Part shown: positions 1-44,750 of the stretch, piece after piece | Layout of the letters: each line of letters begins with the position of its first letter | Numbering within the stretch: position 1 is the stretch's first letter | Source of the DNA: Polyangiaceae bacterium | Lineage (GTDB): Bacteria > Myxococcota_A > Polyangia > Polyangiales > Polyangiaceae | Length of the DNA: 44,750 nucleotides | Direction: 5' to 3' | Assembly: GCA_020848455.1 (NCBI GenBank) | Contig: JADLAB010000532.1 | Coordinates: 1 to 44,750, forward strand | Made by a program: the position numbers and the translations under genes | Notes under the pieces: generated by a model | What the model was told of the DNA's origin: nothing | What the model saw: the letters and a program-made list of their open reading frames with translations, nothing else | Databases searched by the model: none

Positions 1-1498
1 AGTCCTCGAGCACGCTGATGAAGAGAAAGAGCAGGATGATCTGCGGCAGGAACACCAGCACGTTGCCGACGCCCCCGATCACGCCCTGCACGAGCAGATC
101 GCTCACGAAGCCGGCGGGAAGGCCGGCGCGCGTCTGCGCTCCCAGCCAACCGAAGGCGTCCTCGATGAGGTGCACGAGCGGCGCGGACCACGAGAAGAGC
201 GCCTGGAACATCAGCAGCATGAGCGCGACGAACACGACGAAGCCGACCACCGGGTGCAGCACGACGCGGTCGATGCGGTCGGTGAGCGCGCGACGCTTGG
301 CGCTGGCGGGCGGCGGTGCCTGGCGCGCGCCGAGCACGGGCAGGGAGCGACGGCGCGCGGGCGGCATGGCGTCGCCCGCGGCCGTCGTCGCGCCCTCCTT
401 GTCGGTCCGCGCGTGCCGAGCCTCGGTGGGCTGCTCCGCGGCGGCGGGCTCGGCCTGGCGCGCGAACAGCCGCGGCACCTCCGCGTCGAGCAGCACGTAG
501 CGCGTCGCGACGATCTCGGCGTCGAGGTCCCGCCCGTCGGCGTGGGCGCGCGCCTGCAGCTCGAGCGCGCGCGCCCGCAGGGTGGGGTCGATGTCGACGA
601 GCTCGTCGTCGCGGTCCACCGATCCGAGCGCCCAGAGTGCGAGCGCGCCCGCGCGTCCGACGGGAGCCGCTCCGCGGTCGGCCTCGACCCCGGGCTCGGT
701 CGGGCTCAGCGGAGACTGCACGCGAGAGTCGTTTTCAACATCGGGCCCGCCGCGAGCGCGCCCCGCCGCGGCGTCGCGTGCCGCTGCGGGTGGCTCTGCG
801 GCGGCGAGGAGTGGGAGCACGAAGGGGCGCAGCGCCTCGACATCGCGGCGCAATGCGGCGGGGTAGGGCACCGAGAAGGCCGGCGCCGGGGCGTGAGGCG
901 CGACGAGCGCCTCGGCAACGGCGCGCCGCAGCGCATCGATGCCGAGGCCGTCGCGGGCGTTCGTGGCCACGACCGGCGCGCCCAGCCACTTCGCCAGCGC
1001 CGCCACGTCGGGCTCGCCGCCGGCCACCTCGTCGATCATGTTGAGCGCGACGATGAGGGGTACCTCGAGCTCGCACAGCTGCAGGACGAGGTACAGGTTG
1101 CGAAGCAGCTGCCCGGCGTCGACGACGACGACCGCGAGGTCCGGGGCCGGGTGGCCGGAGAGGCCGAGCACGCCCGCGAGGGCGATCTGCTCCTCGGCCG
1201 AGCGCGCCGAGAGCGAGTACGTCCCGGGTAGATCGAGCACGTCGATCTCGCGCCGTCCCCGTGCGGGGGCGTCGCCGCCCGGAGCCAGGCGCAGTCGCCC
1301 GACGCGCCGTTCCACCGTGACGCCCGGGTAGTTGCCGACACGGGCGCGCTCGCCCGTCAGCGCATTGAACAGGGTCGTCTTGCCGGTGTTGGGGTTGCCG
1401 ACGAGGGCGACCAGCGCCCGCGGCTCGGCCGTCACCGTCGGCCGCTTCGCCTCGGGCTGCAGCTTGGTGCGCTCGCGCGCATCGACGGCGGCTCCCAC
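1..1498 (-). CDS. feoB: Ferrous iron transport protein B (3' end outside window)
   Basis: Inner-membrane Fe(II) transporter with an N-terminal GTPase. About 499 residues are visible; the rest lies left of position 1. I see the G1 loop GNPNTGKT (about residues 34-41), the G3 motif DLPGTYSL and the G4-type NMID. A disordered Ala/Pro/Glu-rich linker of some 50 residues follows the cytosolic domain, then the family sequence LTDRIDRVVLHP before the first membrane helix. The visible end, reading NVLVFLPQI and FISVLED, matches the FeoB core transporter. The start is the GTG 15 bp after the feoA stop, preceded by GAGG; a second in-frame GTG at 1432 would also retain the G domain. It is translated after feoA in one operon. 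The linker looks like lineage-specific padding rather than a new domain. Confidence 0.95.
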   Translation of the reverse strand, partial: MGAAVDARERTKLQPEAKRPTVTAEPRALVALVGNPNTGKTTLFNALTGERARVGNYPGVTVERRVGRLRLAPGGDAPARGRREIDVLDLPGTYSLSARSAEEQIALAGVLGLSGHPAPDLAVVVVDAGQLLRNLYLVLQLCELEVPLIVALNMIDEVAGGEPDVAALAKWLGAPVVATNARDGLGIDALRRAVAEALVAPHAPAPAFSVPYPAALRRDVEALRPFVLPLLAAAEPPAAARDAAAGRARGGPDVENDSRVQSPLSPTEPGVEADRGAAPVGRAGALALWALGSVDRDDELVDIDPTLRARALELQARAHADGRDLDAEIVATRYVLLDAEVPRLFARQAEPAAAEQPTEARHARTDKEGATTAAGDAMPPARRRSLPVLGARQAPPPASAKRRALTDRIDRVVLHPVVGFVVFVALMLLMFQALFSWSAPLVHLIEDAFGWLGAQTRAGLPAGFVSDLLVQGVIGGVGNVLVFLPQIILLFLFISVLED

Positions 1499-1512
1499 GT
1501 CGCGACCTCGTC

Positions 1513-1782
1513 TCACTCGGCCGCGAGCGCCAGGTCGTCGGCCGCGTCGCCGCGCGCGCGGATCGGTTCCACGTCGACCGCGCTCGCCTCCGCCCTGCGG
1601 ATCGACAGCCTGCAGCCCCGCAGCGACAGCTCCAGCGGGTCGCCGAGGGGCGCGACCTTCTCGATCACGACCTCGGTGCCCGGCACGAGCCCGAGCTCCA
1701 TCAGGCGGCGCCGAAATGCGCGCTCTCCGCCGACACGGCGCACGATGACTGGCACCCTGCGGGTTGCCTCAGCGAGGGTCAT
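1513..1782 (-). CDS. feoA: Ferrous iron transport protein A (FeoA)
   Basis: Small cytosolic SH3-like accessory protein of the Feo iron uptake system, first gene of the feoAB operon. The 89-residue form starting MTLAEATRR has the usual FeoA length. It contains the signature region RRLMELGLVPGT and a following hydrophobic beta pattern (LELSLRGCRLSIRR). The open frame extends upstream to an ATG at 1860. I prefer the ATG at 1782 because FeoA proteins normally begin just before this point and because a palindromic operator-like site (1788-1806) lies directly upstream, which would otherwise be coding. No Shine-Dalgarno precedes 1782, so the message may be leaderless or the longer start may be used. 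The C-terminus ends in a short acidic/Ala tail. Confidence 0.88.
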   Translation of the reverse strand: MTLAEATRRVPVIVRRVGGERAFRRRLMELGLVPGTEVVIEKVAPLGDPLELSLRGCRLSIRRAEASAVDVEPIRARGDAADDLALAAE

Positions 1783-1787
1783 GGGAC

Positions 1788-1806
1788 GAATTTGACATTC
1801 ATATTC
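1788..1806 (-). promoter_or_regulatory. Fur-box-like palindrome upstream of feoA
   Basis: On the minus strand the 19-mer GAATATGAATGTCAAATTC is a near-perfect dyad (GAATnTGA-nnn-TCAnATTC) and matches the E. coli Fur consensus at 11 of 19 positions. It ends 5 bp before the preferred feoA start and would overlap the -10 region of a possible promoter (TTGACG at 1812-1817, then a TCAAAT hexamer 16 bp downstream). Iron repression of feoAB by Fur is common; that this site does so is inference. Confidence 0.5.
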
Positions 1807-1937
1807 AACGGCGTCAAGCAACTCGACGTCGGTCGAAACGGTACGCATCACCTGAATCATGCGCGAAATGTCGCAGCGTGAACTTGACGCAAATCACGAA
1901 AGGATGCGATTCCGGGCGCTCCAGGCGCTCTGCCGGG

Positions 1938-3392
1938 TCACCGGGGCGCCACCAGCGACACGAACGCATGCCCGCCCGGGCCCACGTCGACCGTGACCTC
2001 GCGCCCGAGACCGCCCGCCCGCAACCGCACCCGATGCTTGCCGGCGGGGACCCGCAGCCGGGCGAGCGCCATGCGGGCGGGCAGCGTCGTCCAGCTGCGC
2101 GTGTCGGGGGTGTCGAACGCGGCCAGAGCAGCGGTCGTCGCGAGCCCCACGAGCAGTCCGGCGATGCCTTGCTTGTCCTTGTCCTTCGTGGCCGCGTTCG
2201 TGAGCGCGCCCGCCGCTTCGCCCGCGGCCAGGCGCGTCAGCATGCGAGTCAACGCCGACAGGACGATGGCGGGCTCGGCCTCATCGTAGGCCCGCCGCAC
2301 CTCTGCCTCGACGTCGACCGCCGGCTCGAGCGCTGCGGGCGCGCCGTCGAGCTCGAAGGACGGTGGCTCGTGCTCGCTGCGGCTGGGGCCGAGGCGCGGG
2401 AAGTTCACCCACGTCACGAGGCCCTTGGCGGCGAGCTTCGTCGCCAGGGCGTGGTCGTGCGGGCTCATGTGCGCCGCCACGAGCGTGAGCGCGAGCCCGA
2501 TCGGCAGCCGCACCGGCCGCTTGGGTGGGACGCGACCGTAGCCCACGACGACGAGGAGCTCGCCCTCGCCCGCCTCCGCCGGCGAGCCGAGCGGCCCGCT
2601 GTCTGCCACGAGCGCGTCGATCGCCTGCGAGCGCGAGGCACCACCCGTGAGCACCCGCAGCGGGGCGAGCAGCGAGGGGAAGCGGGCGTAGCCGAGCGCG
2701 TCCTCGTAGTAGGCGAGCGCCTCGTCGCGCGCGCCGCTCCGCTCGAAGGCGAAGCCGGCGAGGTAGCTGCCGATCCCGAGCAGAGCGCCCCGCTCGCCAT
2801 GGTCCACGAGGAAGCGTTGCTGGACGGCCAGGCGCCGCGCCTCCACGCGGGCGCCCGAGAGATCGGCGAGCTCGAGGTAGTTGACGAGGTTCAACGAGTT
2901 GACGAGGAGCTTCTCGAACGCCGGCGCGCGGTACGGCCCGAGGCTGTCGCTGAAGAGATAGCGACCGACGGCGTCGGCGGCGTCGTAGGAGAGGTCGAGC
3001 ACCTCGATGGCCTGGTCGGCGAGGCCGAAATCGCGCGCGCTCGCAGCGTGGCGCCCGAGCGCCTGGAGCAGCGTGGCGCGGTCGAGCATGAGCAGCGCGG
3101 CGTCGCCGGTCAGCGACTCCGGTACCTCGTCCGAAGAGGCCACCTCGAGCTCGCGGTCGAGCGCGGCGACCGCCGCCTCGAGCTCGCCGCGGTCGAGCGC
3201 ATCGAGCGCCGCCTGGACGCGGCGCTCGTGGCCGGCGCAGCCCGCGAGCAGGAGCGCGGCGAGCGCAACGAGCGCGCCGAGTGCCGCACGCGTCGTGACA
3301 CCGAGCCGCAGGACGGCGCTCCGCCGCGGCCGCTCGCCGCGGGCGGGCGCACCCTCGCTGCTTGCCGACGTCGTCGCAGCTCCGGCCCGCAT
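1938..3392 (-). CDS. COG3014-like lipoprotein with helical (TPR-like) repeats
   Basis: Predicted lipoprotein of 484 residues. After a basic N-region a hydrophobic stretch ends in the lipobox LLAGC (Cys about residue 52). The next 200 residues are helical and Ala/Leu-rich with TPR-like pairs (for example DEALAYYEDALGYARFP). The C-terminal part is more beta-like and ends in a domain rich in Gly/Val (GLGREVTVDVGPGGHAFVSL). It starts 9 bp after the LpoB-like gene stop, so the two are almost certainly cotranscribed. From family knowledge, COG3014 lipoproteins are often neighbours of LpoB-type activators, and that pairing is my main reason for the call. The molecular role is unknown; an envelope assembly or peptidoglycan synthesis accessory role is inference. 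The N-region before the hydrophobic segment is long for a lipoprotein, and I see no GTG/ATG alternative. Confidence 0.7.
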   Translation of the reverse strand: MRAGAATTSASSEGAPARGERPRRSAVLRLGVTTRAALGALVALAALLLAGCAGHERRVQAALDALDRGELEAAVAALDRELEVASSDEVPESLTGDAALLMLDRATLLQALGRHAASARDFGLADQAIEVLDLSYDAADAVGRYLFSDSLGPYRAPAFEKLLVNSLNLVNYLELADLSGARVEARRLAVQQRFLVDHGERGALLGIGSYLAGFAFERSGARDEALAYYEDALGYARFPSLLAPLRVLTGGASRSQAIDALVADSGPLGSPAEAGEGELLVVVGYGRVPPKRPVRLPIGLALTLVAAHMSPHDHALATKLAAKGLVTWVNFPRLGPSRSEHEPPSFELDGAPAALEPAVDVEAEVRRAYDEAEPAIVLSALTRMLTRLAAGEAAGALTNAATKDKDKQGIAGLLVGLATTAALAAFDTPDTRSWTTLPARMALARLRVPAGKHRVRLRAGGLGREVTVDVGPGGHAFVSLVAPR

Positions 3393-3401
3393 GGCGCTCG
3401 C

Positions 3402-4019
3402 TCAGTGCGCGTCGATGTACGCCTTGGTGAGCGTGCTCTTGTGCTGCCACAAGACCTGGCTCGTGGGCACGCTGGTGAGCTGCAGGAACAGGAAGTACTG
3501 CACCCGCCGGCCCTCCTTGGTGCGCTCGGCCGCGTCGTACACCTTTCCCGTCACGAACAGCTCGGCGCCGAGCTGCTTGTTGTAGTCGGCGACGTGCGCG
3601 GGGTCGAAGCCGCCGCCGTGCTGCTTCTCCACCTCGCGGATCATCTGGTCCTGCATCTCGACGCTGATGACGCTGACGAGCTTGCTCTGCACCATGTAGG
3701 TCTCGATGTCGCTCAAGAGGGCGCGGAGCTGGCCGTCCACGTGCTCGCTCGTCTCGTTGGCGATGGGGTAGATGGCCAGGCGCGCCTTGTCGCGGCGCGC
3801 CTCCCACTCGTGGGCCACCGGGTCGGCCATGAGCGAGCTCAAGCACTCGCTGAGCAGCTTGTCGAGGTCGCGCTTGTCGAGCCCCGTGCTCATCGCGGGG
3901 TCGTCGAGCCCTGCCACCTCGCTGTCGCGCACGTAGCGTTTGCCCCCGCAGCCGTACGTCGCGCCGAGCGCGACGAGCGCGCAGCACAGCCAACCTGCCT
4001 GACGAATCCAAGCTACCAT
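3402..4019 (-). CDS. lpoB: LpoB-like penicillin-binding protein activator lipoprotein
   Basis: Lipoprotein of 205 residues resembling LpoB, the outer-membrane activator of the peptidoglycan synthase PBP1B. The signal ends TYGC (Cys24). The mature part has the family pattern: RLAIYPIANETSEHVD, then LLSDIETYMVQSKLVSVISVE, then LGAELFVTGKVYDA, and a final beta strand with SQVLWQHKSTLTKAY. The ATG at 4019 is preferred over the GTG at 4025 because AGAGGG is correctly spaced only from the ATG. It is first gene of a two-gene operon with the COG3014-like lipoprotein. No mrcB/PBP1B gene is in the window, so its partner cannot be checked here. Confidence 0.83.
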   Translation of the reverse strand: MVAWIRQAGWLCCALVALGATYGCGGKRYVRDSEVAGLDDPAMSTGLDKRDLDKLLSECLSSLMADPVAHEWEARRDKARLAIYPIANETSEHVDGQLRALLSDIETYMVQSKLVSVISVEMQDQMIREVEKQHGGGFDPAHVADYNKQLGAELFVTGKVYDAAERTKEGRRVQYFLFLQLTSVPTSQVLWQHKSTLTKAYIDAH

Positions 4020-4170
4020 GGTCACCCTCTCACCACGGCACGGCTGGCGACGGGCGCGCCCACCGGCCCCTCTTTACCTCTAGCGCAACGGGCGGCCGGG
4101 GTCGAAGGCGAGCGCTCGGGCCCACTGCGAAAGCCGTTTACGGTGTCCGTGGGCGGTCGTAGGAGGCGGC

Positions 4171-4971
4171 ATGGCACAGCGATTCGCAGGGAAGGTCGCG
4201 TGGATCACGGGCGGCGGCAGTGGCATCGGGCGCGCGCTCGCCGTCGAGCTCGCGCGGCAGGGTGCACGCGTCGCAGTGAGCGGGCGCCGGGCAGACAGGC
4301 TCGCCGACGCGGTGCGCGCGGTCGAGGCCGAGGGCGTGGAGGGGCTCGCCGTCGCGTGCGACGTGCGCAAGGACGACGCCGTCCGTGACGCGGTGGCGGC
4401 CGTGGTCGCGCGCTTCGGGCAGCTCGACGTGGCCGTGGCGAACGCCGGCTTCTCGGTGGCGGGTCGCGTGGCGAAGCTCTCCGGCGACGACTGGCGCCGT
4501 CAGCTCGACACGAACGTCGTCGGCGCAGCGCTCACCGCGCGCTACGCCCTGCCCGAGCTCGAGAAGACGGCGGGCCGCATCGGGCTCGTGGGCAGTGTCT
4601 CGGCGTTCCTGTGCAGCCCGGGCTTCGCGGCCTACAGCGCGAGCAAGTTCGCCCTGCGGGCGCTCGGGCTCACGCTGGCGGCGGAGCTCCACGGCACGGG
4701 GGTCAGCTGCACGCTCCTGCACCCCGGCTACGTGGCGAGCGAGATCGCGCAGGTCGACAACGAGGGCACCTTCCGCGCCGAGCGTCAGGACAAGCGCCCG
4801 CGGCTCCTCATGTGGCCGGCCGAGAAGGCCGCGCGGGTGATGGCGCGCGCCCTCGCGGACCGCCGGCGCGAGCTCGTGTTCACCGGGCACGGCAAGGTCG
4901 GGGCGTTCATGGGGCAGCACTTGCCCGGGCTCGTCCACGTGGCGCTGCGCAAGGCACCGAAGGCTCGCTGA
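4171..4971 (+). CDS. SDR family NAD(P)-dependent oxidoreductase
   Basis: Classical short-chain dehydrogenase/reductase of 266 residues, the normal length. The Rossmann cofactor motif TGGGSGIG is at 13-20, NAG at 91-93, the catalytic Asn near 115, a Ser at 142/144 and the active-site YSASK (Tyr155, Lys159). SGRR after beta-2 suggests NADP(H) preference because basic residues follow the strand; this is a weak inference. A strong AGGAGG stands 6 bp before the ATG. The molybdopterin enzyme gene follows 62 bp downstream on the same strand, so cotranscription is possible, but no shared pathway is evident. Substrate unknown. Confidence 0.92.
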   Translation: MAQRFAGKVAWITGGGSGIGRALAVELARQGARVAVSGRRADRLADAVRAVEAEGVEGLAVACDVRKDDAVRDAVAAVVARFGQLDVAVANAGFSVAGRVAKLSGDDWRRQLDTNVVGAALTARYALPELEKTAGRIGLVGSVSAFLCSPGFAAYSASKFALRALGLTLAAELHGTGVSCTLLHPGYVASEIAQVDNEGTFRAERQDKRPRLLMWPAEKAARVMARALADRRRELVFTGHGKVGAFMGQHLPGLVHVALRKAPKAR

Positions 4972-5033
4972 CGCGCGCGCGACGAAAAGCGCGTGGCGCC
5001 GCGCACGGGAGCTGGGACAATCGGCCGGAGCCC

Positions 5034-7223
5034 ATGGCGACCCACCACCGCAGCTGCAACCTGTGCGAGGCGATGTGCGGCATCGCCGTCGAGGTCGAGG
5101 ACGGCCGCGTCACGAAGATCCGCGGTGACGCCGACGACCCGTTCAGCCGCGGTCACGTGTGTCCCAAGGCGATCGCACTGCGCGAGCTCCACGAGGATCC
5201 CGACCGCCTGCGCCAGCCGGTGCGCGGGGACGGTACGGTCCTTCCATGGGGGCGCGCGCTCGACGAGACGGCCGCGCGCCTCGCGGACGTCGAGGCGGTG
5301 CACGGCCGCGATGCGGTCGCGGTGTACTTCGGCAACCCGGTCATCCACAACCTCGGTGCCATGTTCGGGACGCTGGCCTTGGCGGGCGTGCTCGGCACCC
5401 GGCACCGCTTCTCCGCGACGAGCGTCGACCACCTGCCGCACCTCGTCGCCAACTGGGCCATGTTCGGCCATCAGGTCCTCTTCCCGGTGCCCGACGTCGA
5501 CCGCACGAGCTTCATGCTCGTGCTCGGCGCCAACCCGGTCGTGTCGAACGGCAGCCTGATGACGGCGCCGGGCATCGAGCGGCGGCTCGCCGCCCTGCGC
5601 GCGCGCGGTGGCAAGCTCGTGGTGGTCGACCCGAGGCGCACCGAGACGGCGGCGCTCGCGGACCGGCACGTCTTCATCCGGCCCGGCACGGACGCCCTCT
5701 GGCTCGCCGCTCTCGTGCAAACCCTCTTCGCGGAGGGGCTCGTGCGGCTCGGTCGGCTCGAGCCGTTCGTGACGGGCCTCGAGCGCCTGCGCGCCGCGGT
5801 CGAGCCCTTCACGCCCGAGGCCGTCGCCCCGGCGACCGCCATCGACGCAGCCGTGACGCGGGAGCTCGCGCGCGAGCTCGCCGCGGCCGATCGGGCCGTG
5901 TGCTACGCGCGCGTCGGCACCAGCATGCACCGCACCGGCGGGCTCAACGTGTGGCTCGTCCATGCGCTCAACGTGCTCACGGGGCGGCTCGACAGCGTGG
6001 GCGGCGCGATGTTCACGCGGCCGGCGGTCGATCTCGTCGCGCTCATGTCGCTGCTCGGCCAGCGCGGAGCCTACGGGCGCTACCGCTCGAGCGTCCGAGG
6101 CTTGCCCGAGTTCGGCGGGGAGCTGCCCGTGTCCGCCCTCTCCGAGGAGATCGAGGCAGGCCGCGTGCGCGCGCTCGTGTGCGTCGGCGGCAACCCCGTG
6201 CTCTCCACGCCGAACGGTGGGCGGCTCGAGCGTGCCCTCGGCGCGCTCGAGCTGTTCGCCTCGGTCGACATCTACCGCAACGAGACCTCGCGCCACGCGC
6301 ACCTCGTCTTGCCGCCGGTGACCGCGCTCGAGCAGAGCCACTACGACCTCGCGCTGCACGTGCTCGGGGTGCGCAACACCGCCAAGCTCTCGCCGCCCAC
6401 CCTGCCGCGCCCGCAGGGCGCGCTCGACGACTGGCAGATCCTCGTCGGGCTCGCGCGGCGGGTCGCGCGGGCGCGTGCCGCGCGTGGCGTCGGCCCGCTC
6501 GCGCTGGGCGGCGTGGGCTGGCGCCTCGCTGCCACGGGCCTCGCGGCGCTCGAGCGCCTGGGACCGGTCGGCCTTCTCGACCTGGCGCTGCGCGCCGGGC
6601 CTCACGGCCCGCGCCTCGGCGTGCTCGGTGCGGGCGTCACGGCCGCCCGCCTGCTCCGCGCGCCTCACGGCGTCGACCTCGGTCCGCTCGAGCCGTGCCT
6701 GCCCGGACGTCTCGCGACGCCGGGGCGCCGCATCGACCTCGCGCCAGCCCTTCACCTCGCGGACGTGCCGCGACTGCGCGAGCTTCTGACGGCGCCGAGC
6801 GCTCCGGACGGGCTCCGGCTGATCGGCCGGCGCGAGAGTCGCAGCGACAACAGCTGGCTCCACAACTGCGCACGCATGGTGCGCGGCAAGGAGCGCTGCA
6901 CCCTGAGGATGCACCCCCGCGACGCGGCCGCACGCGCGCTTCGCACGGGCGACGCGGCACGCATCCGCTCGCGCGCGGGGCAGGTCGTGGCGCCGGTCGA
7001 GGTGACCGACGAGCTTCTGCCGGGGGTCGTGAGCCTACCGCACGGTTGGGGCCACGCTCGGGCCGACGGGCTGCGCGTCGCTTCCTGCCACCCGGGCGTC
7101 AGCGCGAACGACCTCACCGACGAGCTCGAGGTGGATCCGCTGACCGGCGTCGCCGTCCTCACGGGTGTGGCCGTGGAGGTGGAGCGCGCCGTCGCAGACG
7201 GCGCGGTCGCGGCCTCGACCTGA
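5034..7223 (+). CDS. Molybdopterin-dependent oxidoreductase with N-terminal 4Fe-4S site
   Basis: Catalytic subunit of the DMSO-reductase/formate dehydrogenase superfamily, 729 residues. It opens with a 4Fe-4S motif: Cys8, Cys11, Cys15 and Cys43. The pterin-binding core follows (LGANPVVSNGSLMTAPG; KLVVVDPRRTETA; CVGGNPVLSTPNG), and the C-terminal dinucleotide-binding domain starts around GLRLIGRRESRSDNSWLHN. No twin-arginine or Sec signal is visible, so it is probably cytoplasmic. No electron-transfer or membrane subunit lies beside it. The segment where the metal-ligating Cys, Sec or Ser often lies (SATSVDHLPHLVANWAMFG) has no Cys, so the ligand may be Asp or Ser. Proteins with this pattern are annotated generically and I cannot assign a substrate. 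The start is the ATG with GGAG just upstream. Confidence 0.9.
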   Translation: MATHHRSCNLCEAMCGIAVEVEDGRVTKIRGDADDPFSRGHVCPKAIALRELHEDPDRLRQPVRGDGTVLPWGRALDETAARLADVEAVHGRDAVAVYFGNPVIHNLGAMFGTLALAGVLGTRHRFSATSVDHLPHLVANWAMFGHQVLFPVPDVDRTSFMLVLGANPVVSNGSLMTAPGIERRLAALRARGGKLVVVDPRRTETAALADRHVFIRPGTDALWLAALVQTLFAEGLVRLGRLEPFVTGLERLRAAVEPFTPEAVAPATAIDAAVTRELARELAAADRAVCYARVGTSMHRTGGLNVWLVHALNVLTGRLDSVGGAMFTRPAVDLVALMSLLGQRGAYGRYRSSVRGLPEFGGELPVSALSEEIEAGRVRALVCVGGNPVLSTPNGGRLERALGALELFASVDIYRNETSRHAHLVLPPVTALEQSHYDLALHVLGVRNTAKLSPPTLPRPQGALDDWQILVGLARRVARARAARGVGPLALGGVGWRLAATGLAALERLGPVGLLDLALRAGPHGPRLGVLGAGVTAARLLRAPHGVDLGPLEPCLPGRLATPGRRIDLAPALHLADVPRLRELLTAPSAPDGLRLIGRRESRSDNSWLHNCARMVRGKERCTLRMHPRDAAARALRTGDAARIRSRAGQVVAPVEVTDELLPGVVSLPHGWGHARADGLRVASCHPGVSANDLTDELEVDPLTGVAVLTGVAVEVERAVADGAVAAST

Positions 7224-7261
7224 CGGGCGAGACGGCGCCCGCAAGGCGGCGCGCGGCGCGC

Positions 7262-8986
7262 CTACGGGGCGCTCGGGACCGACGCATCGACGAGCAAGGC
7301 CGCGTCGCTCGAAACTGGCAGCTGCGCGTCCACCGGCTCGATCGCCACGGCCTCGAACGCGCTCGCGACCAGCGGTGCCGGGCCGGCCGCCAGCTCCACC
7401 CGTGCGCCGAAGAACCACGCCGGCGCCGGCACCGTGGCCGCGTCGGTGGGGCGCGCGAGACCCTGGTAGCGCAGCGGGGCGGCGAAGCAAACCTCGCTCC
7501 CGACCGGCGACCACATGGGCTCGAGCGCGCGATCGACGAGCCGCGCCGCCTCGGCGCGCGCGCAGCCGCCGCCGGCTCCGTCAGGCCTCACCCGAAGGGA
7601 CAGGAGCTCCCCGACGCCGCCGGTCGCGCCCTCGCTCGAGCCGAGCTCCGTCGCGTTGCAGGTCCCGCCCTGGCAGGTGACGAAGCTCGCGAAGAAGCGC
7701 TCGGCGTCGGGCGTGCCCGCTCCACCGCCCTCCGCGGGCGCGAGCTTGCCCGAGACCTTGCGCCCGCAGACCATGGCGCTCGCCGCCTCGGCGCCGCCGA
7801 GCGCGCTCGCGGCACGCAGGCAGCCGCGCCGCGAGGCGTCCGCACCGAAGGACACCGTGGCCTGCCAGCGCGCCACCTCGTCGTCTGCGACTTGGCGGTA
7901 GGCGAAGGCGCGCGCGGGCAGGGGGGGCGCCGCGAGGCCGAGGCGCACACCTGGCTCGCGCAGGCGGTCGGGCGGGACACTGCCGTCGGCGAAGACCCGG
8001 AACGGCTCGGCCGGGCCGCGCTCGTCGGGCTGCTCGCTCGGCACGTCCGTCTGCAGTAGCTGCATGCGGCGTGCGATGGCCTCGAGCTCTGCTGCCGGCG
8101 TCGTCGTGTCCATGCGCACCACGGCGCCGCGCGCGAGGAAGGCCGGCGCGACCGAGTCGTCGAACGCCTCGACCTGCAGGAGCACGCTCTGCTCGGCAGC
8201 GCGGGCTAGCTCCTCGGGCGAGACGAGACTCGGCAAGGGGGGAGGGAGCGCGGCGTGGTCGAGCTTCCACGCCGAGGCCATCGGGAAGGCCGCGCGCTCG
8301 CGGATGTCGCCCAGCGTGGCGTAGCGCGCCCAGTCGACGGTCCCCTGGCTGAAGCTGTCCCAGTTGCCGAGCAGCGCCACGAGGAAGCGGCCGCGGAGCG
8401 CGCCGGTGCCCGGCCAACCGACGCGCGCCACGCACGCCGAGAGGCTCTCCTCGCCCAGGTGGCCGTCGCACTGGGCGAGCAGCTCGGCCGGCCGCCACAA
8501 CCGGGCGCCGAGCTCGTCGCCGAGCAGCCTGTCCAGGTCCTGGATGGTGTGGCTCGCGTCGAAGTTCGGGGCGAACAGCTCCTTTAGCTCGATGACGATC
8601 GTGACGACCTCGTGCTCGGGCACGGCGTAGTGCACGGCGCGCAACAGACCGAGGCACTCGCCGAGCTCGGCGCAGAGGCCGTTGCCGGGCACCGTGTGGT
8701 GGACGCGCCAGCGACCCGGGGCGTCCGGGTCGCGGTGGATGTCGAGCTCGAGCGAGCGCGCGTGGTCGGCGAGCAGCTGGTCGGCGATGCGCTCGCTCGT
8801 CCCGCCCGCGAAGGCGTCGCCGACCGCGCCGCGATCCACCCAGTACGCATTGTGCGTGGCGATCTGCCACACTGCGGAGAAGGCCGGGTAGCCGGCGCGC
8901 TCGAACGGCGCGGGCTCGGTGAGCGGCTCGCCGCCCGCGCCGCACGCCGCGAGCAGGGCTACGAGGGGCAGCTGGCTTCGGACCAC
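7262..8986 (-). CDS. Lipoprotein related to Ca2+-dependent phosphatidylinositol-specific phospholipase C
   Basis: Secreted or surface lipoprotein of about 574 residues. With the GTG at 8986 the signal is short and ends LLAAC (Cys15); an ATG at 9043 adds 19 residues and is the alternative. The catalytic half has the PI-PLC pattern: IATHNAYW with the first His (about 45), ELDIHRD with metal-binding acidic residues (about 80-85), RVHHTVPG with a second His (about 96-97), and VIELKE. This fits the calcium-dependent bacterial PI-PLC-like family, which cleaves phosphodiesters in phospholipid headgroups. The last 200 residues hold many Cys and a Gly/Ala-rich region of unknown role. The gene converges on the oxidoreductase gene, with 38 bp between stops. 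Substrate is inference. Confidence 0.8.
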   Translation of the reverse strand: MVRSQLPLVALLAACGAGGEPLTEPAPFERAGYPAFSAVWQIATHNAYWVDRGAVGDAFAGGTSERIADQLLADHARSLELDIHRDPDAPGRWRVHHTVPGNGLCAELGECLGLLRAVHYAVPEHEVVTIVIELKELFAPNFDASHTIQDLDRLLGDELGARLWRPAELLAQCDGHLGEESLSACVARVGWPGTGALRGRFLVALLGNWDSFSQGTVDWARYATLGDIRERAAFPMASAWKLDHAALPPPLPSLVSPEELARAAEQSVLLQVEAFDDSVAPAFLARGAVVRMDTTTPAAELEAIARRMQLLQTDVPSEQPDERGPAEPFRVFADGSVPPDRLREPGVRLGLAAPPLPARAFAYRQVADDEVARWQATVSFGADASRRGCLRAASALGGAEAASAMVCGRKVSGKLAPAEGGGAGTPDAERFFASFVTCQGGTCNATELGSSEGATGGVGELLSLRVRPDGAGGGCARAEAARLVDRALEPMWSPVGSEVCFAAPLRYQGLARPTDAATVPAPAWFFGARVELAAGPAPLVASAFEAVAIEPVDAQLPVSSDAALLVDASVPSAP

Positions 8987-9067
8987 GCCCCAGCATAGCC
9001 GCGGCGCGGAGCGCAGAGGAAGACGGGCACCGGCGCGGCGCACCGCGCGACCGCGCGTGCTCTCGGA

Positions 9068-11188
9068 CTACTCCTCGGTCTTGGCCTTCTGGGCCTCGGC
9101 CACGATCTTCTCCTGCACGTTGCGCGGCATCGGCGCGTAGGCCCTGAAGCGGGCGGTGTGCATGCCGCGCCCTTGCGTGAGGGAGCGCACCGTCGTCGCG
9201 TAGCGCAGGATCTCCACCTCGGGCGCCTGGGCCACGATCTTCTGGAACGGCCCCTCGGCCTGCATGCCCTGGATGCGCGCCCGGCGGGTGTTGAGATCGC
9301 CCATGACGTCGCCGGTGAACTCCTCGGGCACGAGCACCTCGACGTCCATGATGGGCTCGAGCAGGACCGGCTGCGCCTGCGCGAAGGCCTCGCGGAAGCA
9401 CATGCGCGACGCCGTCTTGAAGGCGTTCTCGTTGGAGTCGACGGCGTGCATCTTGCCGTCGAAGATGACGATGCGCACGCTGCCGCACGGGTAACCGGCG
9501 ATCGGGCCGGCATGCATCGCATCGAGCACGCCCTTCTGGATCGCGCCGAAGAAGCGCTTCATGTCGATGACGCCGCTGACGATGGCGTCCACGAACTCGA
9601 TCTCCGCGCCCCAGTCCGTCTTCACGCGCGTGGCATTGCGCACGTTGATGTCGGCCGGCGCCTGGTACTCGCCGCCGTCGAAGGGCTCGATCGCCATCGA
9701 GATGTCGGCGAACTGACCCGCGCCGCCGGTCTGCTTCTTGTGCCGGTAGCTCGCGCGCGCGCCGGTCTGCACCGTCTCGCGGTAGCTCACCTTCGGGACG
9801 GTGAGCGCCACGTCGACACCGAAGCGCGCCTTGAGCCGCGCGCGGGCGACCTCGAGCTGCATCTCGCCCACACCGGCGAGCAGCATCTGGTTCATCTCGC
9901 TGTCGTGGATGATGCGCAGCGAGGGATCTTCCTCCGCGATCTTGTGCAGACCGGCCGAGAGCTTGTCCTCCTCGCCGGCGTTGACGGCCTTGATGGCGCA
10001 CTTGTAGCGCGGCTCGGGGAACTCGATGGGAGCCACGACCACCTTGGCGCCCTTGTGGTGCAGCGTCTGGTTCGTGTGGGTGTCCTTGAGCTTGACCACC
10101 GCGCCGAGGTCGCCGGCCACGACCTTCTGCGCCGTGTCGCGGTGCCGCCCGTTGAGCGCGAAGATGCCGCCCAGGCGCTCGAGCGAGCTCGTCTGCGCGT
10201 TCTCGAGGTCCATGCCCTGCTCGAGCGTGCCCGAGGCGACCTTGAGGAAGGAGTAGTCGCCCACGTGCTGCTCGGTGAGCGTGCGGTACACGAAGGCCAC
10301 GGGCTCGCCCGCCGCGTCGCACGCGATCGTGCCGCCGTCCACCGTCGGCGTGGCCGGGGCGTCGAGCGGGGACGGGCACAGTGCGGAGAGCAGCGCGCAC
10401 AGCCGCCCGATGCCGACCTGCTCGCTCGCGCTCGTCAGCAGGATCGGGAAGATCTGGCGCGCCTTCACCGCGGCCCGGAGCCCGGTCTGCAGCTCGTCCT
10501 CGCTGAGACCGCCCTGCTCGAGGTAGCGCTCCATCAGCGCCTCGTCGTTCTCGGCCACCATCTCGACGAGCGCGGTGCGCAGGGCCTCGGCGTCGCTCTT
10601 GGCGGTGCCCTCGAGCTCGGCCACGTCGGGCTCGAGCTTGCTCTTGTGGAAGGTGAGCTTCTTCATCGACAGGATGTCGACGAGGCTGTGCCCGCCGCCG
10701 GGCGTCTGCAGCACCGTGGCGCCGCGGCCGAAGCGCTCCTTGATGCCCGCGACGACGGCGTCGAAGTCGCCGTCCCTGTCGCAGTGGTTCAGCACCATGA
10801 TGACCGGCTTCTGCGCCTTCTCGGCGTAGCCCCACGACAGCTCGGTGCCCACCTGCACGCCGTCGGCCGCGCTCATGAGCAAGACGGCCGCGTCGGCGAC
10901 GCGCATCGAGGCCACGACCTCGCCCACGAAGTCCGGATAGCCCGGCGCGTCGATGATGTTGAGCTTCGTGCCCTTGTGCTCGACGTGCAGGAGCGAGGCG
11001 AAGATGCTCATCTTCCGCTGCGTCTCGACGTCGTGGTAGTCGCTGACGGTCGACCCTTCGTCGAGCGACCCCATCCGGCTGATCGCGCCCGTCGCGTGGA
11101 GCATCGCCTCGCAGAGCAGCGTCTTGCCGCTGCCCTGATGCCCCACGAAGACCACGTTTCGGATGTCGCCAGAATCGTAGACTTTCAT
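9068..11188 (-). CDS. fusA: Elongation factor G-like translational GTPase with divergent G motifs
   Basis: Full-length EF-G architecture (706 residues): GTPase domain, domain II, and domains III-V ending with the EF-G C-terminal fold (ARIQGMQAEGPFQKIVAQAPEV). The G motifs differ from canonical EF-G: G1 is GHQGSGKT (16-23) rather than AHxDxGKT, G3 is DAPGYPDF with Tyr84 at the catalytic His position, and G4 is NHCD (134-137) instead of NKxD. These changes match the EF-G-2 type paralogues (for example mycobacterial FusA2 and Thermus EF-G-2). So it is probably not the housekeeping EF-G; no rpsL, rpsG or tuf is adjacent. Its role may be in ribosome rescue, recycling or stress, which is inference. 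It stands as a single gene. Confidence 0.9.
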   Translation of the reverse strand: MKVYDSGDIRNVVFVGHQGSGKTLLCEAMLHATGAISRMGSLDEGSTVSDYHDVETQRKMSIFASLLHVEHKGTKLNIIDAPGYPDFVGEVVASMRVADAAVLLMSAADGVQVGTELSWGYAEKAQKPVIMVLNHCDRDGDFDAVVAGIKERFGRGATVLQTPGGGHSLVDILSMKKLTFHKSKLEPDVAELEGTAKSDAEALRTALVEMVAENDEALMERYLEQGGLSEDELQTGLRAAVKARQIFPILLTSASEQVGIGRLCALLSALCPSPLDAPATPTVDGGTIACDAAGEPVAFVYRTLTEQHVGDYSFLKVASGTLEQGMDLENAQTSSLERLGGIFALNGRHRDTAQKVVAGDLGAVVKLKDTHTNQTLHHKGAKVVVAPIEFPEPRYKCAIKAVNAGEEDKLSAGLHKIAEEDPSLRIIHDSEMNQMLLAGVGEMQLEVARARLKARFGVDVALTVPKVSYRETVQTGARASYRHKKQTGGAGQFADISMAIEPFDGGEYQAPADINVRNATRVKTDWGAEIEFVDAIVSGVIDMKRFFGAIQKGVLDAMHAGPIAGYPCGSVRIVIFDGKMHAVDSNENAFKTASRMCFREAFAQAQPVLLEPIMDVEVLVPEEFTGDVMGDLNTRRARIQGMQAEGPFQKIVAQAPEVEILRYATTVRSLTQGRGMHTARFRAYAPMPRNVQEKIVAEAQKAKTEE

Positions 11189-11358
11189 CGCTGTCTCATG
11201 ACGGGTGGGCTCCCCGACCTCGAGGCTCGACGCACCGGCGCGGCGCGGTCGGGGTGCACGGAATGGACGATCGGATGCGTCGCCCGCGGCACGCCCCGGC
11301 GGGCGCCGGGCGCGCGAGATGCGAGCCTGGGAGCCCGCGGTCTAACAGCATTGCGCAT

Positions 11359-11384
11359 GGGGCGAAACGGGCAATTTCGGCCCC
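11359..11384 (-). terminator. Stem-loop after the left ExbBDD operon
   Basis: GGGGCGAAA (11359-11367) pairs with TTTCGGCCCC (11375-11384) across a 7-nt loop with one bulge. It lies 17 bp beyond the stop of the last ExbD gene and before the EF-G start. No U-tract follows, so it is only a possible terminator or mRNA-end stabiliser. Confidence 0.35.
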
Positions 11385-11400
11385 TCGCGTCGCCCGCGCG

Positions 11401-12012
11401 TCAGCCGCCGTCGCTCTTGCGGACCAGCAGATGGTACTTGCCGAACTCGCACTGCCCCAGCGTGTAGAGCACCTCGATGAGCAGGCGGTACGGCGTCTCG
11501 GCGTCGGCGACGATGATCGCCTCGGAGGTCGAGGTGTCGAGGTTGCGGCTGGCGCGCAGGCGCTTGTCGAACTCACGCACGCTCTGGAGCGCGTTGGCCA
11601 GGGGCACGATGTAGAGGTCGCCCGGCTGGCCGCTGCGCTTGTGCCGGGCGTCGAGCCCGGACTGCATCAACGACTCGCGGCTCGGGAGCTCCACCACCGG
11701 GTCCGAGCCGTCGCCGACCAGGATGGCGCTCTTCGAGATCGTCACGCGCACGCCCTCTTGAGCGGGCTCGTCGCTCATCACGCTGCGCGGCAGGGTGAGG
11801 TCCTGCGACTCCGCGATGGACGTCGCCGACGACGCCATGCTCTGCAGCAGGAAGACCAGGATGATCGTCATCAGGTCGAGCAGCGCCGTGATGTTGAGGA
11901 AGTCGACCTCGGTCTCGCGCTTGTTCTTGCGGATCGCCAGGCGCAGCGCCGCCTTGTACCTGACCATGCTCGCCTTGGGCGCGGCAGATCGCACGGATGC
12001 GGGGGAGGTCAT
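11401..12012 (-). CDS. ExbD/TolR-family biopolymer transport protein (left operon, third gene)
   Basis: 203-residue inner-membrane protein with a basic cytosolic N-terminus, a single transmembrane helix at about 41-59, and a periplasmic domain. The helix contains the conserved proton-path aspartate (Asp46, in ALLDLMTIILVF). The periplasmic domain ends in an ExbD-like segment (AIIVADAETPYRLLIEVLYTLG). From family knowledge, ExbD/TolR/MotB-like proteins pair with ExbB/TolQ/MotA to turn proton flow into force across the envelope. Its ATG overlaps the stop of the preceding ExbD by 4 bp, so the two are translationally coupled. No peptidoglycan-binding OmpA-like domain is present. Confidence 0.88.
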   Translation of the reverse strand: MTSPASVRSAAPKASMVRYKAALRLAIRKNKRETEVDFLNITALLDLMTIILVFLLQSMASSATSIAESQDLTLPRSVMSDEPAQEGVRVTISKSAILVGDGSDPVVELPSRESLMQSGLDARHKRSGQPGDLYIVPLANALQSVREFDKRLRASRNLDTSTSEAIIVADAETPYRLLIEVLYTLGQCEFGKYHLLVRKSDGG

Positions 12013-12617
12013 CGCGCTTGTCCGAAGTGGATGTCGGGGAACAGGCAGCCGGTCCGGTCGCCGTCTTCCTTGGTCGGCGGGTCGCAGCGACCCAGGTCGT
12101 CACGCCGCAGGGCGTCGATGACCTCGATGATCTCGCGATAGGGCGTGCCCGGGTTCCCGGTCACGGTGACCTGGGTCTCCTCGGCGAAACGCTCGTTCTG
12201 ACTCTTGAGGAAGCGGGCACAGCGGGTGATCTCCGCAAGGTTGTGGTGCCCGTCCGACAGGCGCGGCACGGTGATGCCCGAGCCGAGCGAAGCGCAGCCG
12301 GTGTCGATCTGCCCGCCCGCCGTCTTCAGCGTGACGCCGTCGCTCACCACGAGCGCCACCAAGTTGAGCGCCTTGCTCGAGGCGCGCTCGTGAGGCTTGC
12401 CGCCCCCGAGCGAGGGCGGCTCGGAGTCGATGGTCGAGTAGAAGATCACCGCCAGCGACGTCATCACGAACACGACGATGTTCATGATGATGTCGAGGTA
12501 GGGGATGATGTTGAGCTCGCCCGCCTCGTCACCCGGCGCCGGCTCCTTGGGCCGCGCCAGGCGCCGGATCTTCGAGCGCTGAGCCGGGCTCAGCGGATGG
12601 TCTTGCGGGGTGTCCAC
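12009..12617 (-). CDS. ExbD/TolR-family biopolymer transport protein (left operon, second gene)
   Basis: 202 residues with one transmembrane helix (about 40-60) carrying the conserved Asp42 in PYLDIIMNIVVFV. The cytosolic N-terminus is charged and the periplasmic part contains two cysteines, at TGCAS and ITRCARF. ITVTGNPGTPYREIIEVIDALR-type wording near the end is the ExbD signature region. It begins 4 bp after the ExbB/TolQ-like stop and overlaps the next ExbD by 4 bp (ATGA). Two different ExbD paralogues following one ExbB suggests a heteromeric stator partner rather than a simple duplication, since the two are weakly similar outside the helix. Confidence 0.88.
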   Translation of the reverse strand: MDTPQDHPLSPAQRSKIRRLARPKEPAPGDEAGELNIIPYLDIIMNIVVFVMTSLAVIFYSTIDSEPPSLGGGKPHERASSKALNLVALVVSDGVTLKTAGGQIDTGCASLGSGITVPRLSDGHHNLAEITRCARFLKSQNERFAEETQVTVTGNPGTPYREIIEVIDALRRDDLGRCDPPTKEDGDRTGCLFPDIHFGQAR

Positions 12618-12621
12618 CGCG

Positions 12622-13299
12622 TCAGGCCGCAGGCTTGGACGTGATCGTCAGCAGGTTGAAGACGCGCTCGCTCGTGGACTCCAGGTCGTGAACGATGTTC
12701 TTCGCGCGCCCGTGCAGCAGCACGTGGAAGATCATGCACACGACGGCGATCGCGAGGCCGAAGAACGTGTTGTACATGGCCTCCGCGATGCCGTTCGTCA
12801 GGAACTCCTGCTTCTTCGAGGCGCTCATGTCCTGGCCCGACAGTGCCGCGAACGCCGTGATGAGGCCGAAGACCGTGCCGACGAGGCCGATCAGCGTGGC
12901 GATGTTCGCGAGCGACCACAGCGTGCCGACGCGTGCTTCCACGCGCGGGCGCAGCTCGGAGAGCTTCTCGCTCAGCGCGGCGTCGATCTCGTCGGCGCCC
13001 TTGTTGGCGTGCGTGAGGCCCGCGCGCACGAGCTGGAGGATGGGGTAGTCGGACGCGTCGCACAGCTTGATGGCGCGGTCGATGTTGCCGTTCACGACGA
13101 GCTTCTTGATCTGGGCGAAGAACTCCTTCGAGTTCACCCGATACCGGCCCATCTGGAACACGAACCGCTCGACCACGATCGTGATCACCACCACCGAGGT
13201 GATGACGTTCAGCAACAGGAACGTCGGGTTGTGCTTGATCGCGTTGAGCAAGCCGCCTTGGCTCCCGCCCTCGGCGGCGTACATCAGCAGAGCATGCAT
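12622..13299 (-). CDS. MotA/TolQ/ExbB-family proton channel protein (left operon, first gene)
   Basis: 225-residue inner-membrane protein. TM1 is about 26-48; a cytosolic loop follows with the family pattern of short helices (PILQLVRAGLTHANKG); then TM2 and TM3 contain GLVGTVFGLI and GIAEAMYNTFFGLAIAVV. The conserved polar Thr residues of the proton path are present. I start at the ATG at 13299 because GGAGG sits about 10 bp upstream and the sequence MHALLMYAAEGG lines up with the right-hand paralogue MHALWEAFQEGG. A frame extending to 13353 is not needed. It leads an operon with two ExbD genes and is divergent from a second such operon. Confidence 0.9.
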   Translation of the reverse strand: MHALLMYAAEGGSQGGLLNAIKHNPTFLLLNVITSVVVITIVVERFVFQMGRYRVNSKEFFAQIKKLVVNGNIDRAIKLCDASDYPILQLVRAGLTHANKGADEIDAALSEKLSELRPRVEARVGTLWSLANIATLIGLVGTVFGLITAFAALSGQDMSASKKQEFLTNGIAEAMYNTFFGLAIAVVCMIFHVLLHGRAKNIVHDLESTSERVFNLLTITSKPAA

Positions 13300-13501
13300 C
13301 CTGTCGGCCTCCAACGAGCCCTCGCAACGGGCCCGGGCTGGCACTCTGCGCACCGCTCCCGCGGCGTGGCCAGCGTGTCTTCGTCGTCACCGTCCGACGC
13401 TGCCCGCCACCGAGACGCGCGCCCTGCGCGCGCATGAGTGATCGAGCCACGCCGCCTGCTCCACACAGCTCGAGAGCGAGTCCGGGGGAGGAAGCGCTCG
13501 G

Positions 13502-13531
13502 ACTATACCGGGAGCGTTCGGGGATAAGCAA
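13502..13531 (-). promoter_or_regulatory. Candidate sigma-70 promoter for the left ExbBDD operon
   Basis: On the minus strand TTGCTT (13526-13531) and TATAGT (13502-13507) are separated by 18 bp. The -10 element is the best match in the gap. The predicted leader is about 200 nt to the ATG at 13299. Confidence 0.35.
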
Positions 13532-13754
13532 GCCGCGCTGCGCACTTCTGCGCGTCTTGTCGGGCGCGTCCGATCGCGCGGCGCGGGCGGGGGCGCCGAC
13601 CGGGCGCGGCGACGCAAGCTCATCGCGACGCATGCGGGCGCACGCGGCGGGTCGAGCGCGGCGCGGCCTGCCAACGTCGCGACAATTTTGCGTTCGGCCT
13701 GTGCTCGAGCGGTGCGGTCGAGGTGCCGGCGCGGCGGAAAGTCGAAAACTTCTC

Positions 13755-13784
13755 TTGACGAGGTCGCCGCATCGTCGCGAAGAT
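13755..13784 (+). promoter_or_regulatory. Weak candidate promoter for the right ExbBDD operon
   Basis: TTGACG at 13755-13760, an 18-bp spacer and GAAGAT at 13779-13784. The -35 element is good and the -10 poor. The leader to 14063 would be about 270 nt. Confidence 0.2.
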
Positions 13785-14062
13785 GCGCTGTACCGCAGGC
13801 GGGTCTCGGGCCGCTGCGGATGCATGGGAGCGACAGAACGACACACACGCGCGTGAGCACGTTCACGAAGACGGCTGGCGACTGGGGTCGCCGGACGGAG
13901 TTCGAATGCCGGAAGGTCCGCGGCGTGGCGGCTCGTGCCGGTCGGCGGCGACGACACACAGCGCCGCGACACCGCAGCTGGCTTCGACTCTTTTCGTGAC
14001 GAGTCCGGGAACTCCGGCGCGCGCTCGGGTGTCAAAACAGGGATCGGAGGTTCGGAAGGGCG

Positions 14063-14725
14063 ATGCACGCGTTGTGGGAGGCATTCCAAGAAGGCGGATG
14101 GGGCATGTACCCCATCTTGTTCTGGTCGGTGGTGACCATCGGCATCATCGTCGAGCGCGCCCTGTATCTGTTCGGCTCCTCGATCAACAAGGAGATGTTC
14201 CTGGCGACCATGCAGAAGTGCATTCTTGCCGGAGACATCGCCAAGGCGGTCAAGGTGTGCTCGGCGCAGAACGCACCGCTCGCCCGCATCGTCCAGGCGG
14301 GCCTCGTCAAGGTCAACCGGCCGGACGAAGAGGTGCAGGCTGCGATGGACGAGGCAGCGCTGCGCGAGATGCCGAAGATCGCGGCGCGCACGCAGTTCCT
14401 CGGCCTGCTCGCCAACCTCGCCATGCTCTCGGGCTTGCTCGGGACCGTGACGGGGCTCATCAAGTCCTTCGGGGCCGTGTCGGCGAAGAGCGTCGACCCG
14501 AGTCAGAAGGCGACGATTCTGGCGCAAGGCATCTCGGAGGCCATGAACTGCACGGCCTTCGGGCTCGGTGTGGCGATCGTGGGCCTCATCGGCTTCGCGA
14601 TCCTGAACGGCAGGACGCAGAAGATCGAGGACGACATCAACTCCGCCTCCGTCCAGGTGCTGAACCTGGTGGTGGCGAATCGCGAGAAGGTGAACCTCGC
14701 CGGCCTCAACCAGCAGGCGGCGTAG
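14063..14725 (+). CDS. MotA/TolQ/ExbB-family proton channel protein (right operon, first gene)
   Basis: 220 residues with the same architecture as the left paralogue: TM1 right after the start (YPILFWSVVTIGIIVERALYL), a cytosolic loop with PLARIVQAGL, then TM2/TM3 with GLLGTVTGLIKSF and GISEAMNCTAFGLGVAIV. Polar proton-path residues are conserved. GGAAGGGCG stands directly before the ATG. The next gene, an ExbD, starts 125 bp downstream. It probably forms the stator with the two following ExbD proteins; coupling to TonB, Tol or gliding-type machinery cannot be told from sequence. Confidence 0.9.
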   Translation: MHALWEAFQEGGWGMYPILFWSVVTIGIIVERALYLFGSSINKEMFLATMQKCILAGDIAKAVKVCSAQNAPLARIVQAGLVKVNRPDEEVQAAMDEAALREMPKIAARTQFLGLLANLAMLSGLLGTVTGLIKSFGAVSAKSVDPSQKATILAQGISEAMNCTAFGLGVAIVGLIGFAILNGRTQKIEDDINSASVQVLNLVVANREKVNLAGLNQQAA

Positions 14726-14850
14726 GTTCGCGGGGCTCCCGTGCAGCGGCGGGGGCGGCGCAAGCCGCCCTCGCCCGTCGTGCCGGAGCCGGACGGGCGT
14801 GAGGCACTGACCTCGGAGCCGACGGGCTTCGCGGACCGAAGGAGTGGCCG

Positions 14851-15408
14851 GTGGGTGGTGTAGACGTAGGCGGTGGTGGCGGCGGCAAACGGGCGGTGAA
14901 CGCGGACATCAACATGATTCCGTTCATCGATCTGTTGATGGTGACGATCGCGTTCCTGCTCATCACGGCCGTGTGGGTCACCAACTCCCGCATGAACGCG
15001 AACGCGCAGGTCCCCGGCCCGCCCAACACCGAGCCGACCGAGGTGACGACCCCGGAGAAGATCCTGCACCTCCACGTCGAGGAGTTCGAGTTCAAGCTGG
15101 TCTGGCAGCAGGGCTCGACGGTCGTGGCGGAGGACAAGGTCCCGAAGCAGGAGCAGACGGACAAGGAGTTCGTGAAGTACGGCGACCTCGCCGTGAAGAT
15201 TGCCGAGCAGTGGCAGCAGCACGGCGGCCATCAGGATCCCAGCGATCAGAAGACCGACCAGTGCGTGGTCCACGCCGACAACAAGCTCCCGTTCCGCGAG
15301 CTCGTCGGCGTGCTCGACGCCATCTACGACAAGAAGCGCGAGCAGAACCAGGCCGACGGCACGATCAAGAACGTGCCCGTGTTCAACATGTCGTTCTCGA
15401 TCCGCTGA
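14851..15408 (+). CDS. ExbD/TolR-family biopolymer transport protein (right operon, second gene)
   Basis: 185 residues from a GTG with GGAG 8 bp upstream. A Gly-rich N-terminus precedes the transmembrane helix (about 21-44), which has the conserved Asp27 (PFIDLLMVTIAFLL). The periplasmic domain is Glu/Lys/Gln-rich and closes with LPFRELVGVLDAIYDKK, the ExbD-type segment. It is separated by 48 bp from the following ExbD paralogue. The Gly run at the N-terminus is low-complexity and could be misread as a different start; the Shine-Dalgarno supports this one. Confidence 0.88.
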   Translation: MGGVDVGGGGGGKRAVNADINMIPFIDLLMVTIAFLLITAVWVTNSRMNANAQVPGPPNTEPTEVTTPEKILHLHVEEFEFKLVWQQGSTVVAEDKVPKQEQTDKEFVKYGDLAVKIAEQWQQHGGHQDPSDQKTDQCVVHADNKLPFRELVGVLDAIYDKKREQNQADGTIKNVPVFNMSFSIR

Positions 15409-15456
15409 GTCGCGCGAGACGACACCCCAAGCTCGAGCCAGAATCCGGAGCGCATC

Positions 15457-16059
15457 GTGTCCGACCACGCCAAGGTCATCAAGAAGCACCACGACCACCA
15501 CGCACACGCCATTGCCAAGCCGGGCAAGAGGCTGATGCACCATGTGCCGCTCGCCTTCGTGCTGAAGAAGGTGCTCGGGCACGGTGGGCGCAACGTCAAC
15601 ACCGCGCTCAACCTCACCTCGTACATCGACTTCCTCCTGGTGACGGTCATCTTCCTCTTGATGAGCTTCTCGGCGGGCGGCGAGATCACCGTCGACAAGA
15701 GCATCACGCTGCCGAACGCCGAGAACGTCGAGGACGTCATCGAGGCGCCCATGGTGGCCGTGAACGGGCAGAGCGTCATGGTGGACGGCACGCCGGCCGG
15801 CAACACCCGCGCGATCCGCGACGCCGGCAAGGTGCAGAAGGTCGACGAGCTCTTCGAGCTCCTGAAGCGCAAGAAGGAGCTCTGGTCGAGCTTCCACCCC
15901 GACAAGGCCTTCCCGGGCGTCGCCATCCTGCAGGTCGACGTCGACGTCGAGGCACTCGTCGTGAAGAGCGTCTTCCAGACCGCGGCGTTCGCCGGCTACC
16001 CGAACATCAGCTTCATGGTGCGCAAGCGCGCGAAGGCTGGCGGCGGCGAGGGCGGCTGA
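15457..16059 (+). CDS. ExbD/TolR-family protein with His-rich cytosolic N-terminus (right operon, third gene)
   Basis: 200 residues from a GTG with a GGAG at -10. The first 30 residues are extremely rich in His and Lys (VIKKHHDHHAHAIAKPGK, then LMHH), which is not usual for ExbD. The transmembrane helix (about 54-72) has the conserved Asp58 in SYIDFLLVTVIFLL. The periplasmic part follows ExbD layout, with QTAAFAGYPNISFMVRKR near the end. The His segment could bind metal or respond to cytosolic pH; this is inference. Third gene of the right operon. Confidence 0.86.
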   Translation: MSDHAKVIKKHHDHHAHAIAKPGKRLMHHVPLAFVLKKVLGHGGRNVNTALNLTSYIDFLLVTVIFLLMSFSAGGEITVDKSITLPNAENVEDVIEAPMVAVNGQSVMVDGTPAGNTRAIRDAGKVQKVDELFELLKRKKELWSSFHPDKAFPGVAILQVDVDVEALVVKSVFQTAAFAGYPNISFMVRKRAKAGGGEGG

Positions 16060-16137
16060 GACCGGCCGCGACGTGACGCGCCCACTGGCGCGGCAACGGC
16101 GCGCACAGCCCCAGCACGGTGGCACCAGGAGGAAGCG

Positions 16138-17217
16138 ATGAGCTCCGCGTCGCCACCCACCGGATCGCGGCAGCGTGCGCCCGACGCACCGCGCGGCTTG
16201 CCGTCCATCGCCGAAGCGCGCGCGGCCCGCGGCCGCATGCGCTGGTTTCCGCCCAAGTTCTGGGCCGCGGCCGCCGTGGTCCTCGGGGCGTCGGTGGTCG
16301 TCTGGTGGAAGCTCGACAGCGACAAGCTCCACAAGGCGCGCAACGAGCTCTTGACCCGCCAGCGCGAGACGGCGGCCGAGCTCGCGCCGAAGTGGCTGCC
16401 GCTGCGCGACAAGGCCGAGGCCTGGACGGTCGCGTGCGCCGGCGAGCACAAGGAGCTCATCGACCCCGACGTGGGCAAGGCGTGGGATTTCCGCGGTCTC
16501 GATGGCCTCTACGTGCGCCTCGGCAAGGTGAACGCGGTGGACGCCGAGGCGGTGCGCAAGGCCACGAAGGAGTCGCTCCACGACGCCTTCACCGCCTGCC
16601 TCTGGACCGGCGCGAACCCGAGCCCCCTCGCGGGCCCGGCCTGCGAGACGTCGCGCAACTGCGAGGTCCGGCAGTTCTGCAACGAGTTCGAGCACTGCGC
16701 CGAGTATGCCCAGCCGTACAACCTCAGCCTCGCATACCGCACGATGAAGGTTCTCTCGACCGAGTGGGTCGAGGAGGTGCAGGGCATCAGCGACAAGCTC
16801 ATCCTGCGCGCCGCGGTGGCCACCTACGACGACGCCGTGCAGTTCGACATCCCCGTGGCCGTCGACCTCTTGGCGCGCGCCAAGTACTTCATGGCAGTCG
16901 TCGACGAGCCGGCCGACGAGGCCGAGGAGCCCGAGCCGGAGCCCGCGGACGCCGGGACGCGCGCGACCCGTGACGTACGCGGCATTCCGTCCGGTCCGCA
17001 CATGGCGCGCGTGTGCGTGTGGCGCCTCGAGGACGAGAAGCCGATGCTCGTCATCCGGCGCGAGGCGGCGGGCTCGCTCGAGGGACCGGGCGCGGCGCTG
17101 GCCGACGCCAAGTCGCGGCGCGCCCAGCAGATGCAGGCCAACAGCTGCGCGCTCGCCGTCGCGGTGCGCAGCGCGATAGGTGACGTCAAGGGCGACCTCC
17201 CGCTGCAGCGGCGCTGA
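16138..17217 (+). CDS. Membrane-anchored protein of unknown function with a Cys-x5 ladder
   Basis: 359 residues, not recognised. A basic, Pro-rich cytosolic N-terminus (1-38) is followed by one transmembrane helix (about 39-57) and a large C-terminal domain, predicted periplasmic by the positive-inside rule. The domain contains six early cysteines (100, 154, 169, 175, 181, 187); the last four are spaced exactly six apart (CETSRNCEVRQFCNEFEHC). Residues 285-305 form an acidic linker (EPADEAEEPEPEPAD), followed by a short C-terminal domain. AGGAGG lies 7 bp before the ATG. It follows the ExbD gene by 78 bp and precedes a membrane protein by 5 bp, so it sits in the right ExbBDD operon and may be a motor partner. 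Confidence 0.75.
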   Translation: MSSASPPTGSRQRAPDAPRGLPSIAEARAARGRMRWFPPKFWAAAAVVLGASVVVWWKLDSDKLHKARNELLTRQRETAAELAPKWLPLRDKAEAWTVACAGEHKELIDPDVGKAWDFRGLDGLYVRLGKVNAVDAEAVRKATKESLHDAFTACLWTGANPSPLAGPACETSRNCEVRQFCNEFEHCAEYAQPYNLSLAYRTMKVLSTEWVEEVQGISDKLILRAAVATYDDAVQFDIPVAVDLLARAKYFMAVVDEPADEAEEPEPEPADAGTRATRDVRGIPSGPHMARVCVWRLEDEKPMLVIRREAAGSLEGPGAALADAKSRRAQQMQANSCALAVAVRSAIGDVKGDLPLQRR

Positions 17218-17222
17218 GGGCG

Positions 17223-19052
17223 GTGGTGGGCGAGCGGCTGCGCGCCTGGTTCGGGCCGTTGCGGCGGCGGCCATGGTCGGGCGGGGCCGCGCTCGTCGCG
17301 CCCATCGCCGCCTGCGCGCTCGCCGTCATCGTGGTGGCGCCCTGGTTCGAGAACCTGCGCACCTTCGGCTTCCACGACTGGGACGCGGTGACGTCGTTCC
17401 GGTACCTCGTGAAGAAATCGCTGCTCGAGCACGGCGAGTTCCCGGGCTGGAACCCGTACGCCTGCGGCGGCTACCCGCTCTGGGGCTACGTCGAGGGCGG
17501 CACCAACCTCGTGTCGCCGTGGCTGCCGTTCTACCTGCTCGCGCCGCTGCCGGTGGCTCTGCGCATCGAGGTGCTCGGGATGGCGCTCGTCGCCGCGCTC
17601 GGCGCCTACGTGCTCGCCGGGCGCTTCACGACGAGCAGCGCCGCCCGTCTGCTCGTGGCGGCGCTGTGGGCCGTCAACGGACGCTGGGGCCTGCAGGCCG
17701 CCTCCGGGCATGCCTGGCACCTCGCCTATGGCTACCTGCCCTGGTGCCTCTACTTCTTCGAGCGCGCGCGCGGCTCGCTCGCCGTGCGCGACATCGCGCT
17801 CACCGGAGGCGTGTTCGCGCTCCTGCTCTACGGCGGGGGGATCTACCCCCTGCCGCACACCGCGCTCGCCGTGGGCCTCTACGCCCTCGTCATGGCGTGG
17901 CAGGAGCGGAGCCTGCGCCCGATCGTGGCGCTCGCGCTCGCGGGGCTCGTCGGGCTCGGGCTCGCGGCCCCGAAGCTCCTGCCCGTGCTCGACACCTTCG
18001 CCGACGACCCACGCCTGATCGAGTCGACCGAGCGTCTCGATCTCGGCGCCTTCGTGACGCTCCTGACGAGTCGCGATCAGGGCTTCCACGCGCGGCCCGC
18101 GCGGGTCGCGCCCTACGGGTGGCACGAGTGGGGCATGTACGTCTCGACGGCGGGCGTCGTGCTGCTCGCGGCGGCCTTCGTGGTCGCGGAGGGGCGGCGC
18201 GAGCGCGCCCTCAAGGCCGTCGGGGCGTTCTTCGTCGTGCTCGGCTTCGGGGCCTTCCACGCTTCGGCGCCGTGGACCCTGATGCACGAGAAGCTGCCGC
18301 TCTTCCGCTCGCAGCACGTGCCTTCGCGCTTCCTCTACCCGGCCGTGCTCCTGCTGGCGCTGCCGCTCGCGGCGGCCATCGGGCGCTTCGTCGCGCGGCG
18401 CCGCCTGGGCATGCCGTGGCTCGACCTCGCGCTGCTCGTGCCCGCCTTCGTGCTCGGTGTGGACGTGGCGCTCGTGGCCCAGAAGCCGATGCGCGAGGCG
18501 ATGTGGATGGAGGCGCCGGCCATCCCCACGGGCCGCAGCTTCCACTTCGAGACGGAGCCGCCTTTCCAGTACCGCCGGCGCGACTGGGCGGGGCCGATGC
18601 TGCTCGCGATGTGGGGCAACACCGGCGTCATGAACTGCTACGGCGTGCCGCAGCCGACCGCGCCGGGCGCCCGTGCGATCTCGGCTCCGGACTACCGCGG
18701 CGAGGTGTGGCTCGCGGAGGGCGGCGGCCGCGCGGAGGTCGTGGCGCGGAGCCCCAACAGCGTCGAGGTTGCGGTCGAGGGCGCGGCGCCGGGCGCACGG
18801 CTCGTGCTCAACATGAACTTCCGGCGCGGCTGGGGCAGCGACGCCGGTGCGGTCGAGGCCTACGGCGGGGCGGTGAGCGTGCGTCTGCCGCCGCGCGAGG
18901 CGCCGGCGCGGGTCGTCTTCCGCTACCGTCCGCCCGGGCTGTACCTCGGGCTCGCGCTCGCGTTCGCGACCCTCGCCGCGATCTTCGCGGCGCGCCGCGG
19001 GCGGGCGAGCGGGGCTCGGCCGGACGTCGCCGCGTCGCGCCGGTGGTGGTAG
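17223..19052 (+). CDS. Polytopic membrane protein, YfhO/GT-C glycosyltransferase-like
   Basis: 609 residues with about ten to twelve hydrophobic helices. The first external loop contains FHDWDAVTSFRYLVKKSLLEHGEFPGWNPYACGGYP-like wording (shown here as DWD and WNPYACGGYP), typical of YfhO-like and 'pyruvoyl tetrahydropterin synthase-related' GT-C membrane proteins, in which an acidic loop-1 motif is catalytic. The C-terminal 120 residues form a soluble beta-rich domain before a last helix (GLYLGLALAFATLAAIFAA). It starts at a GTG 5 bp after the preceding stop. The likely role is transfer of a lipid-linked sugar to an envelope component; substrate unknown. Confidence 0.75.
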   Translation: MVGERLRAWFGPLRRRPWSGGAALVAPIAACALAVIVVAPWFENLRTFGFHDWDAVTSFRYLVKKSLLEHGEFPGWNPYACGGYPLWGYVEGGTNLVSPWLPFYLLAPLPVALRIEVLGMALVAALGAYVLAGRFTTSSAARLLVAALWAVNGRWGLQAASGHAWHLAYGYLPWCLYFFERARGSLAVRDIALTGGVFALLLYGGGIYPLPHTALAVGLYALVMAWQERSLRPIVALALAGLVGLGLAAPKLLPVLDTFADDPRLIESTERLDLGAFVTLLTSRDQGFHARPARVAPYGWHEWGMYVSTAGVVLLAAAFVVAEGRRERALKAVGAFFVVLGFGAFHASAPWTLMHEKLPLFRSQHVPSRFLYPAVLLLALPLAAAIGRFVARRRLGMPWLDLALLVPAFVLGVDVALVAQKPMREAMWMEAPAIPTGRSFHFETEPPFQYRRRDWAGPMLLAMWGNTGVMNCYGVPQPTAPGARAISAPDYRGEVWLAEGGGRAEVVARSPNSVEVAVEGAAPGARLVLNMNFRRGWGSDAGAVEAYGGAVSVRLPPREAPARVVFRYRPPGLYLGLALAFATLAAIFAARRGRASGARPDVAASRRWW

Positions 19053-19074
19053 CAGGTTCTCGAGTCGCACGACG

Positions 19075-20019
19075 ATGAAGCCCGCGATTGCCGCGCGTCT
19101 CTGCCAGGCTGCCGTCCTGGCGCTGCCGGTCATCGGCATCGTCGAGGTCTGGGCGCACCACCGCGCGGTGTCGCGCGCGCCCGCCTTCGACGACTGGGGC
19201 GCGATCGTCGGACCCGTCGACCAGTTGCGCGACGCGGGCGACGTCGTGACCGTGGCGCCGCGCTGGGCGGAGCCCCTGGCACGGCGCGCGCTCGGCGACG
19301 AGCGCATGCCGCTCCGCGACGTGGCGCGGCCGGACCTGAGTCGGTACCGGGCCGCCCTCGAGGTGTCGATCCTCGGCGAGCGCGATCCAGAGCTCGCCGG
19401 CTGGCGCGAGACGAGCCGCTCCGAGAGCGGCGCCTTCACCTTCCGGCGCCTCGAGAATCCGGCCGCCGAGGTGCCGGTCTTCGACTTCGTCGACGCCGTG
19501 GTGCCCGAGCGCCTCGCCGTGGCCGTGAGCGACGGTGCGGCGGCCGCTCCCTGTCCCTTCACGGCGCGCGCGCGCGTCTCGGCGGGCAACCTGGGGGGCC
19601 ATCCGACCTTCCCGGCCGCGCGCTTCCAGTGTCCCGGCGGCGAGTTCATGAACGTGAGCGTCACCGTGATCGCCGACGAGCGCTTCCGCGCTCGGCGCTG
19701 CATCTTTGCGCACCCGCCGCTCGGGGGGCGCGCGCTCGAGCTGCGCTATCGCGGCGTGGAGCTCGGCACGCGCATTCGCGGCCACGGGGGAATCTACTGG
19801 ATGGTCGAGCGCGAGCTTGCGGGCGCGCCGGTCGAGCTCGACGTGCGCGTGGACGGTGAGCTCGTGGGGCACTGGGTGCACCGTGACGGGGAGGGCTGGG
19901 CGGGCTTCGACTTCGCGCTCGGGTCGCACGCGGGCGCGCGCGATGCCGAGGTGGTGTTCGCGGTGCGCGCGGACGAGGCACGGCACCGACACTTCTGCTT
20001 CGAGGCGGACAGCCGATGA
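19075..20019 (+). CDS. Uncharacterised N-terminally anchored or exported protein
   Basis: 314 residues, not recognised. A short hydrophobic N-terminus (LCQAAVLALPVIGIVEVWA, about 9-27) looks like a signal anchor. The rest is soluble and Arg/Glu-rich with beta strands. Three of its five cysteines lie in CPFTARARVS, FQCPGGEF and RRCIFAHPPLGG. The last third resembles a jelly-roll-like beta sandwich (ELRYRGVELGTRIRG..., VELDVRVDGELVGHW). It sits between two GT-C-like genes and overlaps the next by 4 bp (ATGA at 20016-20019), so it is translationally coupled to the GT39-like gene and probably works with it on the outer face of the inner membrane. Confidence 0.65.
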   Translation: MKPAIAARLCQAAVLALPVIGIVEVWAHHRAVSRAPAFDDWGAIVGPVDQLRDAGDVVTVAPRWAEPLARRALGDERMPLRDVARPDLSRYRAALEVSILGERDPELAGWRETSRSESGAFTFRRLENPAAEVPVFDFVDAVVPERLAVAVSDGAAAAPCPFTARARVSAGNLGGHPTFPAARFQCPGGEFMNVSVTVIADERFRARRCIFAHPPLGGRALELRYRGVELGTRIRGHGGIYWMVERELAGAPVELDVRVDGELVGHWVHRDGEGWAGFDFALGSHAGARDAEVVFAVRADEARHRHFCFEADSR

Positions 20020-21872
20020 CGCGCGAGGGCTCGCGTCTGCGCTGGCTCGGCGGTCTGCGGCGGCCGGTCACGAGCGGCCTGGCCGATCCGCTCGTGGGCC
20101 TGCTGCTCGCGGCCGCCTACACCGCGCTCCTGCTCGCGACCGTGAAGGGGCTCGGCTACGCCCGTGACGAGGGCTTCTACTTCGACGCCGCGCGCAGCTA
20201 CGAGCGCTGGTTCGAGCTCTTGTGGACGAGCCCCGCCCAGGCGGTGGCGCGCGCCGACGACTACTGGCGAGCCAACGCCGAGCATCCGGCACTCGTCAAG
20301 TCTCTGTTCGCGCTGTCGCACCACGTGCTGTTCGAGAAGTGGGGCTGGTTCGCCACCGAGGGCACGAGCTACCGCTTCCCGGCGATGGTGCTGTCCGGCC
20401 TCGGCGTCGGGCTCGTCTACCTCTGGGGGACGCGCGCCTACGGGCGGCTGTGCGGCGTCGTGGCGGCGGTCTCGCTCGGCGCGATGCCCCACTTCTTCTT
20501 CCACGCGCACCTGGCGTGCTTCGACGCGCCGGTCGTGACGATGTGGACCGCGTGCGCGTACTCTTACTGGCGGACGCTGGGACGGGGAGGAGTCGCCTGG
20601 CCGATCCTCACCGGTCTGGCCTTCGGACTGGCGCTCAACACCAAGCACAATGCCTGGTTCCTGCCGATCGCGTGCCTGGTGCACGCCGCGCTGATGCTCG
20701 TGCCGGCGCGCTACGGCGGCGTCGCGCGCCGGACGCTCGCGCGCCGCGCGCTCGCCGCGGGGCTCGCGATGGCGGTCGTCGGCCCGCTCCTGTGGCTCGG
20801 CACGTGGCCCTGGCTGTGGCGCGACACGTTCGCGCGCCTCGTCGGCTACGCGCGCTTCCACCTCGAGCACGTCTACTACAACATGGAGTTCCTCGGTGTG
20901 AACTACTGGCAGCCGCCGATGCCGCGCGGCTACGCGTGGCTCATGACGGCCGCGACGGTGCCGGGCGTCACGCTCGCGGCGTTCTTCTTCGGGCTGGGGG
21001 CCGCGAGCCGCGGCGCCCTCGCGAGCCACATCGGCGCGACTCGGGCCTTGCTGAGCGTCCTGGCGCGGCGGCTGCGCGGCCTTCGCCCCGCCGAGCCCGC
21101 AGCGGGGAGCGCCGCTGCCCCGGCCGCGGGCCTGGCGTGTGCGCAGCCTGACGGCACGAGGGCGGGCTCCGCGGCGCCACCCGTGGGAGAGGGCATCGAC
21201 GCCGGCGCGGGGGCGGCGTCGTTCTGGTTGCTCGCGATCGCGGTGCAGTACGCCGCGTGGCTCTCCCCGAAGACGCCCATCTTCGGCGGCACGAAGCACT
21301 GGATGACGGCGTACCCGTTCGTCGCGCTCTTCGCGGGGCTCGGGGTGCTCGCTGCGGTCGAGGGCGCCGCGCGCCTGTGGCCGCGCTCGGAGCGCCGGCC
21401 GGGTGGCGTCCCGCTGCTCGAGCTCGGCTTCGGGGCGAGCGTTCTCGTGGCCCCGGTGCTCGAGTGCGCCCATGCGCACCCGTGGGGGCTGTCGAGCTAC
21501 ACGCCGCTGGTCGGCGGGACGCCAGGCGCGGCAACGCTCGGTCTCAACCGCGGCTTCTGGGGGTACCAGACCGGCGCCCTCGCGGCGTATCTCGATGCCG
21601 TCGCGCCGCCCCGGGCGCGCGTCTTCCTGCACGACACCGCCTGGCCCGCGTGGGACATGCTGCTCCGTGACGGCGTCGTGCGACGCGATCTGCGCGGCGA
21701 GACGCGCGACGTCGGCGCGGCCGACCTCGCGATCTACCACCACGAGATGCACATGGCGGGCGTCGAGTACCAGAGCTGGGTGGCGTTCGGCACCGTGGTG
21801 CCAGCGCAGGTGGCGGGCCTCGACGGCGTGCCGATCGTGTGGCTCTACCGCCGGGACGCGGGCGGGGAGTGA
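20016..21872 (+). CDS. Glycosyltransferase family 39-like (PMT/ArnT-type) membrane protein
   Basis: 618 residues, multi-pass. After TM1 comes the loop motif RDEGFYF (Asp51-Glu52), the acidic pair that in PMT/ArnT-type GT-C enzymes acts on a polyprenyl-phosphate sugar. Further family-like features are HFFFHAHLACFDAPVVTMW and ALNTKHNAWFLP in the next helices. An Ala/Pro-rich insertion (about 340-400) breaks the helical core. The last 150 residues form a soluble domain with EGAARLWPR and DTAWPAWDMLLRDG. The ATG overlaps the preceding stop by 4 bp. Likely lipid- or protein-linked sugar transfer in the periplasm; acceptor unknown. Confidence 0.82.
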   Translation: MTREGSRLRWLGGLRRPVTSGLADPLVGLLLAAAYTALLLATVKGLGYARDEGFYFDAARSYERWFELLWTSPAQAVARADDYWRANAEHPALVKSLFALSHHVLFEKWGWFATEGTSYRFPAMVLSGLGVGLVYLWGTRAYGRLCGVVAAVSLGAMPHFFFHAHLACFDAPVVTMWTACAYSYWRTLGRGGVAWPILTGLAFGLALNTKHNAWFLPIACLVHAALMLVPARYGGVARRTLARRALAAGLAMAVVGPLLWLGTWPWLWRDTFARLVGYARFHLEHVYYNMEFLGVNYWQPPMPRGYAWLMTAATVPGVTLAAFFFGLGAASRGALASHIGATRALLSVLARRLRGLRPAEPAAGSAAAPAAGLACAQPDGTRAGSAAPPVGEGIDAGAGAASFWLLAIAVQYAAWLSPKTPIFGGTKHWMTAYPFVALFAGLGVLAAVEGAARLWPRSERRPGGVPLLELGFGASVLVAPVLECAHAHPWGLSSYTPLVGGTPGAATLGLNRGFWGYQTGALAAYLDAVAPPRARVFLHDTAWPAWDMLLRDGVVRRDLRGETRDVGAADLAIYHHEMHMAGVEYQSWVAFGTVVPAQVAGLDGVPIVWLYRRDAGGE

Positions 21873-21881
21873 CGGCGCGAC

Positions 21882-23075
21882 CTAGCGCCTGCGCCGCGCG
21901 CCGCGCGCGACCGGCACGGCGTCATCGGGCTTGGCCTGCGGGGTCGTCGCGAGCTTGCGCGCGTGACTCGGCTGGGCCTTGGCGGCGGCGCGCGGCGGTG
22001 TCGCGGCCGCCGTGCGCCGCTCGCGCGCTGGTCGCGTCACGGGCGGCGGCGCGGAGCTCACGCTGCGGGCACGGCCGCGCGGCGCGGCCTCGCGGTGGGG
22101 CTGCTCGGTGGGGCGACGGCGCACGCGCGCGCGGCTCGCCGGCGGACCGTCCTGGTCGGACTTGCCCGCATGGGCCGTGTGCAACGCCCGGCTGCGCGGT
22201 CGTCGCAACGCGCCGACGGCGCGCTCGAGCTCCTCGACGAAGAGCGCGAGGTGTCCGTCGGCGTTGCGCGCGTCCTCGTCCGTGAGCGGCGTGAGCGCGG
22301 CCAGCAGCGTGCGCTCGTCGACCAGCGTGCAGGCCGCGGCGCACGAGGTGTGCTCCTCCACGCGTTCCACCGCGCCGGCGAGCGCCGCCTCGAAGCCGGT
22401 CGCGCGCGCGGCGCCGGTCGGCAGACGCAGGATCTGCTCCACGCCCGGCAGCTCCACGAGCTCGGCATCCACGAGCTCGACGAGCTCCTCGGTGATCGCC
22501 TCCTCGAGCTCGAGGCGAGCTTCCGGCGAGGCGTCGTGGACACCGAAGCTCGCGCGCCGCTCGGCGGCGTCGAGCGCCGCGAAGGTGGCCCCGGCGTTCT
22601 CGGCGGCGCGCTCGAGGGCACCGGCCACGAGCGACGCCTGCGCCCGCTCCGCGACGGTCGCGACCACGTAGCCGAGACGGTCGAGCTCGACGGTCGTCGT
22701 GCCGGCGGGCGGCGGCGTGGCGTCGTCCCGCGTGGCGCGTGCGCGCTCCTCCAGCAGGGCGCGCAGCGAGCGGAAGGCATCGCGGCGGATGAGGCGGTCC
22801 TCGGCGAAGATGTCGTCGACGTGGTCCGAGTCCATGAGGCGCACGACGATGCGATCGACGAGTACCTCGAGCGTCTCGAGCGCGGGCGCCTCGCCGAGCG
22901 CTCCGCCGAGCGCGCCGTCTTCCACGGCGCGCTCGAGCGCTGCGCGCTCGGGGGCGATGACGCCCTCGAGCTCGTCGAGCAGCGCCTGGTGACGTCCCAC
23001 CCCGATCAGGATGTGCTCGCGCTTCTGCAATGCCTCCACCGCGGCGCATGCGAGAAGGCGCTCCAGTGTGTGCAT
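21882..23075 (-). CDS. Uncharacterised protein with a basic, disordered C-terminal tail
   Basis: 397 residues, not recognised. Residues 1-300 are acidic, Ala/Glu/Leu-rich and predicted all-helical, without signal or membrane segments (for example LEEAITEELVELVDAELVELPGVEQILRLP, of which ELVELVDAELVELPG is the core). The last 100 residues are Arg/Pro/Ala/Ser-rich and strongly basic, ending GARRRR, like nucleic-acid-binding tails. Converges with the GT39-like gene (9 bp between stops). It follows the TPR gene by 132 bp on the same strand, so it may end a gyrA-kinase-TPR transcription unit. The tail suggests DNA or RNA contact but I see no known motif. Confidence 0.65.
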   Translation of the reverse strand: MHTLERLLACAAVEALQKREHILIGVGRHQALLDELEGVIAPERAALERAVEDGALGGALGEAPALETLEVLVDRIVVRLMDSDHVDDIFAEDRLIRRDAFRSLRALLEERARATRDDATPPPAGTTTVELDRLGYVVATVAERAQASLVAGALERAAENAGATFAALDAAERRASFGVHDASPEARLELEEAITEELVELVDAELVELPGVEQILRLPTGAARATGFEAALAGAVERVEEHTSCAAACTLVDERTLLAALTPLTDEDARNADGHLALFVEELERAVGALRRPRSRALHTAHAGKSDQDGPPASRARVRRRPTEQPHREAAPRGRARSVSSAPPPVTRPARERRTAAATPPRAAAKAQPSHARKLATTPQAKPDDAVPVARGARRRR

Positions 23076-23207
23076 GATTCGACGAGACTACACGCTTTGG
23101 CGAGCCGCGCGAGCGGCTTTGTCGTGCGGACCGCGGGTGCTCGAGACGGGTGGGAGCCGCCGCGCGCGACCGCGTCGCACGCCCGCTCCGCGGCACGAAC
23201 GCGGGCC

Positions 23208-24095
23208 TCAGAACCGGCCGCGTGCGACCGCGCCGACGCCCGCCGGACGCACCTCGAGCGCGAGCCCGAGCTCGGGCGCCGCGTCGATGCTGGGGACGGG
23301 CGGCGCCGTCACCACGAGCACGACACCGGTCACCACCGCGGCGGCGCCGAGGATCCACGTCACGTCGCCGCCGAGTGCGAGCGCGTTGCTGCTCGCGATG
23401 TCGTCGCGGGCGCTCGCACGGCACAGCTGTAGCTCGGTGCTGGTGCTGCACACGACCGCGTCGTCGGGGCGCCGACTCGCGGCGACGCCGTCCGCGGACA
23501 GCCCGGCGATCACCGCCGCCCCGCCGATGCCGGTGAGCACCCAGCCGGCGATGCGGCGCGGCTCACCGTCGTCCTGCACCGCGCGCTCGGCCTCGATGCG
23601 CCGCCGCTCGCGCGCCTCGGCGTCCTCCCGCACCTTGCGCTCCGCCTCGGCCTGCCGCGCCGCTTCGGTCGCCTGCTCGGCGTCGGCGAGGCGCTGCCCG
23701 AGGTCGGCGAGGCGTGCGTCGAGCGGTTCCCACTCGCTCTTCGGCGCGGCGTCGCGGTATTTCTGCAGGTTCTCGCGGGCGCGCTTGAAGTCGCCGAGCT
23801 GCTTGTAGGCGTTCGAGATGGCCTCGAAGATGAGCGGCTCGTGGGAGATGTCGTAGCTCTGCTCCCACTTCAGGATGGCTTCCTCGTACTCACCCTCGTT
23901 GTAGGCGAGCCATGCCTGGTTGAAGAGGCGCTTGGCTTCCTGGCGCTGCTGCGTGGAGATGGGCTGCTGGGCGTGCGCGAGCCCCGGCGCACCGGGGAGC
24001 CCCGCGAGCACCGCCGCCGCAGCGAGCGGCGCGAAGGCGCGCGCCAGCCTGGGAGCCAGCCGGCGTCGGTGCGGCGTGCCTCGGTGCATCGTCAT
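23208..24095 (-). CDS. TPR/coiled-coil protein with signal peptide, kinase partner
   Basis: 295 residues. An N-terminal signal peptide (about 1-42, cleavage after AHA) is followed by TPR-like helix pairs (50-115; AWLAYNEGEYEEAILKWEQSYD) and a charged coiled coil (120-175, Glu/Arg/Ala). Two hydrophobic segments follow (about 181-200 and 238-262) around a loop with two Cys (VVCSTSTELQLCRAS). Its ATG overlaps the stop of the upstream Ser/Thr kinase gene by 4 bp, which indicates coupling and a shared pathway. In myxobacteria such TPR membrane proteins commonly sit beside Hanks-type kinases; a direct substrate or adaptor role is inference. Confidence 0.78.
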   Translation of the reverse strand: MTMHRGTPHRRRLAPRLARAFAPLAAAAVLAGLPGAPGLAHAQQPISTQQRQEAKRLFNQAWLAYNEGEYEEAILKWEQSYDISHEPLIFEAISNAYKQLGDFKRARENLQKYRDAAPKSEWEPLDARLADLGQRLADAEQATEAARQAEAERKVREDAEARERRRIEAERAVQDDGEPRRIAGWVLTGIGGAAVIAGLSADGVAASRRPDDAVVCSTSTELQLCRASARDDIASSNALALGGDVTWILGAAAVVTGVVLVVTAPPVPSIDAAPELGLALEVRPAGVGAVARGRF

Positions 24096-25855
24096 TCGAA
24101 GGGGCTCCGGATCGTGGGTGGTGCCGCCGGCGTCGGCGTCGGGGCTGGGGTCGTGTCCGCGGTCGCGGGCGGTGGCGCCGTGCCCGTGCGCTGCGTCACG
24201 GGCGCGGACCGGACCGTGCTCGGCGGCCGCGTCGTCGCGGTCGGCGCCGCAGAGGCGGCTCCCTCGCCGTCGCTCGCGCTCGCACCGGGCTCGGGGGGCG
24301 TGGCGACCGAGCTCGTCGGCGCCGTCGGCTCCGCCTCGGCGGTCGCGCGCGCGTCGGGCGCGAGGTGCTCGCCCGGCACGCGCGTCGTCGCAGCGCCGGG
24401 GTGTGGCTCGGCGCTCGCGGCGGCGACGGGCGACGCGCCGTTCGACGCGGTGGAGCTCCCGGCCTCGGTCGCGGGGCGCTTCAGCAGCGCGAAGGCCACG
24501 AGCCCGCCGAGGAGCACGAGCGTCGCGGCCGAGACACCGACGAGCGCGACCTTGCCGGTGTGCTGCGGGCGGGCCTCGACGCGCCGCACGAGGCCGCGGT
24601 GGGTGCCCGCCTCGCCGAGCAGCTCGCGCGACACGACCGCCGGGCTCGTCGCAGCCGACGCCCACGCGGGCTCCTGGATCGAGCGGCCCGCAGTCGCTGC
24701 GGGCATCCCGCTCCACGCTGGGGTGCTCGTGGCGCCGGAGCCGTATCGCGCCTCGGCCGGATGGGAGATCGGGCCGGCGACTGGCAGGGCGGGTGCAGCA
24801 GGCAGGCCGACGACCGCCGCCTGCGGGCTCGCGCCGCCGCTCGAAACGTAGGTCGGCAGGGACGCGGGGCCTGGCTCGGGCTCGGCGGCTGGGCGCGGTC
24901 GCGGCTCGAGGTGCGCGGGCACGGTGCGCAGGGCCGCCGCCACCTCGGCCATCGACTGGTAGCGCGCCTCGGGTCGCTTCTGCATGCAGCGCAAGATCAC
25001 ACGCTCGGTCACGGGCTCTACCTCGCACAGGCGACTCGGCAGGGCCGGCTCCTCCGTGATGTGGCGCGTCAGGACGCCCATCGCCGAGTCCGCCACGAAG
25101 GGCAGCCTCCCGGTGAAGGCGCGGTACATCACGATGCCGAGCGAGTAGATGTCGCTGCGGTGGTCGAGGGCGTCCCCGCGCGCCTGCTCGGGCGACATGT
25201 AGTAGGGCGTGCCGAGCACGACACCCGTCTCGGTGAGGCTCGAGGCGCGCGCCTGCATCATCTTCGCGATGCCGAAGTCGACGAGCTTGACGAAGAACGG
25301 GTCGTCCTCGTCCGCGACCAGCACCACGTTGTCCGGCTTGAGGTCGCGGTGCACGATGCCCGCGCGGTGCGCCTTGTCGAGCGTGTCGGCGACCTGCACG
25401 AACACGCGCACGAGATCGCGTCGCCCGATGCGCTGCTCGCGCAGCGCGCGCGTCAGGCTCATGCCGTCGAGCAGCTCCATCACGACGTAGAACGCGCCCG
25501 TGGGCAGTTGCCCGAAGTCCGTCATCGCGCAGATGTGCCGGCTCTCGATGGCGTTGGCCGCCTGCGCCTCGCGGATGAAGCGCTGCAGCACCTCCTCGGA
25601 GCGCTCGACGCCCGGGCGCAGCACCTTCATCGCGAAGGTCTTGCCGACGACCACGTGGCGACACGCGTAGACCGTGCCCATGCCCCCGCGCCCGACGACG
25701 CGCTCGAGTCGGTAGCGGCCGTCGATCACCTGCCCGAGCAGGTGCTGGGCCCGCTCGTTCGTCGCCGTGTCGAGGTACACGAGCGCCGCGCCGTCGTCCG
25801 GGCAGTGCGTGACTGCGCCCTCGAGCTCGCGCGAGCAGGCGGGGCAGATCTTCAC
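24092..25855 (-). CDS. Hanks-type Ser/Thr protein kinase with N-terminal zinc-ribbon-like segment and one TM helix
   Basis: 587 residues from a GTG with GGAGG 8 bp upstream; a longer frame to 25993 lacks such support. The N-terminus has a CPAC...HCPDDG zinc-ribbon-like start (Cys4, Cys7, Cys18). The kinase domain (48-310) is complete: GRGGMG loop (55-60), Lys77, HRDLKPDN (Asp171), DFG (Asp193) and SPEQ. A Pro/Ala-rich juxtamembrane linker leads to a transmembrane helix (about 435-458), and the remaining 125 residues are Ala/Thr/Pro-rich, with no folded sensor. It lies 213 bp downstream of gyrA, and the TPR gene overlaps its stop by 4 bp. Signal input unknown. Confidence 0.93.
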   Translation of the reverse strand: MKICPACSRELEGAVTHCPDDGAALVYLDTATNERAQHLLGQVIDGRYRLERVVGRGGMGTVYACRHVVVGKTFAMKVLRPGVERSEEVLQRFIREAQAANAIESRHICAMTDFGQLPTGAFYVVMELLDGMSLTRALREQRIGRRDLVRVFVQVADTLDKAHRAGIVHRDLKPDNVVLVADEDDPFFVKLVDFGIAKMMQARASSLTETGVVLGTPYYMSPEQARGDALDHRSDIYSLGIVMYRAFTGRLPFVADSAMGVLTRHITEEPALPSRLCEVEPVTERVILRCMQKRPEARYQSMAEVAAALRTVPAHLEPRPRPAAEPEPGPASLPTYVSSGGASPQAAVVGLPAAPALPVAGPISHPAEARYGSGATSTPAWSGMPAATAGRSIQEPAWASAATSPAVVSRELLGEAGTHRGLVRRVEARPQHTGKVALVGVSAATLVLLGGLVAFALLKRPATEAGSSTASNGASPVAAASAEPHPGAATTRVPGEHLAPDARATAEAEPTAPTSSVATPPEPGASASDGEGAASAAPTATTRPPSTVRSAPVTQRTGTAPPPATADTTPAPTPTPAAPPTIRSPFE

Positions 25856-26068
25856 GACCGCGCCTCCGCATGGTGGTCGGGTGAGGGCAGGGAAGTCACG
25901 CGCCCCGATTGTGCCGGATTTCGGGGCGCGCTTCCAATGTCGAGAGGCCGCGCCTGCGGTGCGGGCGCCCGAGACGGAGCAGGGCCTTACCACACCTGGC
26001 GCGATCCGGCTTCCGGCAGAGGTCGGGGGCCTTCGCGGGCGACCACCTCGACCCCGGCGCGCGCCGGG

Positions 26069-28774
26069 CTACTCGCGCTCGCCGGGCTCGTCGTCGCTGC
26101 TCACCGGGGGTGAGGTGCTGCCGCCCGGGGCCTCGTCGTCCGGCGCGCCGCTCGAGTGCTGCTCGCGTCCACTCTTGGCCTCGCTCGCGGGCTCGCCGCC
26201 CTCGTCGCCCGGCACGTCGGTGGCGGGGCCGACGGATGCCGTCGCCTCCGTCTCGGCGTAGGTCTCGAGGGCGACGACGCGCTCGCCGTCCGCGACGTCC
26301 ATCACGCGCACGCCCTGGGCGTTGCGGCCGGTCTCGCGGATGCCGCTCACCGTGGTGCGCAGGGTCTGCCCGCGGTCGGTGATGACGATGAGCTCGTCCG
26401 AGTCCTGCACCATCCCGACGCCGACCACGGGGCCGTTGCGCTCGCTCGCGTCGATGAGGATGACGCCCTTGCCGCCGCGGCTCTGGAGGCGGAACTCCGC
26501 GAGCGGCGTCTGCTTGCCGTAGCCCTGCTCGCACACCGCCAGCACGCCGTCGCGCTCGCTGCCGGGCTGGTGGACGCCGAGCCCGACCACCTGGTCGCCC
26601 TCGCCGAGCTCGATCGCCTTCACGCCCATCGTGGCGCGCCCGAGGGGGCGCACCTCCTTCTCGGAGAAACGGATGGCCATGCCCTGGCGCGTGCCGATGA
26701 GGAACTCGCACTCGCCGTCGGTCACCGCCGCCGTGAGCAGCTCGTCGCCGTCGTCGATGCGGACGCCGATGATGCCCTTGTCGCGATAGTTCTCGTACTC
26801 GGCGAGCTCGGTCTTCTTGATCTGGCCGCGCTTGGTGAGGGTGACGACGAAGCGCCCCGCCACGAACTGCTCGACGGGCGTGATGGCCGCGACCTTCTCG
26901 CCCTCCTCCATGCCGACGAAGTTCACGATCGCCCGCCCGCGCGCGTTGGGCGGCGCCTCGGGTATCTCGTAGACCTTCTTGACGTAGACCTTGCCGCGAT
27001 CGCTGAAGAAGAAGACGAAGGAGTGCGTCGACGCCACGAACAGCTGGCTCACCCAGTCCTCGTCGCGTGCCGCCATGCCGGTGCGGCCCTTGCCCCCGCG
27101 CCGCTGCGCCCGGTAGGTCGAAACGGGCGTGCGCTTCACGTAGCCGAGGTGGGAGATCGCCACGACGACCGTCTCTTGCTGGATGAGGTCCTCGAGCTGG
27201 ATCTCGGCCTCGGCTGCCACGATCTCGGTGCGGCGCGGGCCGGCGAAGCGCGCGCGTACCTCGCCGAGCTCCTCCTTGATGAGCGCCATGAGGAGCTTCG
27301 CGTCGCCGAGCAGGGCGGTGAGCCGGGCGATCTCGCTCGCGAGCTCGCCGTACTCCGCCGCGAGCTTCTCGCGCTCGAGCCCGGTGAGGCGCGCCAGGCG
27401 CATCTCGAGGATGGCGCGCGCCTGCCGCTCCGTCAGGCGGTAGTCGCCGCGCGCGTCCGCTGCGACGGCCTCGTCCTCGGGGCGGCCGGCGCGACGCAGG
27501 AACTCACCGAGTCCGCGGAGGCGGAGCTCCATCAGGCGCTCGCGCGCCTCTTCCGGGTCGCGCGCCGCGCGGATCGTGGCCACCACGCGGTCGATGTCGG
27601 TGGTCGCCATGCCGAGCCCCTCGCACAGCTCGCGGCGCGCCTCGGCGCGCCGGAGCTCGTAGCGGCAGCGGCGCCGCACCGTCTCGCGCCGGTGGGCGAT
27701 GAAGTGCTCGAGGGTCTCCTTCAGCGTGAGCACGCGCGGGCGCCCGTCGGCGATGGACAGGTTGATGACCCCGAAGCTCGTCTGCAGGCCGCTCAGGCGG
27801 AACAGCTGGTTCAGGACCACCTGCGAGAAGCTGTCCTTCTTGAGCTCGATGACGACGCGGATGCCCTCGCGGTCGCTCTCGTCGCGGATCTCGCTCACGC
27901 CTTCGATGCGCTTGTCCTTGACGAGCTCGGCGATGCGTCCGACCAGGCGGGCCTTGTTGCACTGGTAGGGGATCTCGGTGATGACGATCTGCTCGCGCCC
28001 TTCGTGGCCGGGGATCGGCTCGACGAAGGTGCGCGCGCGCACGACGATCGACCCGCGGCCCGTGAGGTACGCCTGCTCGATGCCGGCACGGCCGTAGATG
28101 AGGGCCCCCGTCGGGAAATCCGGCCCGGGCACGAGCCGCAGCAGCTCGCGCAGCCCGACGTCCGGGTCGTCGATGAGCGCGATGGTCGCGTCGACGATCT
28201 CGCCGAGGTTGTGGGGCGGGATGTTGGTGGCCATCCCGACCGCGATGCCGCTCGCTCCGTTGACGAGCAGCTGCGGGAACTTCGCCGGCAGGACGCTCGG
28301 CTCCTTCTCGCTGTCGTCGTAGTTCGGGATGAAGTCGACCGTCTCGCGGTCGAGCTCGTTCAGCAGCTCCACGGCCACGGCCGCCAGGCGGCACTCGGTG
28401 TAGCGCATGGCCGCGGGCGAGTCGCCGTCGACCGAACCGAAGTTGCCCTGCCCGTCGACGAGCGGCACACGCAGGCTGAAGTCCTGCGCCATGCGCACGA
28501 GCGCGTCGTAGACGGCGAGGTCGCCGTGCGGGTGGTACTTGCCGAGCACGTCGCCCACGACGCGCGCACACTTCTTGTAGGCGCTCGAGGGGCCGATGTT
28601 CTGCTCGAACATCGAGTAGAGGATGCGCCGGTGCACCGGCTTCAGGCCGTCCCGAACGTCGGGGATGGCCCGGCCGATGATGACGCTCATGGCGTAGTCG
28701 AGGTAGCTCGTGCGCATCTCGTCGAGGATGCTCACGGCGACCCTGCTCGGTGCGGTCGTGCCGTCGCTGCTCAT
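26069..28774 (-). CDS. gyrA: DNA gyrase subunit A
   Basis: 901 residues. GyrA with winged-helix/tower breakage-reunion domain and C-terminal beta-pinwheel. The catalytic tyrosine is Tyr125 (AAMRYTE). The GyrA box QRRGGKG, which defines gyrase over topoisomerase IV, is present in the C-terminal half, so negative supercoiling is expected. In the quinolone-resistance region the motif is [10 protein letters not shown]: Leu86 takes the place of E. coli Ser83, while the acidic residue equivalent to Asp87 is kept (Asp90). The C-terminus has a 50-residue acidic tail ([17 protein letters not shown] and after). gyrB is not in the window. The start ATG has no strong Shine-Dalgarno. It is divergent from an HExxH membrane protein gene, 81 bp away. 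Confidence 0.97.
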
Positions 28775-28855
28775 GGCCGGTGCTTCGTTCTAGTGCAACG
28801 GCCGGGCTGCGCCAATCGCGGCCACGCCCGCCGAAGCGCCCGGCCGTCGATTCGG

Positions 28856-30739
28856 ATGCGGCCCGGCGCACGCTGGTCTAGCGTCTGGGGCCTGATTCGC
28901 GCGGCACTGTCCCATGCGCTCGCGAGCGCGGCCGACGCGGGCGGCGACCCCGCCGTGGCGCGGCGCGAGCTGCGGGTGGATCCGGTGCTCGGCTGGCTGG
29001 CCCGGGCCCGCATGCGGAAGCTCCTCGCTGCGGCGCGGCGCGAGGCGCCCGGGGCGGGCCCGGCCGAGCTGTACCAGCGCGCGTTCCTCATCTTGCACGG
29101 GCGTCCGCTCGGGCCCACCGCCGATCGGACGGCCCTCACGGCCGCGTACGCCGCGGCGCAGTGGGAGCGACCGCGCGGTGCGGCGCTCCGCCGCAGCTAC
29201 CGCGTGACCGCGCTTCTGGCGCTCGGTGGGCTCGGGCTCGTGGTGGCCGCCCTGGTCTTCGCGCTCGTCCGAGCCAGTGGCGAGGCCGGCCCGGCCCAGG
29301 CGCCCGAGCGCCGCTACGAGCAGCTCCCGACCGGCGACGTCGTGGCGCAGGTGTTCGGGGAGCGCCTGCCGCGCCTCGTGACGGCGCTCGCGGTGCTCGC
29401 CGAGCGCGGCGCCCGCGACGAGGCGGCGAGCGCCGAGGTCCGCGAGGCGGCCGCGACTCTGGTGGACGCCGGCGCCGTCGAGGCGCTCGGACCCGAGGTC
29501 GTGCGGGCGGTGGGCGCGCTCGCCGCGGCGCTCCGTGCAGTCGTCGAGCAGGGGACCGGCGCCGAGCCCCTCGGGGACGCGGTCGGTGCGCTCGACGCGG
29601 CCCTCGGGCGCGCGCGGATCGCCGTCTACGTCGACGGCGACGTCCTCACCTACGCCGACGGCCACCGCCGCCCGGTCGTGTTCGCCTACCGCATCGCGGC
29701 CGAGCGCCCTTGGCGTTCGGGCGAGCGCGTGGTGCGCGCACTCCGGCTCCGCCGGCTCGACCGGCTCGCGACGCGCATGCTGCTCATGGGCATGGTCCGG
29801 CCGGGAATGCGCGAGGCGCTCGTGTTGCTCGACCAGACCGAGGACGAGCTCTTGCGGCTGCTCCTGCCCGCGCTCGCGCCCGGCGCGTCGCTCGCGTTCT
29901 CGCGCCGGCCCGAGGACGAGTGGCCTGGCCGCTCGAGCTTCGAGCGCGCCGCGGGCGAGGTGGTGCGGCGCGAGCTCGGCGTGGCGCTCGGGGCGGACGG
30001 CGCCCGTGCGGGGACGCTGCTTGGCGAGCGCGAGCGCATCCTCGACGGTATCGAGACGCGCCTCGCCGCGCAGGGGCTCCGACTCGTGGGCGCCCGCACC
30101 CTGGAGCTTCCGGACGGCTGGCTCGACAGCCTGGGCGCGAGCGCTCGCCCCGAGGAGCGGGCGGCGCTCGCGGCACTCGGCCCCGAGCTCGCCCGGCCGG
30201 AGGTACGGCGCGTGCTCGCCGAGGCGACCGACGCCCTCGCGGCGTCCATCGAGATCCACGAGGTCGAGCACCGGCTCGACGACGGCACCGACCTGCCCAT
30301 TCCGCAGGCGCTCGGCGTGCGTCTCGGACCGGCGGCCGTCGCCGGGCAGGGCGGCGAGCCCGCCCGGCGCTCGAGCGCCGAGCTCTCCGCGTACCTGGCG
30401 ACCCTGGCGCGCGACACGGCTACCCCGGGCGTGAACCTGCTCCTCGTCGCCCGCTTCCTCCTGGTCGATGCGGCGCTCGGCAGCGTGGAGATGCCGGCGG
30501 CGGCGGTCATCCTCGAGGGCCTGGGCCGCGAGCTCGGGCTCGCCGATCCCGAGCTCCCGCCGGGGCGCCCCGCGCGCGAGCGCGTCGCGGCCCTCGTGCT
30601 CGCGTTGCTCGGTCGCCCGACCGGCGAGATCCGCGCGGCGGCGGCTCGGCTCTGGGCGGCGTCGTTCGGCAGGCCCTTGCCGCCGCTCGCGCCGGACGGG
30701 CCGCTCGCCACGCCGGCGGCAGGGACCGCCCGGCCGTGA
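28856..30739 (+). CDS. Uncharacterised single-pass membrane protein with HExxH motif
   Basis: 627 residues, not recognised. The N-terminal 110 residues are Ala/Arg-rich and helical (LARARMRKLLAAARREAPG), followed by one transmembrane helix (about 117-138) and a large, probably periplasmic domain. In its C-terminal third is His468-Glu-Val-Glu-His472 in SIEIHEVEHRLDDG, an HExxH zinc-metallopeptidase motif. Glu509 in SSAELSAYLATLARD, 37 residues later, is a plausible third ligand as in gluzincins. The start is the ATG at 28856, the best in-frame start after the gyrA promoter region, although it lacks a Shine-Dalgarno. Metalloprotease activity is inference. sohB, a protease gene, follows 80 bp downstream. 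Confidence 0.72.
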   Translation: MRPGARWSSVWGLIRAALSHALASAADAGGDPAVARRELRVDPVLGWLARARMRKLLAAARREAPGAGPAELYQRAFLILHGRPLGPTADRTALTAAYAAAQWERPRGAALRRSYRVTALLALGGLGLVVAALVFALVRASGEAGPAQAPERRYEQLPTGDVVAQVFGERLPRLVTALAVLAERGARDEAASAEVREAAATLVDAGAVEALGPEVVRAVGALAAALRAVVEQGTGAEPLGDAVGALDAALGRARIAVYVDGDVLTYADGHRRPVVFAYRIAAERPWRSGERVVRALRLRRLDRLATRMLLMGMVRPGMREALVLLDQTEDELLRLLLPALAPGASLAFSRRPEDEWPGRSSFERAAGEVVRRELGVALGADGARAGTLLGERERILDGIETRLAAQGLRLVGARTLELPDGWLDSLGASARPEERAALAALGPELARPEVRRVLAEATDALAASIEIHEVEHRLDDGTDLPIPQALGVRLGPAAVAGQGGEPARRSSAELSAYLATLARDTATPGVNLLLVARFLLVDAALGSVEMPAAAVILEGLGRELGLADPELPPGRPARERVAALVLALLGRPTGEIRAAAARLWAASFGRPLPPLAPDGPLATPAAGTARP

Positions 30740-30819
30740 CGCCGCGACGCTCGTGATGGCGCCGGGCCGCGGGGCCGCGCTTGTTGGCCCGCGCCGGGGC
30801 GGTTGGCTAATCCGCCCCC

Positions 30820-31806
30820 ATGCCGGACGTACTGTGGGACACGCTCGCCTTCGCGGCGAAAGCCTTCGTGGTGTTCGTCACGGTGCTCGCGTGCGCGGCC
30901 GTCGTCTTCGGGCGAGCGCGCGCCGGGCGCGGCCGCTCGCGCCTCCGCGTGCGCGTCGAGCGCGTGAACGAGCGCATGGGGCGTGCCGCCGAGGCCGTGC
31001 GCCGCGCCGGCATGGACCCAAAGGCGGCTCGCAGGCACCACAAGGAGCTCGCACGCCGGGAGCGGGCGGCGGCGTCGAGCGCCAATCCGTCGGTGTACGT
31101 GCTCGATTTCAAGGGGGATCTCCTCGCCACCGCCGTGGAGTCGCTGCGCGAGGAGGTGAGCGCCCTCGCGCTCGTGGTGCAGCCGAACGACGAGGTGGTG
31201 GTGCGCCTCGAGAGCCCCGGGGGTGCGGCGCACGCCTACGGGCTCGCGGCCTCGCAGCTCGCGCGGCTTCGCGACCGCGGCATCCGCCTGACGGCGTGCG
31301 TCGACAAGGTCGCCGCGAGCGGTGGCTACATGATGGCCGCCGTGGCCGAGCGCATCGTGGCGGCCCCGTTCGCGATCCTCGGTTCCATCGGCGTCGCCGC
31401 CCCGGTGCCGAACCTCCACCGCTTGCTCGAGCGCCACGGCGTCGACTACCGCGAGATGACCGCCGGCGAGTACAAGCGTACCGTCAGCGTGTTCGGCGAG
31501 ATCACCGACGAGGGGCGCCGCAAGTTCCAGGCGCAGCTCGACGAGACGCACGGTCTCTTCAAGGACTTCGTCCGGCGCTACCGTCCAGCCCTCGACGTGG
31601 CTCAGGTGGCCACCGGCGAGCACTGGCATGGCACGCGCGCGCTCGAGCTCGGTCTCGCCGACGAGCTCGCCACGAGCGACGACTACCTACTCGCGCGGCT
31701 CGACCGTGCGCGCATCTTCGAGGTTCGCGTCGAGCGGCCCCGGACGCTCCGCGGATGGCTCGGGCGCTCGTTCGAGCTTGTCCGTGCCCGCCTGATCGGC
31801 GTCTGA
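30820..31806 (+). CDS. sohB: SohB-type membrane-bound serine protease (peptidase S49)
   Basis: 328 residues. An N-terminal membrane anchor (about 10-30) and a charged helix (35-85) precede the S49 protease domain. The nucleophile Ser167 lies in AASGGYMMA, and the general-base Lys219 in AGEYKRT, the Ser-Lys dyad of SohB and SppA. VRLESPGGAAHAYGLA is the S49 oxyanion region. Length and domain order match SohB more than SppA, which has two domains. It probably degrades membrane or signal peptides at the inner membrane. It follows the HExxH gene by 80 bp in the same direction, so a protein-quality-control operon is possible. Confidence 0.92.
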   Translation: MPDVLWDTLAFAAKAFVVFVTVLACAAVVFGRARAGRGRSRLRVRVERVNERMGRAAEAVRRAGMDPKAARRHHKELARRERAAASSANPSVYVLDFKGDLLATAVESLREEVSALALVVQPNDEVVVRLESPGGAAHAYGLAASQLARLRDRGIRLTACVDKVAASGGYMMAAVAERIVAAPFAILGSIGVAAPVPNLHRLLERHGVDYREMTAGEYKRTVSVFGEITDEGRRKFQAQLDETHGLFKDFVRRYRPALDVAQVATGEHWHGTRALELGLADELATSDDYLLARLDRARIFEVRVERPRTLRGWLGRSFELVRARLIGV

Positions 31807-31888
31807 GCCCGCTCGGGGCTCACGATGGGAATCCGCTCCGAGCTCCTGGACGATGGTGAACATGGCACCTGCGAGCTGAGCATGGGCC

Positions 31889-31912
31889 CACGACCGGCCA
31901 CCGGCCGTCGTG
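31889..31912 (+). terminator. Stem-loop 83 bp after sohB
   Basis: CACGACCGGCC (31889-31899) pairs with GGCCGTCGTG (31903-31912) over a 3-nt loop, with one bulged C. It is strong but lacks a U-tract, so it could be a terminator or mRNA stabiliser. Confidence 0.35.
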
Positions 31913-32087
31913 AGCGCGTTCCATCCGTTCGTACCGGCGTCACCGCGGGGCGGTGCGCAGAAAACAGCGTCACAGGGGACCCGGGGGGGAAGGTCACCGC
32001 CGGACGCCGGTTACCTCCAAGCAGGAACCGTGCCGCTAAAACGACTCATGAATTCCAATGGTTGCAGTGGTGCATCGGAGGTCGTTC

Positions 32088-32101
32088 TTGCAGAACTGCA
32101 A
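32088..32101. promoter_or_regulatory. TTGCAG-AA-CTGCAA palindrome
   Basis: Perfect 6+6 bp palindrome around a 2-bp centre, with another TTGCAGT half-site 26 bp upstream (32062). It resembles an operator, but the location between converging genes gives no obvious target. Confidence 0.25.
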
Positions 32102-32210
32102 TCCATCGGTGGGTCGTGCAAGGCTCCTCGGCCCCTCCTCCGGCGGCAGGCTCTTGCCCCCGGCCTCAGCCTCGGGCGGCGGGCTCAGGGTCGGCCGCGC
32201 GGCTCCGGGG

Positions 32211-34154
32211 TCAGCAGTCGTCCGGGACGGAACGAGCGAAGAAGAGGCCGATCATGACACTCCACATCGCGCCCGACTTGTCGTCGCTCTGGTAGGTGAC
32301 CATGGCCGGGGCGTTGCCCTCCGGTCGCCCCTGAGCCGTCGCCTTCGCCATGACCTCGGCAAAGGTGCAGCGCGGTAGCGGTACGTCGGCGCCTTCGTCT
32401 TCGCACACGTCACCCGGGAACAGGTAGCTCTGCACCCCGAGCTGCGTGGCGGTGATCATCACGCATGCGTTCTGGTGTGCGCGGGAGCGGAAGCGGTAGG
32501 TGGCCTGGTTGGTGATCGCGACCGTGAGGTCGACGATGCCCTTGGCGTCGACGCCGTTCGCGCTGATGAAGACGAGGCTCGCGTCGGGGTACTGGTCGCG
32601 TGCCGTGGCCACCGCGGCCGGCAGATAGCCCGACACGTCGAAGGCCGTGCTCTTGAACTTCACGGGCGCCGCCGGCGCGCCTCCGCGGTCGTCGCGGGGC
32701 GCTGCATCGGTCGCTCGCTTCGCCGACGCCGCGGCCTGCTTGGCCCCGCGGGCCGGCGCCAGCACGACCACGAGCGTCGCGACGAGCGCGGCGAGGCAGG
32801 CCGACCCGAGCAGCCCCAGCCACAGCGCGGTTCGCCGGCGCGCGCGAGGCGGGCTCGGGCTCAGCTGGGTGGGGCTCGCGACGCCCTTGAGCGTGCCGGG
32901 CGGCGGCTCGCCCTCGGTGGGAGCGCGCCGCGTGCCCTGGGCGGTGGCCGACGCGAGCGTGCCCGGCGTGGCGCCAGGGACGACGTAGGCTCGGCCCGCG
33001 GCCGGCGGCGCGGTCGGTGCCGCGGGTGCGGGCTGGGCGTACGCGCTCGCTGGCGCGGCCGCATGCACCTCTGCCCAGGTCGCCGGTCCGACCGATTGCA
33101 CGCCGTACGAGATAGCGGGGCTCGCGCCGCTGGCCCCGGCGGGCTGCGCGGCCGCAACCGCGCCGCCGAGCGGAAACGGGACGGGCGGAAACGCCGCCCG
33201 ATGGAGCGCGGCCCCGAGCTCGCGCGCCGACTGGAAGCGCTCTGCGGGCAGCTTGGCCGCGGCACGCAGGATCACCGCGGCGTAGGCCGGGGGCATGTCC
33301 GGGCGAAACACGCGCGGATCGGCCATGGGCTGCTCGACGTGCTGGCGCAGCAGCTCGTAGAGCGAGGCCCCGTGGAACGGCTTGCGGCCCGTGGCGCCCT
33401 CGAAGAGCACGAGCGCGATGGCGTAGAGATCGCTGCGCGCGTCGGCCTCCTGCCCGAGCGCCTGCTCCGGGGCCATGTAATGCGGCGTGCCGAGGAGCGA
33501 GCCCTGGGCGGTCTGGTGCGCGGCCACGAGCGAGCGCGTCGCGCCCGGCACCGTCACGCCGGTCCGTCGTAGCTTCGCGATGCCGAAGTCGAGCAGCTTC
33601 GACCGGCCGGCGCGCGTGACGAAGATGTTGTCGGGCTTGATGTCTCGATGGACGATGCCGCGCTCGTGTGCGGCGGCGAGCGCGTCGAGGACCTCGAGCG
33701 CGAGTCGGGCGAGCTCGTCGAGGGGCAGAGGCCCGCGCTCGAGGATGTGGCTCGACAGGGGCGCACCGTCGAGGTGCTCCATCAGGATGAAGGGCAGGCT
33801 CGCGCGCGCGTCGGGCCGGGGGCTCGGCAGCCACCCGAGGTCGAGCACGTTGACGATGCCCTCGTGGTGGATGAGGTTGACGGCCCGCGCCTCGGCGAAG
33901 AAGCGCTGCACGTCGGCGTCCTGGATCTCCTCACTGCCCGCGAGCACCTTCACCGCGACGCGGCTGCCGATGTCCGGGTGCACCCCCTTGTACACGCGGC
34001 CCATGCCGCCGGCGCCGAGGAGCGACGCGAGCCGGTAGCTACCCACGGTCGCACCGAGGAGCGGATCGCTCGCGCTGTCGGCGAGGAGCGAGCCGTCGCG
34101 GGTGCAGCGACTCCCCGCCCGGAAGCCAGCCCCGCACTCTGGACACACGAACAC
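32211..34154 (-). CDS. Hanks-type Ser/Thr protein kinase with zinc-ribbon-like N-terminus, TM helix and C-terminal sensor-like domain
   Basis: 647 residues from the GTG at 34154. The start has CPEC...RCTRDG (Cys4, Cys7, Cys17), paralleling the kinase at 24-26 kb. The kinase domain (40-320) is complete: GAGGMG (48-53), Lys69, HRDIKPDN (Asp171), DFG (Asp189), APE (228-230). A Pro/Ala-rich linker and TM helix (about 442-465) lead to a compact extracytoplasmic region (about 497-647) with beta strands and five Cys (CVMITA, GDVCEDEG, LPRCTF, final PDDC), so disulphide bonds are likely. Unlike the other kinase, this one has a folded C-terminal domain that could be a sensor. The ligand is unknown. 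Confidence 0.92.
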   Translation of the reverse strand: MFVCPECGAGFRAGSRCTRDGSLLADSASDPLLGATVGSYRLASLLGAGGMGRVYKGVHPDIGSRVAVKVLAGSEEIQDADVQRFFAEARAVNLIHHEGIVNVLDLGWLPSPRPDARASLPFILMEHLDGAPLSSHILERGPLPLDELARLALEVLDALAAAHERGIVHRDIKPDNIFVTRAGRSKLLDFGIAKLRRTGVTVPGATRSLVAAHQTAQGSLLGTPHYMAPEQALGQEADARSDLYAIALVLFEGATGRKPFHGASLYELLRQHVEQPMADPRVFRPDMPPAYAAVILRAAAKLPAERFQSARELGAALHRAAFPPVPFPLGGAVAAAQPAGASGASPAISYGVQSVGPATWAEVHAAAPASAYAQPAPAAPTAPPAAGRAYVVPGATPGTLASATAQGTRRAPTEGEPPPGTLKGVASPTQLSPSPPRARRRTALWLGLLGSACLAALVATLVVVLAPARGAKQAAASAKRATDAAPRDDRGGAPAAPVKFKSTAFDVSGYLPAAVATARDQYPDASLVFISANGVDAKGIVDLTVAITNQATYRFRSRAHQNACVMITATQLGVQSYLFPGDVCEDEGADVPLPRCTFAEVMAKATAQGRPEGNAPAMVTYQSDDKSGAMWSVMIGLFFARSVPDDC

Positions 34155-34316
34155 GCTCCGAGCATAGCCCGCTTCGCGAGCTCGGCCGCCTCGATCTCGC
34201 GACTCCGGCGGTCGAGTGCCGCGGCGGGGGTCGCCGTCGATGCTGCAACGTCGCGCGCGGCGTGCGAACATGCGAGGCGAAGAGCGACCCCGGCCGGGGT
34301 TGCGAGGAGCGGCGGC

Positions 34317-35174
34317 ATGGACGGGCAGCTTTCGCGCACACGCTGGGCTCGGACGACGGTGTTCCCTCGGCGTGCGGCCCTTGGCGCGTTCGCAGCGCTC
34401 GGGCTCGGCCTCGTCGCCTGCCAGCCGGCGCAGAGCGCGCTCGGGGTTGCCGAGGCCACCGACGCCCTCGTCGAGGCGACCGGGGCGACCCAGGCGCTCG
34501 TGCTCACCGCCCGAGCGATCGAGCTCGGCACGAGCTTCGCCGCGGGGGACGACCCCGAGACCTCGGCCGCCGCCATCGGCGCCGCGCTCCTCGTCGACCT
34601 GCCCTGCGCCATCGTGGCGGTCGACGGCGCCACGGTCAGCGTCGAGCATGGCGCGGACTGCGCGGTCATGGGCCGGGCGCTCGCGGGCTCCCAGCTCATC
34701 ACCGTCGTCGCCAACGACGACGAGGGCATCGTCGTCGACCACGAGTGGACGGGCCTCACGGACGGGGTCGTCGCGGTCGACGGCTGGGCCGAGGCGGTGT
34801 GGCTCGACGGCGACGAGGGTCGCACCGTGCTGCACGAGATCAGCTGGACGCGGCTCGCCGACGAGCGCACCGGCGTCGGCTACACCGAGGTGTTCCAGTC
34901 CCCGGCCGCGGGTGGTCTCGCCGAGGGCGTGCTCCTCGAGGGTCTCGCGTTCTGGACGGGCCTGCGCGGCGAGTGGAGCCTCGAGCTCTACGGGGCCGAC
35001 GTCCGCTGGGTCGACGCGGTGCCGCAGGCGGGCCTCTACGTGCTCGACACGCCGTACTCGAAGTCGGTGCACCTGTCCTTCCAGCGCCTCGACCCGGTCT
35101 CCATCGCCGTGACCGTCGCCGGGCCGGTGCGCAGCTACGACTTCGCGGTCGATCCGTCGGGCGAGCTGCTGTAG
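34317..35174 (+). CDS. Uncharacterised lipoprotein
   Basis: 285 residues. The signal ends LVACQ (lipobox Cys35). The mature protein is acidic (many Asp/Glu), beta-rich and low in Lys, with no known domain. It contains two Cys (LLVDLPCAIVAVDG and HGADCAVMG) that may form a disulphide. GAGGAG is 7 bp upstream of the ATG. The gene is divergent from the kinase gene (162 bp apart) and followed 183 bp later by the cyclophilin lipoprotein. Function unknown; probably outer-membrane or periplasmic. Confidence 0.7.
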   Translation: MDGQLSRTRWARTTVFPRRAALGAFAALGLGLVACQPAQSALGVAEATDALVEATGATQALVLTARAIELGTSFAAGDDPETSAAAIGAALLVDLPCAIVAVDGATVSVEHGADCAVMGRALAGSQLITVVANDDEGIVVDHEWTGLTDGVVAVDGWAEAVWLDGDEGRTVLHEISWTRLADERTGVGYTEVFQSPAAGGLAEGVLLEGLAFWTGLRGEWSLELYGADVRWVDAVPQAGLYVLDTPYSKSVHLSFQRLDPVSIAVTVAGPVRSYDFAVDPSGELL

Positions 35175-35357
35175 CTCGGCGCCCGGTCGGGGGTCCTGAA
35201 GCCCGAGACCTGCCGCCCGACGCCGCCGCGCCGGCGCGGGATCGGGGCCGCGTTGCCGGCCCCGTTCGACGGACGCTGGAAACGCGGCCGCGATCCTGCC
35301 ATGGTGCGCGCCGCAGGCGGGCTCGGCACGGCGCCACCCGACATGAGAGGAAGACCC

Positions 35358-36239
35358 ATGCGACGCACCCTGACCCTGACCATGGCCATCGCGCTCTTCG
35401 GCCTCCACTGCGACAGCTCCGCGCCGGAGCCCACCAAGGACACGGGGCAGAAGCCGCGCTCGAGCGCCAGCTCGCGCACCGTCGCGCCGAAGCCCTCGGC
35501 CCCGGCGGCGGCGCCGAAGACGCCCGTCGATCCGGCGCTGCTCGCTCCGGAGAAGGCCACGCTGACGGCGCCCGACAAGTTCAAGGCCCGCTTCACGACG
35601 ACCGAGGGAGACTTCGTCATCGAGGTCACGCGCGACTGGGCCCCCAACGGCGCCGATCGCTTCTTCAACCTCGTCAAGCTCGGCTACTTCACCGACGTCG
35701 CGCTCTTCCGCGTCGTCAAGAAGCCGGAATCGCCCAAGGACTTCATGGTGCAGTTTGGCATCCACGGTGTGCCCGAGGTAGCGACCAAGTGGCTCAACGC
35801 CAACATCCAGGACGATCCGGTCAAGCAGTCGAACACCGAGGGCTTCGTCACGTACGCGCAGACCAACTCGCCGAACTCGCGCTCGGTGCAGATCTTCATC
35901 AACTACACGGACAACTCCTTCCTCGACTCCAAGCGCTTCGCCCCCTTCGGCAAGGTCGTCGAGGGCATGGACGTGGTGCGCAAGTTCTACAGCGGCTACG
36001 GCGAGAAGACGACCAGCCGCCAGGGCGACATCGCCAGCAAGGGCAACGACTACCTGCACGGCACCTACCCGGAGCTCGACTACATCAAGAGCGCGGTCGT
36101 CGTCGGCGACTCCGAGGCGCCGGCGGGCTCGGCCTCGGCTTCGGCCTCGGCGGCCCCCTCCGCCTCGGCGAGCGCCGCGACCTCGGCTGCGGCGTCCGCA
36201 CCGGCGACAGCGACCGCGAGCGCCGCGCCGAAGAAGTGA
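35358..36239 (+). CDS. Lipoprotein-type cyclophilin peptidylprolyl isomerase
   Basis: 293 residues. The ATG with AGAGGAAG upstream gives a lipoprotein signal ending FGLHC (Cys18). A Pro/Ala/Ser-rich linker is followed by a cyclophilin domain (about 77-240): FTTTEGDFVIEV, FFNLVKLGYFTDVALFRVV, QIFINYTDNSFLDSKRFAPFGKVVEGMDVV. Arg118 of RVV corresponds to the catalytic Arg region; the usual FxxQ is not obvious (MVQFGIHGVPE has MVQFG). It catalyses cis-trans isomerisation of prolyl bonds, probably for outer-membrane or periplasmic proteins. The last 40 residues are a Ser/Ala/Thr low-complexity tail. A start at 35253 is possible but has no RBS. Confidence 0.9.
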   Translation: MRRTLTLTMAIALFGLHCDSSAPEPTKDTGQKPRSSASSRTVAPKPSAPAAAPKTPVDPALLAPEKATLTAPDKFKARFTTTEGDFVIEVTRDWAPNGADRFFNLVKLGYFTDVALFRVVKKPESPKDFMVQFGIHGVPEVATKWLNANIQDDPVKQSNTEGFVTYAQTNSPNSRSVQIFINYTDNSFLDSKRFAPFGKVVEGMDVVRKFYSGYGEKTTSRQGDIASKGNDYLHGTYPELDYIKSAVVVGDSEAPAGSASASASAAPSASASAATSAAASAPATATASAAPKK

Positions 36240-36300
36240 TCGCGTAGCGACACGCGCGCGTCGATCCGTCCGGCTGGCCAAGGCAGCAACTCGATCAGCG

Positions 36301-36392
36301 CCACGGAGGCACCGAGACACGGAGCGTGACACGGAGGAGCCGCTGAACCCTGCGGGCTCCGTGCAGCTCTCCGTGTCTCGGCGTCTCTGTGG
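36301..36392. repeat. Long imperfect hairpin between converging genes
   Basis: A 92-bp dyad. The left arm (36301-36324, beginning CCACGGAGGCACCGAGACAC) pairs with the right arm (36369-36392) at about 21 of 24 positions; an inner CACGGAG/CTCCGTG stem is separated from it by 5-nt internal loops on both sides. The sequence style (CACGGAG, CCGAGACAC motifs) resembles dispersed repeats found in several environmental genomes. It may also serve as bidirectional terminator for the cyclophilin gene and bamA. Confidence 0.75.
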
Positions 36393-36427
36393 TCGTCTCC
36401 TTCTGGGCAGGGGGGCCGGCCGACCGC

Positions 36428-38989
36428 TCAGAAGAAGTTGCCGATCGTGAACTCGAACACGCTCGTCTCTTCGTAGGGCAGGGGCTTGAGCGGGAAGCCC
36501 CACTCGAAGCGCAGCGGGCCGAGCGGAGAGATCCAGCGCAGGCCGAAGCCCACGCTGGTCCGCACGTTGAAGATGTCGGCGGCCTTGAAGCACGGGTTCG
36601 TCACGTCGTGCAGGCTCGCCGAGGCGGCGTCGCAGTACACGCCCTCGAGGTTCCACGCGTTGCCGAGGTCGGTGAACACGACCCCGCGCAGCCCGACCGG
36701 CTGCACGATGGGGAACTCGAGCTCGAGGTTCTGGAAGTACTGCATGTTGCCGCCGACGTTCGCGCCGTTGGCGTAGAAGGGCGCGTTCTCGTCGAGGCTC
36801 TGCTTGAGCGGGAGGCGCGGGCCCACGGTGCGCAGGCGGTAGCCGCGGAGGTCGAAGATGCCGCCGAGGAAGAAGCGCGCGAAGAGCGGCACGCCGTCGG
36901 TGCCGGGGCTCGTCACGAGGCCCGCCTCGGCGTTGAACTTGAGCACCACGTCGGTGGTGACCGGGTAGTAGAAGCGCGCGAGCAGGCGGTTCTTGATGTA
37001 CTCGTTGTCGCTGCCGAACTGGCGGAGCGCGATCTCGCTCGAGGCCTGCAGGTACACGCCCTCGCTCGGGAAGATGCGATCGTTGCGCGTGTCGTAGGTC
37101 AGGCTCGGTCGGAAGCTCGACGTGAGGCCGTCGTTGAACAGGTTCGCGAGCGGCAGGCGCTGGAACACGCTCACGGCCGCGGCCGTCCCGAAGAGCGTGG
37201 TCGTCGTGCGCGTGTCGATCGCGTCGTCCTTGAGGGTGTAGCCGAGCGAGGCGAAGAGCTTGTTGTCGATGAGCGGGTAGCCGAAGGTGAGCGAGCCGCC
37301 GCGCGACTCCACCGAGAACTGGCTGTAGGAGCGCACCTGGTCGAAGGCCTCGACGTTCGCCGAGAACGGGCTGTCGAACAGGTACGGCTCGTACAGGTGG
37401 ATCTCGATGAGCTGCTTCAGCCCCGAGACCTGCGCCTGCAGCGACAGCGCCTGGCCGTTGCCGAACAGGTTCTGCTGCTGCACCTGGGCCGTCGCGATGA
37501 AGCTCTCGATGCTGGAGAAGCCGGCGCCGATCTGGAACGTGCCGGTCGGCTTCTCGATGACGTCGACCATGACGTTGATGTGGTCCGGGTCGTCGCCCTG
37601 CGCGGTCTGCAGATCGACGCGCTGGAAGTAGCCGAGCTGCGCGATGCGCAGGCGCGAGGAGGCGAGCCTCGTCTCGCTGAAGAGCGCGCCCTCCTTGATC
37701 TCCATCTCGCGCCGGATGACGCGGTCGCGCGTCTTCGTGTTGCCCTTGATCTCGATGCGTCCGAAGCGCACCGGCCCGCGGCGCTGCACGCGGACGATGA
37801 TGTCGACGCGCTGCTGCTCGGGGTAGACCTGGCTCTGGGGCCGGGCCTCGACGTGCGCGAAGCCGGCGTCGCGGTACATCGTCTGGATGCCGGCGATGTC
37901 CTTGGCCAGCTCGGCCGCGTTGTACCACTCGCCCGGGCGCGCCCGCACCATGTCGCGGACGGTGCGGTGCCCGCCGAGCGGCTCGACCTCGCGCCCGTCG
38001 CTGTCGGTCTCGATGACGCTCAGGCGCCGGATCTTGAAGCGCGGACCCTCGTCCACCGTGATGACGATGTCGATGCCGGTGCGGTCGGGCGTGAGCAGCA
38101 CGCGCGGCGCCGAGATCTGCACGCCGAGGTAGCCGCGATCGTAGTAGAGCGACGTCAGCACGAGCACGTCGCGCTCGAAGGCGTCCTGCCGGAACGGGCC
38201 ACCGCGCCCGAAGTCGAAGAAGCCGCCCTTGCCGGTGAGCATCGAGGCGCGCAGATCGTCGTCCGAGACGTCGTGGTTGCCGATGAAGGTGATGCGCCGG
38301 ACGGTGACCTTCTCGTACTCCCGGATCGTCACGCGCACCGAGACCTGGTTGTCCTTCTGCGGGACGACCTCGTAGCGCGCCTCGGCGAGGAAGAAGCCGT
38401 CCTCGGCGTACTTGTCGCGGATCTTCTGCACCGCGCGGCGCAGGGCCGCGTGGTTGATGATGCTGCCGAGCTTCACCTCGGCGGTGACGATGCCGTTGAG
38501 GTCGTCCTCGTCGAGCTTGTGGTTGCCGGTGTAGGTGATTTCCTTGATGCTCGGCCGCTCCTGGACGATGACCCGGAGCTTCACGCCCTCGTCGCGGCGC
38601 GTGAGGTCGACCTCGATGCCGTCGAAGTAGCCGGAGTCCCAGAGCTCGCGCACGTCGCGCGTGACGCCCTTCGGGTTGAAGAGCTTGCCCACCTTCATCC
38701 AGCGGATCATCCCGTCGAGCTCTTCGGGGGTGACTCGCTCGTTGCCGTCGAAGCGCACGTCGAGGATGGGCTGCCCGGCGGCGAGCTCGGCGTCCGTCGG
38801 GGGCAGCGCCGCGGTCGGCGGGCTCTTGGGACGGGGGGGTTGAGGTTGCCCCGGGGGCTGGGGCTGGCCCGGCGGCTGGGGCTGAGCGGGCGGCTGGTCC
38901 GGCGGCCCTGGCTGGGCCCACGCCCGACCCGCGCACAGCATGGCGAACGCCGTCAGCACGAATGCGATGAAGCGGCGGGGTGAGGCCAT
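36428..38989 (-). CDS. bamA: Outer membrane protein assembly factor BamA
   Basis: 853 residues. The signal peptide ends around RAWAQ (about residue 26), followed by a Pro/Gln repeat (QPPGQPQPPGQPQPP, 29-58). Five POTRA-like domains follow (starting GQPILDVRFDGNERVTPEEL; ITYTGNHKLDEDDLN; ITFIGNHDVSDDDLR; later GRIEIKGNTKTRDRVI). The C-terminal beta barrel carries the loop-6 motif DLRGYRLRTVGPR and the terminal aromatic IGNFF, as in BamA. It inserts barrel proteins into the outer membrane. The ATG at 38989 matches the signal; a longer frame to 39076 is unsupported. It lies divergent from parC. The usual skp-lpxD neighbours are absent here. Confidence 0.94.
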   Translation of the reverse strand: MASPRRFIAFVLTAFAMLCAGRAWAQPGPPDQPPAQPQPPGQPQPPGQPQPPRPKSPPTAALPPTDAELAAGQPILDVRFDGNERVTPEELDGMIRWMKVGKLFNPKGVTRDVRELWDSGYFDGIEVDLTRRDEGVKLRVIVQERPSIKEITYTGNHKLDEDDLNGIVTAEVKLGSIINHAALRRAVQKIRDKYAEDGFFLAEARYEVVPQKDNQVSVRVTIREYEKVTVRRITFIGNHDVSDDDLRASMLTGKGGFFDFGRGGPFRQDAFERDVLVLTSLYYDRGYLGVQISAPRVLLTPDRTGIDIVITVDEGPRFKIRRLSVIETDSDGREVEPLGGHRTVRDMVRARPGEWYNAAELAKDIAGIQTMYRDAGFAHVEARPQSQVYPEQQRVDIIVRVQRRGPVRFGRIEIKGNTKTRDRVIRREMEIKEGALFSETRLASSRLRIAQLGYFQRVDLQTAQGDDPDHINVMVDVIEKPTGTFQIGAGFSSIESFIATAQVQQQNLFGNGQALSLQAQVSGLKQLIEIHLYEPYLFDSPFSANVEAFDQVRSYSQFSVESRGGSLTFGYPLIDNKLFASLGYTLKDDAIDTRTTTTLFGTAAAVSVFQRLPLANLFNDGLTSSFRPSLTYDTRNDRIFPSEGVYLQASSEIALRQFGSDNEYIKNRLLARFYYPVTTDVVLKFNAEAGLVTSPGTDGVPLFARFFLGGIFDLRGYRLRTVGPRLPLKQSLDENAPFYANGANVGGNMQYFQNLELEFPIVQPVGLRGVVFTDLGNAWNLEGVYCDAASASLHDVTNPCFKAADIFNVRTSVGFGLRWISPLGPLRFEWGFPLKPLPYEETSVFEFTIGNFF

Positions 38990-39184
38990 CGGGGGGGGCG
39001 CGCTCGGCCGGAAGACCCGGCTCGACGAGAGCTCGGCGGGAGCCGTAGCCCATGCCGCCCCGGGTCTCAAGGCCATAGGCGCGGGACGGAGCCTGCGGCC
39101 GCAGCGCGGGGCTGCCGGCGCGCGTCGCTCCTCGTTCGGGGTGTCGGAGCGCCCGTGCGGGCGCTCGTCGGCGGGTGGTCACGG

Positions 39185-39214
39185 TTGACGGCGCGCCGCG
39201 CTCTCCGCTATTGG
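39185..39214 (+). promoter_or_regulatory. Candidate promoter of parC-parE
   Basis: TTGACG (39185-39190), 18-bp spacer, TATTGG (39209-39214). The start point would lie about 38 nt before the parC GTG. Good -35, mediocre -10. Confidence 0.35.
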
Positions 39215-39258
39215 CTCAAGCGCACCGTACTGAACGTCGGTGTAGGACCGGAAGCGCC

Positions 39259-41733
39259 GTGGCGAAGATCCCCCAGCTCGACCTGCCGCTCACGGGGGCG
39301 GCCAACCCGAGGTCCCCGACCGCGCCCGAGGCCGGGGGCGGCCCAGGTGGGGGGCCGCCCCAGGGCACGCCGCCCGGGGGGCGCCGGCGGGGCGGGGACT
39401 CGATCCTGCCCCCGCCGATCCCGGACACCTCGCTCGCGGGCGAGGCCGAGCGCCGCTACCTCAACTACGCGCTCAGCGTCATCACGTCCCGCGCCTTGCC
39501 GGACGTGCGCGACGGTCTGAAGCCCGTGCAGCGGCGCATCCTCTACGCGATGCACCACGACATGCGCCTCGGCCCGGACGCCAAGCACCGCAAGAGCGCG
39601 GCGGTGGTCGGCGAGGTGATGGGCAAGTACCACCCGCACGGCGACGTGGCGATCTACGAGGCCATGGCGCGCATGGCGCAGTCGTTCTCGCTGCGCGCGA
39701 CGCTGGTCGACGGCCACGGCAACTTCGGTTCGCCCGATGGCGATTCGCCGGCGGCCATGCGTTACACCGAGGCGAAGCTGCGGCCGCTCGCCCAGGAGCT
39801 CCTCGACGAGATCGACATGGACACCGTCGAGTTCCGGCCGAACTACGACAACACGCTGCGCGAGCCGGTCGTGGTGCCCGCGCGCTTTCCGAACCTGCTC
39901 GTCAACGGCAGCTACGGCATCGCCGTCGGCATGGCGACGAGCATCCCGCCCCACAACCTCGGCGAGGTCATCGACGCCTGCGTGTACCTCATCGACGAGC
40001 CGACGCCGCGCGCGCAGGACTTGCTCAAGTTCGTCAAGGGACCCGACTTTCCGACCGGGGGCCAGCTGCAGGTCACGAAGCGCGAGCTCGCCGAGGTCTA
40101 CGAGACGGGCCACGGCTCGCTGAAGCTGCGCGGCGAGTGGAAGCTCGAGCCCGGCAGCGGGCGTGGCGACCCCGACGCCATCGTCATCACCAGCATCCCG
40201 TTCGCGGTCGAGCGCAAGGCGATCGTCGAGAAGATCGCCGAGATCATCCTGCAGAAGAAGCTCCCGGCGCTGTCGGACGTGCGCGACGAGTCGACCGAGC
40301 AGGTGCGCGTGGTGCTCGAGTGCAAGCGCGGCAGCGACGCGCCGCTCGTGATGGCCTACCTCTTCAAGCACACGGGGCTCGCGGCGAACGTGCAGGTGAA
40401 CCTCACTTGCCTCGTGCCGGTGGAGGGCGCGGCCGTGGCGGCGCCGCAGCGGCTCGGCCTGATGCCGATGCTGCGCGAGTTCCTCGACTTTCGCTTCGCG
40501 ACGGTCACGCGCCGGCTCGAGCACGAGCTGCGCGAGCTCGAGCGCCGCATCCACATTCTCGAGGGCTTCGAGCTCGTGTTCGACGTGCTCGGGGAGGTCA
40601 TCGCCATCATCCGCAAGAGCGACGGCAAGGCCGATGCGGCCGAGAAGCTCGTGGGGCGCTTCGGGCTCTCGGCGGCGCAGGCCGACGCCATCCTCGAGCT
40701 GCGGCTCTACCGCCTGGCGCGCCTCGAGATCCTCGCCATCCAGCGCGAGCTCGCCGAGCGGCGCCTGGTGCAGAAGCGTCTGCAGGGCCTCCTCAAGAGC
40801 GACGCGAAGCGCTGGGAGCTCGTGCGCGGCGAGCTGCTCGACATCAAGAAGCGCTACGGCGACAAGCGTCGCACGCGCGTCGTGGCCGATGCAAACGAGC
40901 CCGAGTTCGCCGCGGAGGACTTCATCGTCGACGAGGACGCGCGCGTCATCCTGTGCGCGAGCGGCTGGGTGAAGCGCGGTCGCGACATCGACGTCGCCGC
41001 GACGCGCCTGCGCGAGGGCGACAGCGTGCTCGCCGCGGTGGCGGGCTCGACGCGCGCCACCGTGGCGTTCCTCTCGAGCCACGGCGTCTGCTACAGCTGC
41101 CGCATCCACGACTTGCCTGCGACGACCGGCTACGGCGAGCCCATCCAGAGCCTGTTCAAGCTCGGCGACGGCGAGCGCATCGTCGCCGCCCTGTCCTGTG
41201 ACGCGCGCGTCCGCGAGGTGCCGCCGCCGAACGAGAGTGCGAGCGAGCCCGAGCCGCCCTTCGGGGTCGCCGTCACGCGCCGCGGGCTCGGCATGCGCTT
41301 CTCGCTCCGCCCCTTCGGCGAGCCCTCCACGCGCGCCGGTCGCAAGTTCTGCCGCCTCAACGAGGGCGACGAGGTGATCGCCTGCTTCGCGCTCGACCGC
41401 CGCGGCGAGCACGTGATGTGCGCGGCGAGCGACGGTCACGCCATCGCCGTCGAGTGCGAAGAGCTGCCGATCCTCGCCGGGCCCGGCAAGGGCGTCATGG
41501 TGCTCAAGCTCGACGACGACGCGGAGCTGCTCGGCGCCGCGCTCGGGGTGCGCGACCTCGACGCCATCGAGGTCGAGACGGGCAAGGGCAGCGCGCGCTC
41601 GCTCACGCTGCGCAGCCTGGTCGGGACGCGCGGCGGTCGCGGCCACGCCATCGTCAAGCGCGGCGGCTTCTCGCGCTTCGTGACGCCGCCGGTGGAGACG
41701 CCGGTGCTCGAGGCGCGCACCACGGACAAGTGA
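39259..41733 (+). CDS. parC: DNA topoisomerase IV subunit A
   Basis: 824 residues from a GTG with GGAAG upstream. A Gly/Pro-rich N-terminal extension (about 1-60) precedes the breakage-reunion domain; catalytic Tyr169 in AAMRYTE. There is no GyrA box in the C-terminal domain, which together with the downstream parE favours topoisomerase IV (decatenation) over gyrase. At the quinolone site the motif is [10 protein letters not shown]: Val130 occupies the position of E. coli ParC Ser80, while Glu134 (E. coli Glu84) is kept. parE follows after 53 bp. A second type IIA A subunit, gyrA, lies 10.5 kb away on the other strand. Confidence 0.94.
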
Positions 41734-41786
41734 CACGAGCCGCGCCGCGACGAGCTGCGCGGCGACCAGACCCGGAAGGCGCGACG

Positions 41787-43700
<1,914 letters not shown>

Positions 43701-43738
43701 AGGAGTCTGCAGCCCGGGCGCGAACGCGACGCGTCGGG

Positions 43739-43947
43739 CAGTTGTCAGTGGTCAGTCGTCAGTACTCAGCCCGGACGGCCCTGCGGGCCGAGCGGATGCC
43801 TCTCTCTCGGACTCCGGGGCTGACTCCTGGTTCCGAGCGGTCCCAGAAGCGCGTCCGGGCTGACAGCGCCCTCGGTGCGAAGGCGCCGGAGGCGCTGACT
43901 GCGCCCACGGAAGGGGCCAAGCCTCTGCGGCTGACCACTGAGAACTG
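43739..43947. repeat. 209-bp element with 17-bp terminal inverted repeats
   Basis: CAGTTGTCAGTGGTCAG at 43739-43755 and CTGACCACTGAGAACTG at 43931-43947 are inverted repeats matching at 16 of 17. The interior is GC-rich with several small stems (GGCCCTGCGGGCC) and scattered CTGACT/CTGACA words. No ORF of its own. It sits between parE and the RRM gene, ending 17 bp before the RRM stop codon. MITE- or REP-like dispersed repeat is the likeliest reading. Confidence 0.7.
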
Positions 43948-43964
43948 ATGACCGACGACTCGCT

Positions 43965-44351
43965 TCACCAGCGCTCGCGCCGGCCGCCCCTGCGCTCGCG
44001 ATCGCCGCCCCCGGGGCCCTCGCTGCGGCCGCCCGCGCCCCCGCCGCCGTAGCCGCCACCCCCGCGTCCGCCGCCGGAACGGCCGCCGCCTCCGCCGCCG
44101 CTGCCCCGCTCGCGCGCCGGGCTCACGTTGAGCGCGCGCCCGTCGAGCACCTGGCCGTTCATGCTCTCGACGGCGCGCTCCGCGTGCTCCTCGCTGCCGA
44201 ACTCGACGAAGCCGAACCCCCGCGAGCGTCCCGTGACGTGGTCGACCACCACCGTCGTGGCGGTGATGTCGCCGCAGCTCGCGAAGGCGCTCCGGAGCTC
44301 GTCCTCGGTGACGTTGTACGACAGATTGCCGACGTAAAGCCGTGCGCTCAT
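43965..44351 (-). CDS. RRM RNA-binding protein with Gly/Arg-rich tail
   Basis: 128 residues. One RRM: RNP2 RLYVGN (4-9) and RNP1 RGFGFVEF (44-51), both with the aromatic residues that stack on RNA bases. The last 45 residues are a Gly/Arg-rich RGG-like tail (GRSGGGRGGGGYGGGG), typical of bacterial Rbp proteins of myxobacteria and cyanobacteria. They bind single-stranded RNA and are often cold-inducible; regulation here is unknown. I start at the ATG with GTGGAGC just upstream; the frame runs on to 44468 but without family similarity. The upstream gap (44352-44623) could hold a long leader. Confidence 0.93.
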   Translation of the reverse strand: MSARLYVGNLSYNVTEDELRSAFASCGDITATTVVVDHVTGRSRGFGFVEFGSEEHAERAVESMNGQVLDGRALNVSPARERGSGGGGGGRSGGGRGGGGYGGGGAGGRSEGPGGGDRERRGGRRERW

Positions 44352-44542
44352 GCTCCACCCCAACCCGCGCGCCTGACGGTCGCCCTCGAACGAACGCTCG
44401 GCGCCATGTGCTGATGAGACCCAACGGTCCGCGCTGCCCCATGCAACCCGGCCGACACGCGACAGCACGCGAACCCAGCGGATCGAGAGCTGACGGGGTT
44501 CCCCAAAGCGATATCACGCCGATGCCCGAGCACAAGCCCGAA

Positions 44543-44563
44543 CGGGCGCCCCTCCGGCGCCCG
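44543..44563. terminator. GC-rich stem-loop in the RRM-regulator gap
   Basis: CGGGCGCC (44543-44550) and GGCGCCCG (44556-44563) form a perfect 8-bp stem with a 5-nt loop. A second perfect palindrome, CCGCCGATCGGCGG, is at 44581-44594. They lie downstream of the regulator stop on the minus strand and could end its transcript before the RRM gene. No U-tract directly follows. Confidence 0.4.
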
Positions 44564-44623
44564 CGGACCGGTGTTTTCGGCCGCCGATCGGCGGTCGCCG
44601 CGGCGCGACGGGGCGCGCCGATC

Positions 44624-44750
44624 TCAGCGGTACTCGTCGGCGTCGATGCCGTAGCGCTTGAGCCAGCGGTGGACCTGCATGCGTTCGCGACCGAACTGGC
44701 GACCGACCTCGGCGAGGTTGCCGCCCGCGCGGGCGAGTGCCGAGCGCAGC
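44624..44750 (-). CDS. C-terminal end of a Fis-domain transcriptional regulator (5' end outside window)
   Basis: Only 41 residues are visible, ending HRWLKRYGIDADEYR. The segment ALARAGGNLAEVGRQFGRERMQVHRWLKRYGI is a Fis-type helix-turn-helix; quoted cores are GGNLAEVGRQFG and RMQVHRWLKRYGI. Such helices at the extreme C-terminus are typical of sigma-54-dependent activators, which are numerous in myxobacteria. The upstream AAA+ and sensor domains, if any, lie outside the window, so the class is inference. Confidence 0.75.
   Translation of the reverse strand, partial: LRSALARAGGNLAEVGRQFGRERMQVHRWLKRYGIDADEYR

Follow-up and report, generated by a model that had tools for sequence, protein, structure and literature searches.

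What do two sets of ExbB/ExbD-type genes energize when they stand head to head, as at 11401-17217 of the Polyangiaceae contig studied here, each encoding one ExbB-type and two dissimilar ExbD-type proteins? The window is the whole of that contig, 44,750 bases long, within a 9.2 Mb draft genome. AglRQS is the motor of Myxococcus gliding and spore-coat assembly, and a first-pass annotation of this DNA had proposed kinship with it, the two sets being either related motors or parts of one composite stator. As read from its genes, the locus probably encodes two co-expressed proton motors, one orthologous to AglRQS and the other to MXAN_3003-3005, with a further protein, here called X, as an accessory to the former.

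All six ExbB/ExbD genes score above the Pfam cut-offs, confirming both one-plus-two sets at their annotated positions. The minus-strand set begins with ExbB1 (12622-13353; PF01618, 87.6 bits), a MotA/TolQ/ExbB protein placed by the tree in the MXAN_3003 type. It continues with a first ExbD, ExbD1a (12009-12617, minus strand; MXAN_3004 type; PF02472, 27.0 bits), and a second, ExbD1b (11401-12012, minus strand; MXAN_3005 type; PF02472, 53.3 bits), the two ExbD genes overlapping by 4 bases. The AlphaFold model of ExbD1a combines a single transmembrane (TM) helix with a periplasmic domain like that of ExbD, and Cys108 and Cys133 of this protein are near-invariant. Because alignments with most relatives begin near residue 16, the true start of ExbB1 is probably the ATG at 13299, not the GTG at 13353. 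Both operons read outward from the divergent intergenic region (13300-14062); the median gap at 71 related loci is 525 bases, as measured between first-start ORFs. On the plus strand lie ExbB2 (14063-14725; AglR type by tree; PF01618, 87.3 bits), ExbD2a (14851-15408; AglQ type; PF02472, 43.1 bits) and ExbD2b (15457-16059; AglS type; PF02472, 32.5 bits). Directly after ExbD2b, at a position conserved in Polyangiales, comes X (16138-17217, plus strand), an undescribed bitopic membrane protein of 359 aa whose ATG is preceded by a clear ribosome-binding sequence, AGGAGG. Besides the six genes, the span 11401-17217 takes in this seventh member of the unit, which the first-pass annotation had not discussed. 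Two further candidates, EF-G (9068-11188) and a membrane protein at 17223-19052, were dropped because neither is conserved at the locus in relatives.

The proton-path residues are present as had been described. Asp46 of ExbD1b (kept in 34 of 34 sequences), Asp42 of ExbD1a, Asp27 of ExbD2a (the equivalent of AglQ Asp28) and Asp58 of ExbD2b all reach at least 97% conservation in sets of 70-99 related loci. For the ExbBs, polar residues kept in TM2 and TM3 had been noted; the Thr pair matching TolQ T145 and T178 (Thr128 and Thr164 in ExbB2) is invariant in 72 ExbB1 and 101 ExbB2 sequences.

Profiles made from Polyangiales proteins recognise two operon types phylum-wide, both consisting of a single ExbB gene and two ExbD genes in a shared order; the minus set belongs to type 1 and the plus set to type 2, and most Myxococcia genomes have one ExbB of each type. 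In the ExbB tree, support is 98/95 for type 1 (99 for its Myxococcia plus Polyangia subset), 100/99 for TolQ/ExbB and a moderate 83/86 for the type-2 (AglR) clade. ExbB2 groups with AglR of Myxococcus and Anaeromyxobacter as against the MXAN_3003 type and TolQ/ExbB, and TolQ and ExbB of E. coli lie outside (100/99). Neither set groups with TolQ or ExbB; such a grouping was an outcome that the first-pass annotation had named as refuting its proposal.

The Myxococcus references can be recognised by their dimensions. The type-2 proteins of one Myxococcus genome (G474) are 245, 162 and 194 residues long, the second carrying Asp28; the published lengths of AglR, AglQ and AglS are the same, and D28 is the proton-path residue of AglQ. 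The type-2 locus lies at 8.16 of 8.97 Mb and the second set at 3.54 Mb, which fits MXAN_6862 and MXAN_3003, and M. hansupus (G504) has the same pair of operon types. Each of the six Myxococcus proteins has its own counterpart among the six window proteins, at identities of 57% for AglR and ExbB2, 38% for AglQ and ExbD2a and 35% for AglS and ExbD2b, and of 43% for the MXAN_3003 type and ExbB1, 29% for the 3004 type and ExbD1a and 34% for the 3005 type and ExbD1b. The trees and pairwise matches, with assignments taken from Myxococcus genomes close to M. xanthus DK1622, identify the plus set as the predicted AglRQS orthologue and the minus set as the predicted orthologue of MXAN_3003-3005, the second Myxococcus motor. 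The proposed kinship with AglRQS was therefore right, and is now sharpened to one type for each set.

Tree topology makes the two sets ancient paralogues. In the ExbD tree, ExbD1a pairs with ExbD2a (88) and ExbD1b with ExbD2b (98), which indicates that the duplication copied the whole one-plus-two operon, both ExbDs being kept since. Nine type-1 operons, eight of them clearly inside Glt-like clusters, have Asn at the proton-path Asp site of the first ExbD and keep Asp in the second, and in another lineage an ExbB-ExbD2b fusion occurs. The simplest reading, we infer, is that each ExbB pentamer holds one copy of each ExbD, since both ExbDs have been kept from before the duplication, since a homodimer of the Asn-form first ExbD is expected to be inert, as is AglQ D28N, and since the fusion exists.

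Comparison with the known loci shows kinship and rearrangement together. The plus set shares with AglRQS (MXAN_6862-6860) its clade, R-Q-S order and Asp and Thr residues, but it stands head to head with a second motor, is followed by X and has no glt genes adjacent; ExbD2a has 185 aa against 162 in AglQ. The minus set shares clade and order with MXAN_3003-3005 (M2), but the Myxococcia type-1 operon lies between topA and trmFO/xerC/hslV (neighbours named from their sequences), not beside aglRQS. Type-1 ExbB-ExbD-ExbD operons, the type of the minus set, are also found in Glt-like clusters of several other families, with GltC-, GltE- and GltG-like genes, long TPR proteins and a Wza-like exporter around them; there the first ExbD has Asn at the proton-path site, whereas that of the window has Asp and no glt genes adjacent. 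Outside Polyangiales, a HEAT-repeat lipoprotein-like gene often comes next after a type-2 operon, and some of these operons adjoin a GltG-like protein (455 bits over the full model in the one scanned, against a cut-off of 650), in keeping with the contact between AglR and GltG demonstrated in M. xanthus. The genome of the window has a GltG-like protein away from the locus (G000:C76; model positions 71-649, 219.9 bits against the cut-off of 650) and 28 matches to the AgmX/PglI tail.

In Polyangiales the block keeps the order D1b-D1a-B1 | B2-D2a-D2b-X while its flanks vary. Counted by hand, 50 of the 59 relatives, which come from twelve families, carry ExbB1 and ExbB2 head to head on a single contig. 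Contig ends fall between the two genes in three others (G019, G023, G034), one of the two ExbB genes was recovered in four (G028, G035, G005, G046) and neither in two (G002, G009). Synteny in related genomes, whose loss had been named as a refuting outcome, is thus kept, and chance is excluded as the source of the arrangement, because it recurs in those 50 relatives and a contig break separates the genes in 3 more. Across 20 Polyangiales 20-kb neighbourhoods and the window, the only families common to nearly all are the seven genes. All seven are present in 62 of 101 loci examined, a set in which some genomes appear twice and many other loci are cut by contig ends or lie outside Polyangiales. 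Carriers of the block include Sorangium cellulosum So ceGT47 (L223), Polyangium fumosum (L201) and a Sandaracinus MAG (L213). Luciano et al. 2011 (PMC3169522) already knew of Sorangium and Haliangium homologues of Agl/Glt; the passages of that article covered here hold no mention of the head-to-head unit or of X. The new element is the Polyangiales-wide seven-gene unit with X.

X occurs in nearly all Polyangiales sampled and is essentially absent elsewhere, with three partial matches outside the order (E 0.0003-0.0008). No Pfam or NCBIfam model scores above cut-off. In its AlphaFold model (pLDDT 88.6), the TM helix (about residues 39-57) runs straight on as a periplasmic helix as far as residue 101, beyond which lies an alpha/beta domain carrying invariant Cys154 and Cys337; these may form a disulphide. 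Its structural neighbours (PelC, CsgG, LptE, LpoB, PqiC and the TolB N-terminal domain) are all weak, with Z at most 6.3, and have folds of a widespread periplasmic type that includes periplasmic and outer-membrane lipoproteins; no Foldseek match had E <0.001, and a profile search of PDB sequences gave nothing convincing. X was rejected as an ExbD/MotB-type axle, its TM helix lacking a proton-carrying Asp (no Asp or conserved acidic residue in residues 41-57), and as a Glt component, since neither GltG nor the AgmX/PglI tail gave a match. In at least two genomes (G005, G157), ExbB2 and X are present with no ExbB1 match; X stays with ExbB2 there and therefore belongs with the plus set. Our guess from position, topology and weak fold match is that X is most likely a dedicated accessory of the AglRQS-type motor.

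X might instead be a force transducer, a new type of TonB/TolA/GltG analogue, a reading that we consider unlikely. Its bitopic topology, its place adjoining motor genes and its periplasmic domain suit such a role, and the TolB N-terminal domain is one PDB similarity among many; those PDB matches are the weak ones noted above. The TM helices of TonB and TolA carry a Ser-His-Leu-Ser (SHLS) motor-binding pattern (PMC12204202), but no conserved Ser/His/Leu/Ser was found in that of X across 44 sequences. The helix runs unbroken from 39 to 101 with no disordered or proline-rich linker, and there is no match to the TonB C-terminal domain (TonB_C) or AgmX/PglI; X was set aside as a TonB/TolA-type transducer on these grounds. 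An origin of both sets as a duplicated ordinary TonB-ExbBD or Tol-Pal energiser of a large genome is scarcely credible. The sets do share PF01618, PF02472 and the general proton-motor principle with TolQR-TolA and ExbBD-TonB, and they give weak NCBIfam tolQ matches. However, each set has two different ExbDs, and a Pfam scan and the neighbourhoods of relatives gave no tolA, tonB, tolB or pal beside the sets, as the first-pass annotation had observed. Scores for the NCBIfam equivalogs fall far below cut-off: tolQ at most 67.6 bits against 221 and tolR at most 30.7 against 127.3, which with tree and neighbourhood rejects Tol-Pal membership, and exbB at most 38.2 against 206.2, with exbD also far below, which likewise rejects TonB-ExbBD. 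The E. coli proteins fall outside in the tree, and further ExbB/ExbD sets exist in the same genome (C127, C618, C202).

What the pairing of the two sets means is a separate matter. That they make up a single composite stator or a double motor joined physically, in which subunits mix or X bridges two pentamers, is very doubtful: the linkage is indeed kept across Polyangiales, and two further families of the class (L150, L154) have it too, but in Myxococcia and most of the phylum each set has an operon of its own elsewhere, and the two genomes with ExbB2 and X have no ExbB1 match. Published work on M. xanthus, moreover, found that motility and sporulation do not require the second motor (MXAN_3004), and saw no contact of its ExbB, MXAN_3003, with GltG or NfsG. 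Of the alternatives in the first-pass annotation, related motors thus stands, and the composite stator is left without direct support. A related idea, also doubtful if slightly less so, is that in Polyangiales the AglRQS- and MXAN_3003-type stators act as one machine, with X as a rigid lineage-specific coupler replacing GltG-type coupling. Somewhat better placed, though still on the unlikely side, is the view that the two motors have tasks of their own and only a divergent promoter region in common, kept linked by co-regulation or history, with X serving the plus set only; this is the sub-case of our preferred explanation in which pairing means nothing more. The divergent order with no mixed operons, the absence of an ExbB1 match where ExbB2 and X remain, and the place of X on the plus strand directly after ExbD2b all agree with it. 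The long-kept linkage in Polyangiales suggests more than history, but co-regulation alone could explain it.

The preferred reading, two co-expressed motors with X as accessory to the AglRQS type, can be put as a working scheme. The two motors would be expressed from the divergent operons, each with five ExbB subunits enclosing a single molecule of both of its own ExbDs (5:1:1). Proton entry by way of the ExbD Asp and the ring of ExbB Thr residues would rotate the two parts relative to each other, and the periplasmic domains of the ExbDs would grip peptidoglycan, so that work would reach envelope or surface machinery. X may clamp the AglRQS-type motor, or couple it to a periplasmic or outer-membrane partner, via its rigid helix. 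If the analogy with M. xanthus holds, force would most likely pass to the surface via GltG-like proteins encoded elsewhere in the genome, X perhaps assisting.

The 5:1:1 hypothesis can be tested directly, given the ExbD paralogy, the Asp-to-Asn exchange seen in certain clusters and the naturally occurring ExbB-ExbD fusion. For the family, the Polyangiales-wide block gives the second Agl-type motor (MXAN_3003-3005 type) a conserved context, and X becomes a candidate new component of the AglRQS-type motor.

Two recurrent features were seen in motor operons outside Polyangiales. In many genomes of the class, the AglRQS-type operon is followed by a gene for a HEAT-repeat lipoprotein-like protein of 500–730 aa (type-2 loci L147, L148, L149, L151, L153, L155, L157–L160, L162, L165, L166, L200 and L228). 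This protein is a possible partner of the AglRQS-type motor; we have not come across a description of such a partner for Myxococcus. The other concerns the operons of the MXAN_3003–3005 type (type 1): at L163, L164, L169, L182, L183, L184, L186, L342 and L343, the first ExbD carries Asn in place of its proton-path Asp (9/9), with the Asp retained in the second ExbD of the same operons. Nearly all nine lie within clusters bearing GltC-, GltE- and GltG-like genes, and the natural exchange is identical to that of the laboratory mutation AglQ D28N.

Two genes flank the seven-gene block in the window: that for an EF-G-like protein (9068–11188), on the same strand as ExbD1b and ~210 bases after it, and that for a 609-aa protein of unknown family (17223–19052), which starts 5 bases past the stop of X, the bitopic membrane protein gene. 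Neither was kept at this position in the relatives whose neighbourhoods were compared. The window's genome has a second X-like gene (326 aa; contig C227 12738–13718, L372); in ten Polyangiaceae genomes, this second gene forms a two-gene unit with an ORF of 540–1100 aa, distant from any ExbB.

At L150 (10943–12247), L154 (11076–12395) and L274 (11203–12507), ExbB and ExbD2b are naturally fused into a single protein of AglR-AglS type, 434–439 aa long, each time in an operon with two additional ExbB2 copies and with a type-1 operon opposite. Additional ExbD2a genes adjoin the seven-gene block in several Polyangiales (L203, L213, L221, L242, L222 and L088), joined in one case by an additional ExbD2b. 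The window's own genome encodes orphan ExbD2a and ExbD2b copies with no adjoining ExbB (contigs C409, L191 1431–2312, and C231, L193 11848–12705), the orphan ExbD2b clustering with that of the window; these orphans could be exchangeable axle subunits.
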